In this document: positions 1 to 64,000 of the stretch, one piece after another
How positions within the stretch are numbered: position 1 is the first letter of the stretch
Layout: each line of letters starts with the position of its first letter
Notes under the pieces: model-generated
Databases searched by the model: none
Seen by the model: only the letters and a program-made list of their open reading frames with translations
Told to the model about the DNA's origin: nothing
From: Ignavibacteriaceae bacterium
GTDB lineage: Bacteria > Bacteroidota > Ignavibacteria > Ignavibacteriales > Ignavibacteriaceae
DNA: 64,000 nucleotides
NCBI GenBank assembly: GCA_013360295.1
Contig: JABWCL010000014.1
Location: forward strand, 1 to 64,000
Reading direction: 5' to 3'
Position numbers and translations under genes: made by a program

Positions 1-1478
1 CAATGCTGTCAACTTAAGGGGAGGGTTACTCAAGTTGCCCTCCTCTTATTGCCGGGGAATTTGTGAATCCACCGTCGGATTCTCTCGTAGTGACGATTAG
101 GGCGCGAGGGAATCGGATTCTTTTGAACAATTTTTACTAAATAATGAAATGTTCGTTCCCAATCCCCATCTGGATCATTCAAGAGTTCGGTCACTTTGTT
201 CTTCACAATTCCGTAACTGACATTTTCATTAATCTTATATCGTTCATATTTTAATCTCGATTTGTTTTTCTCAACCTTTTTATCAAGTTCTTGCTGAGCA
301 TTTTGAACTACAACCCGATGTAAATTGTACATTATTATCTTACAATAATACTCCTGTAATATTGTCTCTTCACTCTTACTGCTCAGATTTTCTAATTCCA
401 TAGTGTTTTTTAACTGCTTAAACCCCTCTTCCAATCCCCATCTCATAAAATATATCCCCTCTAAATCTTCCTTCGTTAGCACCTCTTTATCTAATACTGA
501 AGTTGCCAGGTATTCGATTGTTCCCCCAGGTAATTCTACTTTAACCACCCGTATCGTTAACTTTTCCTCTGCTCCCTCAGCAATCAGTCGTGCCAATTCT
601 CCACTCTTTTGCCTTTTCCCCTCAGCAAGTAATGATACTTCGACTATTACATCACTTTCATTTCCCTTGGTAAAATCCTTTAACTCCCGCAAAAATTGCT
701 CTCCGTTGTATCTTATAATATAATCGTATGACATACGTTGTAACCGCATAAATACTGCTAAAGAGGGAAACCCTCTATCTGCTACTATTATATCCCTTCT
801 TTGTTTTCCCTTATTTTTTATAGCCTCAAGCAACTTGATCATTTCTTCTCTTTCGGAGATACCGCTTCGGCATAATTTACTCTCAATGATGATTTCATTT
901 TGCAGATCGAATGCCGTCATCGACCACCCGCTGTTTAACCAATGTTCCTTATTGCTATGCTTTCCGAATTTCTTTTCAATTTCTTCACCCACTGGCAACT
1001 CTACCATCGAACCATCGATGCCTATTAATCGGTAGTCTTTGTATTCCTTATACCCGGTTTCAGAATAGTATGTCTCTACAAAGGTGTCATTAATTTTTAT
1101 GAAACCAGTATGCTTTATTTTTCTTCGTGCCTTTGACAGTGCTTGTTTACTGTAACTTATCTCCTCCTTTCCGAGCAATTTTAGGAAGCTGTCCAATTCT
1201 ACACTTAAAGTCCTGTGTACTCCCTGTAGTAGAAAAAGAACCAGATTCTTAAAGGATAATTTCCGTTCCCTAATGAAATCGGTTTGGCTCACACGAGTTT
1301 CTTTCTTGAATGATTCGCTTGCCAATAGTTCTTGGATTTTCTTAAATGTTTTTTCATATTTTTTTCAATGCTTCGCATTTAAAAACAGTATAAACTGACT
1401 TTAAATTCCCATTTTGAGACACATTTTAAAATATTTTTATGTGCCTTTTTCCCGCCCAGTCTTAAGTTGACCCCATTG
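1..1478 (-). mobile_element. IS4-family insertion sequence, apparently complete
   Basis: The two ends form imperfect inverted repeats. The left end at position 1 reads CAATGCTGTCAACTTAAG and the right end, read inwards from 1478, gives CAATGGGGTCAACTTAAG, 16 of 18 matching. A single transposase gene fills the interior on the minus strand. The right junction runs straight into a dispersed repeat that also occurs uninterrupted near 9217-9255, so the element probably inserted into a copy of that repeat. The left flank lies outside the window, so no target-site duplication can be checked and the left boundary could start slightly earlier. Confidence 0.85.
30..1325 (-). CDS. IS4-family DDE transposase
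   Basis: This 431-residue protein cuts and rejoins DNA at the ends of the surrounding element. The DDE catalytic residues are visible: Asp104 in GIDGS, Asp183 in VADRG and Glu299. The Glu lies in the IS4-family Y-(2)-R-(3)-E-(6)-K signature, here Tyr292, Arg295, Glu299 and Lys306. The length is usual for the family and the frame is intact, so the copy may still be active. It fills nearly the whole element and ends 29 bp from the left inverted repeat. The family assignment is firm; the IS subgroup is not determined. Confidence 0.95.
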   Translation of the reverse strand: MASESFKKETRVSQTDFIRERKLSFKNLVLFLLQGVHRTLSVELDSFLKLLGKEEISYSKQALSKARRKIKHTGFIKINDTFVETYYSETGYKEYKDYRLIGIDGSMVELPVGEEIEKKFGKHSNKEHWLNSGWSMTAFDLQNEIIIESKLCRSGISEREEMIKLLEAIKNKGKQRRDIIVADRGFPSLAVFMRLQRMSYDYIIRYNGEQFLRELKDFTKGNESDVIVEVSLLAEGKRQKSGELARLIAEGAEEKLTIRVVKVELPGGTIEYLATSVLDKEVLTKEDLEGIYFMRWGLEEGFKQLKNTMELENLSSKSEETILQEYYCKIIMYNLHRVVVQNAQQELDKKVEKNKSRLKYERYKINENVSYGIVKNKVTELLNDPDGDWERTFHYLVKIVQKNPIPSRPNRHYERIRRWIHKFPGNKRRAT

Positions 1479-1516
1479 TTTTTACAAAGGGAGGGGTAGG
1501 GGAGGGTTATCGAAAC
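1479..1516 (+). repeat. Dispersed GC-rich repeat interrupted by the IS
   Basis: TTTTTACAAAGGGAGGGG followed by GTAGGGGAGGGTTATCGAAAC matches 9217-9255 apart from one missing T. It directly abuts the right inverted repeat. It looks like a short non-coding dispersed repeat that served as insertion target. Confidence 0.6.
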
Positions 1517-1739
1517 TATTTTTATTGACTCTGATAGAAATCTTCATTAACTTGCATTCAACAATTTACCTCGGGAGATATTTTGCCTCTAACTTTTCGG
1601 CTCATATCAGGTTGCGGGGATAAGTTGCTTTATTCTGTTCATTCCCCGCGTATGCAGGGGTTCCTGAAATTACGGGAATTCCCATCCACCCCTTTGTGCT
1701 TATCACGAATTTATCATTTAACACAGAATATATATTCTT

Positions 1740-2705
1740 ATGAACAAATTTAAGCACACACTGCTCTCCTTTGTTGGGACAAATGACGCGGGTAAACTTA
1801 TAGGAAAGAATGACGGCGCAATACTGACCGCGCTTACAAATCAGAAATTCGATGAAGCGATACTTCTATGGACCAGAACGAACACCAGGGAAACAGACTA
1901 CGAAAAAACAGCGGCATACCTTAAGGATGAAATAAAGAAAAGAAAACTCGCGAAAAAAACTTTTCTTGCTGAACTGCCGATTAAAAACGTAACCGACCAC
2001 AACCAGATCTATATAACCCTAAAAAACTTCACCGATGCTCTGCCGAAAGAAAACATTGTTTACACCGCGGCAATCTCCTCCGGCACACCGGCTATGCAGG
2101 TTTGCTGGATACTCCTCGCGGAATCGGGAGACTTCTCGGAAACAAATAAATTAAACCTCATCCAGGTACGCGACCCGAAATTCGGGAAGTCGGAGAATAT
2201 TCCCGTAAAGATAGATACGGCGCTGCCGAAGATCATCCGTCTGAAGGAAGAAGTTGACACACTTAAGAAAGACCTGATCCCGTCCGCCACTCTTGGTTTC
2301 ACCAAGCCCGGACTGAAGATCGGCGATGTGCAGGTACCGCTTTCGCCGATTGAGTTATCTTACTATATGTACTTTACCGAGCGTGTTCTTGAAGGTTTGG
2401 GCGACGAGAAAATCTCCGGCTTATGGGCGCCGGCTCATTTCCTTGATAAGATTATCAAACTTCACGAAGCTCTCTTCCCCGCGCTTGATACTAACCGGAT
2501 GGATCTTATTAAGATGAAGAAAAACAATATAAGTTTATCCATGACCACCTTCCGCGGGAACATCTCCAAACTGAATAAGAAAATTCGTGATGCGGTGAAT
2601 AATGAAAGCATATCATCAAATTATGAAGTCGCAGCCACGGGCGGGAGGGGGTACCGGTTTTACGGGATAAGAGCTGAAAAGGGGAAATTTATGTTGGGGG
2701 ATTGA
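1740..2705 (+). CDS. CARF (RtcR-type) and winged-helix regulator
   Basis: A 321-residue protein with two parts. Residues about 5-165 look like the CARF-like ligand-binding domain found at the N-terminus of RtcR-type sigma-54 regulators: GTND at 13-16, an ILLWTRTN strand around 41-48, and the conserved SSGTPAMQ loop at 113-120 followed by a hydrophobic helix. CARF domains elsewhere bind cyclic oligoadenylates or other nucleotide ligands. Residues about 195-315 end in a helix-strand pattern with GRGYRF, as in OmpR-type winged helices, in place of the AAA+ domain of RtcR. The likely role is a ligand-controlled DNA-binding regulator. It ends 76 bp before the ATPase operon in the same direction, so it may control or be part of that system. 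No Shine-Dalgarno sequence is obvious. The CARF call is fairly sure, the wHTH call moderate, and the ligand unknown. Confidence 0.7.
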   Translation: MNKFKHTLLSFVGTNDAGKLIGKNDGAILTALTNQKFDEAILLWTRTNTRETDYEKTAAYLKDEIKKRKLAKKTFLAELPIKNVTDHNQIYITLKNFTDALPKENIVYTAAISSGTPAMQVCWILLAESGDFSETNKLNLIQVRDPKFGKSENIPVKIDTALPKIIRLKEEVDTLKKDLIPSATLGFTKPGLKIGDVQVPLSPIELSYYMYFTERVLEGLGDEKISGLWAPAHFLDKIIKLHEALFPALDTNRMDLIKMKKNNISLSMTTFRGNISKLNKKIRDAVNNESISSNYEVAATGGRGYRFYGIRAEKGKFMLGD

Positions 2706-2781
2706 GCGTTGCGGCAATGTTGCGAACGGAATACCCGCTCATATTTCCATTATGTTTGATGTATCATAAAGTTTAAATAAA

Positions 2782-4437
2782 ATGAAAACGACAATTAAAA
2801 TAAAAAATTTTAGAAGTCTCGAGGATGTTGAGATAGAGTTAGCCCCATTAACTATTTTAGTGGGGCCTAATGGGGCGGGAAAGTCTTCACTGTTGAAGGC
2901 ACTAAGGTTTATTGGGGTAAATTTGAATAGGAAATTTTCAAGTGTGCCAACAAACACTATATATAAAATCGATAGAAATCTTGATCTTGGAAATTATGAA
3001 CAAATAGTTACACAAAATGAATTAAACAGAGAAATAGTGTTTGAATTACATATTATTTATGATCTTAAATATTACCCCTTAAATGACTTATCTGGTTTGT
3101 GGGATTATAAAAGCATTGATAATTTTAAGCTGAAGTTGGATAAGGAATTGAATGATGAGCTAATAAAGAAATTGTATGAGGTCTTTGGTAGTTCAAATAG
3201 GTTGGCTAAATTTTACTTAAAACACAATAATATAATTGATGTAACTCTCTCCGCAATATTCTCTTCTTTTGATGGCAATAAAAATTTGAAGATATTTGAA
3301 ATCACCAATAACACTAATGATGATAAATTATTCTATAATGATTTTTACGGAGGAAAACAGAGATCAAAGATAAATTATGGGATATTGAGTATCGATGAAG
3401 ATATTAAACCCGTTCTAAACAAAATTATAAATGCCATACCATGGACCTTAAAACGTCCTTACCCTGATAAAGTTTTTCTAAATAAAATAGGTTCCGTTAT
3501 TACAAGGTCGAATTATTTAAACAGTTTGCCTAAAAAGAAAAAAGATAAAATATTATCAAAACTATTTTTGGTGGTGAGTGGCATTTATCTTTATTTTCCA
3601 GCGCTTTTTAGGAAATATCTGGATATGATTCATTTTCCATCATTGCGTAAGAACGACTTAAAGTTAAAGGAGGGGAACAAAAGAGCTATTATGAATAATC
3701 GTTATTTGGATAACTTCAATTTAATCCCTGAAAAATCGGTTTTTGAGGATTTTGTAAAAGTTTTCCCCAAACTTCGTCAACTAGACTTTCGCCACAACAA
3801 AGACGGTCGGGGCATATTACTGACAGAAGAGTATATAAATCAGCAAAGAGAAATAAAAAAAGATTTTTCTGGAACTTCATTTCATTATAATCTCTTCGCA
3901 AAACTGTTTCAATTAAGGTTGTGTATTGGTGTGTACAAAAAAGGTACCGATATATATATAGTGGGTTTAAATGGAGGGGAATTCAATTATAAAGAGGCCA
4001 GTAGCGGTTTAACGCAACTATTTCCAATCATTGCCGACTCCGTTAAAGACCCAACTATTAATCCCCAAATCTCATTCATTGAGCAGCCAGAACTACATTT
4101 GCACCCTAAACTACAAGCTAAGCTAGCTAATATTTTAGTTACCGAAGATTACTGTGAGGATGATCCCTTCTTATATGAGGTTGCCCCGAGATATATTATA
4201 GAGACCCACAGCGAGCATATTATACGTGCATTTCAACTTAGAATAGCAGAAAAACATGATGAACCTGGAGTGTACCATTTTTACTATTTTGATCAAAAAG
4301 ACGATGGCATAACCAAAGTGATCAAGCTTGAAACTGATAAATTGGGAAATTTTATAACCCCTTGGCCAAATGGGTTCTTTGATGAAGCCGCGGATTTATC
4401 AATGAAACTACTGGAAGCGCAAATTAGGAGAAATTAA
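2782..4437 (+). CDS. AAA ATPase, DUF3696-like (OLD/ABC-type)
   Basis: A 551-residue SMC/ABC-type ATPase. The Walker A motif GPNGAGKS is at 28-35. The C-terminal ATPase half has SGLTQL, the combined Walker B segment EQPELHLHP near 430-440, and the ETHSEHII switch region near 473-480. This order (P-loop at the extreme N-terminus, long insert, ExPExHLHP, THS) is that of predicted ATPases in defence loci such as OLD, Septu and DUF3696 proteins. The tail PWPNGFFDE matches the DUF3696 ending. No TOPRIM nuclease follows the ATPase, so any effector must be another protein. It opens a four-gene operon, and the next gene starts 2 bp after its stop. The base composition is more AT-rich than the metabolic genes, consistent with transfer. 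Confidence 0.8.
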   Translation: MKTTIKIKNFRSLEDVEIELAPLTILVGPNGAGKSSLLKALRFIGVNLNRKFSSVPTNTIYKIDRNLDLGNYEQIVTQNELNREIVFELHIIYDLKYYPLNDLSGLWDYKSIDNFKLKLDKELNDELIKKLYEVFGSSNRLAKFYLKHNNIIDVTLSAIFSSFDGNKNLKIFEITNNTNDDKLFYNDFYGGKQRSKINYGILSIDEDIKPVLNKIINAIPWTLKRPYPDKVFLNKIGSVITRSNYLNSLPKKKKDKILSKLFLVVSGIYLYFPALFRKYLDMIHFPSLRKNDLKLKEGNKRAIMNNRYLDNFNLIPEKSVFEDFVKVFPKLRQLDFRHNKDGRGILLTEEYINQQREIKKDFSGTSFHYNLFAKLFQLRLCIGVYKKGTDIYIVGLNGGEFNYKEASSGLTQLFPIIADSVKDPTINPQISFIEQPELHLHPKLQAKLANILVTEDYCEDDPFLYEVAPRYIIETHSEHIIRAFQLRIAEKHDEPGVYHFYYFDQKDDGITKVIKLETDKLGNFITPWPNGFFDEAADLSMKLLEAQIRRN

Positions 4438-4439
4438 TA

Positions 4440-5318
4440 TTGCAACCCATCGCCCTTGATCTGGAACTTGTCAGATCAGTGATTAACGAATGGGGGGATT
4501 ACAAGGTTCAGCGGGAATTTCACAAAATGATCGAAAACCTTGAGCGGTATCATTCTGTTCCGGTGGATCAAGTTGATGGCAAATCATCCTGGTTTGAGGG
4601 ATTTAAGGAAATAATTAATCGCATTACCGATCAGAACCTTCAAAAGATGATTACTGATTTACTTGGACCCAGAAACATAAAATATTTTCCCGCCAGGTTG
4701 AATGACAACTCGAAGCTATTAGAATCATTATCAGATTCTACGCCGGATAAGATAGGGCTTGAACTTAAAAATCATAACGAAGGTGTTCGGAAATTTTACA
4801 GTATTAACTCATTTAATTCCTCAGAACATCCGCCCGAATGCAGATTATTCAGAATCCCCAAAACCATAAATATAAAGCCAGGGTATATTTTTAGCGATCT
4901 TTCCTGGTTGCTTCCTTTTATCAGAAATTCAAGGAAAATCGAGTTTTGCGATCTGTTTCTCTTCAAGAATCCCAAATTCGATGATGACGCTGAGTTCGTT
5001 AAATTGATCATCAAGTCAATTCCCGAATTAAGCGAAGTGGTCATTCATTGTGAGCCGAATCCTTTGAATATCCTGCAAAAACAGGTTCAATCTGAGTTAA
5101 AAAAATTAGCCAGAGGAAAACTAAATGTTGAAATGCGTGCATTTAATCCCCCAACAAAAGGGGTTAATCACGACAGATTTATTCTCGTAGATACCAATAA
5201 AATTTCGATAAGATTTACCACCAGTTTTAACAATCTGAGAAAGACAAAAGAGGGTAAATTCAGGGCGCAAGATGCTTTCCTAATTGAAATCTCAAATGGA
5301 AGGAAATACTATGATTAA
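4440..5318 (+). CDS. Putative variant phospholipase D-like nuclease (HxR motif)
   Basis: A 292-residue protein with no strong overall match that I recognise. Residues about 150-290 resemble one PLD-like half. HDRFILVD near 243-250 fits H-x-K-x4-D with Arg in place of Lys, and TTSFNN follows where PLD enzymes have GSxN. Related HxR variants occur in some PLD-like domains, so it may be a nuclease or a nucleic-acid/phosphodiester-binding protein. The first 130 residues are helical and unassigned. I accept the TTG start at 4440 because AGGAG lies 9 bases upstream and the frame begins only 2 bp after the ATPase stop, implying translational coupling. The next gene begins 18 bp downstream. The PLD assignment is tentative; the gene itself is certain. 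Confidence 0.5.
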   Translation: MQPIALDLELVRSVINEWGDYKVQREFHKMIENLERYHSVPVDQVDGKSSWFEGFKEIINRITDQNLQKMITDLLGPRNIKYFPARLNDNSKLLESLSDSTPDKIGLELKNHNEGVRKFYSINSFNSSEHPPECRLFRIPKTINIKPGYIFSDLSWLLPFIRNSRKIEFCDLFLFKNPKFDDDAEFVKLIIKSIPELSEVVIHCEPNPLNILQKQVQSELKKLARGKLNVEMRAFNPPTKGVNHDRFILVDTNKISIRFTTSFNNLRKTKEGKFRAQDAFLIEISNGRKYYD

Positions 5319-5336
5319 TTTATTTGGCGTGATGGT

Positions 5337-7454
5337 ATGACAATTGATTTAGTTCATCTAAAAAAGGAATTGACTGCTTCTCAATATTCGGCTATTAATT
5401 CCTTTTCTGACTTTCTTAGATCAGATAAACAGGTCTTTATATTAAAAGGTTATGCGGGTACGGGTAAAACTTACCTTATAAAAATTTTATGTGACAATTT
5501 AAAGAAACACGATAGGCAATTTTACCTTATGGCGCCAACCGGCAGGGCGGCTAAAGTCATCAGGCAGAAAACAGGGTTTAAGGCATATACCATCCACAAG
5601 TCCATTTACTCCTTTGAAGAACTGGCAGAATTAATCCCACAAACCGACTCAGCAGACTCCTCGTTTAAGTATTACTATAAACTCAGAGTAAACAACGATA
5701 ATTCGAATTGCATATATATAATAGATGAAGCCTCTATGATTTCGGATGTATATACTGAAGAAGAGTTCTTCCGGTTTGGGTCAGGGTATTTATTAAAAGA
5801 TCTTTTCGATTATTGTAACACCAATTCGCCTGGACTTAAGCGAAAGATAATTTTTGTCGGTGATGACTGTCAGCTCCCTCCCGTAAATACTAATTTTTCA
5901 TTTGCTCTATCCGAGAGTTACATAGAGTCAACTTATAATGTTAAGTGCGTTAGCGGGGAACTAACGGAAGTAGTACGACAGGTGGGTAATTCTGGTATTA
6001 TTGAGATTGCTTCGAAGATAAGAGAATCAATCTCATTAAATAATTACAATTATTTTAGCATCAACTGTGCAAAGCCGGATGTTATTCAAATAAACCCGGA
6101 ATCTGTCGTGGACACTTACCTCAAAAATTACGGTGAAAATAGTACCGTGATAGTGGCCGGTACAAACAAGCAGGTTTATGATTATAATATGGAAATAAGG
6201 AGCAGGCTTTTCCCAGGTAAAGCGGAAATCACACCCGGAGATAAGATCTTAATAACAGCTAATTCGTATAACCGCGCCATCGAATTGCTTAACGGAGACA
6301 TCGGTGAAGTTGTTGAGGTATCTTCCAATATAGAGGTTAAGTTAGTACCTGTCAGGAACAACGGGGAAAATATAAAAGTTGATTTAAAATTTCGTGATGC
6401 AGTATTGCGATTTCCTGATTCTGAAGGGACGCCAGTTGATATTGCCTGTAAGATCTTGGAGAACATTTTAACTTCAGATCAGAGGTCATTATCGTCTGAT
6501 GAAACCAAAGCCCTATACATTAATTTCAAGATGTCCAATCCGGAACTTCACCCAAAATCGCAGGAGTTTAAGGATAAGATAAAGACTGACCCTTATTTTA
6601 ACGCACTTAGAGTTAAATACGGATACGCTCTAACTTGTCATAAAGCTCAGGGCGGTGAATGGGAAAATGTTATTGTGGACTTTTATTCAAATACCGGAAT
6701 CTTAAACAGGCAGTATTTCCGGTGGGCATATACCGCCGTTACGAGAGCGAAATTCAGGCTGTATTCTGTTAATGCCGTGGATTATAAAGCCCCCATTCAG
6801 CTTCAGGATACCAAAGAACCGCTTGGTATTACCATTCCGGAATTCGCTCCTGACTTTCATCCTCTTTTGTTGGCATTCCCTGGGGATAATATCCTCTTGA
6901 GAAAACTTTATTTGTTGGTTGTAAATACGCTCAAAGACACCAACTTTAGTATTACTAAAGTGGAACACCTGAATTGGTGCGAAAGATATTTGATCACTGA
7001 TGAAATTAATTCTTACTGCTTTGATGTGTATTATAACAAGAAAAATCAGGTAACAAATATTAATTATATTCCGCCTAAGGGGATTGTTATTGAAAATGAT
7101 CTGTCATTAAGATTAAAAATGATCTTAGGGTCAATCGTAAACAAAAAATTGCTTGGTTTCAATCCGGTCAAGAGAATACTGGCAGAAACAGACTTTAACG
7201 ACAAGTCTTTGTTTTTATTTATACCCCTTGAAAAGGCATGCGCTGCACTGGAAAAGGAAAAAATCCTTTTGTATGAGTTAAATAGCAGCGATTGGAAATT
7301 GCAGTTAAAATTCTTCCGTGGAAATGATCTTGCTTGTGTGGACTTATATTATAACTCCCATAATTGCGTGACCTCACTTTTCAGAATAACAAAAGAAAGT
7401 TCTTCCGTGGAACTTTTAGATATTGTTCAAAATATTCTGTTGGAGACCTTATGA
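5337..7454 (+). CDS. SF1 helicase, RecD/Pif1-like
   Basis: A 705-residue ATP-driven DNA helicase. Motif I is GYAGTGKT at 39-46, motif Ia is APTGRAAK, motif II is IDEAS near 129-133, motif III is GDDCQLPP near 175, motif IV/V has the VVRQ segment, and motifs V/VI appear as TCHKAQG near 434 and YTAVTRAK near 464. This is the AAA_30 plus UvrD_C_2 layout of RecD2/Pif1-type SF1B helicases. About 200 residues after motif VI have no domain I recognise and could bind a partner. Its stop overlaps the start of the next gene as ATGA. Within this operon it is likely to unwind or translocate on DNA for the ATPase and PLD-like protein. The helicase call is firm; the defence role is inferred from context. 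Confidence 0.88.
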   Translation: MTIDLVHLKKELTASQYSAINSFSDFLRSDKQVFILKGYAGTGKTYLIKILCDNLKKHDRQFYLMAPTGRAAKVIRQKTGFKAYTIHKSIYSFEELAELIPQTDSADSSFKYYYKLRVNNDNSNCIYIIDEASMISDVYTEEEFFRFGSGYLLKDLFDYCNTNSPGLKRKIIFVGDDCQLPPVNTNFSFALSESYIESTYNVKCVSGELTEVVRQVGNSGIIEIASKIRESISLNNYNYFSINCAKPDVIQINPESVVDTYLKNYGENSTVIVAGTNKQVYDYNMEIRSRLFPGKAEITPGDKILITANSYNRAIELLNGDIGEVVEVSSNIEVKLVPVRNNGENIKVDLKFRDAVLRFPDSEGTPVDIACKILENILTSDQRSLSSDETKALYINFKMSNPELHPKSQEFKDKIKTDPYFNALRVKYGYALTCHKAQGGEWENVIVDFYSNTGILNRQYFRWAYTAVTRAKFRLYSVNAVDYKAPIQLQDTKEPLGITIPEFAPDFHPLLLAFPGDNILLRKLYLLVVNTLKDTNFSITKVEHLNWCERYLITDEINSYCFDVYYNKKNQVTNINYIPPKGIVIENDLSLRLKMILGSIVNKKLLGFNPVKRILAETDFNDKSLFLFIPLEKACAALEKEKILLYELNSSDWKLQLKFFRGNDLACVDLYYNSHNCVTSLFRITKESSSVELLDIVQNILLETL

Positions 7455-8869
7455 ATAATGACCTTAACGAAATGAGACAAAAAGCGATGGATTTTAGGAA
7501 GCGCAAAGATTACGATTCCGCGTATCCTCTTTTTGAAAAACTATGGAACAGCCGCAAAGAAACCGAAAGTAAAGATAATATTAAATGGGATGGTTGGGGG
7601 TATGCCTTGTGCCTGAATCATTTCAAAAAATATGATATGGCATTGCAGGTATGCAAAGAGGTTTATAAGATTGATAAAAATTTTAATTATATCAAGGGTG
7701 TGTATGCCTTCTGCCTGAATCAGTTCAAGCGATTCGAGGAGGCGCTCAGTATTTGTAAAGAGGTTTACAGCAAAACCAAAACCAACAAATACATAATAAG
7801 CACTTATGCATGGGCGGCCTATAATTTATATATAAATAAGTTTGACATTGAAAAAGGGAATATTGAGGAATTGCTTAAATACGCAAAAGGGATAATTGAT
7901 TTAACAAGAAATACACCGGAGGATCTTGCTCGAATTGAAACCGTACTCAAAATAATTGACAACCTTGAAGCGATCGGAAAGTGGAATGATGTTCTTGAGT
8001 GGTCTAAATATTTATCGCCGGAGAAATTAAATACGGAGAAATATAATCACACTCTGCCTGATGGCAAGAGAGTGGCGCTCCCTTCCCCAAAAGAGAAATG
8101 GTTTTCAAAAGTTACAAAAGCGTATGAAAAACTTGCGCGTTTCCAAGAATGTCTTGATTTAACTAACCAAGCGTTGGAGTTTTTACCCGATGACGTATGG
8201 TTGACCAGACGCAGGGCGATATGTTTGGATCATCTCGGTCAGAATGAAGAGTCGTTGAAATTATTAACGTCCATTGCCTCAAGGAAAAAGGAGTGGTTCA
8301 TTTTTAAGGATATAGCTTCCATTCATTATGAAAAGAACGATCTGGAGAACGCATTAAAGTATTGCTATGAGAGCAGTCTGCACGCAATCAGAAACCCCAA
8401 ACAGGAAAATTTGTGGGAATTATATTTTATGATAGCGCAGATTCACAAAAGAAATAATAACTCAGATAAAGCAAAGAAGTACTGTCTTCTCTCCGGGCTT
8501 TTACGAACCGAGCATGAATGGAAGATTCCTCCGAAGTTGCAGGAACTCGCCCTTGAATTAAAAGTCAACTTCGATCAAACACAGAACTCAGTAGTTTTAA
8601 TAAAGGAATTATCCAAGGATTGGGCGGAGAATAAGTATAGCGGGAAAGAAATAAAGTCCGGTATAATTAAGACGATAATGCCAAGCGGTAAAAGCGGCTT
8701 TATATCAACCGGAACACAACCGGATTATTTTTTTAGAATGAGTGAATTCAAGGGAAATAAAAAATATTGTGTAGAAAAAACCAAAGTTACTTTTTATCTC
8801 GAGAAATCATTTGATAAGAAAAAGAATAAGGAAACGGAAATCGCAGTAAATATAAATGTGGCGGAATGA
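7451..8869 (+). CDS. TPR protein with C-terminal cold-shock domain
   Basis: A 472-residue protein. I place the start at ATG 7451 because it overlaps the helicase stop (ATGA), typical of coupled genes; an in-frame ATG at 7364 would overlap the helicase by 90 bp. Residues about 1-390 carry repeated helical pairs of tetratricopeptide type, for example those around YALCLNHFKKYDMALQVCKEVY and its next copy. Residues about 405-472 resemble a cold-shock/OB fold: GIIKTIMPSGKSGFIS matches the GxVKxFxxxKGFGFI strand, then DYFFRMSEF and a VTFYLE strand. Such OB folds bind single-stranded RNA or DNA, so the protein may be a nucleic-acid sensor or scaffold for the operon. The TPR part is firm and the CSD part fairly strong. 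Confidence 0.75.
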   Translation: MNNDLNEMRQKAMDFRKRKDYDSAYPLFEKLWNSRKETESKDNIKWDGWGYALCLNHFKKYDMALQVCKEVYKIDKNFNYIKGVYAFCLNQFKRFEEALSICKEVYSKTKTNKYIISTYAWAAYNLYINKFDIEKGNIEELLKYAKGIIDLTRNTPEDLARIETVLKIIDNLEAIGKWNDVLEWSKYLSPEKLNTEKYNHTLPDGKRVALPSPKEKWFSKVTKAYEKLARFQECLDLTNQALEFLPDDVWLTRRRAICLDHLGQNEESLKLLTSIASRKKEWFIFKDIASIHYEKNDLENALKYCYESSLHAIRNPKQENLWELYFMIAQIHKRNNNSDKAKKYCLLSGLLRTEHEWKIPPKLQELALELKVNFDQTQNSVVLIKELSKDWAENKYSGKEIKSGIIKTIMPSGKSGFISTGTQPDYFFRMSEFKGNKKYCVEKTKVTFYLEKSFDKKKNKETEIAVNINVAE

Positions 8870-9103
8870 CAAAACAGGTGCGGGTTTATCAGTGCGGGTG
8901 TCGAGCTTTCCGGAGTGAAAAATTATGCGTGGGAATTTGCTCCCCGGGGTGATTACGCGTCAGATTATGATATTATGCACAGGTACTGGTCAAAATGGTT
9001 TGAGGAGATGGGATCAAAGCAGGGGGGATATAAAATAGTTAAGACGGATGTGCCGGTATTGAACAGAGCCATTATTCATAATTTTATTCTGTCCCGGCAT
9101 TAG
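8870..9103 (+). pseudogene. Unrecognised C-terminal gene remnant
   Basis: An open stretch in the same frame as the TPR gene begins right after its TGA and ends at a TAG. The protein-like part, from GFISAGVELSG to NFILSRH, is rich in aromatic residues and looks like the C-terminus of a larger protein rather than a random frame. The only start inside it is a GTG at 8915, which would give 62 residues and no ribosome site. I do not recognise the family. It is either a truncated gene or a small gene with a weak start. Confidence 0.35.
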
Positions 9104-9357
9104 TTGATACTAACCCCTCCACTTCGTCCCGATGCATCGGGATCAGTGCACCGCCCATCCCTCATCTTTCCCTAAGGGACAAGTGCAAAAAGGGGCGGGA
9201 GCCAGTTCCCCTCCAATTTTTACAAAGGGAGGGGTTAGGGGAGGGTTATCGAAACAAAACTTACGAACTCAGATTACAGCAACAGCCAATTCCCATCATT
9301 CAACTATCACTCAAATTCAGTAAATTTAAACAAACAAATAAGTATAATTAATCGACG
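9104..9357. repeat. Non-coding stretch with dispersed GC-rich repeat
   Basis: No gene is supported here. The segment contains a small palindrome (CCCGATGCATCGGG at 9128-9141) and the intact copy (9217-9255) of the AAAGGGAGGGG/AGGGGAGGGTTATCGAAAC repeat that the IS interrupts at 1479. A 63-residue open frame from 9132 runs through the repeat and is low complexity, so I leave it out. Confidence 0.5.
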
Positions 9358-9510
9358 ATGAGCATCAGCAAACTACGAACCATACTCTACACCATCGCCA
9401 GGTTACTTGGCGATGTAAATGCAGCTCAGAAAGGGAAGCTTCCGCAGAGACTTATGAGAAGAGCGGCCGGAAAACTCGCGGGAAAGATTTTAAGTAAACT
9501 GCCGAAGTGA
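9358..9510 (+). CDS. Small basic conserved-type protein, 50 aa
   Basis: A 50-residue open frame, MSISKLRTILYTIARLLGDV at its start, followed by a Lys/Arg-rich segment (QRLMRRAAGKLAGKILSKLPK). The pattern of an amphipathic helix followed by a basic Ala/Gly/Lys helix matches small hypothetical proteins that I recall from many bacterial genomes. No function is known to me. Its codon use and clear ATG and TGA favour a real gene over chance. It stands alone between the repeat region and the MNT-HEPN pair. Confidence 0.6.
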   Translation: MSISKLRTILYTIARLLGDVNAAQKGKLPQRLMRRAAGKLAGKILSKLPK

Positions 9511-9677
9511 ATCACTAAGCAAAGTGAAAATAATTGTATCCGTAATATACTTATGTCAAATTTCAGTAACCCGAATAATGATTATATTTAACTGAAATTT
9601 TCCTTTTATTGCAATGTTTATTTTGCTATAATTTATCGATTATTATTTATTATTTATCCTTTGTTTAGTTTAACATC

Positions 9678-10028
9678 ATGACCTCTCTTAGTGAGACTTT
9701 ATCATTACCGGTTGAGATCAGGAACCTCGTTACAGAGTTTAAGGAGGAAACCGCGGTTATATTAGGCGGAGATCTCGATAGAGTAATTCTCTATGGTTCG
9801 TATGCGCGGGGCGATTATGATCCGGAGTCGGATGTTGATGTTATTATCCTGTTGACTAAGCCAATTCATACAGAGAAGAAATCAGCAATTTCTGATCTGG
9901 TTTTCCGCTATTTAATTGACAAGGGTCTTTTGTTTTCGATTATTTATTATGAAACGTCGTATTATAATGAGTGGAAAAACCATCTTGATTTATTTGTTTT
10001 CATTGAAAATGAGGGTGTTGTAATCTGA
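9678..10028 (+). CDS. MNT-type nucleotidyltransferase (antitoxin)
   Basis: A 116-residue minimal nucleotidyltransferase of the DNA polymerase beta fold. The signature GS-x10-DxD is intact: Gly40-Ser41 and Asp52/Asp54 in GSYARGDYDPESDVDV. In the studied MntA-HepT pairs the MNT protein adds AMP to a tyrosine of the HEPN toxin and silences it. The gene shares one base with the following HEPN gene (TGATG), the usual two-gene toxin-antitoxin layout. Here the HEPN partner is of a different HEPN type from HepT, so the AMP-transfer mechanism is inferred. Confidence 0.85.
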   Translation: MTSLSETLSLPVEIRNLVTEFKEETAVILGGDLDRVILYGSYARGDYDPESDVDVIILLTKPIHTEKKSAISDLVFRYLIDKGLLFSIIYYETSYYNEWKNHLDLFVFIENEGVVI

Positions 10029-10432
10029 TGGAAAAACGCGAAGAAATAATAAGATACCGGATCAGGAAGGCAAAGGAAGAACTTAAAAATTCGGAACTGA
10101 GCTTTATTAATTCTCTGTATAACCCGTGTGTAAGTTCTTCGTACTTTGCGATTTTCCATGCTGCCCGTGCCCTTTTGGCGGCAAAAGGTCTGGTATCGAA
10201 GAAACATGCCGGGGTAATTCATCTTTTTTCCGCGCATTTTATCAGACCCGGGTTAATAAATCCTGAATATGGAAAAATGATCAGATCAGCATTTGAACAA
10301 AGAAATAATAGCGATTATGCTGATATGTATTATGTCGATAATCAGCAAGCAGAAATTCAGTTGACTAATGCAAAAGAATTTCTTAAGATGGCAGAATCTT
10401 TTTTATCTTCGGAGTATGGAATTAAAGTGTAA
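10028..10432 (+). CDS. HEPN-domain protein (putative RNase toxin)
   Basis: A 134-residue all-helical HEPN protein of the PF05168 style, with SSSYFAIFHAARALL near 36-50. The C-terminal motif is QRNNSDY with Arg92 and Tyr97, where many HEPN ribonucleases have R-x4-6-H. The catalytic His is thus not in the usual place; the Arg and Tyr are, and the Tyr may be the modification target or this may be a degenerate type. It is the downstream partner of the MNT gene with a 1-bp overlap. Likely a toxin acting on RNA, held off by the MNT protein. Confidence 0.8.
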   Translation: MEKREEIIRYRIRKAKEELKNSELSFINSLYNPCVSSSYFAIFHAARALLAAKGLVSKKHAGVIHLFSAHFIRPGLINPEYGKMIRSAFEQRNNSDYADMYYVDNQQAEIQLTNAKEFLKMAESFLSSEYGIKV

Positions 10433-10612
10433 AAGAATCAATGTTGAAATCCTCCCTTTGTACTCTACATATATTTTTCTTTAAGAAGCTTTAAGTTAAT
10501 CTGATAAAAGCAGAACATTATCAGCATCCCGGAGCAGAAAATCTCCATTAAAATTCGTTTGACTACATTTTCCGAGATTGCATTTTAATTTTGTTAGTAT
10601 TACATTATATAC

Positions 10613-10957
10613 ATGAGTTTTAATTTTGCGCTCAGATCGTCAAATCTGATTCTGGTACTGGTCTATCTCCTTTCCGGGACGGTGCTCTCCGGTTACGGGA
10701 GGATTTCGTTCTGCGCGGAAAACCGTATATCAGATAAACCGAGTGTCCCCAAACAGCACTTCCTCACAAACCAGAGGCTGCAAAAGCATCTGGCGCCCAA
10801 TTTAAATTTCGAGAGCGCACCCGACTTAATTTCAAATCCTTCTCACGATTATTATCAGCCTTTAGTAATAACTCCTTTCACAGGAGCAGCATCTGTTGCT
10901 TATGTCTCCCGTGACTGCTTGCAAAAACCCTCAAATAAAGCGCCCCCGCAAGCCTAA
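10613..10957 (+). CDS. Hypothetical exported protein, 114 aa
   Basis: The N-terminus has a hydrophobic stretch (LILVLVYLLSGTVLSG) that could be a signal peptide, then a polar tail rich in Asn, Pro and Ser with no domain I recognise. No gene lies on the other strand. It may be a real small secreted protein or a chance frame. No ribosome site is obvious. Confidence 0.3.
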   Translation: MSFNFALRSSNLILVLVYLLSGTVLSGYGRISFCAENRISDKPSVPKQHFLTNQRLQKHLAPNLNFESAPDLISNPSHDYYQPLVITPFTGAASVAYVSRDCLQKPSNKAPPQA

Positions 10958-11074
10958 TCAAATCATAATTATTCATCACAGCGGAGAAAGCCTCCTTTCC
11001 CCGTGCTGCGCCGTGCCCGTTCCGTGGCGCGGTTGGTTTATTATTTATAATTATACATTTTGAAAGGCAAACAA

Positions 11075-11188
11075 ATGAACAACGAACAGAAAAAAGACGA
11101 AGGTTCCTGGAACTACCTGCTTGCACTGATCATAATTATGGCCGTGGGTCTGGCAGTGACCGGACTTAAAATAATGGGCGTATTCTGA
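11075..11188 (+). CDS. MetS-like small membrane subunit, 37 aa
   Basis: A 37-residue open frame starting MNNEQKKDEGSW, then one transmembrane segment (NYLLALIIIMAVGLAVTGL) and a short tail. Its size, single membrane helix and place directly upstream of a sodium:neurotransmitter symporter match the MetS-type small subunit of MetPS methionine/alanine importers. AAAGG precedes the ATG by 6 bases. Such peptides are normally missed by gene callers. The role as subunit of the following transporter is inferred from position. Confidence 0.65.
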   Translation: MNNEQKKDEGSWNYLLALIIIMAVGLAVTGLKIMGVF

Positions 11189-11198
11189 TTTTAATAGA

Positions 11199-11220
11199 GG
11201 GGGGAAGCCTGCTTCCCCCG
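11199..11220 (+). terminator. Strong hairpin between small subunit and transporter gene
   Basis: GGGGGAAGC, loop CT, then GCTTCCCCC form a perfect 9-bp stem at 11200-11219 with no T-run after it. It could protect the 3' end of the short upstream transcript or set the ratio of the two products rather than stop transcription fully. Confidence 0.45.
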
Positions 11221-11284
11221 CTATAAACCGAATGACAAAAACCTGTACACATATTCTCCCACTTACAATTAATCCGAGGAATGA

Positions 11285-12838
11285 ATGACGGAAAACAACA
11301 ACCGAGAAGAATGGGGAAGTAAAATCGGACTTATTTTAGCCGTAGCAGGCAATGCTGTCGGACTTGGCAATTTTCTCCGCTTCCCCGTGCAGGCCGCGCA
11401 AAACGGCGGGGGAGCTTTTATGATACCCTATTTTTTATTTTTCCTTTTACTGGGGATACCACTGATGTGGATCGAGTGGGGAATAGGGAGGCACGGCGGA
11501 AAGTACGGGCACGGCAGCGCGCCGGGAATGTTTGAGAGGCTGTGGAATAACCCGGCGGCCAAGTATCTCGGCACGCTCGGGCTTTTTATCTCGCTTGTGA
11601 TAATGATCTATTATACTTATATCGAGTCGTGGACCCTCGGCTTCAGTTTCTTTTCACTTACAAAGATGTACTTCGGCGAAGCTTCTTTCGATTCAATGAA
11701 GAACTTCCTCTACAGTTACCAGGGAAGGTTCCCCGCGCAGTTCTCTTCGGTCGGTGTATCTTATATCTTTCTCTTAATAACTTTCGCGATCAATTTCTGG
11801 GTGCTCTACCGCGGAATCTCAAAAGGGATAGAGAAACTTGCGAAAATAGCAATGCCGCTGTTATTTATTTTCGCCATAGTTCTCGCCATTCGCGTGATCA
11901 CTCTCGGAGTTCCGGATCCATCCAAACCCGAAAACTCCGTGATGAACGGTTTCGCGTTTATCTGGAATCCCAACTTCGCGATGCTCGCGGATCCTTCAAT
12001 CTGGCTGGCAGCCGCAGGACAGATATTCTTTACCTTGTCTGTGGGAATGGGAACGATCCACGCGTACGCGAGTTACCTGAAACCAAAAGACGATATCGCG
12101 CTCTCGGCGCTGGCAACATCCACGACAAATGAATTCGCGGAAGTTGTGCTTGGCGGCTCCATTGCAATCCCTGCCGCTGTGGCTTTCTTCGGAGTTGCAA
12201 TGACAACACAAATCGCGCTTGGAGGCGCTTTTGATCTGGGTTTCGTTTCGATGTCGCTGATATTCGGACAAATACCTTTTGGTCAGTTCTTTGGATTTAT
12301 CTGGTTCCTGCTCCTTTTCTTCGCGGGCATTACATCATCAGTAGCAATGGGTCAGCCCGTGGTCGCTTTTCTTGAGGATGAACTGGGAATGTCAAGAAAG
12401 CGTGCGGTAACACTACTCGCGGTCACTGTATTCGTGGCAGTGCATTTCGTCGTATTCTTCCTGAAGTACGGATTCCTGGATGAGATGGATTACTGGGCTG
12501 GCACGTTCGGCCTGGTTGTTTTCGCTCTGATGGAAACGATTCTGTTTATGTGGGTATTCGACAGCAGAAAAGCGTGGGAAGAGATGAACGAAGGGGGAGA
12601 CATACAAATTCCCCGTGTATTCTACTATATAATGAAGTTTGTTACTCCGTTAGTACTGATGGTGGTAATGGGGTGGTGGTTCATAAATGACGCGATACCG
12701 ATACTTCTTCTCGAAAACGCCGCGCCGGAAAATGTGCCGTATATCTGGGGAGCGAGAATTCTTATGCTCCTGATATGCCTCGGGTTGTTTTTCCTGGTTC
12801 GCCTTGCGTGGAAAAGGAAAACCGCGGAACAGCATTAA
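11285..12838 (+). CDS. Sodium-dependent NSS/SNF-family transporter
   Basis: A 517-residue inner-membrane symporter that uses the sodium gradient to import amino acids or similar compounds. The first membrane helix carries AVAGNAVGLGNFLRFP near 20-34, the unwound sodium- and substrate-binding segment of the LeuT fold. About eleven to twelve hydrophobic helices follow at normal spacing, and the length fits the family. The substrate cannot be read from sequence; the MetS-like peptide upstream would favour methionine or alanine. GAGGA ahead of the ATG supports the start. Confidence 0.92.
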   Translation: MTENNNREEWGSKIGLILAVAGNAVGLGNFLRFPVQAAQNGGGAFMIPYFLFFLLLGIPLMWIEWGIGRHGGKYGHGSAPGMFERLWNNPAAKYLGTLGLFISLVIMIYYTYIESWTLGFSFFSLTKMYFGEASFDSMKNFLYSYQGRFPAQFSSVGVSYIFLLITFAINFWVLYRGISKGIEKLAKIAMPLLFIFAIVLAIRVITLGVPDPSKPENSVMNGFAFIWNPNFAMLADPSIWLAAAGQIFFTLSVGMGTIHAYASYLKPKDDIALSALATSTTNEFAEVVLGGSIAIPAAVAFFGVAMTTQIALGGAFDLGFVSMSLIFGQIPFGQFFGFIWFLLLFFAGITSSVAMGQPVVAFLEDELGMSRKRAVTLLAVTVFVAVHFVVFFLKYGFLDEMDYWAGTFGLVVFALMETILFMWVFDSRKAWEEMNEGGDIQIPRVFYYIMKFVTPLVLMVVMGWWFINDAIPILLLENAAPENVPYIWGARILMLLICLGLFFLVRLAWKRKTAEQH

Positions 12839-12907
12839 TACCGGTATGTAGTAAATTAAATTGTCTGAACTTCCGGCAGAAATAAAAAGAACTATCCGGG
12901 TAACGGA

Positions 12908-13255
12908 TTATTTTCCCAATTCTTTTCTGATTTTTGCCGGAAGTTTTTCGGCCACAAGGTCGTAAGACTTTTTTATATATACTTCCCACTCTTTTTTTGT
13001 CAGGGATCTCGGATCCGTTACCTTTATCCACTGCTCTTTAGCAAAGTGGGGCGCCTGGGTAATACCGTCGCGGTTTGTCAGTTCATAAAAATCCTCTTTA
13101 CTTACCTTTATCGCTGCGCCGTGCGGGCGGTCATCAAGGGAAACCAGCAGAAATATTTTCTCTTTGACCATAAAGCATAAGTTATTTTCCCATTTAATAT
13201 CACTTGTAACCCCTTTCAGGTTACTGCTGTATGATTCGAAGAAGTCGAGAGTCAT
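12908..13255 (-). CDS. MmcQ/YjbR-family protein
   Basis: A 115-residue protein of the MmcQ/YjbR fold (CyaY-like, sometimes described as DNA binding): the WENNLCFMV strand, the pattern around RPHGAAIKVSKEDF, the conserved GITQAPHFAKEQWIKV core, and the C-terminal helix with YDLVAEKLPAKIRKEL. Its precise role is not established for the family. It lies 11 bp upstream of the 1531-residue surface protein gene on the same strand, so the two may be cotranscribed. Confidence 0.85.
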   Translation of the reverse strand: MTLDFFESYSSNLKGVTSDIKWENNLCFMVKEKIFLLVSLDDRPHGAAIKVSKEDFYELTNRDGITQAPHFAKEQWIKVTDPRSLTKKEWEVYIKKSYDLVAEKLPAKIRKELGK

Positions 13256-13266
13256 TGAATAATTCC

Positions 13267-16200
13267 TTATAATTTTCTTGCGGAGACAACTACTGTTTTT
13301 AGTTTTTGTGAAAAGCTTCCCGATGTGCCGCGGGCTTCAAGGTAAATAATGTATATACCGATGGGGAGCGGCTTACCGCTTGCGTCAAGCCCGTCGAAGG
13401 CTGTGCTGCCGGACGCGCCTGAGGGGAGATTCTCGTGCAGAGTCCGGACTTCTCTTCCGGATCCGTCGAATATTTTTATCGTAACAAGGTTTGAACTGTT
13501 CACCAGGTTATAGCTGATTATTGCCTGATCCTCATACCCGTCATAATCAGGCGAGAAAGGATTAGGATTAACACTTATCGCCGATGATGAGGGGAGTAGG
13601 CCGGTAAAGACGCTGTTGATCCTCGCGGGAGTTCCTCCTGAGGGATCAGCGGTACCTGCCCAGTTGCCTTGTGTAATCCCGGGAAGCGCCGGATTGATTT
13701 TTTCAAGCGAGCGGTTCCTCGTAATTCCGTAAAGCTTTCCGTACCAGTTTGGATTGTATGCGGCCGAGTCATAAACACCTCCAAAGATATTTGTCAGCCT
13801 GACCGTACCGCCGTCATTGGAAAGCGTAAAACCGTTTTTGGAAATTACCGCATTTTTATTACCAGCAAGATCGGAGAACATATTATAAAATGATGAATCA
13901 TTTGCAATAACAACATATCCGCCCGGCAGCAGAGGACGGGTAACAGGGCTGAGGGGTATTGGAGCAGAGTTGCTGATCGATATCTTCATCAATGCCGTAT
14001 TGAGAGTATCTCTCCCCTGATTATAGATTTCAATATATTCAGAGAGTCCGCCGTCAACTTCAAACATAATTTCATTTACCACAGCTCCTGTTTTATTTGT
14101 GTCTACTTCGGCTAATGAATTCACTTTGCCGGGAGTGGCAAGGAGTGTATCAATAGAGGGATGATAGAAATCAGAAGAATTACCACCGGAAATTTTTTCA
14201 ATTGAGTGACGGCTGTAAAGAGAGGGAAACGAGCCTATAACAAATGAATCTATCGGGGCGCTGCGGTGATCGCGAAGTACAATAATATCTCCCGCGGCCA
14301 GCCCCGAGACATTTCCGTATATTGTCTGGAACTCACTGCCATATTTAGCGGAAAGCGATGTGTCGGAAGATACAACAAGATAACTGTATGCCGGAATGAC
14401 TGCAGCCGGATTTGTAATAGAGATATTCCCCAGGCTCCATCCGCTCAGGGTAAATGGTTTGTCGCTGTTATTATATAACTCAATCCATTCTTTCTCTCCC
14501 GTGGCGGGATTGGGCATTACCTCGCTGATGATCACTCTCTTCTTCTCCGCGCCGGGGATAACCAATTCGTGGAGAACATTATTATATGTGTCCGCGTCAC
14601 CGGTTGAAGTCAGCGACGCAATAAAACGAAACCCGCTGTTAAATACATACGGCCTTACTGCGATGATAACCGAATCAGCGGGTGCGACCGGATTGATGAT
14701 TATCAGGTCGTGCAGTTTTGAAGGGCTTACCGAATCAATATAAACATTGAGCAACCCCGCGGCAGATGGGTAAACTCCGTTATTACGGACTGTAATTACT
14801 GCCGATACTGTATCGTTAAGATCAGGATACTGAGGCGAAATGGTTAATGATTTAACTTCCGGATCTATAGCTTTTGGTGTTACGGAGTTAATCCTGCCGG
14901 GCGTTCCCTTTTCGCGATAACCACACTCCCGCCAGTTAATACCGGTAACTGCCGCGCCCGGAGTAATCCGTTCGAGAGAATAGCCGCCGCTTCCACCAAA
15001 AGAAGACGTGTAATAAACAGTATCAATTACTCTCCCTGATTTATCAATCAACACTAAACCTTCCCTGTCATTATTAAGAGGCGGGAGATTAATAACTGCC
15101 AGCGGATAGTTATTCTCGCGGAAATAAGTAGTGATGAGGCTGTCCTCCGCGATTACCAGGTATCCGCCCGGCTGTATTTGTGTCCCATTAGGAAGAGTTA
15201 CTGATGCAGGGGTTGTAAATGCATCCCTGATCTTCCAGCCGGAAAGGTCTGCCGGCAGAGAAGAGTTGTTATATAGTTCTATCCACTCCGGCATTCCGTT
15301 CACCGGTGAATACATTATTTCGTTTATTACTATGGACGCTGCCGGAGCAAACATTTTTAACGGGATGATCATAATATTATTTGACGTATCCTGATCCGGG
15401 GCAAATACGGCGCTAACCCAGAAGTTTAATTCACTGCTGAGATTACCGATTATATTATTAAATAAATAACTGACCGAGTCCCGCGAAGGAAGGAAAAGCA
15501 GGGGGGACCGCGCGAGGAACTGATCGGGGACAGAATCTTTGTTTGTATCTGCATATACAACTATCTCGAAGGAAGCTGAAGCTGAGCCATAGTTCCTGCA
15601 GAAGACTGACGCGGATACCGAATCTCCCGGTGAAGGGTAGAGGGGAGCAATCAAGACGCCTTCGACGGAAATGTCAAATACCTTCGCCGAAGCTGTGTTG
15701 ATAAATCCCGGAGTGGCATCTATCCTTGAACTTCGCCAGTTTGCCGAATCAAGTGTGGGAAGTTCGGCATCAATCCTCTCAAGCGACCTTCCGTCACTGC
15801 CGCCCCACCGGGGATAATAATAGAGACTGTCGGATACGCGTCCCAGTGAATCCATAACCACAACAGCATCTCCGCTGTTATTTAATGATGGAAGACTGGT
15901 GATAATCACGTTAGGTGTACCGGGGTAATATTCGAAGAATGACGAATCATCAGCGATAACCAACAAATTCAGCAGCGGCAAAAAGATATCCTTGTCCGGC
16001 AGGGATACAGACTGTGACCCGTCGCTTATCTTCCACTTCCGCAGATTGATCAAAGTGCCTGAACGGTTAAAAACTTCTATCCATTCCGGCGCGCCTGAAG
16101 TGGGGGCATACATAACTTCGTTCACCATAATTGTCTTGTGGCTCTCGTTGACTCGGACGATTGTGCTTATCCGGTTATTTGTCGTATCCTCATCGAAGGG

Positions 16201-17862
16201 GACGACCGCTTTTATTATCAGCACGTGATCCGTGGTGATGGCGGGAATAATGTCAGGATAAAACTCGACGATTGAATCACCCGGTGCCAGGGCGATCATT
16301 GATGACTGTGAAAGGAGAACGTCCGGGACTGAATCGCGGTTAATATCGTGATACACATAGATATCAACAAGCGCGTTAACAGTGCCGATATTTTTTGCAT
16401 ATACATACAAAGAAACATTATCTCCCCGAAGGGGCTGGTGGGGAATGCTTCGCACCGCGGAGACGATGACATCCCTTTGTTTAGGAGAAACTGAATTCGG
16501 GCTCCCTGGCGTGGCAAAAATGAGAGAGGTTTTCCAGTTGGTTGAATCCTGCGTGGAAGAATCGGGATATATTCTTTCGAGTGATTTTCCTGAAGCGCCT
16601 CCCCAGGAACTCCTGTAAAAAAGACTGTCAATCCTGTAACCGTAGGAGTCTTTTAATGTAATCGCGTCGGTATCGTTATTCAGCGACGGGAGATTAATTA
16701 TGGTTACATTTTTCACGCCGGGGAAATAGTTATAGATGGTTGAGTCATCCGCGATGACCGCGTAACCGCCCGGTAAAATGAGGATGTCTTTATCCGGCAA
16801 TGAGGAAGACTGCACCCGGTCGTTTATTTTCCATCGCCTGAGGTTGATCGTCGAATCAGTTCGGTTATAAATCTCGATCCACTCAGGGGCACCGCCCGAT
16901 GGAGCATACATTACCTCGTTTATAATAATATCATTATAAATGAGAGGCGGAGGAAGAATGTAAAGTTCGGTGACGGCAACATTATTATCCGTGTTGTCAT
17001 CATCCTCCAGGCTCAGTACTCCGAAGAATCTGTGGTCACCCGGATCATACACGCCGAGATAACGGTAAAATTCAACAGAGTCGCCTGAAGCCAGGTTTTG
17101 CACGGGGAGATCAATGATAAGTTCGTCAGGGGAGACTGCGCTATCGCGGTTGCTATCGAAGTATATATATAAGAAAGCTTCATCAATATCAACGATACCG
17201 AGATTTTTAACCGTTGTTTTGATAACCGGATCATCAAGCAGCGACGCGGGATTGGGGAAAATCGTAAAGTCAGTAATTGCGCCGTCACGGGCAAGAGGTG
17301 CGACTGAGTTAGTATATCCGGGCGTGCCGAGATAAAAACGGGAGTTGCCCCAGTTAAGCGGATTCGGATCAAAAAAGAGATTTATCTTTTCGTCAGATAT
17401 CCCGTGGCTGTTTCCCGCGACTGTGTATGTGTACGTATCTGTGGCGCCCGAAGGAGTGAATAATATCAGAGTCCGGTCCGTGGTATTAGACATTCCGGTG
17501 CTGCCGAAGGCGTTATCTTTTATTTTAAGTTTCAGCGCTTCCGGCGGAATCCTCCCCGCGTATGCTCCGGTATCAATATTATAATCGCCTTCGAAGATAA
17601 CAGCGTAACTGCGAGGCATAAGAACGGTGCCGAAGCCGGCATTTACAATTGTATCGGGATTTGACGTATAATATTTAATGGCGTATCCGGACAGGTTGAC
17701 GGGCGTAGTGTAACTCAGATTAAACAGTTCAATGAATTCATTGTTGCCGGACGGGGCGAAAAACATTATCTCGGAAAAAGTGATGGTTGAATCCGGCTGT
17801 GGGAGGAGTATCCGGCTAAAGAACATAGTATGCAGGAGAATGGCTCTGAACAGGATTTTCAC
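13267..17862 (-). CDS. Giant lamin-tail-domain surface protein with FlgD-like tail
   Basis: A 1531-residue secreted protein. After a hydrophobic N-terminus it has six lamin-tail (LTD) modules, recognisable by repeats such as NEVMYAPSGGAPEWIEIYNR and a following GDAVxLxDxxGRxIDSxxY strand. Four of the inter-LTD spacers look like CARDB-type beta domains (DVxVxxVxxxPxxPxxGDxVSxxVxxxN). The C-terminus, from SVNPNPFSPDYDGYEDQAIISY to KTVVVSARKL, is a FlgD-like Ig domain that acts as a sorting tail in T9SS-type secretion. It probably sits on the cell surface or is released, with binding or adhesive duties; no enzyme motif is visible. A shorter paralogue follows upstream. Confidence 0.85.
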   Translation of the reverse strand: MKILFRAILLHTMFFSRILLPQPDSTITFSEIMFFAPSGNNEFIELFNLSYTTPVNLSGYAIKYYTSNPDTIVNAGFGTVLMPRSYAVIFEGDYNIDTGAYAGRIPPEALKLKIKDNAFGSTGMSNTTDRTLILFTPSGATDTYTYTVAGNSHGISDEKINLFFDPNPLNWGNSRFYLGTPGYTNSVAPLARDGAITDFTIFPNPASLLDDPVIKTTVKNLGIVDIDEAFLYIYFDSNRDSAVSPDELIIDLPVQNLASGDSVEFYRYLGVYDPGDHRFFGVLSLEDDDNTDNNVAVTELYILPPPLIYNDIIINEVMYAPSGGAPEWIEIYNRTDSTINLRRWKINDRVQSSSLPDKDILILPGGYAVIADDSTIYNYFPGVKNVTIINLPSLNNDTDAITLKDSYGYRIDSLFYRSSWGGASGKSLERIYPDSSTQDSTNWKTSLIFATPGSPNSVSPKQRDVIVSAVRSIPHQPLRGDNVSLYVYAKNIGTVNALVDIYVYHDINRDSVPDVLLSQSSMIALAPGDSIVEFYPDIIPAITTDHVLIIKAVVPFDEDTTNNRISTIVRVNESHKTIMVNEVMYAPTSGAPEWIEVFNRSGTLINLRKWKISDGSQSVSLPDKDIFLPLLNLLVIADDSSFFEYYPGTPNVIITSLPSLNNSGDAVVVMDSLGRVSDSLYYYPRWGGSDGRSLERIDAELPTLDSANWRSSRIDATPGFINTASAKVFDISVEGVLIAPLYPSPGDSVSASVFCRNYGSASASFEIVVYADTNKDSVPDQFLARSPLLFLPSRDSVSYLFNNIIGNLSSELNFWVSAVFAPDQDTSNNIMIIPLKMFAPAASIVINEIMYSPVNGMPEWIELYNNSSLPADLSGWKIRDAFTTPASVTLPNGTQIQPGGYLVIAEDSLITTYFRENNYPLAVINLPPLNNDREGLVLIDKSGRVIDTVYYTSSFGGSGGYSLERITPGAAVTGINWRECGYREKGTPGRINSVTPKAIDPEVKSLTISPQYPDLNDTVSAVITVRNNGVYPSAAGLLNVYIDSVSPSKLHDLIIINPVAPADSVIIAVRPYVFNSGFRFIASLTSTGDADTYNNVLHELVIPGAEKKRVIISEVMPNPATGEKEWIELYNNSDKPFTLSGWSLGNISITNPAAVIPAYSYLVVSSDTSLSAKYGSEFQTIYGNVSGLAAGDIIVLRDHRSAPIDSFVIGSFPSLYSRHSIEKISGGNSSDFYHPSIDTLLATPGKVNSLAEVDTNKTGAVVNEIMFEVDGGLSEYIEIYNQGRDTLNTALMKISISNSAPIPLSPVTRPLLPGGYVVIANDSSFYNMFSDLAGNKNAVISKNGFTLSNDGGTVRLTNIFGGVYDSAAYNPNWYGKLYGITRNRSLEKINPALPGITQGNWAGTADPSGGTPARINSVFTGLLPSSSAISVNPNPFSPDYDGYEDQAIISYNLVNSSNLVTIKIFDGSGREVRTLHENLPSGASGSTAFDGLDASGKPLPIGIYIIYLEARGTSGSFSQKLKTVVVSARKL

Positions 17863-18065
17863 TGAAAGTCTACTCGCTTATGCTAATGTCTGGTTATTGA
17901 GATTTTGTTTATTTGCAAAATTACAGAAAGGAAGCCGGATTTTATAGTGGTTTTTTATTGGTTCGTGAAATCATCCGTTCGCTGGTTTGCGTTAATTTTA
18001 TCCGGTTTCAGGATTAAATTCTGCGCGCGGCGGCGGATAGACCTCCGACGGTGATCATACCAAAA

Positions 18066-21000
18066 TTATAGTTTTCTTGCTGATACAACCACTGCTTTCA
18101 GCTTTTGTGAGAAGCCGCTGCTGACTCCTTTTGCCTCGAGATAAATTATATATATTCCCATCGGGAGAGGACGCTTATAATCATCGAGACCGTCAAAGAC
18201 AATATCGCCTGATGCTTCTGAATATTGATCGCTCAGAATTGTCCGGACTTCCCTGCCTGATCCGTCAAATACCTTTATGGTAACAAGGTTTGTGCTGTTG
18301 CCCAGGTTGTAGGAAATGATCGCGTGGTCTTCAAAGCCGTCACCGTCAGGGGAAAATGGATTGGGGCTTATGCTGATCGCCGCGGTTTTATCCGTCATTG
18401 AAGCGTAAATGCTGTTTACACCCAGGGGAGTTCCTCCGTTTGACGCGGTGCTTCCCGTCCAGTTTTTGGGATCGTTTGCGGCAAGTACGGCGTTTATCTT
18501 TTCCAGCGAGCGGTTTCCTGCGGAGCGGGAAACGGGACCATACCAACGGGGATGATAAAAGACCGAATCCACAATATTTCCAAAGAAATCCGTGAGCACA
18601 ATAAACGCGCCGCTTTCAGCAAGCCTGTAAAAATTTTCGTGGACTATAACGGATGGATTACCTGTAAGCTCAGGGAAAGTTGTGAAGATGCTGCTGTCCT
18701 GAGCAATTAATATAAATGCGCCGGGCGTAACAGGTTTATTTACCGGGGAGAGATAAAAACGCTGCTGCTGATTCACAGTAATGTTCAGGTGAGCGGCGCT
18801 TATGGTATCATTGCCAAAATTGTAAAGCTCGATGAATTCAGACTGTCCCGCCGCCGGCTCAAACATTATCTCATTTATTGCAATATTATTGCCGGGAGTG
18901 GAAATAAAATCAATTGAGTTTGCCATACCGGGAGTGCCAAGCATCGTATCGAGAGAAGGATAGTAAAAGTTATTCGCGTAATGGTTAAAGGAGCGTTCCT
19001 GCGAATGCCATCTGTAGTAAAAAGGAATTTCATTCACTATGAATGTATCTATCGGGGCGTTCCGGTTATCCCTGAGAACGAGATTGCTCCCGGGCACCAT
19101 AACGGGCAGGTTATTAATATGAAGATTTACATTCCTGCCGTAGCGGCTGTTGAGCTGCGAATCCGGACTCACCGTAATATAACCACCGGGTAAAATGGAG
19201 ACAGAAGAATCATTAAAGAAAACGCCATTAATACTCCAGTTGAATAAATTTACCGGGTCGGTTCGTGTGTTGTGAAGTTCGATCCAGCGGCTGTCACCCG
19301 GCGCGGGGGTGTGCATTACTTCGCTGATACGTATGCTTCCCGCGGATGAACCGGATACAAAATACTGCTCGAGATAATTATTGTAATTATCCTGGTCGCC
19401 TGATACACTCGCGGAAACAATGGAGTTAAATGACCCTTCAAACGGAAACATTTTTGTTGATACAACCGCGGAGAATGTACCCGGAGGTAAGGAGACACTA
19501 ACGGAGTCAATCACGCTTTGTGAATTAACTGAGTCTTTATATGCAATAACCGTGGCGCTTCCGCCGGAAAGGGTACCGTTCTGTGCTAATGTGACTGAGA
19601 GGAATACGGGAGAATTGATTTCCGGAAAGCGCGGATTGATGCTTATCCCTGTCACCTCAATATCATTTGATTTAGGGAATACGCTGTTTATTCTTCCGGG
19701 AGTCCCTCTCTCACGGTAAATGCTTTCTTTCCAGTTGGACGGGATCGGAGCGAACGCGGGATTGACTCTTTCGGTGGAATAACCGCTGTCTCCGCCGAAA
19801 CCCGGATTATAAGTTACCGAATCAATGATCCTCCCGAAATTATCGCGGATGAAAATCCCGTCAGTCAGGTCACCGAGAGGCGGAAGGCTAAAACGGAGAA
19901 AATTGAAATTCCCCTCTCTGAAATACTGTTTAACGGTACTATCACTTGCAAGTACAAGATAGGAGCCCGGCGGCATAGTGAGAGAAGAGGAAAAGGTAAG
20001 AGGAGCGGGGGTTGAGTTTGTATAAATATTCCAGCCCTCGAAACTGATCGTCTGGAGGGAATGGTTATAAAGTTCCACCCACTCAGGCATTCCGCCGGTC
20101 GGGGAGTACATTATTTCGTTAACCTTTATCGAATTCGTGGGGGGATAAACGCTGAGCGTTATGTACATTTTATTGTTAAGTGAATCCTGGTCGAGCGAGT
20201 AAATCACCTTTACAATAAGATGTGTGGTCCCGTAAACCGCGCTCAGCACTCTTCCGAATGAATACTCTAATGAATCAAACCCCTCCAGGTTCATACGATC
20301 CGATATCACCAGCTCTATATCAGGAATCGAATCATTGTTTGTATCTTCAAAAACCCCAATCTCAAATTCAGAAGCGCTGCTGCCAAGATTTTTCGCCCAG
20401 ATATTAAGGCCGACAGGCTCCCCGTAAGCCGGCAGAGTAGGATTAATTTCGTAACCGCCGAGCCCGACATCAAAAATCTTTGGCGATACAGTGTTAACAA
20501 CACCCGGTGATGATAATATGCGGCACGTGTTCCAGTTTGTTGAATCGTAAGTCGGGTTGCCCGCCTTAATTCTTTCGAGAGATCTTCCCGGGGATCCGCC
20601 CCAGGCGGCGGAAAATACCAGGCTGTCTATAATAAATCCTGAGGAATCGCGAAGCGCGATAATATCACCGCTGTTGTTCAGCGGCTGAAACTTCGCGATC
20701 ACAAAATTGTTAACCCCGGGATAGTTATTCGCGAATGATGAGTCGCCCGCGATAACAAGAAATTCATTAGGGTAAACGATTACATTTCCCGCGGGAAGTA
20801 TCGCCAAAGGCTTCTTATCGCCCACAATCCATTTCTTAAGGTTAATGCCTCCGCCGGAATGATTAAAAACCTCAATCCACTCCGGTTTTCCGTCAACGGG
20901 ATTGTACATAATTTCATTTAATACAATGTCATTATAAACAGTTGTTCTCGCGATAGAACTGAATCGTGTGGCGGCCGTGTTATTTGAAGGCACGTCATCC

Positions 21001-21857
21001 CATTCGATGGCAGCCCTGGCAATGAGCTGATGGTGCGAGCGGGCAAACGGAGGGAGTACGGTGGTCAGTGCGGTTGAATCTGCCTGGCGGATCATTACAA
21101 TAAGCGAATCAAAGATCAGTTCAGAAGGATTAGGTATTCCGTCCCAGTTTCTGTCGTGATAGATTTCATAGATTATTCTTTCCGCGTCAATATGTCCGAG
21201 ATTCTTTAAGGTTGCGCTTACCACGATCGGCTCAGTGGTCATTACCGGATTTGGGGAAACACTTACGGAAGTTACCGCGGCATCAAGCTGAACAATGAAA
21301 TTTGAATTCCGCTTCCCCGGAGTACTGAGGTAGGATAGCGCGTTCGCCCAGTTATTCGGGTTGATACCGGAGGTTAAATATATTTTTTCATCGGAAAAGC
21401 CTGCTTCATTATTGGCTGTATAGAGGTACTGATCAACGGTGTCCCCCCGCGCATTGAGTAATTGTATTCCGCGGCTATTATGATTGGACATACCGGTCTG
21501 CCCGAACATAGTGTTCTTTATCTTCAGCACAAGGGCAGTCGGGGGCACGATGGAAGCATAGATGCCGATCAGCAGATTATAATCCGATTCAAAGATGACC
21601 GCGTAACTTCTGGGAGGGAGGATAGTGCCGGAACCCGCGTTTATGATTGTGTCTGGAGGGGCGGAAAAATATCTTATTGAATAACCGGCCAGGTCAACCG
21701 ATTCGGTGTAACTTAAATTAAATACCTCTACAAACTCATTATTGCCCGCGGGTTCGTGGAACATAACCTCGGTAAATGTGATGAGAGTGTCCTGCGCTCC
21801 GGGGACGGCAACGGAAAAGCAGAAAATGAAGGCAATTAAAAATATTTTAGAATTCAA
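18066..21857 (-). CDS. Lamin-tail-domain surface protein, shorter paralogue
   Basis: A 1263-residue secreted protein with signal peptide (MNSKIFLIAFIFCFSVAVPG), five LTD modules and CARDB-like spacers, and nearly the same FlgD-like Ig tail as its neighbour (SISPNPFSPDGDGFEDHAII to KAVVVSARKL). Compared with the adjacent paralogue it has one LTD-plus-spacer unit fewer, so the pair arose by tandem duplication followed by loss or gain of one unit. It lies about 200 bp upstream of the other gene on the same strand. No catalytic residues are visible. Confidence 0.85.
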   Translation of the reverse strand: MNSKIFLIAFIFCFSVAVPGAQDTLITFTEVMFHEPAGNNEFVEVFNLSYTESVDLAGYSIRYFSAPPDTIINAGSGTILPPRSYAVIFESDYNLLIGIYASIVPPTALVLKIKNTMFGQTGMSNHNSRGIQLLNARGDTVDQYLYTANNEAGFSDEKIYLTSGINPNNWANALSYLSTPGKRNSNFIVQLDAAVTSVSVSPNPVMTTEPIVVSATLKNLGHIDAERIIYEIYHDRNWDGIPNPSELIFDSLIVMIRQADSTALTTVLPPFARSHHQLIARAAIEWDDVPSNNTAATRFSSIARTTVYNDIVLNEIMYNPVDGKPEWIEVFNHSGGGINLKKWIVGDKKPLAILPAGNVIVYPNEFLVIAGDSSFANNYPGVNNFVIAKFQPLNNSGDIIALRDSSGFIIDSLVFSAAWGGSPGRSLERIKAGNPTYDSTNWNTCRILSSPGVVNTVSPKIFDVGLGGYEINPTLPAYGEPVGLNIWAKNLGSSASEFEIGVFEDTNNDSIPDIELVISDRMNLEGFDSLEYSFGRVLSAVYGTTHLIVKVIYSLDQDSLNNKMYITLSVYPPTNSIKVNEIMYSPTGGMPEWVELYNHSLQTISFEGWNIYTNSTPAPLTFSSSLTMPPGSYLVLASDSTVKQYFREGNFNFLRFSLPPLGDLTDGIFIRDNFGRIIDSVTYNPGFGGDSGYSTERVNPAFAPIPSNWKESIYRERGTPGRINSVFPKSNDIEVTGISINPRFPEINSPVFLSVTLAQNGTLSGGSATVIAYKDSVNSQSVIDSVSVSLPPGTFSAVVSTKMFPFEGSFNSIVSASVSGDQDNYNNYLEQYFVSGSSAGSIRISEVMHTPAPGDSRWIELHNTRTDPVNLFNWSINGVFFNDSSVSILPGGYITVSPDSQLNSRYGRNVNLHINNLPVMVPGSNLVLRDNRNAPIDTFIVNEIPFYYRWHSQERSFNHYANNFYYPSLDTMLGTPGMANSIDFISTPGNNIAINEIMFEPAAGQSEFIELYNFGNDTISAAHLNITVNQQQRFYLSPVNKPVTPGAFILIAQDSSIFTTFPELTGNPSVIVHENFYRLAESGAFIVLTDFFGNIVDSVFYHPRWYGPVSRSAGNRSLEKINAVLAANDPKNWTGSTASNGGTPLGVNSIYASMTDKTAAISISPNPFSPDGDGFEDHAIISYNLGNSTNLVTIKVFDGSGREVRTILSDQYSEASGDIVFDGLDDYKRPLPMGIYIIYLEAKGVSSGFSQKLKAVVVSARKL

Positions 21858-22033
21858 TCAGACCGTTGAACAAATTTTTTGTGCGATTATGTAATATATA
21901 ATAAATCATTTAATTCTTTTAGTTAGTTTTCGGGAGCGAATTCACTCTAACTGTGAACTGCTGGTGTAAAAATATCGACGCAGAGGTAGTGTTTTCGCAA
22001 ACGATATTTTTCAGGATAAACTAATCATTCATT

Positions 22034-23182
22034 ATGGATTCTTCCACTTACTCACTTGGTGAAAACTCATCAGGTGTAAACGAATATTACCGGTCTGTCA
22101 GCGTTTTCTGCGATGAAATTATTGAGCAATCGAAGGGTGAACTTGGCCTGCTTGTTAAAGAGTTTAAAGCATTTTTATCTCTATATAACCTCGAAAAACC
22201 CCGCGAAGATGAAGAATACCTGCTTGAATTGCTGAGTTTCGGCGTGCTTTGGCGGGTTTATTCTTCCGCTGCCGTTTCCACCCGGATCGCTCCGTTTATT
22301 ACAATGGCATACTTTGCCGAATGGCGCAAAAAGCACAGGAGATATAAAAGCGCAATTGATTTTGCGCGCGGAATATTTATTACGCTTTTCCTTCTCCCAT
22401 GGAGCGATAAAAAAAGGAAACAGGCTGAACCTACTCTTGAAAATATAGATCACGCCTGCAAGTGGTTTGAAGCAACCGGTGAGTTTCGCGAGCAGGCACT
22501 CAGGTTTGTCCTGTGGCGGGCATTTTGGGGAATGAAAGAAGATAATGAATTGAAGGAGCTCTTCCGCTCGATCCGCGCTTTTACTTCCTGGTTTGAGTCA
22601 AGGGCGAATGAGGTATTAGGAAGTTATACAAAAAATGTAGAATCGTTTCTTACTGATACAAAAAACAGGTATCTCTGGCGGGAGGACAGGATATCCTGCA
22701 CACGCACAAGGCTCGAATATCACCTGAATATGGCGGGCGCGGAACTTATGAACCGTGCGTTCAAAAGAGAATTTGAAAAAACAGAACGAAAAGCCGTCCT
22801 TTTACCGGGCTGTATGCGGTTGCTTCCTGAAGGCGAGTGCGAAGCGGAAAGAGTGAAAGAGGGGCTTATATGTAAAGGATGCAAGCCGGAATGTAATGTA
22901 AACAGGATCCGGGAGATGGGGAAGAAACAGAATTATGAAACTTACATTATTCCGCACGCTTCGGACCTTTCGTTGTGGTCGCCGAAGGAGGGGGAACCGG
23001 CGAGAGGTGTTGTTGCCAGCGCCTGCGTTACCACTCTGGTTGAAGGAGGATGGGAATTAAAAAGATATAACGTTCCTGCTCAGTGTGTGCTGCTGAACTC
23101 CAGCGGATGCAAAAAGCACTGGAGGCAGGAGGGAATACCTACGAAAATTGATATCAGGGAGTTGAAATCCAGATTAAATTAG
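22034..23182 (+). CDS. DUF116-family protein
   Basis: A 382-residue protein. The first 230 residues are helical with no known motif. The last 130 form a DUF116 domain: LLPGCMRLLPEGEC, then CKGCKPECNVNRI with four closely placed cysteines, then ASACVTTLVEGGWELKRYNVPAQCVLLN and GCKKHW. The cysteine clusters suggest bound metal or an iron-sulfur centre. DUF116 proteins are sometimes found near tetrapyrrole or radical-SAM genes, but no such neighbour is here and the function is unknown. It is transcribed away from the surface-protein genes. Confidence 0.8.
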   Translation: MDSSTYSLGENSSGVNEYYRSVSVFCDEIIEQSKGELGLLVKEFKAFLSLYNLEKPREDEEYLLELLSFGVLWRVYSSAAVSTRIAPFITMAYFAEWRKKHRRYKSAIDFARGIFITLFLLPWSDKKRKQAEPTLENIDHACKWFEATGEFREQALRFVLWRAFWGMKEDNELKELFRSIRAFTSWFESRANEVLGSYTKNVESFLTDTKNRYLWREDRISCTRTRLEYHLNMAGAELMNRAFKREFEKTERKAVLLPGCMRLLPEGECEAERVKEGLICKGCKPECNVNRIREMGKKQNYETYIIPHASDLSLWSPKEGEPARGVVASACVTTLVEGGWELKRYNVPAQCVLLNSSGCKKHWRQEGIPTKIDIRELKSRLN

Positions 23183-23234
23183 CCGGAGACGTGAATTTAT
23201 ATAAGAACTAATATCTCTCTGTAAAGCAATAATC

Positions 23235-23275
23235 GAATGCATTAAAACGGAACATTGCTCCGTTTTTATGCATTC
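23235..23275. terminator. Bidirectional terminator hairpin
   Basis: Outer arms GAATGCAT and ATGCATTC and inner arms AAAACGGA and TCCGTTTT pair with a single T:T mismatch around a 7-base loop, with A- and T-runs on both strands. It lies between the converging DUF116 gene and the repeat-protein gene and can stop transcription from both sides. Confidence 0.8.
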
Positions 23276-23292
23276 TTTAATGGCGGATGATT

Positions 23293-26124
23293 TTATTTTG
23301 ATACAACCATTTTCTTTGTCTGGATCAAATTGCCAGCTTGAAGTTTATATAAATATATTCCGCTTGAGAGTTTGCCTGCGTCAAATTCAGTATCATAACT
23401 TCCTGCATTTCTGTATTCATCGACTAACGTTGCAATTTCCCTCCCAAGAACATCGTAGACCCTTAGTGTCTGATAGCAGGCATTCGGAACACTCCATCTG
23501 ATTCTCGTATTTGGGTTAAAAGGGTTAGGATAATTTTGTAACAACTGAAAAGATGATATTAATTCTTCTCCTTCAGGAACCGAAACAACTCCGCTCCAAT
23601 CCCAACCAACTCTTTTTGCATATACATCGTACCCTTTTAAGCGTCGGTTATCATCCCAGGAAAAAATTATGGTGCTATTGTTTGCAGCAACGGCCGGCCA
23701 TTCCTGTCCGTAGTTTGTGCCATCCCGTACAATTTTGTAATTACTGCCATTTATGGCTCCATTTGAGAAAAACCTTTGTGCGATGACATCCGCATTACTG
23801 AGACCAAAACGATGATCCTCCCACACGATAACAAATTTTCCGGTATCATCCATTGCAATCCAGGCGCTGTACTGATAAGCTGACCCTTCATCATCATTAA
23901 CTTTTTTATTCGCATCTGCCGGTACGCCCTCACTGTCATATCGTTGGCAATAAACGTCCCAATTGCTATTTCGAAAATCTTCCCACGCAATCACGAACTT
24001 CCCGGTTCCGTCCATTGCAACTGATGGGTACCCGGGGTAACCGAGGGCATCGTTAACTTTAGTGTTTGATCCGATGGAAATACCTTCGGCACTATATCTT
24101 TGAAAATAAATATCAACACTTACATTCCGTGAATCCCCCCAAACAATAACAAATTTGCCTTCTCCATTCATTGCAATAGAGGGGAAATGCTGGTCTGCTG
24201 ACCCTGCATCATCATTAACTTTTGAATTCGAGCCTACCCGTATGCCATCATTATTGTAGCGTTGAGAATAAACATCAAAATTCCCACTTCTTCGATCCCG
24301 CCATACAATGACGAAATTTCCCATTCCATCCATCGCAACCCGGGGGGATAATTGAAGATTCAAACCAGAATCATCATTAACTTTTGTATTGATGCCGACC
24401 GGCAGTCCGCTGCTGTTATATCTTTGAAAATAAATATCAGGCCATAGATTTCTTGAATCGCCCCAGACTATAATAAAATTTCCGCTTCGATCCATCGCGA
24501 TGGAAGGATACCATTGAGCGGGAAATCCGGAGTCTTCATTAACTTTTGTATTTATACCAATTGCCGTTCCCAAATTAGTATATCTCTGAAAATATACGTC
24601 CACTTTACCGTTCCGCTCATCCATCCAAACGACAATAAAGTTCCCCTCCCCATCCATTGCAATTGATGAAAAATACTGGTCAGCAGAACCCATATCATCG
24701 TTAGCTTTAGTATTAACGCCAAGAGGCATAAAAACTTCACTATATACCTGATAGTAGATATCAGGAATTCCATTTCTGCCACTACACCAGACAACAACCA
24801 GTTTTCCGTTACTATTCATCCCGGCCGAAGGGCTGCTTTGTAAAACAGAACCGACGTCATCATTAATTTTTATATTTATACTGTCAGGCGATCCGTTGCT
24901 ATTATATTTTTGACAATAGATATCATAATTCCCGTTTCTCCTGTCTTCCCAAGTGATGATGAAGTTTCCGCTTCCATCCAGTGTGATAGTCGGGGAATTT
25001 TGATCCGCTGTTCCGGCGTCACTGTTTACTTTAATGTTCACGCTATCCGGAGTCCTGTTGCTTTTGTATTTCTGGTAGTAGATATCATAATTGCCATTTC
25101 TTGTATCCTCCCACGCGATAATGAAATTACTGTTAACATCCGTGACAACTGAAGGATATTTTTGATTTGCGGTTCCCGCGTCGTCATTTACCTTGGTGTT
25201 TAATCCTAATGGTACACCATTACTTCCGAACATCTGAAAATAAATATCAGAATTACCGCTTCTTTTATCTTCCCAGGTTATCAGAAATCCACCGCTTTCG
25301 TCAATTACGAGTGAAGGGTATCTCTGATCCGAAGTACCGGAGTCATCGTTTACTTTAGTGTTCGTTCCGACAGAAATACCGTGAACGTTAAACTTCTGAA
25401 AATAAATGTCAAAATCTCCGCTTCTAAAATCGTCCCACGCAATGATAAAATCACCACTTTCGCCAATTGCTACCGAGGAGTGTAACAGATATGGTGATCC
25501 AGTGCCATCATCAGCTTTGGTATTTATGCCCAAGGGCATTCCTTGGTAGTTATACCTTTGAAAATAAATGCCCAAATCTGAATCTCTATAGTCTGTCCAC
25601 GCAATGATAAAATTACCGGCGGTATCCATTGCAACTGAAGGATATCCCTGATCAACATCACCCCCATCATTATAGTTAGCTTTAGTATTCACACCCTGCG
25701 CTATTCCGTTGACATCATATCGTTGAAAATATATATCCCAATTACCTCCTCTCCTGTCCTCCCACACAACTACAAAATTACCTTCTTCACCAAGCGCTAT
25801 CGCAGGGTATCTCTGTTCCGTGCCACCGGAAGTATCATCGTTTACGAGAAAATCTTCCGTGAGTACTTTCCTGACAATATCAAGTTGCTTCTCTCCGGGC
25901 TTATATCCCTTTTGAACATTTATTGGAATTTCTTTATCGCCTTTGTTGTGCTTATATCCGGAGTTATTTTTTGTTATGCTGTGTGCATTTATAAACTCAA
26001 GGAATTGTTTGTGCTGTTCAATTTTGTTAGTAGCTGAAAAGTGATTCACGGGTGATTGAGAGTGAAGGCTGCTTAAAAAGAATAATAAGAGTGAAATAAT
26101 ACTAACTAAAAAATTGTACGGCAT
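23293..26124 (-). CDS. Secreted 14-repeat beta-propeller-like protein with T9SS tail
   Basis: A 943-residue protein. A signal peptide (LVSIISLLLFFLSSLHSQ) is followed by a short linker and thirteen full copies plus one partial copy of a 54-residue unit with the core NFIIxWEDxRNGxxDIYxQRY, G(I/V)NTKVNDD and PSIAMD. Fourteen units would suit two seven-bladed propellers. The C-terminus has QNYPNPFNPNTRIRW and ends in GIYLYKLQAGNLIQTKKMVVSK, a T9SS type A sorting domain. The protein should be exported and anchored or released; there are no catalytic motifs. The repeats are divergent in DNA, so this is protein-level duplication, not a recent satellite. Confidence 0.85.
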   Translation of the reverse strand: MPYNFLVSIISLLLFFLSSLHSQSPVNHFSATNKIEQHKQFLEFINAHSITKNNSGYKHNKGDKEIPINVQKGYKPGEKQLDIVRKVLTEDFLVNDDTSGGTEQRYPAIALGEEGNFVVVWEDRRGGNWDIYFQRYDVNGIAQGVNTKANYNDGGDVDQGYPSVAMDTAGNFIIAWTDYRDSDLGIYFQRYNYQGMPLGINTKADDGTGSPYLLHSSVAIGESGDFIIAWDDFRSGDFDIYFQKFNVHGISVGTNTKVNDDSGTSDQRYPSLVIDESGGFLITWEDKRSGNSDIYFQMFGSNGVPLGLNTKVNDDAGTANQKYPSVVTDVNSNFIIAWEDTRNGNYDIYYQKYKSNRTPDSVNIKVNSDAGTADQNSPTITLDGSGNFIITWEDRRNGNYDIYCQKYNSNGSPDSINIKINDDVGSVLQSSPSAGMNSNGKLVVVWCSGRNGIPDIYYQVYSEVFMPLGVNTKANDDMGSADQYFSSIAMDGEGNFIVVWMDERNGKVDVYFQRYTNLGTAIGINTKVNEDSGFPAQWYPSIAMDRSGNFIIVWGDSRNLWPDIYFQRYNSSGLPVGINTKVNDDSGLNLQLSPRVAMDGMGNFVIVWRDRRSGNFDVYSQRYNNDGIRVGSNSKVNDDAGSADQHFPSIAMNGEGKFVIVWGDSRNVSVDIYFQRYSAEGISIGSNTKVNDALGYPGYPSVAMDGTGKFVIAWEDFRNSNWDVYCQRYDSEGVPADANKKVNDDEGSAYQYSAWIAMDDTGKFVIVWEDHRFGLSNADVIAQRFFSNGAINGSNYKIVRDGTNYGQEWPAVAANNSTIIFSWDDNRRLKGYDVYAKRVGWDWSGVVSVPEGEELISSFQLLQNYPNPFNPNTRIRWSVPNACYQTLRVYDVLGREIATLVDEYRNAGSYDTEFDAGKLSSGIYLYKLQAGNLIQTKKMVVSK

Positions 26125-26400
26125 AGTGACTCTGTTGTTGTGGATAAGATTTCTTCTAATTGTTAATGTGTATAATAAGCTAAAACTAAAAATATTATCC
26201 CCTTATACCGCAAAATAATGAAGCGGTCAAATCTATAATTAACTAAAAAAAATTAAAATTAAAAATAATTCCCGGAAATATTCATCAGATGAAATAATAG
26301 ACGAAATGATCAGTCAGACGTCTCTTTCGTTTCCGGCTAAAGCATTATTCGATAATCAATTATAATTTAACAAATGATGTGTGATCCATTATCACCGGGT

Positions 26401-29400
26401 TTATTTTATCATCAGCATCTTTCTTGTTGAGCGGAATGCCTCGCCTCCGTTTACCGGCTTTGCTTCGATAGTGATAAAGTAAACGCCCGAAGCGAATTTC
26501 CCGCCGTTCCATACCGCCTCATATATTCCCGCCCCCAGACTTGCGTTGACTAGTTCATCAATTTTTTCTCCCAGCATATTATATACTGACACATTTACGT
26601 GCGATCCCGAAGGGAGGGAGTACCGGAATGAGGTTGACGGATTAAACGGATTCGGGTAGTTTTGTGTTATGGCGAAACTCTCAGGCCTTATCTCAATATC
26701 CTCTTTAATTTCAGTTAGCGGTTCATTCGAGAGGATGAATATCTGCGCGAAATTGCCGGGAACGTTTAACTGGAAATTCCTCAGCTGTGTGCCCGTTACC
26801 TGGTAAGAGATACGGTTTATTTCATCATTCAGATAGAATTGCGCGGTCGAATCAAAAGCCAGGAGTTCAATGGGCACCTGAATGTTTACCGTCTGCGCGG
26901 AATTGCTGAAATTGAAATTCATTATCACGTTGCTGTTCCCCTTGCGCCGCAAAACGGTATAAACTTCATTAGGTTTGCTGTTGGGAACAACCCTGTAATC
27001 ACCGGCAAAGAGAGCGGGTGTTGAACGCCGGACCGAAATTAGTTTTTTATAGAACGGGCGCATCGAAAGAGGATCATTCCACTGAATATTGCCGCGGAAT
27101 GTCATCTCTCCCACTTCCTGCCCCGCGTAGAGGGAAGGTATACCAGGTACAGAAAAGAGAAATGTTGCGGCTAGTTTTGTTTTGCTAATGCCGTATGCCT
27201 CAATGAACCTCTGCTCATCCTGGTTTTCGAGAAACCTGTAGGGGCGTGCGTGCTGCGGGAACTGCGGATTGAGGAAATACCGTACGGATGAATCCACGGC
27301 AGCAATGGTTGTGGTTCCCGAAACAAGACTTCTTATCGCGGTGAATAGATTCCAGTCGTATGCAACGTCAAATTTCGCGTCAAAGTATCTTTCAAATCGT
27401 GCGTCCGCTTCTGCCATCAGGAAAAGATCCGGTTTTATACCTTTAAGCTCGCGCCTCCAGTTTTGCCAGTACGCAGGCCCTTCGGGGCGCAGATCATTAA
27501 TTGCCCAGGCAACATCACAGCGGAACCCGTCAACTCCGAAGTCGTGTACCCAGTACTTTGCAACTTTCAGCAGGTAATCACGAGTGTTTTTTGAAGAGTA
27601 GTTGATTGATGGAAGGTCAACCCAGGTAAACAAATACTGAAAATTGCCGTTTGCATCCCACATATAGAACGGGTAGTATGGTGAATACTGCTTGTACCTG
27701 TTCGCGTCTTTCATAAACGGGTGAAGATCTGAAGTGTGCTGGATTACGTGATCAAGTATCACCTTAATCCCGTAGCTATGAGCTGTTTCCACCATTTGCC
27801 GGAATTCTTCTTTTGTTCCGTATTGAGGAAGTACATCCATATAGTTGGTCGTTGCATAACCGGGATTATCGGGGCCGAGATTTCCTGTGGTTGGATGAAT
27901 AGGGAGAAGCCAGAGAACATCAACGCCGAGATCCTTTAATTCAAGCATCCTGTTTTTAATTCCGGTGAATGTGCCGGACTGGTCGAATGTCCTTACGAAG
28001 ATCGAATAAATTATGGAAGTGTCCAGCCAAGCCGGATGCCAGGTCGCGTAGTCAGGAACGGAAGCAATGCCGCCCGCAACCGTAATAACCGTGGAAGCAT
28101 AAGAGACCTGCTGGATGTTATTTGTAATGGCAACCGTAAAATAATACTCGCCGCTCACGCCCGGCGAAGGGAAGGTGACCGTGGGGGAAATAGACGAACT
28201 CATAGAAACCTGTACGGGATTCTTAGGGCTTTGCAGCCATTGATAGAATAAAGGCCCGCCCCCAGGACTGTAAGAACTGTCCGCGCTCAGCGTGACAGTC
28301 CCCCCTGCAGCCGAGGCTCTGACTTTCACCACAGGGCGTTTATCCTTTTCATAAGTATAAATGATGTTGGAGCTTTGTGACAGTCCGTTTGGCGACAGGT
28401 ATTCAGCGTGAATTGAATTTACCCCCTCCTGCAGCGGTATCCTTTTTGAAAAAAGGTTGTCGCTTCCTGTAACCGCGGTGTATGTGTTCGCAAGATTTTT
28501 AATCGTTATTACCGTTCCTGCCGGCACGTATGCCTTTCCCCAAATGGTAACAGAATCAGTATAAAGGACTCCGCCGGTAGCGTAAAGATCAATCAGCGGG
28601 GTTTGTCCAAGCAGCGGATGAATGACAACCGGATTTACCCTTGCCGCGCCGCGCTCCGGTTTACCTATTAGCGCCAGCTGCGAGCCCCCTGTTTGAGAAG
28701 ATGAGCGGTAGTTCTTTAATAAAATTTCCTGCCGCGCACTCGAACTGATGAACCCGATATCAAAGACATTTGTCGCTTCGGGGAAATCATCACCGCCCAT
28801 AAGCGGACTGACCTTGATTGTTCCTGAAGGGCCACGAAGATACGTCCAGGCGTGGAAATACCAATCGGTGTTATACGAACCGAGTATCGGCCTTAAAACT
28901 TCAAGAGGAAGAGAAAATCGGAAGGTATTCCCACCCGCGCCGGTCAACTCGATCAGCGGCTTCAGGCTCAGCGTAATCGGATCGCGGGAAAGGAGCAGCC
29001 TGTTTTCCCAGGTTGTGTCAATAAACTGGGAGGCTGGTTTTGCTAATACAATTAAGACGCCTTTGTTCTTCCAGTCCGGGATACGCAGTTTGACATCAAA
29101 CGGCAGTTCAGCGGGCGCGGAAGTCAGGTCGTGGCTTATCATAAATCCAACGCGTGTATAGTCGTGAATCTTTTCCATTTCAACTTCAAACCAGAGCGAA
29201 TCACGGTTCTGAGATGAAGTTATCTTTACGCTCCTCAGGTCAACGATTCCTGTATCCACAGTCGGCGGCAGGAAGTAATTGCCGTTACCCCGGTCATCAT
29301 TTTCACCGTCATAATAAACAAATCCGTTTGTACCCGCGGCAGTCCTCACTCCAAAATGGTAAAAGAAACTTCGCGCTGAGTTGCCGTAAATATCTTTCCC

Positions 29401-30594
29401 CTGGAACTCAACAACATAACGCCCTGGCCCGAAGATCGGGACGGAAGTCCTGAATGAAAAACCATCCGTTACAGGGGACAAAGTCAGCGTTAACGGGCTT
29501 CCCTGAAAGAGTGCCCTGACGGAACTGTTATTCACTGTCATTACGCTGTCCCCCTTCAGTATCTTACCGGTAATCGTAAGTGTGGTTGAATCGGGGTAAA
29601 GATACCATTCGCCCGGCTGAGGTGAGATCTCGGTGAAATACGGGTAAGGATTTTTCTTCCTTACCGCCACCGTCCTGTGATTATTCGAGAGCAGGGGGTT
29701 ATCGGGATCGTTAATATAGGAGCCGGTATTGACTATTATTGTGTATTCATTCGGTTCATTAATTATGAGATTGGTTGTGTGTGCAAATATTCCGTCGCCG
29801 TCGGGGTCGGTCATTGGCGTCTGCCCGTTCTGATTAAACGAACCCTTTATGTCAACGCGCGTAACAGGACTGAGGAAATTAAAGCCGGGGCTTTTTGAGT
29901 CGAATGTAAACGTATAAGGCTTGGAAGAGTTGTCTTCGATAACGGTAAAAGTTGAAGTTAAAGAAACAGTATCGCCGTTAGTGAGGCTGCACTTCAGCCA
30001 GACTGTATGAGAGCCTGTGGTAAAAGGATTTGCCGGAAGGTAAGAGAAGAACCTTTCATTAACGTTAAAGTAATTACTCGCGTTTGGGATATCAACGTTA
30101 TCAATTTTCAGTTCAAAGGAAGCGGGGTCAATCTGCCGGTTATTAGCCCAGGATACATTAGCGGTGATGTGAGGGCGTTTTTCTGTAATACTCGCGCCCG
30201 GTTTGGGAAGAAGGTAGTAGATCATCGGGCTTTTAACCGCCATAACGGAATTATTAAACGGCCCGCTCACTCTTGGGTTAAGCGGATCGGTAAAGTAGCC
30301 TGTCACTCCCGCCTGACCGACAGTATCGGTAAAAGTGACAAACTTATATTCATAGTTAAGCGAAAGGAGATCGAGAGTTACTTTATAAAGGTTCGGAGAA
30401 GTTTCCCTCATTCTGAAAACGCCATTGAGCCAGTTATTCATACTCCCGTTCACGCCTACGCCTGAATCTGTGGCCGCGAGCTGGTGAGTAAAGCGGAACT
30501 CAACCGGGACCGCGTTAGGGTCGCCCGGCGCCACCTGCGCGTAAAGCGAAAAGCTCAGAACAGCAAAAAACAATAAATGAAAATTTTTAAACAT
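26401..30594 (-). CDS. Secreted multidomain GH13 amylase-like enzyme with T9SS tail
   Basis: About 1397 residues from the start I favour: MFKNFHLLFFAVLSFSLYAQ is a clean signal peptide with GGAG five bases upstream, while the longer frame to 30666 adds an unlikely leader. N-terminal E-set/CBM48-like domains (one with GSMNNW, one with GSFNQNG) lead into a glucodextranase-like beta domain and a PKD-like domain. The catalytic GH13 barrel follows: region I ILDHVIQHTS, region II GFRCDVAWAIN (nucleophile Asp), region III LMAEADAR (acid/base Glu) and region IV ENQDEQR (Asp, with Gln where NHD has His). The end has QNYPNPFNPSTSF, a T9SS sorting domain. It likely degrades alpha-glucans outside the cell. 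Confidence 0.88.
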   Translation of the reverse strand: MFKNFHLLFFAVLSFSLYAQVAPGDPNAVPVEFRFTHQLAATDSGVGVNGSMNNWLNGVFRMRETSPNLYKVTLDLLSLNYEYKFVTFTDTVGQAGVTGYFTDPLNPRVSGPFNNSVMAVKSPMIYYLLPKPGASITEKRPHITANVSWANNRQIDPASFELKIDNVDIPNASNYFNVNERFFSYLPANPFTTGSHTVWLKCSLTNGDTVSLTSTFTVIEDNSSKPYTFTFDSKSPGFNFLSPVTRVDIKGSFNQNGQTPMTDPDGDGIFAHTTNLIINEPNEYTIIVNTGSYINDPDNPLLSNNHRTVAVRKKNPYPYFTEISPQPGEWYLYPDSTTLTITGKILKGDSVMTVNNSSVRALFQGSPLTLTLSPVTDGFSFRTSVPIFGPGRYVVEFQGKDIYGNSARSFFYHFGVRTAAGTNGFVYYDGENDDRGNGNYFLPPTVDTGIVDLRSVKITSSQNRDSLWFEVEMEKIHDYTRVGFMISHDLTSAPAELPFDVKLRIPDWKNKGVLIVLAKPASQFIDTTWENRLLLSRDPITLSLKPLIELTGAGGNTFRFSLPLEVLRPILGSYNTDWYFHAWTYLRGPSGTIKVSPLMGGDDFPEATNVFDIGFISSSARQEILLKNYRSSSQTGGSQLALIGKPERGAARVNPVVIHPLLGQTPLIDLYATGGVLYTDSVTIWGKAYVPAGTVITIKNLANTYTAVTGSDNLFSKRIPLQEGVNSIHAEYLSPNGLSQSSNIIYTYEKDKRPVVKVRASAAGGTVTLSADSSYSPGGGPLFYQWLQSPKNPVQVSMSSSISPTVTFPSPGVSGEYYFTVAITNNIQQVSYASTVITVAGGIASVPDYATWHPAWLDTSIIYSIFVRTFDQSGTFTGIKNRMLELKDLGVDVLWLLPIHPTTGNLGPDNPGYATTNYMDVLPQYGTKEEFRQMVETAHSYGIKVILDHVIQHTSDLHPFMKDANRYKQYSPYYPFYMWDANGNFQYLFTWVDLPSINYSSKNTRDYLLKVAKYWVHDFGVDGFRCDVAWAINDLRPEGPAYWQNWRRELKGIKPDLFLMAEADARFERYFDAKFDVAYDWNLFTAIRSLVSGTTTIAAVDSSVRYFLNPQFPQHARPYRFLENQDEQRFIEAYGISKTKLAATFLFSVPGIPSLYAGQEVGEMTFRGNIQWNDPLSMRPFYKKLISVRRSTPALFAGDYRVVPNSKPNEVYTVLRRKGNSNVIMNFNFSNSAQTVNIQVPIELLAFDSTAQFYLNDEINRISYQVTGTQLRNFQLNVPGNFAQIFILSNEPLTEIKEDIEIRPESFAITQNYPNPFNPSTSFRYSLPSGSHVNVSVYNMLGEKIDELVNASLGAGIYEAVWNGGKFASGVYFITIEAKPVNGGEAFRSTRKMLMIK

Positions 30595-30709
30595 CATTAC
30601 TCCGGAACTGGCATATAATATTATAGTTAACGTAAGGAAAATTCGTAAATAATCCATTCGATTCAAAACAAATTAACAGCGCAGATTGCCCGGGTTGTGA
30701 GAATGAAGG

Positions 30710-30862
30710 TTACACGGAGAGCCGCGGAGTAGTCACGGAGAACCACGGAGTAAATGAACAAAGCCGTTGTTGGTCAACCTTGACTTCCGTGATGGATAAA
30801 TTTTCTCTGTGTGATAATGAGTTACACGGAGAGGCACGGAGCAATCACGGAGAACCACGGAG
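30710..30862. repeat. Two direct copies of a CACGGAG-rich repeat
   Basis: Copies at 30710-30750 and 30822-30862 share TTACACGGAGAG, then CACGGAGAACCACGGAG. A third copy lies inverted at 31302-31345. They flank the GxxExxY pseudogene on both sides. Repeats of this kind often lie by GxxExxY genes in my recollection. They are not a CRISPR array: only two direct units with no regular spacers. Confidence 0.75.
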
Positions 30863-30875
30863 ATTATTATACAAT

Positions 30876-31247
30876 TCATCGAATGTATCGTTTTAAGCCG
30901 GATGTTAGTTTTAAAACATTGAAATTGATCAGCAATCCGATCTTCTTATCAGCGAATTTCAAGTAAGTTAAAATCTGCGCGGTATGAATTTCATTCAGAG
31001 CTTCGACTGATTTTTATTCGATGATCACTTTATCTTCCACGAGCAGATCAATTCTATATCCGCACTCAAGTTTTATATCTTTATAAATTATCGGCACGGG
31101 TATTTGCCTTCCAATTTTATACCCTGATTTTGATAATTCATAAGAAAGGCATTCTTCATACGCTGACTCCAAAAGGCCCGGACCGAGTTCTTTATGCACC
31201 TCAATCGCGCATCCAATTATTGCCTTAGTTAACTCTTCATAAACCAT
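30876..31247 (-). pseudogene. GxxExxY-family protein broken by in-frame stop
   Basis: The first 77 residues are a clear GxxExxY protein: AIIGCAIEVHKELGPGLLESAYEECL, then the GYRIDLLVEDKVIIE strand that resembles a PDDEXK-type nuclease core. A TAA at 31014-31016 stops translation just after VIIE. The same frame carries on unbroken as KSVEALNEIHTAQILTYLKF to a TGA at 30876-30878, exactly the conserved second half. The family has Ile or Leu at the stop position, so one base change (TTA or ATA to TAA) explains it. The intact length would be about 123 residues. A sequencing error is possible. Confidence 0.85.
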
Positions 31248-31301
31248 TTCATACTCCGGTTAAATTTTTATCCAGTTCACTTAATTTAAAATCACTCTAA
31301 A

Positions 31302-31345
31302 TTCTCCGTGTCACTCCGTGTGTACTCCGCGGTTCTCCGTGTAAC
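31302..31345 (-). repeat. Inverted copy of the CACGGAG repeat
   Basis: ATTCTCCGTGTCACTCCGTG followed by TGTACTCCGCGGTTCTCCGTGTAAC is the reverse complement of the units at 30710 and 30822. It closes the right side of the GxxExxY pseudogene. Confidence 0.7.
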
Positions 31346-31358
31346 TTTTTAATTATAA

Positions 31359-31572
31359 TTATCTCAACCGCTGTGTCAATGCCAGCAATTCACGGACACT
31401 ATCCTCTCTGAATAACTTCTCCATTAGGCGTCGTCGTTATCCTCAAGCCGTTTAACTAAAACGAGGCAAGACATCTTTTCTGTCGTCGTCAACGGATTCC
31501 ATATCATTCCGACCAGAACTTATCCCAGAGGGGGTCTATTTTTCGTTTTGAGGTGGTGAGATTAGCGAGCAT
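31359..31572 (-). pseudogene. Relic of hsdM (type I modification subunit)
   Basis: Five bases after the Avs-like gene an ATG at 31572 opens MLANLTTSKRKIDPLWDKFWSE, which matches the start of type I HsdM proteins (RxxIDxLWxKFWSGG). A TGA follows at 31504. Shifting one base inside the G-run restores WNPLTTTEKMSCLVLVKRLED, the next conserved block (NPLTxIEQxSYLLFxKRLD), until a TAA at 31424. A third overlapping frame reads MEKLFREDSVRELLALTQRLR to 31359. The catalytic methylase domain is absent, so this is an internally deleted, frameshifted remnant. Confidence 0.7.
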
Positions 31573-31577
31573 TCTGG

Positions 31578-34500
31578 TTATCTTTTACTAAGCATTGTTT
31601 TATGTTTACCTTGAATTCTATTGTTTTGTAAATAATATAAACCGTAATATTCATTTCGTCCAAGATATTTCGTCTCGGTAGACCACCCGAGAATATTTTT
31701 TTCGCCCGTTATTTTCCAAAGGATGGTGAGGTTGTTTTTTTCTAAATATTGTTCAAGCGAACTTCTCCGGATCAATAAAGAGGAAATTCCGTTTTCATAG
31801 ATTGATGGATCAAAACAGATCAATTCGTCTTCTTGATTTAAAAAGTACCCATCCTTTTTTGCATGTTTCATACATAATTCCTCAAAAATAGTTTTAGAGG
31901 GAATATAAAAACTGATCGCTTCGTCTTTTGAACAGTCATATTCCTCCTCCCAAAGGTAGTTTAATACCGTATCAATACAATTAAATCGCTTTCTATCAAT
32001 TGTAATTATTTTTCTGTCAGAATAAGCAAGACTTTTAAAAGCAGGAGCCCAGTAGTATTCTCGTAGAAAGATTTCATAATGCGTTGAATATGTGGGGAAT
32101 TCATGTATCATTTTATAGTTGTCACTGAACAATTTAAGTATTGAACTAACATCTTTTTTTTCTATAATAATTGCACGTATATCCATACTTAAATATTTTT
32201 GAGGTGTCTGCGTCGAGTATGTTTCCTCATAAGTCTTTTCCTCCCAATCATTGTAGGAAAACATATTGAACCATTCATCACCTTTATCATCTTTTACTAA
32301 AAGTAAGTCCTTGCAATTTGGGAAACCTGTCTTTGTTCTGATCCATTTGGCCTGTTCTCCATCCCAATTTGGGGTAAATTTGGGTGTTGACCAATGGGTG
32401 GTTTTTGAAACTTTAGAAGTTTTACTAGTGGATTTAATAAGTGAAGTAGGTTCAAAATCTCTCAAATAAGGTAACCAAGGCCCCTCATATTTTTGGATGG
32501 TGCCTGAATATCCGTCCCTAATACTATGATTATCGGAAGTTCGAGCTAATAATTCATGAAAAGCAATCCATTGATACTTTTTTCCGATCCTCTCGGTTTT
32601 TTGAGTCCCCCTACCTAAATTAGAGAGTGAGCTATCGAAAAAACCATGCTTTTTAACATCAAATCCCAACTGAAATATTTTTTTAATTATCCAATTCGAC
32701 ATTTTTTCAGTTTTTATATCTGGCCAATAGTAGAAAGCTGAATCAAGGACATATCGACCAAAATCTCCATAACCACCCATTGATTCAGTTCTCATTGAAT
32801 GTATTAGAGGATTCTGAGCATAATACTCTTTCTGAAAATCTTTAGAACCTGGCTGTTTAAATAATTTGTCTATAGCCCGTTTAAAAGGAAATCTCGTGGG
32901 GAAAGAGCTTATATAGGGTGGTTTAAAAAAGTTATTGCGTGGGGTGAATTGATGATGTGAAATAGCATGCTCGATTATTCCACGAGCATAATCACGAAGA
33001 AGGATATGGGGCAAAACCTCTCTACTATAAAAAACTAAATTTTCGATATATGCTGCAAATTCAATGATTTCCTCACTTGAAGAAGAACGTAAAGTGCAGC
33101 CATAGGCAATACCCATAAATCTCTCTTTTATGTAAACATCATCTACGTCGAGAAAGATATTTATCAACTCCTTTATCAAGTGAATTCGCTCGCTAAGCAA
33201 TGATATAAGCGCTTTTGAAGCTCTATCACGTAGGAAACGATTAGTAGATGTTAGAAACCAGATAAGAATTATCGAAATAAGTTTGATTGATTCATCGCTA
33301 ATTTTTGATTTATCTGTATCAGACCATGCCCATCTAATTATACTGTCAATGGAGCAAAATTCGGTGCCCTCGCTAATGTAATAATTATGGTATAAATAGT
33401 AGTTCCATAAAGAATCACGACTCGGCATATCGTGACGTTTGAGTATGTTGTGAATGTAAACACCATTAAAAGAATGCCTTTCACGCCAAGCAATAGTCAT
33501 AATTGTGTTAAATAACTTGTGAACGTATTGATTCTCTATGAATACTTGGCTTTTTAAGAAAGTTTTTATCGGCATACTAATTATCGGCATATCACGCCAG
33601 CGAATGCTCTCAATAAAAGAGTTTATGATCGTTGAATGTGCTGAATACTCCGGTAAAAATTCAAATAATTCTTTTTTTAGTCTTTCTGGCACAACAATTG
33701 ATAACGCTTCCAACAAACCCTGTTGCCAATAAAGATCATTTTCGTGTCTAATAAATACTTTCTTAAAAGTAGCGATATCGTTTTTGGTTCTTAAATACTC
33801 GTCACATATATATATTGCTCGGTAATAATCCCATACTCTTTCGTATGAGAAATATACTATTTCATTTGAATCATCGGAAAAGTCCCTTTGGATCCTAAGG
33901 ACACCAATATTTACCAGTTTATTTAATATGTTGGATCCTTTATTTGGTATAATATGATTTAACATATTACAAGCATCCGAAAAGTTTGGGAGCTTATCCT
34001 TTTGAAAATAATACTCTAGAAAAGCATTTAAGAATTTTTTTAGATAATCAATTGAATGTGATAAATTGGCTTCATCAATAATTCTTTCATTTATTGCATT
34101 ATGGTATGTGCTTATAACTTCTGAAAAGCTGGACGGGTAATCTAATGTTCTATATTGTGAACCAGATGATAACCCTTCGCAATAAATCTTTAGAAAGAGA
34201 GGGTTGCTAAATTCAGGTATTAGTAAAGGTATATTTGGTGATAGAATCTTATAGTGTCTAAAAAAGAAATTCGCAGCTTCTATTTCCTTACCCTGAAAAC
34301 CCCGAAATTCGTATGATGTTAATTTTGCAATTTTAACCAAGGAATCTGGTAAAATACTTTTTTTGAAAGTAGTTCTGATGCTAATAATTAAACCTAAATT
34401 GGGATACTTTTCAATTGATTTAACAAAACCAGCAATATTGTTTTTCCAGATATCCTGGCTCTTAGATTCATTTATCGCGTCAATTATTATAATAAATCTT

Positions 34501-35723
34501 TCGCCACTATTTGATACTTTTGCGCTCAATGCCCCTAGAAATTCATCTTCGTCGCAATTTATACGTAAAATATTGTTCAGTATTTGCGTCCAAATATTAT
34601 CATTATTGCTGAAGTATTGTCCCAGTAGAAATAGGACTGGTTTATTTATTTCAGCTCTGCTTTTAGCGAAATCTGCCAACAAATGTGATTTTCCGACACC
34701 GGCATCCCCGGAAATGATCAGATAAGGGGATATCGCGAGAGAGGAATAGAAACCACCAAGAAGTTGTATTAAACTCTGGATCTCATATTTAGCTTTATGC
34801 AAGTCTTGTTTTATGGGGTCAGAAAAATTAGCAGATCTTATATTTGCAACAATCTCAGGATAAGTTGTTATCCTTTCCAGAGTGGATGAAAAGTACATAT
34901 CTAACAAATGCAGTCTTTCTACTGATTTTAAAAATGAATCTTTTCCTAATGATGAGAAGTTAATACTATCATAATCAGTGATAAATTCATTCAGTAGTTT
35001 ATTGCCCTCGGAAGATAATTCTCTCCCAAGGTGATCAAGTGTTTTTTGAGTCATTCGTAAAACCCGATTCTTCTGTTCTAAATAATATTTTCGCAGTTCC
35101 TCACACATTGTTAAAGCAGAAAAAAGCAGAGTTTTATCTAACGGGAAATTAATTTCTGGACTATATCTTGCTCCAAGATCGGCGATTGTGCGGGTAAGTC
35201 TTTCTTTAAACCAATCATCTGAATATTCATGTTTACTGAACCAATACTCGACAAGCCCTTTATTTTTAGTGGCAATTAGGCGACCGTGGATTTCATGTGC
35301 ACCCCAATAAACTATCTCGACTGCCCTCCTTTTCTTTGTGGCATAACGCCTCAACTTCGTTTCAAATTCAATCCATTTTTTCATTTGCGAATCGCCTGCA
35401 GAACCCCCACCGGATGTTCTATTTATCGGTAAGCAAAAATAATATTTGGTCAGCTTCGGGTAATTGTTAAGTGCATCCTTAAAAGATTTCTCCATTTGTC
35501 CAAACTGGCTTTGTCCTAAAGAAAAGAAATATTTTGCTTGCCAGCCATAGAGCTCTTTATTATCAGGTTCCCAAGCAGCTTCGATTCCACCATCAGGTGG
35601 GGCAAATCTCATAAATTTGCCAATAATGTTTTCGTTCTTAGCTATTTGACATACCAGTTCTTCAAATCCAGTATTTTGGGAGCCATTCAGTGGTCTAATT
35701 TTTTTCCAATCAATATCTCGCAT
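31578..35723 (-). CDS. Avs-like STAND NTPase with N-terminal Mrr-like nuclease
   Basis: A 1381-residue defence protein. Residues 18-67 form a PDDEXK/Mrr-like nuclease core: Glu21 in GFEELV, Asp44 and Glu48 in PDGGIEA, and Gln62-Ala-Lys64 in GWQAKYF. A STAND/NACHT-type ATPase follows with Walker A GDAGVGKS near 337-345 and Walker B IIIIDAINES near 403-412. About 900 residues of helical, probably sensing, sequence end with KYQWIAFHELLARTSDN, a segment I associate with Avs-type proteins. In Avs systems the C-terminal part recognises a phage protein (terminase or portal) and triggers the nuclease. It begins 2 bp after the HsdR-like stop, so the two are one operon. The exact Avs type is not assigned. 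Confidence 0.8.
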   Translation of the reverse strand: MRDIDWKKIRPLNGSQNTGFEELVCQIAKNENIIGKFMRFAPPDGGIEAAWEPDNKELYGWQAKYFFSLGQSQFGQMEKSFKDALNNYPKLTKYYFCLPINRTSGGGSAGDSQMKKWIEFETKLRRYATKKRRAVEIVYWGAHEIHGRLIATKNKGLVEYWFSKHEYSDDWFKERLTRTIADLGARYSPEINFPLDKTLLFSALTMCEELRKYYLEQKNRVLRMTQKTLDHLGRELSSEGNKLLNEFITDYDSINFSSLGKDSFLKSVERLHLLDMYFSSTLERITTYPEIVANIRSANFSDPIKQDLHKAKYEIQSLIQLLGGFYSSLAISPYLIISGDAGVGKSHLLADFAKSRAEINKPVLFLLGQYFSNNDNIWTQILNNILRINCDEDEFLGALSAKVSNSGERFIIIIDAINESKSQDIWKNNIAGFVKSIEKYPNLGLIISIRTTFKKSILPDSLVKIAKLTSYEFRGFQGKEIEAANFFFRHYKILSPNIPLLIPEFSNPLFLKIYCEGLSSGSQYRTLDYPSSFSEVISTYHNAINERIIDEANLSHSIDYLKKFLNAFLEYYFQKDKLPNFSDACNMLNHIIPNKGSNILNKLVNIGVLRIQRDFSDDSNEIVYFSYERVWDYYRAIYICDEYLRTKNDIATFKKVFIRHENDLYWQQGLLEALSIVVPERLKKELFEFLPEYSAHSTIINSFIESIRWRDMPIISMPIKTFLKSQVFIENQYVHKLFNTIMTIAWRERHSFNGVYIHNILKRHDMPSRDSLWNYYLYHNYYISEGTEFCSIDSIIRWAWSDTDKSKISDESIKLISIILIWFLTSTNRFLRDRASKALISLLSERIHLIKELINIFLDVDDVYIKERFMGIAYGCTLRSSSSEEIIEFAAYIENLVFYSREVLPHILLRDYARGIIEHAISHHQFTPRNNFFKPPYISSFPTRFPFKRAIDKLFKQPGSKDFQKEYYAQNPLIHSMRTESMGGYGDFGRYVLDSAFYYWPDIKTEKMSNWIIKKIFQLGFDVKKHGFFDSSLSNLGRGTQKTERIGKKYQWIAFHELLARTSDNHSIRDGYSGTIQKYEGPWLPYLRDFEPTSLIKSTSKTSKVSKTTHWSTPKFTPNWDGEQAKWIRTKTGFPNCKDLLLVKDDKGDEWFNMFSYNDWEEKTYEETYSTQTPQKYLSMDIRAIIIEKKDVSSILKLFSDNYKMIHEFPTYSTHYEIFLREYYWAPAFKSLAYSDRKIITIDRKRFNCIDTVLNYLWEEEYDCSKDEAISFYIPSKTIFEELCMKHAKKDGYFLNQEDELICFDPSIYENGISSLLIRRSSLEQYLEKNNLTILWKITGEKNILGWSTETKYLGRNEYYGLYYLQNNRIQGKHKTMLSKR

Positions 35724-35725
35724 AG

Positions 35726-38482
35726 TTATCCGTTGAATTTATTTAATAGTGCTATTATTTCGCTTAATTCATCAACCGTAAACAACTTCTCCACCGCATT
35801 ATTTCCAAAATTAGTAAATGGTTCTTCGTAAAGGTCGGCGGGTTCGAGTTTGCGTCTCTGCACAAAAACGCTCTGCACTGCCCGGAGGAAACGGGACTGG
35901 TTAGCGTTGTAATTGTGCTCAAGTATAAATGTATCAAATGCTTTTTTTACTACATCTTCGTAACTGGGTATTTTTTCAATATTCAGAGTATGCTTAAGAA
36001 AGTCCACAAAGTTTCCGACTCTCACTCCGAATGCCTTAAGCAAATTTTCTTCGTCAAGCGAAATATCAGCTGAGTTCAGTTCCTTACTTAAGGTAAGTTC
36101 AAGATCAAGCATATCGTCAGTATCAAGTTCAATTCCCTCGCGCAGTTTAATAATTGCAGGGTGTTTATCCGCAAGTTCAAGAATTTTCTCTTCGACTTTC
36201 TTCCGGTATTCCTCAACATAAACCCGCTTATTCTCTTCGCGGAGGATTATCCACTTACGCGATTCTATAATATCATCAAGTCCAAGTTCAATGACAGCAG
36301 ATTGTTTCTCTTTCTTGAACTTCATCACCGGAGCGAGAGCTTCCTTAACAGTGTCTATCTTCTCAAGCGAATTAAAATATGCGGGGTAATCAGACTGATT
36401 AAGATTCAGTATTTCCATAATGACCCTAATATGTACCGCAACCTGCGCCAGGTTTGTAGGGAGCAGGGAAATTTCTTCTTTTATGTTTTCAACCGAAACA
36501 GTAAGTTCTTTCTTCTGAAGGAAAGTAAGCCCGAAGCGTTCCATTTTGCTGGTAAAGAAAGCGATATCATTATTAATTCCCGGCACAAAACGAAGGAGCG
36601 GGGCAATCTTAAGCCGCAGGAATTCAATCTTATCGCGTGTGATGTAATTCCAGAATTCATTCTGCCAGGCGTCGCGCACTTCTTTATAAACTTTTTTAAC
36701 AGAAAATGATTCAAGAGGTATCTCCGCGATATCCGCGCGGAGGTCTTTGATTATCCTTTTAGCGTCGGGGGAATTCTGATCACCGAGGAAAAGTTGCAGT
36801 TTTGCAAGCCGTGTGTTAAATATTACAACCTTAACGGGTAGTTGCCTGTTGTTATCCTCTCCCTTTGCCTGCACAAAGTTTTCCCAATAGTCTATGATAA
36901 GGAAATTTTCTTTCCTGCCGTTTGGCAGCCAGTCTCGTACCTTGCAGGCTTCATCGTTACGTGTGCCCCTACCGATCATCTGCCAGAATTTTATCTGCGA
37001 TGCGACGGGTTTCATAAAGGCAAGATTTACAATTTCGGGAAGGTCAACTCCGGTATCAAGCATATCAACGGATAATGCAATCCGCGGGTAGTTTTCCTTT
37101 TTGAATTTTTCCAAAAGCCGGGGCGCGCGTTCCATCTTTGAGTCAATCACCTGCACGAGTTCAGGATATTGCGGATACATTTCATTAAATGTTTCCATTA
37201 AACGCATCGCGTGGTTATGAGTAACCGCGAACACGATTGTCTTTCCGGGGAGCTGACCGGACTTATCCATAATGCAGTTATCCATAAGTTCTTCCCACTG
37301 TGCCCGGAGTGTATCGCGGTTGGTTACCTTCTTCTCAAGGTCAGTGCCCTCGAAGTTGATATCCTCAGGGTCAATCCCGTTTGAGCGGAGAATATTCTTT
37401 TCTTCTTCGGTAAGGTCAATTCCTTTAATACCTTTTCTCTGGAACCGTGTCTGTGCCGCGTAAACACTGAAGTCAACCAAATATTCTTCACGGACTGCCT
37501 CATCAAATGTATAGAGAAAAGTGGGTGACTTTCCGTCGCAATCGAAAAACTTAAAGGTATCGCGATCAATAAACTCAGCGGGAGTGGCAGTCAATCCGAT
37601 TTGCACGGCATCGAAGTAAGCGAGTACATCCGTAAATTTGTTATAGATCGAACGGTGGCACTCGTCTGAAATTATTACGTCAAAGTCAGCGGGAGAAAAT
37701 TTATTGTAACATAGTTCAAGTGTCTGAAGGGTTGAAACATAAACCCGCGCATCAGTTGAAAGTGAATAAGTGCGAATCCTTGTCCTGGATTCGTTCGGGA
37801 GGTGAGCCTTAAAGCCATCCGTCAAAGCCTGATCCACAAGGCTGTCCCTGTCCGCGAGGAACAAAACTCTTTGCGCCGCGTGTGCTCTCAGAAGTACATC
37901 AATCAGAGCCATAGTAGTGCGCGTTTTACCCGTCCCCGTTGCCATTACCAGCAGGGCTTTACGCTTCTTCTTAACGTCAATCAGTTCGGAAACTCTGCGT
38001 ATCGCTTCAACCTGATAGGCGCGGTTGACAATTATTTCATTTATCTTTCTTGTGTTGAGAGGTAACTTGTGCTGTTTAAGATATAGAAGGCGTTCGAGGT
38101 TTTTACGGGAGAAGAAGCCGGCAACGTGGCGTTCAGAGTAAGTTTCGGAATCCCAGAAAAAGATGTCCTCTCCGTTTGCCATAAATGCAAAAGGACAGAA
38201 AGACTGTTTCTTCTCAATTTCGGTTATATACTGATAGACTTGTTCTTTCCCGACTCGGGGATCACGGCTGGTGCGCTTTGCTTCCACGACAGCGAGCACT
38301 TCGCCGTTGGCGCGGTAAAGGCAGTAATCGGTAAATCCCGTTACCAGGGACTTATCATAATTCAGAACCGGAATTTCAAACCCGACCTGCGTATGGTCAG
38401 CCAGATTCCAGCCCGCCTTTTCCATTTGAGGATTTATCAGTGAATACCTGGTTTCAGGTTCATTCAAGCCAGGAGGAGACAA
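35726..38482 (-). CDS. hsdR: Type I restriction subunit R (HsdR-like), orphan
   Basis: A 918-residue nuclease-translocase. The N-terminal PDDEXK nuclease has Asp52 in FTDYCLY and Glu67-Ala-Lys69 in VVEAKR. The SF2 motor has Walker A ATGTGKT at 181-187, the DECH box at 273-276, a TATPAEF motif III and a GRGTRN motif VI. The C-terminal helical domain is that of EcoEI-type R subunits. The open frame starts at TTG 38482; no ATG lies upstream in frame before a stop at 38507, and the family homology begins at NEPETR, so the start is uncertain but little is missing. Normal function needs HsdM and HsdS; only an hsdM relic is nearby. It heads the operon with the Avs-like gene. Confidence 0.85.
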   Translation of the reverse strand: MSPPGLNEPETRYSLINPQMEKAGWNLADHTQVGFEIPVLNYDKSLVTGFTDYCLYRANGEVLAVVEAKRTSRDPRVGKEQVYQYITEIEKKQSFCPFAFMANGEDIFFWDSETYSERHVAGFFSRKNLERLLYLKQHKLPLNTRKINEIIVNRAYQVEAIRRVSELIDVKKKRKALLVMATGTGKTRTTMALIDVLLRAHAAQRVLFLADRDSLVDQALTDGFKAHLPNESRTRIRTYSLSTDARVYVSTLQTLELCYNKFSPADFDVIISDECHRSIYNKFTDVLAYFDAVQIGLTATPAEFIDRDTFKFFDCDGKSPTFLYTFDEAVREEYLVDFSVYAAQTRFQRKGIKGIDLTEEEKNILRSNGIDPEDINFEGTDLEKKVTNRDTLRAQWEELMDNCIMDKSGQLPGKTIVFAVTHNHAMRLMETFNEMYPQYPELVQVIDSKMERAPRLLEKFKKENYPRIALSVDMLDTGVDLPEIVNLAFMKPVASQIKFWQMIGRGTRNDEACKVRDWLPNGRKENFLIIDYWENFVQAKGEDNNRQLPVKVVIFNTRLAKLQLFLGDQNSPDAKRIIKDLRADIAEIPLESFSVKKVYKEVRDAWQNEFWNYITRDKIEFLRLKIAPLLRFVPGINNDIAFFTSKMERFGLTFLQKKELTVSVENIKEEISLLPTNLAQVAVHIRVIMEILNLNQSDYPAYFNSLEKIDTVKEALAPVMKFKKEKQSAVIELGLDDIIESRKWIILREENKRVYVEEYRKKVEEKILELADKHPAIIKLREGIELDTDDMLDLELTLSKELNSADISLDEENLLKAFGVRVGNFVDFLKHTLNIEKIPSYEDVVKKAFDTFILEHNYNANQSRFLRAVQSVFVQRRKLEPADLYEEPFTNFGNNAVEKLFTVDELSEIIALLNKFNG

Positions 38483-38801
38483 ATGAGGGGCCGCCTCTGT
38501 TTTTAATTAATGAATTCTTTTACTTAAAAATAGCAAGAAATGAATTTAGAACGAAGAAAAATCTGAGATTTGTAGGGTGACTTGCCAAGTCAACCCCTGG
38601 GCAAGCCGTAAAAAAATAATCACGGAAAACTCATCGTTATGATAGATGTCTAAACTCAGCATGAAAAATAAAAATCAACGGAGCCCTGAGAATGAGCGGA
38701 CCTTAACAGCGTACCATAATTTTTACAATTGAATGACAACTTTCACCTCCTGATTTTGTACGTTACACCATAACAAATGAAAAATGTTTTAAGGCTTAGC
38801 A
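38483..38801. other. Intergenic region with a REP-like palindrome
   Basis: No gene is supported in this 319-bp stretch between the divergent HsdR-like and lipoprotein genes. It holds a small palindrome at 38575-38596, GGGTGACTT and AAGTCAACCC around GCC, of the kind seen in short dispersed repeats. Promoters for both neighbours probably lie here but no clear boxes are visible. Confidence 0.5.
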
Positions 38802-39572
38802 ATGAAGAGAAAGACAGGTTTACATTTACTGCTTCTGGCGTTAACTTTTATCTATGCGGGTTGTTTTACCATGCGTATTGAAACATTCGAGATTGACGCA
38901 AAAACACCTCCGATAAAAGAGTTGTATCTTTATGACGGCAGAAATATTGCTTTTCTGGGAAACGGCGGCTCTATATATATGAAGCCTGAAGGGATCCGGG
39001 GAACGATGGCTGACAGTACAATTAAATTCATCCCTTTGACTGAAATTAAAGAATACAGGAAAGAATACCCGGAAATGATGCGGGTCACTGAGGTTAATGC
39101 CGCGGAGATAGTTGAGATTGTGCTTAAATCGGGTACATACAGGAGGGCATCAGCCGGAACCTGTTACTTTGACGCGGCGACAAATGTTTTAAGGGGTGTT
39201 GATGAGAACGGGAACGCAATTAATATACATAAGGATAATATTTTTTACGTAAGCCGTCAACTGATTCCTGGCATAAAACCGGAGGTAATACACGGTGATA
39301 CTGCTTCACCGATCGCCCAGGTATTCAGTGTTCATTCGAAATATTTATATACTTTCAACCCGCCGGGCGCGAAGTATATCCCTGTAGACACAGTGGTCCG
39401 CGGCCAGTATTATATGGGGGATACCCTTGAAGTCAGGTTAGCTGAGATAGCTTACGGGGAGATTGAAAACAGGAAGGGAAATGTATATTTGGGCTTTACC
39501 ATTCTGGCGCTTTCGCCGTTCATCATAGAACAGTTTATTAATTTCGTGCGCTATCATTTTAACGAGGGTTAG
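38802..39572 (+). CDS. Putative lipoprotein, function unknown
   Basis: A 256-residue protein with a lipoprotein signal: hydrophobic LLLLALTFIYAGC ending in a lipobox cysteine at about position 21. The mature part has beta-rich segments and one C-terminal hydrophobic stretch (LGFTILALSPFIIEQFI), so it may be anchored at both ends or be a small membrane-associated protein. I recognise no domain. It lies between the defence island and the metabolic cluster and is followed by an imperfect GC-rich hairpin at 39581-39612. Confidence 0.6.
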   Translation: MKRKTGLHLLLLALTFIYAGCFTMRIETFEIDAKTPPIKELYLYDGRNIAFLGNGGSIYMKPEGIRGTMADSTIKFIPLTEIKEYRKEYPEMMRVTEVNAAEIVEIVLKSGTYRRASAGTCYFDAATNVLRGVDENGNAINIHKDNIFYVSRQLIPGIKPEVIHGDTASPIAQVFSVHSKYLYTFNPPGAKYIPVDTVVRGQYYMGDTLEVRLAEIAYGEIENRKGNVYLGFTILALSPFIIEQFINFVRYHFNEG

Positions 39573-39580
39573 GAATAAGC

Positions 39581-39612
39581 GGCGCGCAGCATGATTTATA
39601 ACGCTGCCGCGC
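39581..39612 (+). terminator. Possible terminator hairpin after lipoprotein gene
   Basis: GCGCGCAGC and GCTGCCGCGC pair with one bulged base across a 12-base loop just after the lipoprotein stop. Only a short T-rich stretch follows, so this is tentative. Confidence 0.35.
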
Positions 39613-39752
39613 GATTTCTCCGGCAATTTGGTTTGAATTTCTAGTTAAATAAGTTATCCCGCTCGGCTCATAACCCAGTGCAAACCGGTAGCCCGCCCAA
39701 CATTTTTTATTTTTTTACTTGCGCCGTATTTGAAGATTTTCTATTTTTGGAA

Positions 39753-39772
39753 TGTTTGAAATTTTCCAAACG
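39753..39772. promoter_or_regulatory. 20-bp palindromic operator upstream of thiolase gene
   Basis: TGTTTGA-AATTTT-CCAAACG has the same 7-6-7 layout as the site at 41512-41531 before the dehydrogenase gene. The sites fit binding by a dimeric winged-helix repressor such as the GbsR/MarR regulator encoded between them. The site ends 19 bp before the thiolase ATG. Confidence 0.65.
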
Positions 39773-39791
39773 TTTAGAAAGATCAACCTAT

Positions 39792-40967
39792 ATGAAAAAA
39801 GTAGTTATTACTCACGCTAAGCGTACCCCGATCGGAGCTTTTAACGGAGCTCTTGCTTCCCTCTCAGCGCCTCAGTTGGGCAGCATAGTAATTAAAGCAT
39901 TGTTAAATGAATCAGGATTAAAACCCGAACTTGTGGATGAAGTGATTATGGGAAACGTAATCTCCGCGGGACAGGGGCAGGCGCCCGCGCGTCAGGCTGC
40001 TCTCTATGCGGGGCTTCCTGAAAAAACGGAATGTATGACTATCAATAAAATGTGCGGCAGCGGACTGAAAGCCGTTATGCTCGCGCAGCAGGCGATTCTT
40101 GCAGGCGACGCTGATATCATCATAGCGGGGGGTATGGAAAGTATGTCAAACGCCCCTTATCTATTACCGAATGCGCGAGGAGGCTACAGGCTTGGCAACG
40201 GTCAGCTGCTTGACTCAATACTGGTTGACGGGCTTACCGATGTTTATAACCAGGTGCATATGGGTAACTGCGCGGAATCGTGCGCGAAGGATTATTCTAT
40301 GACGCGCGAGGAACTTGACGCATTCGCTGTCGAATCATACAACCGTGCTATTGCCGCGCAAAAAGCCGGTAAGTTCAGCGATGAGATCGTTCCGGTTACA
40401 ATTAAATCACGCTCCGGCGAAACCGTTGTAACGAATGACGAGGAACCGGCAAACGTCAAGTTTGATAAGATCCCGACTCTCAAACCTGCATTTGACAAAA
40501 ACGGTATTGTTACCGCGGCTAATTCCTCCAAACTTAATGACGGCGCCTCAGCGCTGATCATTATGTCAGAAGAAAAAGCTAAGGAACTGGGATTTGCACC
40601 GATGGCGGAGATAGTAGCGCAGAGTTCAGCGGCAAAAGCACCGATACAGTTTACGACTGCTCCTGCCGATGCAATAGCGAAAGTGCTCAAAAAAGCCGGC
40701 TTATCAAAAGATGACATTGATGTTTTTGAAATCAATGAAGCCTTCGCGGTAGTTTCGTTAGCGGTGAATAAGATACTCGGGCTGGATCCTAAAAAGATTA
40801 ACCTCAATGGCGGCGCGGTCGCTCTTGGCCACCCTATAGGAGCAAGCGGCGCGAGGATACTCACAACACTTTTATATGAAATGAAAAAACAAAACGCGGC
40901 TCACGGGCTGGCATCACTATGCATCGGCGGGGGAGAGGCCTCCGCGGTCATAGTCAAAAAATACTAA
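39792..40967 (+). CDS. Acetyl-CoA acetyltransferase (thiolase)
   Basis: A 391-residue thiolase that joins two acetyl-CoA to acetoacetyl-CoA or splits beta-ketoacyl-CoA. The three catalytic residues sit where expected: Cys88 in NKMCGSG, His347 in ALGHPIGASG and Cys377 in SLCIGGG; NEAFAV is also present. I start it at ATG 39792 (MKKVVITHAKRTPIG), because the longer open frame from 39678 would add unrelated sequence across the operator. It is the first gene of the metabolic cluster and 7 bp separate it from the regulator. It may work in the degradative direction given the neighbouring CoA ligase and dehydrogenase. Confidence 0.93.
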   Translation: MKKVVITHAKRTPIGAFNGALASLSAPQLGSIVIKALLNESGLKPELVDEVIMGNVISAGQGQAPARQAALYAGLPEKTECMTINKMCGSGLKAVMLAQQAILAGDADIIIAGGMESMSNAPYLLPNARGGYRLGNGQLLDSILVDGLTDVYNQVHMGNCAESCAKDYSMTREELDAFAVESYNRAIAAQKAGKFSDEIVPVTIKSRSGETVVTNDEEPANVKFDKIPTLKPAFDKNGIVTAANSSKLNDGASALIIMSEEKAKELGFAPMAEIVAQSSAAKAPIQFTTAPADAIAKVLKKAGLSKDDIDVFEINEAFAVVSLAVNKILGLDPKKINLNGGAVALGHPIGASGARILTTLLYEMKKQNAAHGLASLCIGGGEASAVIVKKY

Positions 40968-40974
40968 TCAATAT

Positions 40975-41472
40975 ATGACCAGTTCCGAAGAGAGAATAAG
41001 AAAAGAATTAATTCAGAGATTTGGCGATGCTTACAAATCTTTCGGGCTTAATAAATTAATGGGGCACGTAGTTGCCCTGTTAATTTACGCGCCGGAACCA
41101 TTATCGCTGACTGAGATCGCCAGGCTGCTTGGCAGAAGCAAGGGCCCGGTAAGCCAGATACTCCGGAGGCTGCGCGATCATAAACTTGTGCGTAAAGCGT
41201 GGTCGCCGGAAGATAACCGGAAAGACTTCTATGAGATCGAACCGGAGATATTCGAAAATGCGTTCAGAAATAATCTTGAATTAATTAAGAATAATACCCG
41301 GCTCGCAACCCAGTTAAAGAATAAGGTTGCGTCCGTGAAAAAGGGAGAACAACTGGAAGTGCTCCATCTAAGGATGATAGAAATGGAAGCATTTTACCAG
41401 TTGATGGAAAAGCACTACAGGAATTTCCTTTCCGAATGGGAAGGTAAAAGAAGTAAATTAATGGTATCGTGA
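40975..41472 (+). CDS. GbsR/MarR-family transcriptional regulator
   Basis: A 165-residue winged-helix protein: LMGHVVALLIYAPEPLSLTEIARLLGRSKGPVSQILRRLRDHKLVRKAW is a GbsR-type HTH with recognition helix around SKGPVSQILRRL, followed by a dimerising helical tail. Such regulators respond to small acids or osmolytes and usually act locally. It lies between the thiolase and dehydrogenase genes, each of which is preceded by the same palindrome, so it is the natural candidate to bind those sites and control the cluster. Confidence 0.85.
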   Translation: MTSSEERIRKELIQRFGDAYKSFGLNKLMGHVVALLIYAPEPLSLTEIARLLGRSKGPVSQILRRLRDHKLVRKAWSPEDNRKDFYEIEPEIFENAFRNNLELIKNNTRLATQLKNKVASVKKGEQLEVLHLRMIEMEAFYQLMEKHYRNFLSEWEGKRSKLMVS

Positions 41473-41511
41473 CTCCGCCATAAGCGGCAGTCAGTTGTAT
41501 TTTTAAATGAT

Positions 41512-41531
41512 CGTTTGATATTTTTCAAACG
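41512..41531. promoter_or_regulatory. 20-bp perfect inverted repeat upstream of dehydrogenase gene
   Basis: CGTTTGA-TATTTT-TCAAACG has perfect 7-bp arms and matches the thiolase upstream site at 15 or more of 20 positions. It sits 17 bp before the ATG, in a position where a bound repressor would block transcription. Confidence 0.75.
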
Positions 41532-41548
41532 TTAAGTACGGAGTAAAG

Positions 41549-42292
41549 ATGAAAAGATTTGAGAATAAAGTTGTGATCATAACAGGAGGCGCTGCCGGTA
41601 TCGGTAAAGCAGCCTCAGTTAAATTTGCCTCCGAAGGCGCCGCGGTTGCAGTATGGGATGTCGCGGAGCAGGCGGGTATTGAACTTGTAAAACAGCTTAC
41701 GGATAACGGAGGCAAAGCGATTTTTGTAAAAGTAGATATCACAAACGCTGACTCTGTTAGCGAAGCAGCTAAAAAAGTTGTAAGCGAATTTGGCAGGATC
41801 GATGTGCTGGTTAATAATGCCGGTATCACCAAAGACGCTTCATTCCTGAAAATGACTTATGAGCAGTGGCAGAAAGTCATTGATGTTAACCTAAGCGGTG
41901 TATTTAACTGTACAAAAGCAGTTGCCCCCGTGATGGTTGAACAAAAAAGCGGCAGGATAATCAACACATCCTCGGTGGTAGGGCTGTATGGAAACTTCGG
42001 ACAAACCAATTATGTCGCGACGAAATCCGGCGTGATCGGTATGACGAAAGTATGGGCGCGCGAACTTGGAAGAAAAGGAATTAATGTAAATGCCGTAGCG
42101 CCCGGATTTATTGCAACAGAAATGGTTACAACCGTTCCTGAGAACATACTTAACGGACTGAAAGAAAGAACACCGCTCGGCAGGCTGGGTAAACCGGAAG
42201 ACATCGCGAATGCTTACGTGTTCCTTGCATCAGAAGAGGCTGACTTCATTAACGGTACAGTATTAAGCGTGGACGGTGGATTAGTTCAGTAA
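41549..42292 (+). CDS. Short-chain dehydrogenase (3-hydroxyacyl-CoA type, FabG-like)
   Basis: A 247-residue classical SDR. The cofactor loop GGAAGIGKA is at 13-21, NNAG at 89-92, and the catalytic Ser141/Ser142, Tyr155 and Lys159 are in place (NTSSV, NYVATK). Asp37 at the end of the second strand (VWDVAE) is the acidic residue that usually selects NAD over NADP, unlike typical biosynthetic FabG or PhaB. This favours oxidation of a 3-hydroxyacyl-CoA over reduction. A GGAG site precedes the ATG and the FabH-like gene begins 7 bp after its stop. Confidence 0.88.
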   Translation: MKRFENKVVIITGGAAGIGKAASVKFASEGAAVAVWDVAEQAGIELVKQLTDNGGKAIFVKVDITNADSVSEAAKKVVSEFGRIDVLVNNAGITKDASFLKMTYEQWQKVIDVNLSGVFNCTKAVAPVMVEQKSGRIINTSSVVGLYGNFGQTNYVATKSGVIGMTKVWARELGRKGINVNAVAPGFIATEMVTTVPENILNGLKERTPLGRLGKPEDIANAYVFLASEEADFINGTVLSVDGGLVQ

Positions 42293-42299
42293 ACATAAT

Positions 42300-43283
42300 A
42301 TGAGAACATCGAAAATAACAGGCAGCGGATTTTACGCTCCCGAAAAGATAGTAACAAATCAGTGGTTCAACGAACAACTTGGCGAAGATGTTGATACCTG
42401 GCTGAGAGAAAACCTGACAATCAGGGAAAGAAGATGGTGCGGGGAAAATGAATCCACTGCCGATCTTTGTTTTGCGGCCGCGAATAATGCTTTAGCAGAC
42501 GCGGGTATAAAAGCGGAACAGTTAAATCTGATCATCGTTGCCACGGATACTCCTGAATTCATCTCTCCTTCAACAGCGTCGGTTCTGCAGTACAGGCTTG
42601 GGGCAATTAACGCGGGGACGTTCGATATGAATACTGCCTGCGCGGGTTTTGTAACCGCGCTGGATACGGCACATAAATTTATTAAGTCAGATGAGCAGTA
42701 TGGCCACATTCTGGTTATCGGGGCATACGCAATGAGCAAGTATCTTGACCTGAAGGACAAGAAAACGGTTACGCTCTTCGCGGACGGCGCTGGCGCGGTT
42801 GTGCTTTCAGCCGCTGAAAGCGAAGGCTACCTGACAGGATCGTTGCACACCGAAGGCCAGTACGCGGAATGGATGGGAATATACGCCGGCGGAACAAAAC
42901 ATCCTGTAAATGATGAGGTTGTAAGTAAAAAAGATCATTTGCTGAAATTCGTCAAAAAATTCCCGAAGGAAATTAATCCGACTAAATGGACGGAAATGAT
43001 AAAAGATTCCTGCGATAAATCCGGAATAAAGCCGGAGGATATCAGCCACTTTTTCTTTACACAGATAAATATAAATTCGATTTGGGAGACGCTCGATAAT
43101 CTGAAAGCCGGCAGGGAAAAGGCTCATACCATTATGGACAGGTATGGTTACACCGGTTCAGCCTGCATACCGATGGCATTCGCGATAGCGAGAGCAGAAG
43201 GGAAAGTGAAGCCGGGCGAAATAATGTGCTTTATGGGTTCGGGCGGCGGGCTCGCTTTCGCAAATGTACTCTACAGAATGTAA
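42300..43283 (+). CDS. FabH-like ketoacyl synthase III homologue with altered active site
   Basis: A 327-residue thiolase-fold protein of the 3-oxoacyl-ACP synthase III family. The acyl-accepting cysteine is kept (Cys114 in NTACAGF), as are the GSGGGLAFA loop and the overall length. The other catalytic positions differ: the HQAN motif reads TQIN at 254-257, replacing the His by Thr, and the GNT motif reads GYT at 283-285, replacing the Asn by Tyr. Ordinary decarboxylating condensation needs both. The protein may transfer acyl groups without decarboxylation, run a different reaction or be a binding protein. It lies in the catabolic-looking cluster between the dehydrogenase and the symporter. 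Confidence 0.8.
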   Translation: MRTSKITGSGFYAPEKIVTNQWFNEQLGEDVDTWLRENLTIRERRWCGENESTADLCFAAANNALADAGIKAEQLNLIIVATDTPEFISPSTASVLQYRLGAINAGTFDMNTACAGFVTALDTAHKFIKSDEQYGHILVIGAYAMSKYLDLKDKKTVTLFADGAGAVVLSAAESEGYLTGSLHTEGQYAEWMGIYAGGTKHPVNDEVVSKKDHLLKFVKKFPKEINPTKWTEMIKDSCDKSGIKPEDISHFFFTQININSIWETLDNLKAGREKAHTIMDRYGYTGSACIPMAFAIARAEGKVKPGEIMCFMGSGGGLAFANVLYRM

Positions 43284-43297
43284 TTGAAGGATAGATA

Positions 43298-44815
43298 ATG
43301 AACACGGCATCAGCAGATATGGTACTGGTTACAAGAATAGTAATTGGTATTTATATGTTAATTACATTGGGGTTCGTGATCAGGGGCGCGCTAAAAACTA
43401 AAAGCATATCCGACTACGCGCTTGGGAATGTTACATTCCCTCCTTTTGCGGTAGGCCTGGCTCTCTCAGCCGCAATGACCAGCGCTGCCACATTTATTAT
43501 CAATCCGGGCTTCATAGCCTACTACGGACTCTCAGCGGTTCTCTCCTTCGCGATTGTGCTTCCCTTAGCGGCGATGGGATCGCTAATCTTTCTTACTTAC
43601 AGTTACCGCCGTCACGGTATCGCCGTTAAGGCGCAGACAATGGCGCAGTGGATGGGTACACGTTATAACAGCGACGGGTATAAACTGTTTTTCGCGTTTC
43701 TCTCACTTTTGCTGATAACATTTATCGTGCTCATCTGCGTTGGCTTAACAAAAGTACTCGCGCACGCGCTTGATGTGAGTGAGATGAACGTGCTGATCGG
43801 GATAGTGGTTTTCATTTTCGGCTATATGATGTTTGGCGGGGCGAACTCGATGGTATATACTAATACCATTCAGGCAATACTTATGCTGATTGTCGCTGTT
43901 ATACTGCTTGGTTCAGGCTATGAACACTTCAGCGGCGGGGTGAACGGATTTATCGAAAAACTAAAAGCAATTGATCCCAAATTAGTGCAGTCAACAAATG
44001 ACAGCAGCTTTCTATTCAGGGATTATTTTGAAATAATCTTTACCCAGGTGATTGTAGGAATAGCAATTGTTTGCCAGCCGCACATAATAACGAAGTCTAT
44101 GTTAATCAAATCTGACAGCGGCGTTAAAAGATTTCTTACGGTCGCGGTGATTTCGCAGATAATATTTTTCTTTGTTGTTTTTACAGGACTGTATGCAAGG
44201 ATTATGTTCCCTGACCTGACTTTCAACGGGAAACCAATTAATCTTGACAGCGTAATACCAACCTACGTGGTTCAGGAGTTCCCCGTCTATTTTGGAATTC
44301 TCGTCGTACTCGGACTAATCTCCGCGGGCATATCAACATTAGAGGGGCTTATACAATCTATCTCGACCACAGCCACAGTAGATATTTTTGAAAGGCTCTT
44401 CGGAAAATATCTTCCGGCCGATGAAGTGAGACGCGGCAAAAGCCTTATAACTGTAAATAAAATAATGATAGCGGTGTTTGGGATAATTGCTGTTTATCTT
44501 TCACACGAACAATTAACCAATCCGAAACTCAGCGTGGGGATATTCGCGCAGAACGGTGTTTACGCTTACTTCTCAGCAGCGTTTGTTCCGATTTTAATGG
44601 GTTTGTTCATAAAGAGCGTGCCCAAAGTTGCACCTATTGCGGCGTCCGTCACCGCAATAGGTGTACATTTTACAATGTACTACGGAAAGCTGGGAGTGCC
44701 TTTTACAAAAGCTACCGGCGAAAATCCCGGTGTTGCCGCTTCAATGGCAATTCTCGCTTCAGTCATTGTAGGATTTACGGTTTACTATTTAAGCCGGGAG
44801 AAAGTGAATGCATAA
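43298..44815 (+). CDS. Sodium:solute symporter (SSS family)
   Basis: A 505-residue inner-membrane symporter with about thirteen hydrophobic helices and the SSS pattern (a SAAMTSAATFI segment near 50-60 and the GLISAGISTLEGLIQSISTTAT region near 345-365). Members import carboxylates, sugars or vitamins with sodium. Its position before and 8 bp overlapping an acyl-CoA synthetase gene suggests that its substrate is a carboxylic acid that is then activated by CoA. Confidence 0.9.
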   Translation: MNTASADMVLVTRIVIGIYMLITLGFVIRGALKTKSISDYALGNVTFPPFAVGLALSAAMTSAATFIINPGFIAYYGLSAVLSFAIVLPLAAMGSLIFLTYSYRRHGIAVKAQTMAQWMGTRYNSDGYKLFFAFLSLLLITFIVLICVGLTKVLAHALDVSEMNVLIGIVVFIFGYMMFGGANSMVYTNTIQAILMLIVAVILLGSGYEHFSGGVNGFIEKLKAIDPKLVQSTNDSSFLFRDYFEIIFTQVIVGIAIVCQPHIITKSMLIKSDSGVKRFLTVAVISQIIFFFVVFTGLYARIMFPDLTFNGKPINLDSVIPTYVVQEFPVYFGILVVLGLISAGISTLEGLIQSISTTATVDIFERLFGKYLPADEVRRGKSLITVNKIMIAVFGIIAVYLSHEQLTNPKLSVGIFAQNGVYAYFSAAFVPILMGLFIKSVPKVAPIAASVTAIGVHFTMYYGKLGVPFTKATGENPGVAASMAILASVIVGFTVYYLSREKVNA

Positions 44816-46331
44816 CTTTCAGACAGACTGGCTAGCGAAGTGGGCGTTATACACTCCGAACAAACTTTTTCTGAGAGAGTATAACCGCAAGGCGGAGTGG
44901 TCCTATTCAGACTTTGAAAACCGCACACGCGCTCTTGCCCTGTATCTTCGTAATGAGCTGAAAGTTGCCGAAGGAGAACGGATAGCGGTCTACTCAAAGA
45001 ACCGCACAGAATATGTTCAGTTGTTCCTCGCCTGCATTAAGATTGGCGCAATCTTAGTACCCCTGAATTTCAGGCTAACGCCTCGCGAACTTGATATATT
45101 ATTAAAAGATGCAGACCCGGCGATTGTCTTTTATGAAGAGGATTACGCTGAACAGGTAAAAAAACTTGAATCTGTCAAGTCTGTCCGTGCGCTTATTCCG
45201 GTTGATGACATAACAAAATTTTTACTTTCACCGGTAGTGCACACGGAATTCACTCCGCACAGGTTGTTTACAGAAGATGATATAGTGATGATCCTTTACA
45301 CCGCGGGAACAACCGGGCTTTCCAAGGGTGTGATGATAAGCCACCGTATGTTATTCTGGAACGCGGTGAACACAGGACTGAGATTAGACCTTAATTCCGC
45401 CGACCATACGCAGAGTTATGCTCCCTTCTTTCACACTGGCGGATGGAATGTGTTATTCACTCCGTTTTTACTTCACGGCGCCTCGCATACTATTTTGCAA
45501 AGTTTTGATGCCGAAGTAATTCTCCGTTTAATGGAGAGTGAAAAAACGACAATCTTATTCGGAGTGCCGACGATGCTTCAGATGATGTCTGACCTTGAAT
45601 ATTTCAGGCAGGCTGATCTGTCGAGTCTGAGGTACGCAATTGTCGGAGGCGCTCCGATGCCAATCCCGCTTATAAATTTATGGCACGAAAAAGGCGTGGC
45701 GATCAGGCAGGGTTTTGGTTTGACTGAAGTTGGACCTAACTGCTTTTCGCTTCACCAGGATGATGCTATACGTAAAAAGGGGAGCATAGGTTTTCCGAAT
45801 TTTTATATCGAAGCAAAAATAATGGGCGATGCCGGAAAAGAATGCGGTACTGATGAGACCGGCGAACTGTGGCTCCGCTCGCCTGTGGTCACTCCCGGTT
45901 ACTGGCGGAAAGAGAAGGAAACGAAAGAATCCGTCACGGATGGTTTCTTCCATACCGGCGACCTTGTACGCAGAGACAGCGAAGGCTTTTACTACGTAGT
46001 TGATCGCAAAAAGAATATGTTTATTAGCGGGGGAGAAAATGTATATCCCGCGGAGATTGAAAAATTTATTTATACAAACGAGGCGGTGAAAGAAGTAGCC
46101 GTAATCGGAGTGCCTGACGAGCGATGGGGTGAAGTCGGGAAGGCGTATATAGTAGTTAAAGAAAAATCGGAATTAAGCGAGGAAGCTATTCGTGATTTCT
46201 GCCGCGCCGGGCTGGCGAAGTATAAAATACCAAAACATTTTTCATTTGTAAATGAAATCCCGAAAACTGACGCGGGAAAGATAAATAAGATTAAACTTTC
46301 AGAGATACATAATCAATTAATTAACCAATAA
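44808..46331 (+). CDS. Acyl-CoA synthetase (AMP-forming)
   Basis: A 507-residue ANL-superfamily ligase that joins a carboxylic acid to CoA through an acyl-AMP. The AMP-binding P-loop reads YTAGTTGLSKG; GFGLTEVG, TGDLV and DRKKNMFISGGENVYPAEIE follow in order, and the C-terminal catalytic lysine is in KTDAGKINK. The chain length and substrate cannot be read from sequence. It overlaps the symporter gene by 8 bp, a sign of coupled expression and of shared substrate. Confidence 0.92.
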   Translation: MHNFQTDWLAKWALYTPNKLFLREYNRKAEWSYSDFENRTRALALYLRNELKVAEGERIAVYSKNRTEYVQLFLACIKIGAILVPLNFRLTPRELDILLKDADPAIVFYEEDYAEQVKKLESVKSVRALIPVDDITKFLLSPVVHTEFTPHRLFTEDDIVMILYTAGTTGLSKGVMISHRMLFWNAVNTGLRLDLNSADHTQSYAPFFHTGGWNVLFTPFLLHGASHTILQSFDAEVILRLMESEKTTILFGVPTMLQMMSDLEYFRQADLSSLRYAIVGGAPMPIPLINLWHEKGVAIRQGFGLTEVGPNCFSLHQDDAIRKKGSIGFPNFYIEAKIMGDAGKECGTDETGELWLRSPVVTPGYWRKEKETKESVTDGFFHTGDLVRRDSEGFYYVVDRKKNMFISGGENVYPAEIEKFIYTNEAVKEVAVIGVPDERWGEVGKAYIVVKEKSELSEEAIRDFCRAGLAKYKIPKHFSFVNEIPKTDAGKINKIKLSEIHNQLINQ

Positions 46332-46370
46332 CCAAATAACAAATTACTCACAATCAAGAATGGAGTTCAT

Positions 46371-47300
46371 ATGAAACGCCTGCTCTTAATCGCAGCCGCG
46401 GCTGCAACATTATTCTTCACCGGATGCAAGGATGAAGACAGTTCAACCAATCCTACCCCAATCCCGACACAGGATCCAATTGTCGGAGTCTGGATATCAG
46501 AAAATATTGATGTCGCTCCCGGCCTTAAGGCTACACTTAAGACCAAAAAGATCATCGCCACTTTCGAGAAAAACAACACTTATACTGTAACTGCATATGA
46601 CAGTACCAACGCAAGTGTAATTTATTCGGGAACTTATGCTACGACAGCCGGCAAAGGAAATATTCGTAATATTGTTCTGACTCAGACCGTTCCGACGTCT
46701 GTTACTTCAACCGGTATTTATGAGGTAAATGCGAATAAAGATTTGTTTTATGAAGTTCTTCAGACCACTCCTGCAATTGCGGGTTTTACGGCTCCTGTAG
46801 CTGACAGCGGATTTGGAAGTACAGCATATAACGGCTTTAAGCTTGGCGCCACCTGGATACAAAAATATGTTCCGGCTACCCCGGCATCAGAGGTTATAGC
46901 CGCCACCTGGGTTTCTGAAGGCGCTAATGTCGCTCCGGGACTCAAAGCAACATTAAAGACCAAGAAAATAGTTGCCACATTCAACGCTAACAACACCTAT
47001 ACCGTGATCGCAACTGACAGTTCAAACTCAAATGTAACCTATTCCGGAACTTACACAACAACAGCAGTTACAAATTCCTCGATCAGAAATATCGTTTTGA
47101 ATCAAACTGTTCCTACTTCAGTTACATCAACCGGAATTTACCAGATGACTGCAAGCGGAGTGCTTTACTACGAGGTGCTTCAAACGACACCGGCTATTGC
47201 GGGATTCACTGCTCCGACTGCGGCGGCAGGATTCGGAAGCACGGCTTATAATGGCTTCCCGCTTGGCGCTACCTGGATACAGATGTATGTTAAACAATAA
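46371..47300 (+). CDS. Lipoprotein with two tandem 128-residue repeats
   Basis: A 309-residue protein with a lipoprotein signal (LFFTGC, lipobox Cys at about 19). Two copies of one domain follow, from about residue 36 and about 175. Both share VAPGLKATLKTKK, NNTYTV, SGTY, the identical VPTSVTSTGIY, the nearly identical YEVLQTTPAIAGFTAP and GFGSTAYNGF, and end GATWIQ. The repeats are close enough to suggest recent duplication. Function is unknown; it resembles beta-rich lipocalin-like surface proteins. It is followed by a strong terminator. Confidence 0.8.
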   Translation: MKRLLLIAAAAATLFFTGCKDEDSSTNPTPIPTQDPIVGVWISENIDVAPGLKATLKTKKIIATFEKNNTYTVTAYDSTNASVIYSGTYATTAGKGNIRNIVLTQTVPTSVTSTGIYEVNANKDLFYEVLQTTPAIAGFTAPVADSGFGSTAYNGFKLGATWIQKYVPATPASEVIAATWVSEGANVAPGLKATLKTKKIVATFNANNTYTVIATDSSNSNVTYSGTYTTTAVTNSSIRNIVLNQTVPTSVTSTGIYQMTASGVLYYEVLQTTPAIAGFTAPTAAAGFGSTAYNGFPLGATWIQMYVKQ

Positions 47301-47332
47301 TATTCTATAACTGTTAAACTTGAACAACACAA

Positions 47333-47365
47333 CGGCGGGCAGCAGAAAAAGCTGCCCGCCGCTTT
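47333..47365 (+). terminator. Rho-independent-type terminator
   Basis: CGGCGGGCAGC and GCTGCCCGCCG form a perfect 11-bp GC-rich stem with a 7-base AGAAAAA loop, followed by a short T-run. It ends the transcript after the repeat lipoprotein gene. Confidence 0.8.
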
Positions 47366-47524
47366 GGTCAGTGTCCCATGACTAGCCGAAGGTATTTAGT
47401 ATTCTCTTATGCGGAATATTAAAAGGCTGACAGGATATTAAATACAACCGGCTAATAATTCAATGCGATGCCACACTTACTAACACTGATCAATTTTCAT
47501 TAAATCTTAAACAGCAGGATAATA

Positions 47525-49072
47525 ATGAGATCAATATTAGTTACGTTTTTCCTCGGATTTCTGTTTGCGGGCTATTTATATACCCAGGAGCCTGAGCGGA
47601 TCAAAGAACCTGCCCCTAAGGAGCTTCAGTTTATCGGATATTCTTTCACAAGAATGACCGGTTCAAATGTTTCTCCTACGAACGATATTTTGCAGGGACA
47701 GGTTATCGGGCGGCTTTTTGGCAGAAATTCGACTAATACAATTCCGCAAACAGCGGTATATGCCGAACAGCGGTTTGTGCCGATGTTTATTTATACCCCA
47801 TCAATCCTTGACGGTTACGCGGTTTTCAGAGGCTTATTCAAAATTGATTATACCTGGGGTGACCAGGCTTATGGCGTGGGCAATAATCGTGGCGGCGGAT
47901 TGAACGGCGGTCAGATAAACCTGCAAACTCTTATGGCAAATGTAGATATTCGTCCTCCGGGAGCAGAGTGGAACGTTGTCCTGGGCCTGCAAAGGCTTTT
48001 TGATAACGTGCGGGATCCTAATATTAATACGTTACAAACCGCACAAACAAGCGGATACAAGCTTTCTTACTGGGGGACCCAGGCAGTTGGTATAAGCCTT
48101 TACAAGAATATCACTCCCACTCTTAAGGGAAGACTCGGATACTTTCAGCTTTGGGAGAACGAAATAAGACAGGATGATGATGTTGCCCTGTGGATGTTGG
48201 ATCTCGAGGGACGAGTGACTCCTTTGTGGGAAGTCGGAGGCAATTTATGGTATGTTTATGATCGTGGTAAAGGATCGGGGGGTATATCCGTACTGGGACA
48301 GGGAATAAACAGCGCACTTGCCGAATATAACGGAGCGACCAGAGTAATACTCCCTGCCGGATTAAGTAAATACGAAGCTGATCTGTTTTGGATAGGCGGT
48401 CACGCTTCTTATAATCGTGATTTTATGGCATCACGCTGGTGGGCTGATGCTTATGTTATGCTGAACCTTGGGAAAATTGATACCGGGTTAGTTGATAAAT
48501 CTAAAATAGCTGACGTCTTTGCGATTGGCGTAAATGCTGCTCTTAACTATAAATACGGTATGACCCAGAATGATAAAATTGCAGTTGAGTTTCAGTACAC
48601 TTCCGGAGATAACAACTCGATTTCAGACGGAACTTTAAACAGTGTTTTAACCGGAAATATTTACGGCTCGCCTGTTGGAATATACAGCAGTCATAAAGCA
48701 TTGCTTCTTTTCCCTGATCCGCAGGTGGTTAACAGATATTATTCAGCTGTGCACGATATATCAAATATGGGATACGGAGTGACCGCAGGATTTATTAATC
48801 TGCATAAAGACTTCATACCAAATAAACTTAGTGCAAAACTGGGTATCGCGTCAGCCTTATCGAATTCAACTCCTTCCAATGGCGGGAGCTATATCGGAAC
48901 AGAAATTAATGCCGAAGTTAAGTATAACCTGAAAGTATTTCTGACGCTCTCCGCAAGCGCCGGCTATCTGACTCTTGGTGACTTTTATAATTCACCTAAT
49001 ACCACGGACAACGGTCAACGGCCGAAAGATCCCTGGGTATTCTTTACAACTTTAAGCTGGCTGATGTTTTAG
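47525..49072 (+). CDS. Outer-membrane beta-barrel (porin-like)
   Basis: A 515-residue protein with a signal peptide (ILVTFFLGFLFAGYLY) and a long series of alternating amphipathic strands with aromatic girdle residues, ending in LSWLMF, with a C-terminal Phe as in outer-membrane barrels. It resembles alginate-export/DcaP-style porins in general shape but I cannot name the family with certainty. AGGA lies before the ATG. The lipoprotein hydrolase gene follows after 9 bp. It probably lets a substrate cross the outer membrane for the hydrolases and symporter of the cluster. Confidence 0.7.
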   Translation: MRSILVTFFLGFLFAGYLYTQEPERIKEPAPKELQFIGYSFTRMTGSNVSPTNDILQGQVIGRLFGRNSTNTIPQTAVYAEQRFVPMFIYTPSILDGYAVFRGLFKIDYTWGDQAYGVGNNRGGGLNGGQINLQTLMANVDIRPPGAEWNVVLGLQRLFDNVRDPNINTLQTAQTSGYKLSYWGTQAVGISLYKNITPTLKGRLGYFQLWENEIRQDDDVALWMLDLEGRVTPLWEVGGNLWYVYDRGKGSGGISVLGQGINSALAEYNGATRVILPAGLSKYEADLFWIGGHASYNRDFMASRWWADAYVMLNLGKIDTGLVDKSKIADVFAIGVNAALNYKYGMTQNDKIAVEFQYTSGDNNSISDGTLNSVLTGNIYGSPVGIYSSHKALLLFPDPQVVNRYYSAVHDISNMGYGVTAGFINLHKDFIPNKLSAKLGIASALSNSTPSNGGSYIGTEINAEVKYNLKVFLTLSASAGYLTLGDFYNSPNTTDNGQRPKDPWVFFTTLSWLMF

Positions 49073-49081
49073 GAGGAAACA

Positions 49082-50020
49082 ATGAAAAAGATATTTTTAG
49101 TATTTGCAGTATTATTGACGTTCTCCGGTTGCAGCGGCTATTTATATACTGATATGCCGGGACTGGAGTTTGATCAGATTGATTACGGATTCCCTGTAAA
49201 GAAAGCCTTGCAGAGCCCGACTATAGCTTATATAGATGAAGGAAGCGGAAAAGAAACACTGATACTTGTTCACGGCCTCGCGAGCAACGCGGGGTTCTGG
49301 CGTTATGTCATCCCGGAACTTTCGAAACAGTACAGGGTTATAGTTGTTGATCTGCCCGGCTACGGTAAATCATCCAAAGAACCTTACTCTTTCACTTTAT
49401 CATTTTACGCGGAACAGGTTAAGCGACTTGCAGACCATCTTGGAATAAAGAAATTTGTATATGCGGGGCATTCGATGGGGGGACAGATCGGATTGATCTT
49501 TGCCCTGAAATATCCCCAAATGCTTGAGAAACTTGTCCTTGCCGCACCTGCAGGAGTTGAAGAATTTGAGCGGGGGGAAGGTGACTGGCTGAGAAGCGTT
49601 ATTACCATTAAAGGCGTTAAGACAACTCCGGAGGAAGGTATCCGCCGCAACCTCGCAAATAACTTCTATACCTGGGATAGTAAATGGGAGTGGATGGTTG
49701 AAGAAAGAGTCAGAATGGCAAAGGCTTCTGACTTTGAAGACTTCTGCTACACGGTTACCCGCTGTGTGAACGCGATGCTTGATGAACCGACGTTCAATAA
49801 ACTTAAAAGTATAAAAGTCCCGACAATGATTGTATATGGAAAATATGACGGACTGATCCCGAATCCATATTTAAATCCCGGTTTCACCGCGGATGTTTTT
49901 ACCTGGGGCGCTTCACAGATCCCGGACTGCAAACTGGTTGAAATTGATGAATGCGGGCATATGCTTCAGATCGAAAAGCCGGAAGCATTCATTAATGCGG
50001 TTAAGGATTTTGTAAAATAA
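49082..50020 (+). CDS. Alpha/beta hydrolase lipoprotein
   Basis: A 312-residue serine hydrolase anchored as a lipoprotein (LTFSGC lipobox). HGLAS oxyanion loop, nucleophile elbow GHSMGG, a PTMIVYGKYDGLIP acid region and the histidine in DECGHML are all present. Being a lipoprotein it works in the periplasm or at the outer membrane, likely on an ester. The following gene codes for a cytoplasmic paralogue of the same layout, suggesting sequential or split cleavage of one substrate type. Confidence 0.88.
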   Translation: MKKIFLVFAVLLTFSGCSGYLYTDMPGLEFDQIDYGFPVKKALQSPTIAYIDEGSGKETLILVHGLASNAGFWRYVIPELSKQYRVIVVDLPGYGKSSKEPYSFTLSFYAEQVKRLADHLGIKKFVYAGHSMGGQIGLIFALKYPQMLEKLVLAAPAGVEEFERGEGDWLRSVITIKGVKTTPEEGIRRNLANNFYTWDSKWEWMVEERVRMAKASDFEDFCYTVTRCVNAMLDEPTFNKLKSIKVPTMIVYGKYDGLIPNPYLNPGFTADVFTWGASQIPDCKLVEIDECGHMLQIEKPEAFINAVKDFVK

Positions 50021-50025
50021 ATCAA

Positions 50026-50898
50026 ATGCAGTTTCCTGAATTAGAATATGATTTCCCGTTCAGGCTGATTAAGTTAGAAGATAATAATACGGTCGCCGCC
50101 TGTGAAGCCGGTTCCGGGGAGACCGTGTTATTATTTGTTCACGGGCTTGCAAGTTATATGAAAGCCTGGTTTAAGCTGATCCCCTTCTTCGAAAACAACT
50201 TCAGATGCATAACAATCGACCTCCCCGGATATGGCAAATCAACAGGAGGAGTTCATCCGGGTACACAGAAATATTATTCGGATGTGCTTAAAAAATTAAT
50301 TGACACTTTGGAGTTAAAGAATGTTATTGGCGTTGGCCACTCTATGGGAGGACAAGTAGTTCTGTCAGCTGCGCTTGAGCATCCCGGAATCTTCAAAAAA
50401 ATGGTGCTGTTCGCTCCGGCTGGTTTTGAGACCTTCACTCCGGAGGAAACGGCGTGGATCAGGAAGAACTATACGGCCCAGACTTACTCCCTCCCTGATG
50501 AAACACAACTTAGGAATGCCTATAACTCGAATTTTTTCCGCGTGCCCGCTGATATGGAATCAATGCTTCAGGACCGGATTAAGATGACAGGTTATAAAAA
50601 CTTTCCGCAATACTGTGAGGTCGTGGCAAACTCTCTTCACGGATTAGTGGAAGCACCTGTTTTCGCGCGACTAAAGGAGATAAATGTACCAGCATCCGTT
50701 ATTTATGGTGCCAATGATGCTCTTATACCTCATCCGCTTATACATAAAGACCATAATCTCAAAGAGGTTGCTGCCCGCGCCGTAGCGGAAAATAATCTTT
50801 TTGAATTGAATATAATTAATGAGTGCGGTCACTTTGTCCCCTTTGAGAAGCCGGGTGAATCGGCTGAAATTATTAATCGCTTCCTGGGGATGAGTTAG
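50026..50898 (+). CDS. Alpha/beta hydrolase, cytoplasmic paralogue
   Basis: A 290-residue serine hydrolase without signal peptide. HGLAS, DLPGYGKS, GHSMGGQ, ASVIYGANDALIP and ECGHFVP give the usual oxyanion loop, Ser, Asp and His. It begins 5 bp after the lipoprotein hydrolase, with which it shares the same motifs, so the two are a duplicated pair on either side of the inner membrane. Activity could be an esterase, lactonase or oligoester hydrolase; the substrate is not known. Confidence 0.87.
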   Translation: MQFPELEYDFPFRLIKLEDNNTVAACEAGSGETVLLFVHGLASYMKAWFKLIPFFENNFRCITIDLPGYGKSTGGVHPGTQKYYSDVLKKLIDTLELKNVIGVGHSMGGQVVLSAALEHPGIFKKMVLFAPAGFETFTPEETAWIRKNYTAQTYSLPDETQLRNAYNSNFFRVPADMESMLQDRIKMTGYKNFPQYCEVVANSLHGLVEAPVFARLKEINVPASVIYGANDALIPHPLIHKDHNLKEVAARAVAENNLFELNIINECGHFVPFEKPGESAEIINRFLGMS

Positions 50899-50931
50899 TG
50901 TAATGCCCCGGTTGTACTGAAGTTGAATGGA

Positions 50932-50971
50932 ACGCAGAGAACACAGATTTTTAAGGATCATCACAGATTTT
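50932..50971. repeat. ACAGATT-type short dispersed repeat
   Basis: CGCAGAGAACACAGATTTTT followed by AAGGATCATCACAGATTTT resembles, in opposite orientation, AATCTGCGTAATCTGTGG at 51720-51758. Both look like short non-coding dispersed repeats. Confidence 0.4.
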
Positions 50972-51090
50972 ATAAAAAAAGCAAGGCGCTAAATTGACCC
51001 TCTTTGATATGCCTTGTTGTGTTTTTTATAAATTCAAAAATCGTTAAATTTCACTTTGTTTGAATATTAATTACCAAGGAAGAGTGTAAA

Positions 51091-51597
51091 ATGGAAATGG
51101 CACTACCAAGACAGAATATGGTTACACGCAGTGTCCTGTTGAATATCGTTGGAATCGCGTTTGTATATTTGGCCCCGACTCTCTCACATTTTTTTGCCGC
51201 GCCGGTTTATTATCTTGAACCGATGAGGCTTATGGTTGTTCTAGGGCTTGTGCACACGAACCGTACCAATGCCGTAATTATGTCTCTTACTCTTCCGGCT
51301 TTCTCCTTTTTTATCTCCTCACATCCGGTTTTTTTGAAAGCTTCCCTGATATCGGTTGAGCTGCTGGTGAATGTTTTAGTTTTTGTATGGCTGAGTAAAA
51401 AATTGAAAGAAATTGCGGTGGCGGCTTTCCTCAGTATTCTGGTTAGCAAACTATTCTACTACGCGGTAAAAGCCGTTCTGCTCAGCAGCGCGTTACTGGG
51501 AGGGTCCCTGGTCTCAACTCCTATTATGGTGCAGGTGATGATGACCCTGATATTCAGCGCGTATGTTTATCAGATGTTAGGAAAGAAAAAAGAATAA
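51091..51597 (+). CDS. Small integral membrane protein, ECF S-component-like
   Basis: A 168-residue protein with five to six hydrophobic helices and short loops, for example LNIVGIAFVYLAPTLSHFFAAP, YYLEPMRLMVVLGLV and VELLVNVLVFVWLSK. The size and helix count fit a substrate-binding (S) component of an ECF-type vitamin transporter, but no signature residues decide it. No energising subunits are adjacent. It is followed by a good terminator and is likely a single-gene unit. Confidence 0.55.
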   Translation: MEMALPRQNMVTRSVLLNIVGIAFVYLAPTLSHFFAAPVYYLEPMRLMVVLGLVHTNRTNAVIMSLTLPAFSFFISSHPVFLKASLISVELLVNVLVFVWLSKKLKEIAVAAFLSILVSKLFYYAVKAVLLSSALLGGSLVSTPIMVQVMMTLIFSAYVYQMLGKKKE

Positions 51598-51615
51598 TAC
51601 TACCTATATAGCACG

Positions 51616-51635
51616 AACCCCAAAAGGGGTTTTTC
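51616..51635 (+). terminator. Intrinsic terminator
   Basis: AACCCC-AAAA-GGGGTT followed by TTTTC, directly after the small membrane protein gene; a classic hairpin with T-run. Confidence 0.8.
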
Positions 51636-51719
51636 TGTTATAACAACAATTCCAGAGGTTAATCAATCATACGCCTCAATAACAGCGGCGGGAGGGGCAA
51701 CCCCGCTCTCCTACTTTAC

Positions 51720-51758
51720 AAATCTGCGGTCACCCGTTGAATCTGCGTAATCTGTGGT
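51720..51758. repeat. ACAGATT-type short dispersed repeat, inverted copy
   Basis: AATCTGCGGTCACCCGTTG then AATCTGCGTAATCTGTGG is the opposite-strand relative of the repeat at 50932. No gene is supported between 51636 and 51831. Confidence 0.4.
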
Positions 51759-51831
51759 CCATCGCAACAAATTAAACAGACTATATTTGCAGGTATCTCA
51801 AAGTTCTTTGTAATATCATTTTAATTCAATT

Positions 51832-52167
51832 CTAATACATCAGGTGTTTTTTTGAGGCGTCTTTCCAGCCCGCCTGGCTCTCGTATTTGACGAAAAATAT
51901 TTTCAATTCCGCCTGGCTTTCGTAGTCAGTGAAAAATATCTTTTTATCTGCCTAACTTTCATATTTAACGAAAAACCATTTCCCGTCATTTTTCCCTGCC
52001 TGACTTTCGTACTTTACTTTATAGACGCATAAATCAGCCCGGCTTTCATAATCAACTACAAAGACCTTTACGTCAGCTTGACTCTCATATTTTACTGAAT
52101 AAAAGCGCTGGGCAGAGAGCGGGAGGGACAAAAAAACTAACAGGCTCAAAACGGCGGGTATCTTCAT
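51832..52167 (-). pseudogene. DUF6150-family repeat protein with in-frame amber codon
   Basis: A signal peptide (MKIPAVLSLLVFLSLPLSA) is followed by short repeats of the DUF6150 type: VKYESQAD, VDYESRAD, VKYESQAG. Translation stops at a TAG at 51952-51954, after residue 71, exactly where every other unit has the Gln of YESQAD. The same frame goes on as ADKKIFFTDYESQAELKIFFVKYES to a TAG at 51832, giving 111 residues in all. One C-to-T change (CAG to TAG) explains the break. The short product may still be exported, so it may be a truncated gene instead of a dead one. Confidence 0.8.
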
Positions 52168-52280
52168 TTCAGCTCCGGGATTAATTATTAAAATGATTGT
52201 TTAGTAATCAGCATATTCGGATTTCCGGACATATTTACGTTAAAAATTCGTAAATTTGAACATACTGCTTAAAACTACTG

Positions 52281-54059
52281 ATGAAATTTACAAAAAAATT
52301 AGAGACGTTTAAGTCATTTCTTAGAAACAAACTCAGTCACCGCCAGTATCTTATTCTGTTCAGCATAATTGTCGGACTTGTTTCGGGTATAGCGGCTGTA
52401 CTTCTTAAGGTCTCTGTTCATAATATCAGTTACTTCCTGACAAGCGGAATCCACATCCGCAGGCACGAATACCTCTACCTGTTATTCCCTTTAACGGGTA
52501 TACTCCTGACAGTTACTTTTATAAAATATGTTCTTAAGGGCCGTTTTGGTAAAGGCGCTGCTCACATCCTCTATTATATTTCGCGGAAGCTAAGCATAAT
52601 TGAGAAACCGACAATGTACTCGCACATGGTAACAAGCGCTTTAACTGTGGGATTCGGCGGGTCCGCAGGGCTGGAGGCTCCGATTGTAGTGACGGGCGCA
52701 GCGATTGGTTCAAATATAGGTAAATCCGCTGAGACTGATTACCGGGAACGCACTCTGTTGTTGGCTTGCGGATCAGCAGCGGGCATCGCAGCGGTTTTCA
52801 ACGCGCCTATTGCCGGATTAATGTTCGCGATAGAAGTCTTAATTTCTGAGGTGACAATTTCAGCTTTTGTTCCTCTGATAATTGCATCCGCAACCGGTGC
52901 GCTCTGCTCAAAAATAATTTTGCAGGAGGGGATACTTCTCAGTTTTCATCTAACTTCGCCTTTTGATTATATGAATGTCCCTTACTACATTCTGCTTGGA
53001 GTGATCGCGGGATTGTTCTCGCTCTACTACGCCAGGATGTTTAAAAAAATCGAGGGACTATTTAAGCCGTTAGAAATAAGATCATATCAAAAAGCGCTGG
53101 CGGGAGGATTAATTGTGGCTACTCTGATCTTTCTTTTCCCGCCGCTCTTTGGAGAAGGGTATACCAGTATTAAACTTCTTGCTGAAGGTAATCTCACCAG
53201 GCTCATATCGGAGACTATGCTCGGAAGCCTCAGCAGCAATGAATGGTATCTTTTATCAATCATCGGATTGATCGCCGTGATAAAAGTAATTGCCACGGCA
53301 TTTACACTCGGAAGCGGCGGAAACGGCGGTAACTTTGCCCCATCGCTTTTTGTTGGCGCCTTCCTTGGTTTTTTTGTGGCGAGGCTTTTAAACACACTTA
53401 AAATCGCGAATCTCCCCGAAGCCAATTTTACGCTCGTCGGTATGGCAGGTATTCTCAGCGGCGTAATGTATGCCCCGCTTACCGGAATATTTCTGATTGC
53501 TGAGGTGACCGGCGGATATGAACTGATGCTGCCGCTTATGATCGTTTCTGTATCGGCTTATGCCATTGTAAGACACTTTGAACCTTATTCGATGGATACT
53601 AAAGAACTGGCCGCGAAGGGTGAACTCATTACGGGGAACAGGGATAAGACGGTTCTTGCCCTCTTAAAAGTTGAGGATATCATTGAAACTGATTTTTTAA
53701 CCGTAAAAAACACCGCGACACTCAGGGAGCTTCAGGAGGTGATCGCCTCTTCCCGCAGGAATATTTATCCCGTCGTTAACAATGAGGGGGCGCTGCTGGG
53801 AACAATTTCACTTGCAAATATCAGGGAAATTCTATTTAACCTTGATGAATTCGGCGACCTGCTTGTTATAGAACTGATTGATAAACCAAGAGGAGTTGTA
53901 AACTACTACGACGAAATGAGTAAGGTTATGAAACTGTTTGACGATACCGGATCGTGGAACATTCCCGTGCAGAAAGACGGAAAGTATGCAGGCTTTGTTT
54001 CAAAGTCCAGCATTTTTACCCGTTACAGGGATGAACTCCTCAGCCACTATAACGAATAA
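52281..54059 (+). CDS. CLC-family chloride transporter/channel with CBS pair
   Basis: A 592-residue membrane protein. The three CLC signatures are present: GSAGLEAP near 127-134 with the gating Glu, a GxFxP-type GGNFAPSL segment near 348-355, and the N-terminal GLVSGIAA region. Two CBS-like segments (about 465-520 and 530-590) follow the membrane part. In the EcCLC internal proton position the sequence reads FAIEV, with Val where antiporters have the second Glu, as in many channels. Ion selectivity cannot be read with certainty. The gene converges with the MenC-type gene 8 bp after its stop. Confidence 0.9.
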   Translation: MKFTKKLETFKSFLRNKLSHRQYLILFSIIVGLVSGIAAVLLKVSVHNISYFLTSGIHIRRHEYLYLLFPLTGILLTVTFIKYVLKGRFGKGAAHILYYISRKLSIIEKPTMYSHMVTSALTVGFGGSAGLEAPIVVTGAAIGSNIGKSAETDYRERTLLLACGSAAGIAAVFNAPIAGLMFAIEVLISEVTISAFVPLIIASATGALCSKIILQEGILLSFHLTSPFDYMNVPYYILLGVIAGLFSLYYARMFKKIEGLFKPLEIRSYQKALAGGLIVATLIFLFPPLFGEGYTSIKLLAEGNLTRLISETMLGSLSSNEWYLLSIIGLIAVIKVIATAFTLGSGGNGGNFAPSLFVGAFLGFFVARLLNTLKIANLPEANFTLVGMAGILSGVMYAPLTGIFLIAEVTGGYELMLPLMIVSVSAYAIVRHFEPYSMDTKELAAKGELITGNRDKTVLALLKVEDIIETDFLTVKNTATLRELQEVIASSRRNIYPVVNNEGALLGTISLANIREILFNLDEFGDLLVIELIDKPRGVVNYYDEMSKVMKLFDDTGSWNIPVQKDGKYAGFVSKSSIFTRYRDELLSHYNE

Positions 54060-54067
54060 GAGAGAGT

Positions 54068-55243
54068 CTATTTCTTTAAGAGTCCTGTGAGGTTTTCACT
54101 CCTCAGGGTATATTTTTTTAATTTATCGGTTTCAATCCTCACACCGGTGCCGCTTCCTTCCGGAATGGAAATAAAACCTTCATCATCAAGAGTTACAATC
54201 GGAGAAACTATGTCCTCCTTAAAGTAACGAAGCGTCTCCGAAGTATCGCCCGGTATCGTAAAGGCGGGAGCGGTCTGAAGGTGTATGTTAAATGCCCGTC
54301 CAATACCGGTTTCATCCATTCCGCCCGACCAGACCGGAATCCCTCTTGACTGCGCGTAGTTAGCGATTCTCAAAGCTTCAATTATTCCTCCCACACGCCC
54401 TTCTTTTATGTTTATTATCCTGCAGCTTCCGAGTTCGACTGCCGTGATCGCATCATCAAGCGAATGAATGGATTCATCCAGGCAGACCGGCGTGTCAATC
54501 TCTTTTTGAAGCTTTGAATGAAAATAAATATCGCTGTATGAAAGGGGCTGTTCAATCATTAAAAGGTTGAAAACATCAAGTTCCTTTAAATGATTTATGT
54601 CATTAATACTGTAGTCTCCGTTTGCGTCCGCCATAAGCTGGATAAAAGGGAATCTCTCTCTTACCGCGGCGACCCACTCAACATCTTTTCCTCTCTTGAT
54701 TTTCATCTTTACACGGTGATAACGTTTTTCAACTGCCTCAGCCACCGAGTCAAGTAATTCATCAACAGTGTCTTTTATACCGATACTGATTCCTGACATA
54801 ATCATTTTCTTCTCCAATCCAAGCAGTGCGTGTAGGGGTACCTCCCGCATTCTGGCTATCAGATCGAGCAGCGCGTTCTCAATCGCCGCTTTCGCCATTT
54901 TATTTCCGCGGATATGATCCATTTCCCTAAGAAAATCAGTAAAAGATTTTCCCTCCCTGATCAGAGGAACGATAAACTCCTTTATTATGTGCAGGCAGGA
55001 AGTAGTTGTTTCCGGACTGTAGAATGGGTCCGGATCCGCCACACATTCGCCCCATCCGCTGAACTCACCCGAATCAATACGAATCAGAAGAGCTTCCTTG
55101 CAGTCCCAGGTATAAGAACTGATGGAGAATGGCGTCACAAACGGAAGGCTGACTGTAACCGCTTCAATTTGGCTTATGGAAGGGATCGTAATTTCTCCGG
55201 TGAGATGAGGGTCATATATATCTGTGCGGGTCATACTGCTCAC
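54068..55243 (-). CDS. menC: Enolase-superfamily o-succinylbenzoate synthase/NAAAR type
   Basis: A 391-residue TIM-barrel enzyme of the MenC type 2 group. The catalytic pattern is complete: Lys in VKMKIKRG (the KxK motif), metal ligands Asp in ADANGDY, Glu in IEQPL and Asp in CLDESIH, and the second Lys in INIKEGRVGG. It makes o-succinylbenzoate in menaquinone synthesis and related enzymes also racemise N-acylamino acids; the two activities are hard to separate by sequence. No other men genes are adjacent. Confidence 0.85.
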   Translation of the reverse strand: MSSMTRTDIYDPHLTGEITIPSISQIEAVTVSLPFVTPFSISSYTWDCKEALLIRIDSGEFSGWGECVADPDPFYSPETTTSCLHIIKEFIVPLIREGKSFTDFLREMDHIRGNKMAKAAIENALLDLIARMREVPLHALLGLEKKMIMSGISIGIKDTVDELLDSVAEAVEKRYHRVKMKIKRGKDVEWVAAVRERFPFIQLMADANGDYSINDINHLKELDVFNLLMIEQPLSYSDIYFHSKLQKEIDTPVCLDESIHSLDDAITAVELGSCRIINIKEGRVGGIIEALRIANYAQSRGIPVWSGGMDETGIGRAFNIHLQTAPAFTIPGDTSETLRYFKEDIVSPIVTLDDEGFISIPEGSGTGVRIETDKLKKYTLRSENLTGLLKK

Positions 55244-55376
55244 AAAGTAAATAAATGTTATTTACAAAGCTAACCGATTCAGAAGTAAAAAGAAAATATA
55301 AATTTATTTCAGGAGAGATGACTGATAATTGCCTGCAATCATTATTTTTATGCCGAAAATTAATTTAATCTGAAAG

Positions 55377-55811
55377 ATGGAACACGAAATCATTTGTGAA
55401 GTAAACAAATTACCCCCACTTGAGGCGGTGAAGGAAATATATATTAGGTCAGGACTCGCCGAACGCCGCCCTGTTGGGAGCAGCGAAGTCTTCGCGCAGA
55501 TGATCGCGAACGCTAATCTTACCGTAACGGCCAGAATAGGGGAAAGGTATATTGGTATCTCCCGCTCGCTTACTGACTTTGGCTACATTTGCTATCTGGC
55601 CGACCTTGCCGTGGATAAAGAATTCCAGAAGTCGGGTGTGGGATTGTTGCTGATAGAAGAAACCCAAAAGCAGCTTGGTGAAAACGCGAAGATTGTCCTT
55701 CTCGCCGCGCCTGCTGCTGTGGATTATTATCCCAAAATAGGATTTGCTAAGCATAACTCTGCCTGGATAATTGACGCGAGAGGGACCTTAGTAAAAAGTA
55801 AAAAGAAATAA
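55377..55811 (+). CDS. GNAT acetyltransferase
   Basis: A 144-residue N-acetyltransferase fold. The acetyl-CoA loop is visible in LADLAVDKEFQKSGVGLLLIEETQKQL (V-x-x-x-F-Q-x-x-G-V-G), followed by a strand ILLAAPAAVDYYPKIGFAK. The acceptor is unknown. The first start at 55377 is supported by its length and by GNAT proteins beginning near this point. It is followed closely by the TerC-type gene. Confidence 0.88.
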   Translation: MEHEIICEVNKLPPLEAVKEIYIRSGLAERRPVGSSEVFAQMIANANLTVTARIGERYIGISRSLTDFGYICYLADLAVDKEFQKSGVGLLLIEETQKQLGENAKIVLLAAPAAVDYYPKIGFAKHNSAWIIDARGTLVKSKKK

Positions 55812-55840
55812 TGTAACTAAATAAAAAGGATATATGTAAA

Positions 55841-56572
55841 ATATATACAACTGAAGCGGTCATAGAGCTTTTAACACTAGTCGCGCTTGAGATTGTGCTG
55901 GGCATTGATAATGTGATTTCTATTTCTATTCTTTCCGGTAAACTGCCGCAGGAGCAGCAGAACAGGGCAGGAGTTACCAGGCTGTCGCTTACGATAATAA
56001 CAAGGATCGCACTGCTGTTTTCAATCACCCTCATTATGAAGCTCACTGCTCCCGTCTTTAACGTGTGGGGTAATGAAATTTCCGGAAGGGATATGATACT
56101 GATAATAGGCGGGCTTTTTCTGCTCGCAAAAAGTACCCGCGAAATACACAAAAAACTGGAAGGCGAAGAGCACGAACAGAAGACAAACGGCGCGGCAAAG
56201 TTTGGTTCCGTAATATTTCAGATATTATTGCTTGATCTCGTCTTTTCTCTTGATTCGGTTATCACAGCGGTGGGGATGGTAGGCCAGTTGTGGGTAATGA
56301 TTACTGCCGTTATTGTCGCGGTGATATTTATGCTCGCGTTCTCGGGTAAGATAAGCGATTTTGTTAATCACCGCCCGACAATCAAAATGCTCGCTTTAAG
56401 TTTTCTTCTGCTCATCGGCTTTACACTAATACTTGAGGGCTTCGATCAGCACGTGCCAAAAGGTTATATCTATTTCGGAATGGCGTTCTCATTTTTTGTT
56501 GAATTGCTGAACCTTCGGGCGACAAGAAAGAAACGGATTGAACCCGTAAAACTGCGGGTGCATTATAAATAG
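55841..56572 (+). CDS. TerC-family membrane protein with uncertain start
   Basis: A multi-pass protein with the TerC signatures ALEIVLGIDNVISISI (metal-binding Asp) and LLDLVFSLDSVITAVGM, and about seven helices. It is thought to handle metal ions or help membrane-protein maturation. Homologous coding sequence reads upstream as IYTTEAVIELLTLVALEIV, but no ATG, GTG or TTG lies in frame between a stop at 55814 and GTG 55895, which would cut off most of the first helix. An out-of-frame ATG at 55834 is followed at once by TAA. I set the start at ATA 55841, 10 bases after AAAGGA; a frameshift or start mutation is equally possible. Confidence 0.75.
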   Translation: MYTTEAVIELLTLVALEIVLGIDNVISISILSGKLPQEQQNRAGVTRLSLTIITRIALLFSITLIMKLTAPVFNVWGNEISGRDMILIIGGLFLLAKSTREIHKKLEGEEHEQKTNGAAKFGSVIFQILLLDLVFSLDSVITAVGMVGQLWVMITAVIVAVIFMLAFSGKISDFVNHRPTIKMLALSFLLLIGFTLILEGFDQHVPKGYIYFGMAFSFFVELLNLRATRKKRIEPVKLRVHYK

Positions 56573-56595
56573 ATAGCGCTTAGATCCGGCTGCGT

Positions 56596-57747
56596 TCATA
56601 CTTCCAGTTCCGCGAGCCATTCACCAAGCCGGAGTATCTTGATTCTTCCGGCTTGTTCGTTTTGCCTCAAATTATGAACGAGTTGTATCGCTTCAATTGC
56701 CGGGAATCTGTCAGCGAAATACTTAAGATTGGGTGACACTTCGGCCTCACTCATCTTAACCTCGATAATTGTTTTTAAAGTACCGTCAATCGCAATGGCG
56801 AAATCAACCTCTTTTTTATCTTTTGTTCTAATGTAAAATAATTCAGAGCGTACCCCTTTAACGTCAAACAGATACTGAGTGAGCTTAAGCAAACTCAGCG
56901 CCACAACATTTTCCAGTTTAATGCCTGCGTCGCCATCAACGTAACCGGTATCATAAAAATACATTTTAGGAGTTTGAAGCAGGCTGCGGGATATGTTCTT
57001 ATTAAACGGGTGAATTAAGAATACTGTGTAAAGGCTTTCCAGTACTCCGATATATTTCTTAACCGTGTTCGGAGATATCTGAAGATCTCCGGCAATATTA
57101 TTAAATGACAGAGGCGCGCCGACTCGCCCTCTAAGAAGATCAAGCAGGAGCCTCATTGTTTTTACTTCCTCAATCCTGCTAATATCAAAAATATCTTCCC
57201 TCACCAGATCGGTAAAGTATTGATTTCTCCACCTTGAGGCTTCAATTAATGCATCATCTTCCGGGAAATTTAATCCTGATATCATCGGTTCGGGAAATCC
57301 GCCAAACTTTATAAGTGACTCAGCGGCTGAATAAGGAGATATTGTTTCGCTGATAATTTCCTTTGGGGAAAGTGGGTTAAGGCGCAGACTAAGATATCTG
57401 CCTGAAAGAGAGTCACCGGTTTTACGAAAGGTGTCAAATCTTGCGCTGCCTGTAACCAGAATAGCCTGGTGTTCCGGCCTGGTATCGAATACTCCTTTAA
57501 TAAAATTCTTCCACCCCCTCATTTTGTGGATTTCATCAAAGATAATTAAGTCCGTGTCTTCAGGCCACAGCATCTTTTTTATGATCCTGTTATCATTAAT
57601 ATTATCATAATTCAGATACACGGGTTTCTTAAAACTGCTCATTATCTGTTTCGACAGATAAGTTTTACCGACCTGGCGCGGACCTGTCAGGAAAACCATT
57701 TTTTTCCGGAGGTCCTTCAGTAATTGTGCTTGTAAATAGCGTTCCAT
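56596..57747 (-). CDS. AAA_14/DUF4143 ATPase
   Basis: A 383-residue P-loop protein of a common family in which an AAA_14 domain is joined to a DUF4143 domain. Walker A is GPRQVGKT at 22-29 and Walker B is LIIFDEIHK near 67-75; GSARFD and SGRYLSLRLNPLS follow. The DUF4143 part has the EVDFAI and TIIEVKMSE strands that resemble a nuclease fold. Its function is not established; the genes often occur alone and spread between genomes. A distinctive palindromic region lies immediately upstream. Confidence 0.88.
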   Translation of the reverse strand: MERYLQAQLLKDLRKKMVFLTGPRQVGKTYLSKQIMSSFKKPVYLNYDNINDNRIIKKMLWPEDTDLIIFDEIHKMRGWKNFIKGVFDTRPEHQAILVTGSARFDTFRKTGDSLSGRYLSLRLNPLSPKEIISETISPYSAAESLIKFGGFPEPMISGLNFPEDDALIEASRWRNQYFTDLVREDIFDISRIEEVKTMRLLLDLLRGRVGAPLSFNNIAGDLQISPNTVKKYIGVLESLYTVFLIHPFNKNISRSLLQTPKMYFYDTGYVDGDAGIKLENVVALSLLKLTQYLFDVKGVRSELFYIRTKDKKEVDFAIAIDGTLKTIIEVKMSEAEVSPNLKYFADRFPAIEAIQLVHNLRQNEQAGRIKILRLGEWLAELEV

Positions 57748-57766
57748 AGCGTAAAATTAGCACAAT

Positions 57767-57813
57767 CGTGCAAAAAAGTCAAGACTTTTTTGCAATACCG
57801 TGCAAAAAAGTCG
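57767..57813. promoter_or_regulatory. Palindromic operator region upstream of AAA_14 gene
   Basis: GCAAAAAAGTC and its exact complement GACTTTTTTGC face each other with 2 bases between (57770-57793), and CGTGCAAAAAAGTC is repeated directly at 57767 and 57799, 32 bp (about three helical turns) apart. The layout suits binding of a dimeric protein, maybe the gene product itself. Confidence 0.55.
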
Positions 57814-57864
57814 AATTCTAATGTGAAGGAGCTATGCCGGGTAAGGAAGTTTGGAATAGGAAGG

Positions 57865-57893
57865 GCGCCGGAGGGAAGCTTATCATCCGGCGC
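57865..57893 (-). terminator. Terminator-type hairpin after the BNR protein gene
   Basis: GCGCCGGA and TCCGGCGC form an 8-bp GC stem with a 13-base loop, 18 bp downstream of the minus-strand stop at 57911. No clear T-run follows. Confidence 0.55.
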
Positions 57894-57910
57894 ACTATGT
57901 TTTCAACGGG

Positions 57911-60478
57911 CTATTTTATTACCAATACCTTATGTACGGTTCGCTTATCGTTTATGGTGAATGAGCAGTAGTAAACTCCGGAGGCCAATTTAAGCTTTGA
58001 AGCGTCAATCACTATGCTGTGAGCCCCCGCCGGTTTTTGTTCATTTGTAAATTCGGCAACAAATTTACCGCTATTGTCATAAAGCGATACAATAACCATC
58101 GAAGGAATCGGCAAATGGATTTCAAAAGTTGATGATTCTCTTACCGGATTAGGATAATTGTTTTTTATGGCATAACTCTGAGCAGCCTTTTCCGATTTTT
58201 CAATACCTGTTACGGAAGGCAGTTGATACATAAACATCGAACGGCCGTGTGTACCGGCAAATAATTTCCGTGAAGGCTGATGAAAGTTCAGATCGAACAC
58301 CGGTGAGTTAGGCAGCACCCCCAGCGACGACCAGGATGAGCCAAGATCCTCAGTGTAAAACACACCCGCGTCTGTTCCCACATACAAAGTTGAATCATAA
58401 TCATAATCAATGATGAGGGAATTCACCGGAATGTCAGGCATATTTCCGGTTATGTTTTGCCAGGAAGAGCCATTGTCGGTCGTGCGGAAAACGTGCGCGT
58501 TTGGTTCGTCAAGATTATAACCACTCAGTGTAACATAAGCAACCGCGGGATTTGAAGTATCACATACAACATCAGTCATATAACGGCGGGGAAGATTTCC
58601 GGTTATGTCAGTCCAGGAAGAGCCGTCGTTAGTTGAAACAGACATCTTTGCGTCATCGGTAGCAACATAGAGAATTCGAGACAGATTGTTTTCCGCGACT
58701 CCGGCTGAAATGGCCGTAATAGTGCCAAGCCTGCCGTTTGGCCCCCTTGTCAGGTCGGGACTAATCGGGGACCAAAGATTTCCGCGGTTAGTTGTTTTGT
58801 GGAGTTTGTAAGTGCCAAGGTATAATATCGCCGGATTAACAGGATCGAGTATGTAAGGGGTTGACCAGTTTGTGCGGGCGAAGTCAATACCATCTGCTAT
58901 GAAGTTAAAAGTTTGTCCGCCATCTGTGCTTCTGCTTATCCCGCCGAACTGATACTCTGCATAGATAATATCTGAATTTGTATAATCAACGAGAGTGTGG
59001 AACCCATCTCCGCCGTAGAAGAACTGCCAGTCATAAAGCGCTCCGGTTTGCGTACCGACTGTGCCATTATCCTGAGTACCGCCATAAAGCCGCGCCGGGT
59101 TGAGGTAGTCAACCGTCGAGGCGTAAAACTGGGTTGCAGGAAGGTCGTATGATTTTGTCCAGGATGAACCATTATTTGCGGATAAAAATACACCGCCGTC
59201 ATTACCGCAGTACAGGTGCTGCGGATTCGCGGGATCTATCCAGAGCGCGTGCTGGTCCGGGTGCTGCTGATCAAACGAACCGGAATAGGAATTAGAGATG
59301 TTCATCCAATTGCTGCCGCCGTCGGAGGAAAAGTGAAAATCAATTTCGCCGACATAAACGTGCAAATGATTAACCGGTGAAACCTCTATGGTTCCGAAGT
59401 ACCACCCAAAATCATAAAATTCTGATGACAGGTAAGAGCCCGGCATTTCAGTCCAGGTTACTCCTTTGTTAGTTGATCTGTAAAAAGCCATAAAAGAGTT
59501 GTTTGAACCATTCGGTGAAGATGCTTTTTTATATAACGCATAAATATAGTTGGGATTGCTTGGCGCCACAGCAATACTTATCCTTCCAATAGTAGCAGCC
59601 TGAGCCGGGAGCCCGCCTGAAACCCTGTTCCAGGAAGAGCCACCGTTTGTGGAAAGGAAAATACCTGATGCAATACCGGCTGCTTTTCTGAATGTCGGCC
59701 CGCGTAGCCGCTCCCACATAGCAGCGTAGACACGGTTAACGTCCTGCGGGTCCACTGCCACATCAATGGCGCTTGTTGAATCATTAAGGTAGAGGACATT
59801 GCTCCAGGTAAGACCGGCATCAGTTGACTTATATATACCGCGGTGCGGAGACTTAGAGTACAATCCTCCTGATGCAGCGACATATAATATATTGGAATTA
59901 AGCGGATGTATTTCTATTTCCGCGATGTGCCGTGTCGAATCCAGCCCGATAAGGTTCCAGGTCTCTCCCGCGTCCGTTGATTTTAATAATCCGAATCCCG
60001 CGTAGCTGTCTGTACTGATATTAGCTTCACCGGTTCCGCAGTAAAGTATATTGCTGTTATTAGGATCCATTTCAAGCGCGCCGATTGAGAGGGAGGGAAA
60101 ATCAGGTGTTTTATCCGTCCACGTAATTCCTTTATTCGTGCTCTTAAAAACTCCGCCCGCGGCAAAACCGGCGCAAATAATATTTGTGTTCTGCGGGTTA
60201 ACGGTCAGGGCAGTTATCCTTCCGCCGACGTTAAAGGGGCCTGCGTCAGTCCAGGCCGCATTATATTTCCTTTCAGCAGCGCGCATAGAAGAAATACGGG
60301 TAACTGCTTCATAATATTTATCGTATGGTAAATCGCCTTTATCATTCATTCTTTGTACGGAAAACCATTCCGAGGGGATGAATTTCTTATTCGATTTAAA
60401 ATTCTTTGGAGTGTAAACCAAAGGAAACAATGCGCTTATAATTAATAACGCGGAGAGAAAGCTGATGATTTTCTTCAT
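57911..60478 (-). CDS. Secreted BNR/sortilin-like propeller protein with T9SS tail
   Basis: An 855-residue exported protein with signal peptide (IISFLSALLIISALFPLVY). Many units of the form STDAGxTWxxxxx are present, as in VPS10/sortilin and BNR-repeat propellers (KSTDAGLTWSN, STNDGSSWTDITGNLP and so on), with interleaved DPxNxxxxYxG strands. The C-terminus NNYPNPVRESSTFEIHL to GVYYCSFTINDKRTVHKVLVIK is a T9SS type A sorting domain. It probably binds or degrades extracellular material, but no catalytic residues can be assigned. Confidence 0.85.
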   Translation of the reverse strand: MKKIISFLSALLIISALFPLVYTPKNFKSNKKFIPSEWFSVQRMNDKGDLPYDKYYEAVTRISSMRAAERKYNAAWTDAGPFNVGGRITALTVNPQNTNIICAGFAAGGVFKSTNKGITWTDKTPDFPSLSIGALEMDPNNSNILYCGTGEANISTDSYAGFGLLKSTDAGETWNLIGLDSTRHIAEIEIHPLNSNILYVAASGGLYSKSPHRGIYKSTDAGLTWSNVLYLNDSTSAIDVAVDPQDVNRVYAAMWERLRGPTFRKAAGIASGIFLSTNGGSSWNRVSGGLPAQAATIGRISIAVAPSNPNYIYALYKKASSPNGSNNSFMAFYRSTNKGVTWTEMPGSYLSSEFYDFGWYFGTIEVSPVNHLHVYVGEIDFHFSSDGGSNWMNISNSYSGSFDQQHPDQHALWIDPANPQHLYCGNDGGVFLSANNGSSWTKSYDLPATQFYASTVDYLNPARLYGGTQDNGTVGTQTGALYDWQFFYGGDGFHTLVDYTNSDIIYAEYQFGGISRSTDGGQTFNFIADGIDFARTNWSTPYILDPVNPAILYLGTYKLHKTTNRGNLWSPISPDLTRGPNGRLGTITAISAGVAENNLSRILYVATDDAKMSVSTNDGSSWTDITGNLPRRYMTDVVCDTSNPAVAYVTLSGYNLDEPNAHVFRTTDNGSSWQNITGNMPDIPVNSLIIDYDYDSTLYVGTDAGVFYTEDLGSSWSSLGVLPNSPVFDLNFHQPSRKLFAGTHGRSMFMYQLPSVTGIEKSEKAAQSYAIKNNYPNPVRESSTFEIHLPIPSMVIVSLYDNSGKFVAEFTNEQKPAGAHSIVIDASKLKLASGVYYCSFTINDKRTVHKVLVIK

Positions 60479-60507
60479 AAAATGATTTGTTTTGTAGCCT
60501 ATTGGGG

Positions 60508-62505
60508 TTAATGACTTTTAGCGGGAAGGCCGTCATCAAGCAGGTCAATTGCCAGATCAACCGCCTGGTGTGTTCCGGTTATCACCACAGAATCACCCGG
60601 CATGATATTTTCACTCCCGGATGGATTTGTAAGAACCACGTCATTGCGAATAAGCGCTATTATAGTGGCCTTTGTCCTGGCTCGCAGATCAAGTTCTTTA
60701 ATGCTTTTACCGGCAAGGATGTTGGCGGGATTCATATAATAAACCTCCGTAAGTCCCTGTGCGAGGATCTCATCAAGATGAATAAGCTGCGGAGCCTCCT
60801 CAGTATCGCGGCGCATCATACTGTATGATTCCCCCCTTAACAGGGCGACCTGCCTCATTATAATATTTATGGGAATATGATATTTGTGCATCACCCTGCT
60901 GAATATCTGCAGGGATGTTTCAAACTCTTCAGGGATCACCTCATCCGCTCCGAGGTTTCGGAGTGTTTCTATTTCGCTCAGGTAACGGGTCCGGGCGATA
61001 AGATGCGCTTTCGGAAAATCTGATTTGATCAGCCTGGTCGCGGTTTGGGTGGATGCGGGGTCGGATATGGCAAGTACTACGACTCTTGCTTTTTCCATAT
61101 TCACCGCATGGTGGATCTCTTTCCTGGTTATGTCGCCGTAAATGATACTTTCCCCCTGCGATTTATAATGGAGTACGGAATCAGGATTCATTTCAATTAC
61201 AATATAGGGTATTCCCGCTTCTTTAAGAGTGCGGGCAAGATTTTTACCGTTCACACCAAATCCGGCTATCACCACGTGCCCGCTGAGTTTTACCTTTCCT
61301 ACTTCATCAGTCTCAGCTTTTTTATCCTTACGCTTATCAAGAGCGTTGGTAATGCGTATGGTTGCGTAATGAGTAAACTGAGTGAGGAAAGGTGTGAGTA
61401 TCAGCGTAAAAATTGTGGAGGCGAGAAAAACATTGAAATAAAATCCGGAGATAAGTTCCAGATTTATACCTTCCTGTATAAGCACGAATGAAAACTCTCC
61501 GATCTGCGCAAGCGCCACTCCCGAAACAATTCCTATTCTTAAAGGATATTTCATAAGCAATACAATAGCGACAATAATCAGAGATTTAACCGACACAATC
61601 CCTAACACGACGGATGTTATAAGAATGCTATGCTCCAGGAGGAAATCAACATTAAGCAGCAACCCGACGGAAACGAAAAAGATGCTATTGAAGACATCCT
61701 TGAAGGGAAGGATTTCCGCGGTAATCTCATGGCTGAATTCGGACTCCGAAATTATTACTCCCGCAATAAACGCTCCGATACTGAAAGACAGGCCAAACAG
61801 CCCGGTTATGTATCCGACTCCCAGAGCAATCAGAAGTACACCCATTGTGAAAGCTTCACGGCTGCGCAGGCGGGCGATGAGGAGAATAAAACGGGGCATA
61901 ATGACCTTCGCGGCGATAAGTATGGCGGCTACCGCTCCGAATGAAGCAACTATTCTTCCCGCAACTCCCGCTATGCTGAACTCTTCTCTTGAGGCAAGAA
62001 TCGGCAGGAGAATAAGCATAGGCACTATGGCCATATCCTGAAAGATCGCGATACCAACGCTTATTTTTCCGTGAGGCGTGTCAAGCTCGTTTTTATCTAC
62101 CAGCATTTTTAATACTATAACGGTGCTTGAGAGAGAAATAAGCATGCCAAGGAAAATACTTTGGGTGAGAGTTTGCCCGACAAAGTAAAAGACCAGGCCG
62201 GAAATAAAAATTGTTAGCGAGACCTGCATTCCTCCGGAAAAGAGAAGCAGGTTTTTCATTTTGATAAGTTTGGAAATTGAGAACTCAATTCCAATGGTAA
62301 ACATAAGCAGAATGACGCCGATCTCTGCCATTATTTTAATCTCTTCACCGCCTTTAACCAGCCCCAGGGCATAGGGGCCGATTAACACTCCGGTGAAAAG
62401 GTACCCGGTAATAGCCGGTAATTTAAACCGGTTGAACAGAAGTAAAACCGGCATTGAAACCAGCAGTATTACAACAAGATCTCTGAGTATTCCGATGTTA
62501 TGCAT
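60508..62505 (-). CDS. CPA2 cation:proton antiporter with TrkA-N and TrkA-C (KefB-like)
   Basis: A 665-residue membrane protein. Residues 1-390 hold about twelve hydrophobic helices of the Na+/H+ exchanger fold, with the GVLLIALGVGY and SFSIGAFIAGVIIS segments typical of CPA2. Residues about 410-530 form a Rossmann TrkA-N domain (VVIAGFGVNGKNLARTL), and about 575-660 a TrkA-C domain (AGKSIKELDLRARTKATIIALIR). Such proteins export potassium or other cations in response to ligands bound to the Rossmann domain. The start at 62505 fits family length. Confidence 0.9.
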   Translation of the reverse strand: MHNIGILRDLVVILLVSMPVLLLFNRFKLPAITGYLFTGVLIGPYALGLVKGGEEIKIMAEIGVILLMFTIGIEFSISKLIKMKNLLLFSGGMQVSLTIFISGLVFYFVGQTLTQSIFLGMLISLSSTVIVLKMLVDKNELDTPHGKISVGIAIFQDMAIVPMLILLPILASREEFSIAGVAGRIVASFGAVAAILIAAKVIMPRFILLIARLRSREAFTMGVLLIALGVGYITGLFGLSFSIGAFIAGVIISESEFSHEITAEILPFKDVFNSIFFVSVGLLLNVDFLLEHSILITSVVLGIVSVKSLIIVAIVLLMKYPLRIGIVSGVALAQIGEFSFVLIQEGINLELISGFYFNVFLASTIFTLILTPFLTQFTHYATIRITNALDKRKDKKAETDEVGKVKLSGHVVIAGFGVNGKNLARTLKEAGIPYIVIEMNPDSVLHYKSQGESIIYGDITRKEIHHAVNMEKARVVVLAISDPASTQTATRLIKSDFPKAHLIARTRYLSEIETLRNLGADEVIPEEFETSLQIFSRVMHKYHIPINIIMRQVALLRGESYSMMRRDTEEAPQLIHLDEILAQGLTEVYYMNPANILAGKSIKELDLRARTKATIIALIRNDVVLTNPSGSENIMPGDSVVITGTHQAVDLAIDLLDDGLPAKSH

Positions 62506-62876
62506 TTAGTGTCAATTCCTTAATAGTACTTTGCGGAATATTGTAACATATTTTTCATCCCCGGAAAAGAAAATTATAGAATTTAGCCGGGTGAGTTACC
62601 ACATAAATATGCGGGCATATTATTTTATCCCTCCCTGTTGATGATTATGAAAACCTTATGAAATTTCCGGTCAGGCCGCAGACCTGGTGGTAATATTCTT
62701 TGCTAATCGCCTCTGCGGCTTCTAAACGCTCTTACCACGGGCGCTTGCGTCATTAATCGAAATTGGTATTCCGTCGGTTTTATTTGATGATTTAACAACT
62801 TTCTCAATCATAAACCCAAATTTACTTAATAATACTAAAATATTTAAGTATAATTATGGGTTCTTATTCCCCCTTA
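62506..62876. other. Intergenic region without identifiable gene
   Basis: 371 bp between the antiporter and pckG genes. I find no protein frame, tRNA-like fold or clear terminator in it. It is AT-rich near both ends with a GC-richer middle (about 62675-62760) that has no strong hairpin. Confidence 0.5.
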
Positions 62877-64000
62877 TTATAACTTATTCACTCTTTCTTC
62901 AAGAGCATTAAGTTCTTCGGTGATTTCTTTCGGCAGGCGAGCGCCAAAGCGTTCGAAGTACTCGCGTAGGCTTTTTACTTCGTTCAGGCCTTCTTCCTTT
63001 GTAAGAGCAAATAATTTTTTCATATCGTCATTTGTAAGGTTTAGTCCGGTAATGTCAACCGCGCCTTCGGCGGGAATGTGCCCAAGCGCGCTTTCCGTAT
63101 AATTATTCTTTCCGTCAAGCCGTTCAAATATCCATTTAAGAACTCTTATGTTATCTCCGTAACCCGGCCAGATAAATTTCCCGTTCTCGTCTTTGCGGAA
63201 CCAGTTAACGAAAAAGATTTTAGGTAGTTTCGACTCATCCGCTTTCTTGCCGGTTTCGAGCCAATGTTTCATATAATCGGCCATATTGTATCCGCAGAAG
63301 GGGAGCATCGCGAAAGGATCGTGGCGAAGCTGGCCGATCGCGCCAAACGCTGCAGCCGTCATCTCTGAGGCAACACTTGCGCCTAAAAATGTTCCGTGCT
63401 GCCAGTTGTGCGCTTCGTAAACAAGAGGAATGAAAGAGGCTCTTCTTCCACCGAAAAGTATAGCTGAGATCGGAACACCTTCGGGATTTTCCCAGGCAGG
63501 ATCAATAGAGGGGCACTGATTTGCGGGAGCCGTGAATCTGGAATTTGGGTGTGCGGCCGGCCGGTGGAAACCGGGCTTCCAGTCCCGTCTTAACCAATCC
63601 ATTAAATGTTTCGGTTGTTCGTCGGTCAACCCTTCCCACCATACATCGTGTTCATCCGAGAGGGCAACGTTTGTGAATATTGTATTTTTGGATGCTGCGA
63701 TCAGCGCGTTCGGATTTGTTTTCATTGATGTGCCCGGGGCAACTCCGAAGAACCCTGCTTCAGGATTGATCGCGTAGAGCCTTCCGTCTTTTCCGAATTT
63801 CATCCACGCGATATCATCACCCACAGTTTCAACTTTCCATCCCGGAAGAGTGGGAAGCATCATTGCCAGATTAGTCTTACCACAGGCGCTCGGGAACGCA
63901 GCTGCAATATATTTCTTTTCTCCCTCCGGATTTGTAACCCCGACAATAAGCATATGCTCCGCGAGCCAGCCTTCATCTCGCGCCATTACTGAGGCAATGC
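62877..64000 (-). CDS. pckG: Phosphoenolpyruvate carboxykinase (GTP), 5' end cut by window
   Basis: The C-terminal 374 residues of a GTP-type PEP carboxykinase, which converts oxaloacetate and GTP to phosphoenolpyruvate, CO2 and GDP at the entry to gluconeogenesis. The kinase loop [12 protein letters not shown], the substrate strand [10 protein letters not shown], the [21 protein letters not shown] block, and FGGRRASF with its conserved Arg residues are all intact. The frame continues past the last base without a stop ([11 protein letters not shown] reads into the edge), so the gene starts outside the window and the M of MARDEGW is internal. Confidence 0.95.

Follow-up and report, generated by a model that had tools for sequence, protein, structure and literature searches.

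The DNA analysed here (the window, a stretch of 64,000 nucleotides of contig JABWCL010000014.1 from an Ignavibacteriaceae bacterium) contains an intact gene for HsdR, the motor and nuclease subunit of type I restriction systems, which is followed directly by an intact gene for an Avs protein. Restriction by HsdR requires the M2S complex (PMC11411939), so the HsdR of the window, where hsdM and hsdS are missing, is probably idle. The locus therefore raises the question of whether the two genes form a defence system together, as the first-pass annotation proposed, or are the remains of a larger one. The latter is very probable: a type I locus of the order hsdR-[cargo]-hsdM-hsdS, in which Avs2 took the cargo slot, then lost hsdM and hsdS, and Avs2 now acts alone beside an idle orphan hsdR.

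Organization of the locus

On the minus strand, from 38482 to 31434, the order is hsdR, 2 bp, avs2, 5 bp and the decayed 5' end of an hsdM gene. The features are the following:

35726-38482, minus strand: hsdR-like gene (type I restriction motor/nuclease subunit with an EcoEI-type C-terminus), intact ORF of 918 aa, orphan
31578-35723, minus strand: avs2 (N-terminal PD-(D/E)XK nuclease, STAND NTPase, C-terminal sensor), intact ORF of 1381 aa
35220-35723, minus strand: N-terminal nuclease domain of Avs2, residues 1-168, predicted from motifs and fold
31434-31572, minus strand: non-working 5' scrap of hsdM, codons 1 to about 47, with a one-base deletion and a later stop, from DNA alignment
30896-31247, minus strand: GxxExxY-type PDDEXK_3 ORF (PF13366, 91 bits), small inserted element beside the hsd locus

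The stop codon of hsdR and the ATG of avs2 are 2 bp apart (TAA-CT-ATG), the stop codon of avs2 lies 5 bp before the ATG of the scrap (31572), and the avs2 frame has no internal stop. The TTG start of hsdR has the same position as in close relatives. Rereading of the ORFs and the alignments agrees with the anatomy first described: an intact hsdR, an intact avs2 and a frameshifted hsdM start. The span assigned to the locus, 31359-38482, includes both ORFs and the scrap, but its start lies beyond the detectable scrap, since the DNA at 31370-31433 has no match among the related loci that were compared.

In the PDDEXK_3 ORF, a TAA splits the E and the K of the E-x-K catalytic motif, and CACGGAG-type repeats are found near this ORF. 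The protein encoded at 38802-39572 matches no Pfam family.

The Avs2 protein

The second gene is, by the NCBIfam cut-off, that of a full-length Avs2: the protein scores 1021.7 bits against the equivalog model NF041813, whose curated cut-off is 1000 bits. The PADLOC Avs2 profile aligns to residues 3-1377 of the 1381. Among solved structures, the closest in sequence is the Avs2 of PDB 9o4e, which is matched with 1217 bits by a profile built from seven Avs2 sequences (including that of the window). This match is confined to profile positions 168-1400, and the 9o4e structure may thus carry a different N-terminal effector. The Walker A (GDAGVGKSH at 339) and Walker B (IIIIDAINE at 411) motifs of the STAND NTPase are both intact.

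The catalytic pattern of the N-terminal nuclease (F20 E21 E22, D44xGxE48 and Q62xK64) is invariant in 20 Avs2 N-termini. The AlphaFold2 model of residues 1-168 has a pLDDT of 90.7, and its best structural match is the nuclease of Avs4 (8dgf; Foldseek E 6e-6; VIA Z 13.4, rmsd 3.1 over 149 residues). The nuclease is therefore predicted to have a fold like that of Avs4. Avs1-4 have a nuclease effector and are triggered by phage packaging proteins (PMC12931631). The protein of the window resembles known Avs2 (AVAST type 2; NF041813, 9o4e) in its full-length STAND NTPase, its C-terminal sensor and its score above the cut-off; it differs in its effector, predicted to be an Avs4-like nuclease, and in the location of its gene within an hsd locus.

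HsdR and the missing HsdM and HsdS

The nuclease, the SF2 motor and the C-terminal domain that are expected of a type I HsdR are all found in that of the window, which has the Pfam domains HSDR_N, ResIII (126.8 bits), Helicase_C and EcoEI_R_C (78.4 bits) and the motifs FTDYC50, VEAKR66, ATGTGKT181, DECH273, LTATP297 and QMIGRGTR501. It has relatives that are 77-83% identical. It is like the EcoEI-type HsdR (PF08463), except that it has no cognate M or S.

The scrap (31572-31434) is 74-76% identical in DNA to nucleotides 1-140 of related hsdM genes (those of G451 and G148), with E values down to 3e-23. A one-nucleotide deletion follows its FWSG codons, and it differs at 8 of the 20 codons that are invariant across ten functional HsdMs; when each of these ten is left out in turn, it differs at 0-3. 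A tblastn search of the window with related M and S proteins gave the scrap as its sole match and no hsdS, and the next 19.9 kb of the contig contain nothing credible (best S match, E 0.08). The HsdM and HsdS that a type I system needs at the same locus are therefore absent from the window. Their loss with both large frames left open, which had been proposed from the start, is borne out.

The assembly (92 contigs, estimated 100% complete) contains five other type I M+S sets, named C16, C69, C91, C43 and C68 after their contigs. Each has its own R, and none belongs to the HsdM lineage of this locus, so the HsdR of the window is an orphan in this assembly. The expectation that no functional matching hsdM or hsdS would be found elsewhere in the genome has thus held. 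The nearest set is C68, whose HsdM is about 48% identical to the HsdMs of the lineage; its HsdR is 39% identical to that of the window, and the genome has no further HsdR match. The cargo of the C68 locus (L019 8726-10231, plus strand) is a deaminase fused to a RecG-C/AlbA-like part, and a reverse-transcriptase-like gene is present downstream of its hsdS.

The slot between hsdR and hsdM in related loci

The loci of HsdRs that are at least 50% identical to that of the window were surveyed in genomes of the same family and class. R and M are both visible in 11 of them (G148, G263, G451, G658, G680, G529, G267, G602, G556, G660 and G427), and the gap between the two genes is filled in all 11, with 1.0 to 6.9 kb of cargo each, R being partial or ended by the contig in some. 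The cargo is mostly of defence type and differs almost every time, including among close hsdR relatives: SIR2 with a kinase, SIR2, a PIN pair, AAA_13 with PDDEXK_15, a D12 methylase set, a C5 methylase with a Z1 helicase, an Eco57I-type methylase, a PRTase-CE ATPase, an NA37 protein or PDDEXK_4-like ORFs. Some of the related loci have a further slot between M and S, which is occupied by Fic or YhcG proteins. The deaminase-like fusion occupies the R|M gap both at C68 and in its copy in G441, a genome of the same genus; R directly adjoins M in the more distant loci of G184, G373, G458 and G101. R and the cargo usually lie close together, whatever the cargo is; in several relatives they are about 5-45 bp apart.

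The GC content of the cargo is lower than that of both R and M in all 13 loci with cargo. Similarly, in the window, GC is 43.9% in hsdR and 44.6% in the hsdM scrap, compared to 34.1% in avs2, and GC3 is 46.5% in hsdR and 29.7% in avs2. The AT-rich avs2 thus points to separate histories of the two genes, and the GC3 gap and the variation of the cargo among close hsdR relatives both speak against a shared one. A search for an empty site in G441 found the two flanks on different contigs.

A defence gene lies on the same strand between R and M, and other cargo takes this place in all 11 related loci: Avs2 is the cargo of the R|M slot of the window. The earlier suggestion of an original type I locus with an Avs gene between R and M is supported by the scrap and by the same layout in relatives. 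Defence genes placed between hsd genes are known from PrrC, which is embedded in the EcoprrI operon and guards restriction (PMC12707154), from DarTG2 in a type I operon of EPEC (PMC12255303) and from TgvAB in that of VPI-2 of Vibrio cholerae, which protects even with an inactivated HsdR nuclease (PMC11411939). The Avs2 described here is a further example of this known embedding. The lineage of the window differs from these operons in that its cargo lies between R and M (DarTG2 sits between S and R) and varies by locus, and in that M and S are gone in the window. The precedent of TgvAB indicates that embedded genes can act independently.

Like the window, the loci of G263, G267 and G529 contain hsdM scraps, which align to the hsdM of the same locus over 71-98 bases with 78-80% identity; the order is cargo, hsdM scrap, small inserted element and full hsdM. 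Decayed 5' scraps of hsdM after the cargo were located by DNA alignment at:

L087 7870-7971, minus strand
L212 10352-10440, plus strand
L211 5661-5735, plus strand

Two of these match the hsdM of another genome slightly better than their own, and the three may be scars of cargo exchange. A complete hsdM stands beside the scraps in relatives, which means that a scrap can form while hsdM is still there and gives no date for the disappearance of M and S. For this reason, the scrap was rejected as a clock. On L212, an hsdR of this lineage that lacks about its first 158 residues (5970-8267, plus strand) follows directly on the hsdS of a different type I locus.

Occurrence of the hsdR-avs2 pair in other genomes

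A pair without M and S was expected to recur if it worked as a unit, and the search for it in other genomes came back empty. The pair of the window was found at none of the best-scoring 80 of 501 Avs2 loci in named genomes. An Hsd-like gene is present in the flanks of 5 of these 80, as judged by blastp against this genome's own Hsd proteins, which very distant Hsd genes can escape, and with some flanks short owing to contig ends. In a sample of the phylum, Avs2 matches occur in 13 of 395 genomes, including that of the window, and the pair is absent from the ten loci read among the 12 others. Among the loci with Avs2, that of G184 has a complete R-M-S set with Avs2 after S, and in G284 Avs2 is beside a fragment of R from another family.

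A first scan of the genome contigs with a single Avs2 sequence gave no match. In plasmids, 75 records match Avs2, all below 60% identity. On a Treponema contig (L158 8787-14092, plus strand), an hsdS-like gene lies 2 bp before avs2, and no hsdM or hsdR was recognised nearby.

Is hsdR maintained by selection?

The intact hsdR with all its motifs and the rejection of omega = 1 on its branch would count against an idle orphan. This rejection holds for the whole branch only, which is near 10 substitutions per codon with saturated synonymous sites, so that constraint acting once M and S were lost cannot be told apart from earlier constraint. The motor part of hsdR evolves at a normal rate (7.9% of the tree length). 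For the hsdM scrap, nonsynonymous divergence is about 0.18 per site (95% range, 0.08-0.35). If the scrap is taken as a clock, which is unsafe because it may be a junction scar, a neutral hsdR would have acquired 7-34 stops and none is observed; with the same unsafe clock, the chance of an hsdR without stops or frameshifts is 3e-8 (6e-4 at the lower bound of the 95% range).

A relaxation of the C-terminal part of hsdR was considered and rejected: the excess of private changes (10/86 vs 8/312) has p 0.001 at a post hoc cut and 0.19 at the Pfam domain boundary.

Three loci without hsdM (G433, G396 and G503) have an R that is cut off inside the contig, the N-terminal part alone being left. Decay of hsdR in close relatives was one of the observations that the first-pass annotation had named as refuting its two-gene reading, and these three loci provide it. 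No second intact R without M was found among the related loci that could be judged, the window being the sole case.

Alternatives and proposed function

A two-gene defence system, in which Avs2 would recruit or switch on the motor and nuclease of HsdR once M and S had gone, is very unlikely. The two frames are intact, 2 bp apart and probably co-transcribed, and hsdR is undecayed though hsdM is a scrap; adjacency and open frames are the sole positive evidence for a joint function. The pair is however absent from the named and phylum loci described above, its GC shows separate histories, the cargo of the slot is variable, close spacing is usual whatever the cargo, and Avs2 passes the cut-off of a single-protein family, so the proposal is not upheld. 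There is slightly more room, though still little, for an hsdR selected for a helicase-nuclease role of its own, independent of M/S and unrelated to Avs2. The absence of stops and frameshifts and the normal rate of the motor part argue for it, but the clock behind the former is unsafe, R is truncated in three hsdM-less relatives, and no further intact R lacks M among the judgeable loci. The claim that HsdR has been kept by selection since M and S were lost, defending alone or switched on by Avs2, is also quite unlikely; if true, a type I restriction subunit would have gained an M/S-independent role.

Avs2 might also be a guard of the restriction system, like PrrC in EcoprrI, and take over when a phage blocks restriction. 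PrrC is a known precedent (PMC12707154), and the R|M slot is occupied in all related loci with a visible M. Yet most Avs2 genes lie outside hsd loci (only 5 of the 80 best-scoring have an Hsd-like neighbour), the reported triggers of Avs1-4 are phage proteins (PMC12931631), and M and S are absent in the window, which makes a guard quite improbable. Still less credible, and extremely unlikely, is a function of the orphan HsdR in trans with the M and S of C68. This locus contains the one further HsdR match, together with both partners, but its R and M are distant from those of the lineage, and its own R is intact.

An Avs2 that acts singly, like known Avs proteins, would be the functional remainder of the degraded locus. 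A conserved phage packaging protein would bind its C-terminal sensor, the STAND NTPase would assemble, and the N-terminal PD-(D/E)XK nuclease would then cleave DNA, which would halt the infection. HsdR, without the sequence recognition of M2S, is most likely an idle orphan. Either the loss of M and S is too recent for it to have decayed, or its transcription persists solely because hsdR sits upstream of avs2.

One lineage of type I systems thus appears to serve as a docking site whose defence genes change: the content of its gap differs between almost all genomes, and cargo such as avs2 can outlive the remainder of its host restriction system. The R|M gap of this lineage is a practical place to look for candidate defence genes. 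A spacing of 2 bp or an adjoining pseudogene scrap is no proof of a partnership between genes.

Other genes in the window

A candidate defence cluster is present at 1740-8869 (plus strand). It comprises a CARF/RtcR-like protein, an AAA_15 ATPase, a weak NsnC-like protein, a TOTE-type TBP/helicase (PDC-M16A, 720 bits) and a TPR protein (weak PDC-M16B match). It is followed at 9678-10432 (plus strand) by a gene pair encoding a nucleotidyltransferase (MNT) and a HEPN protein, a common type of toxin-antitoxin.
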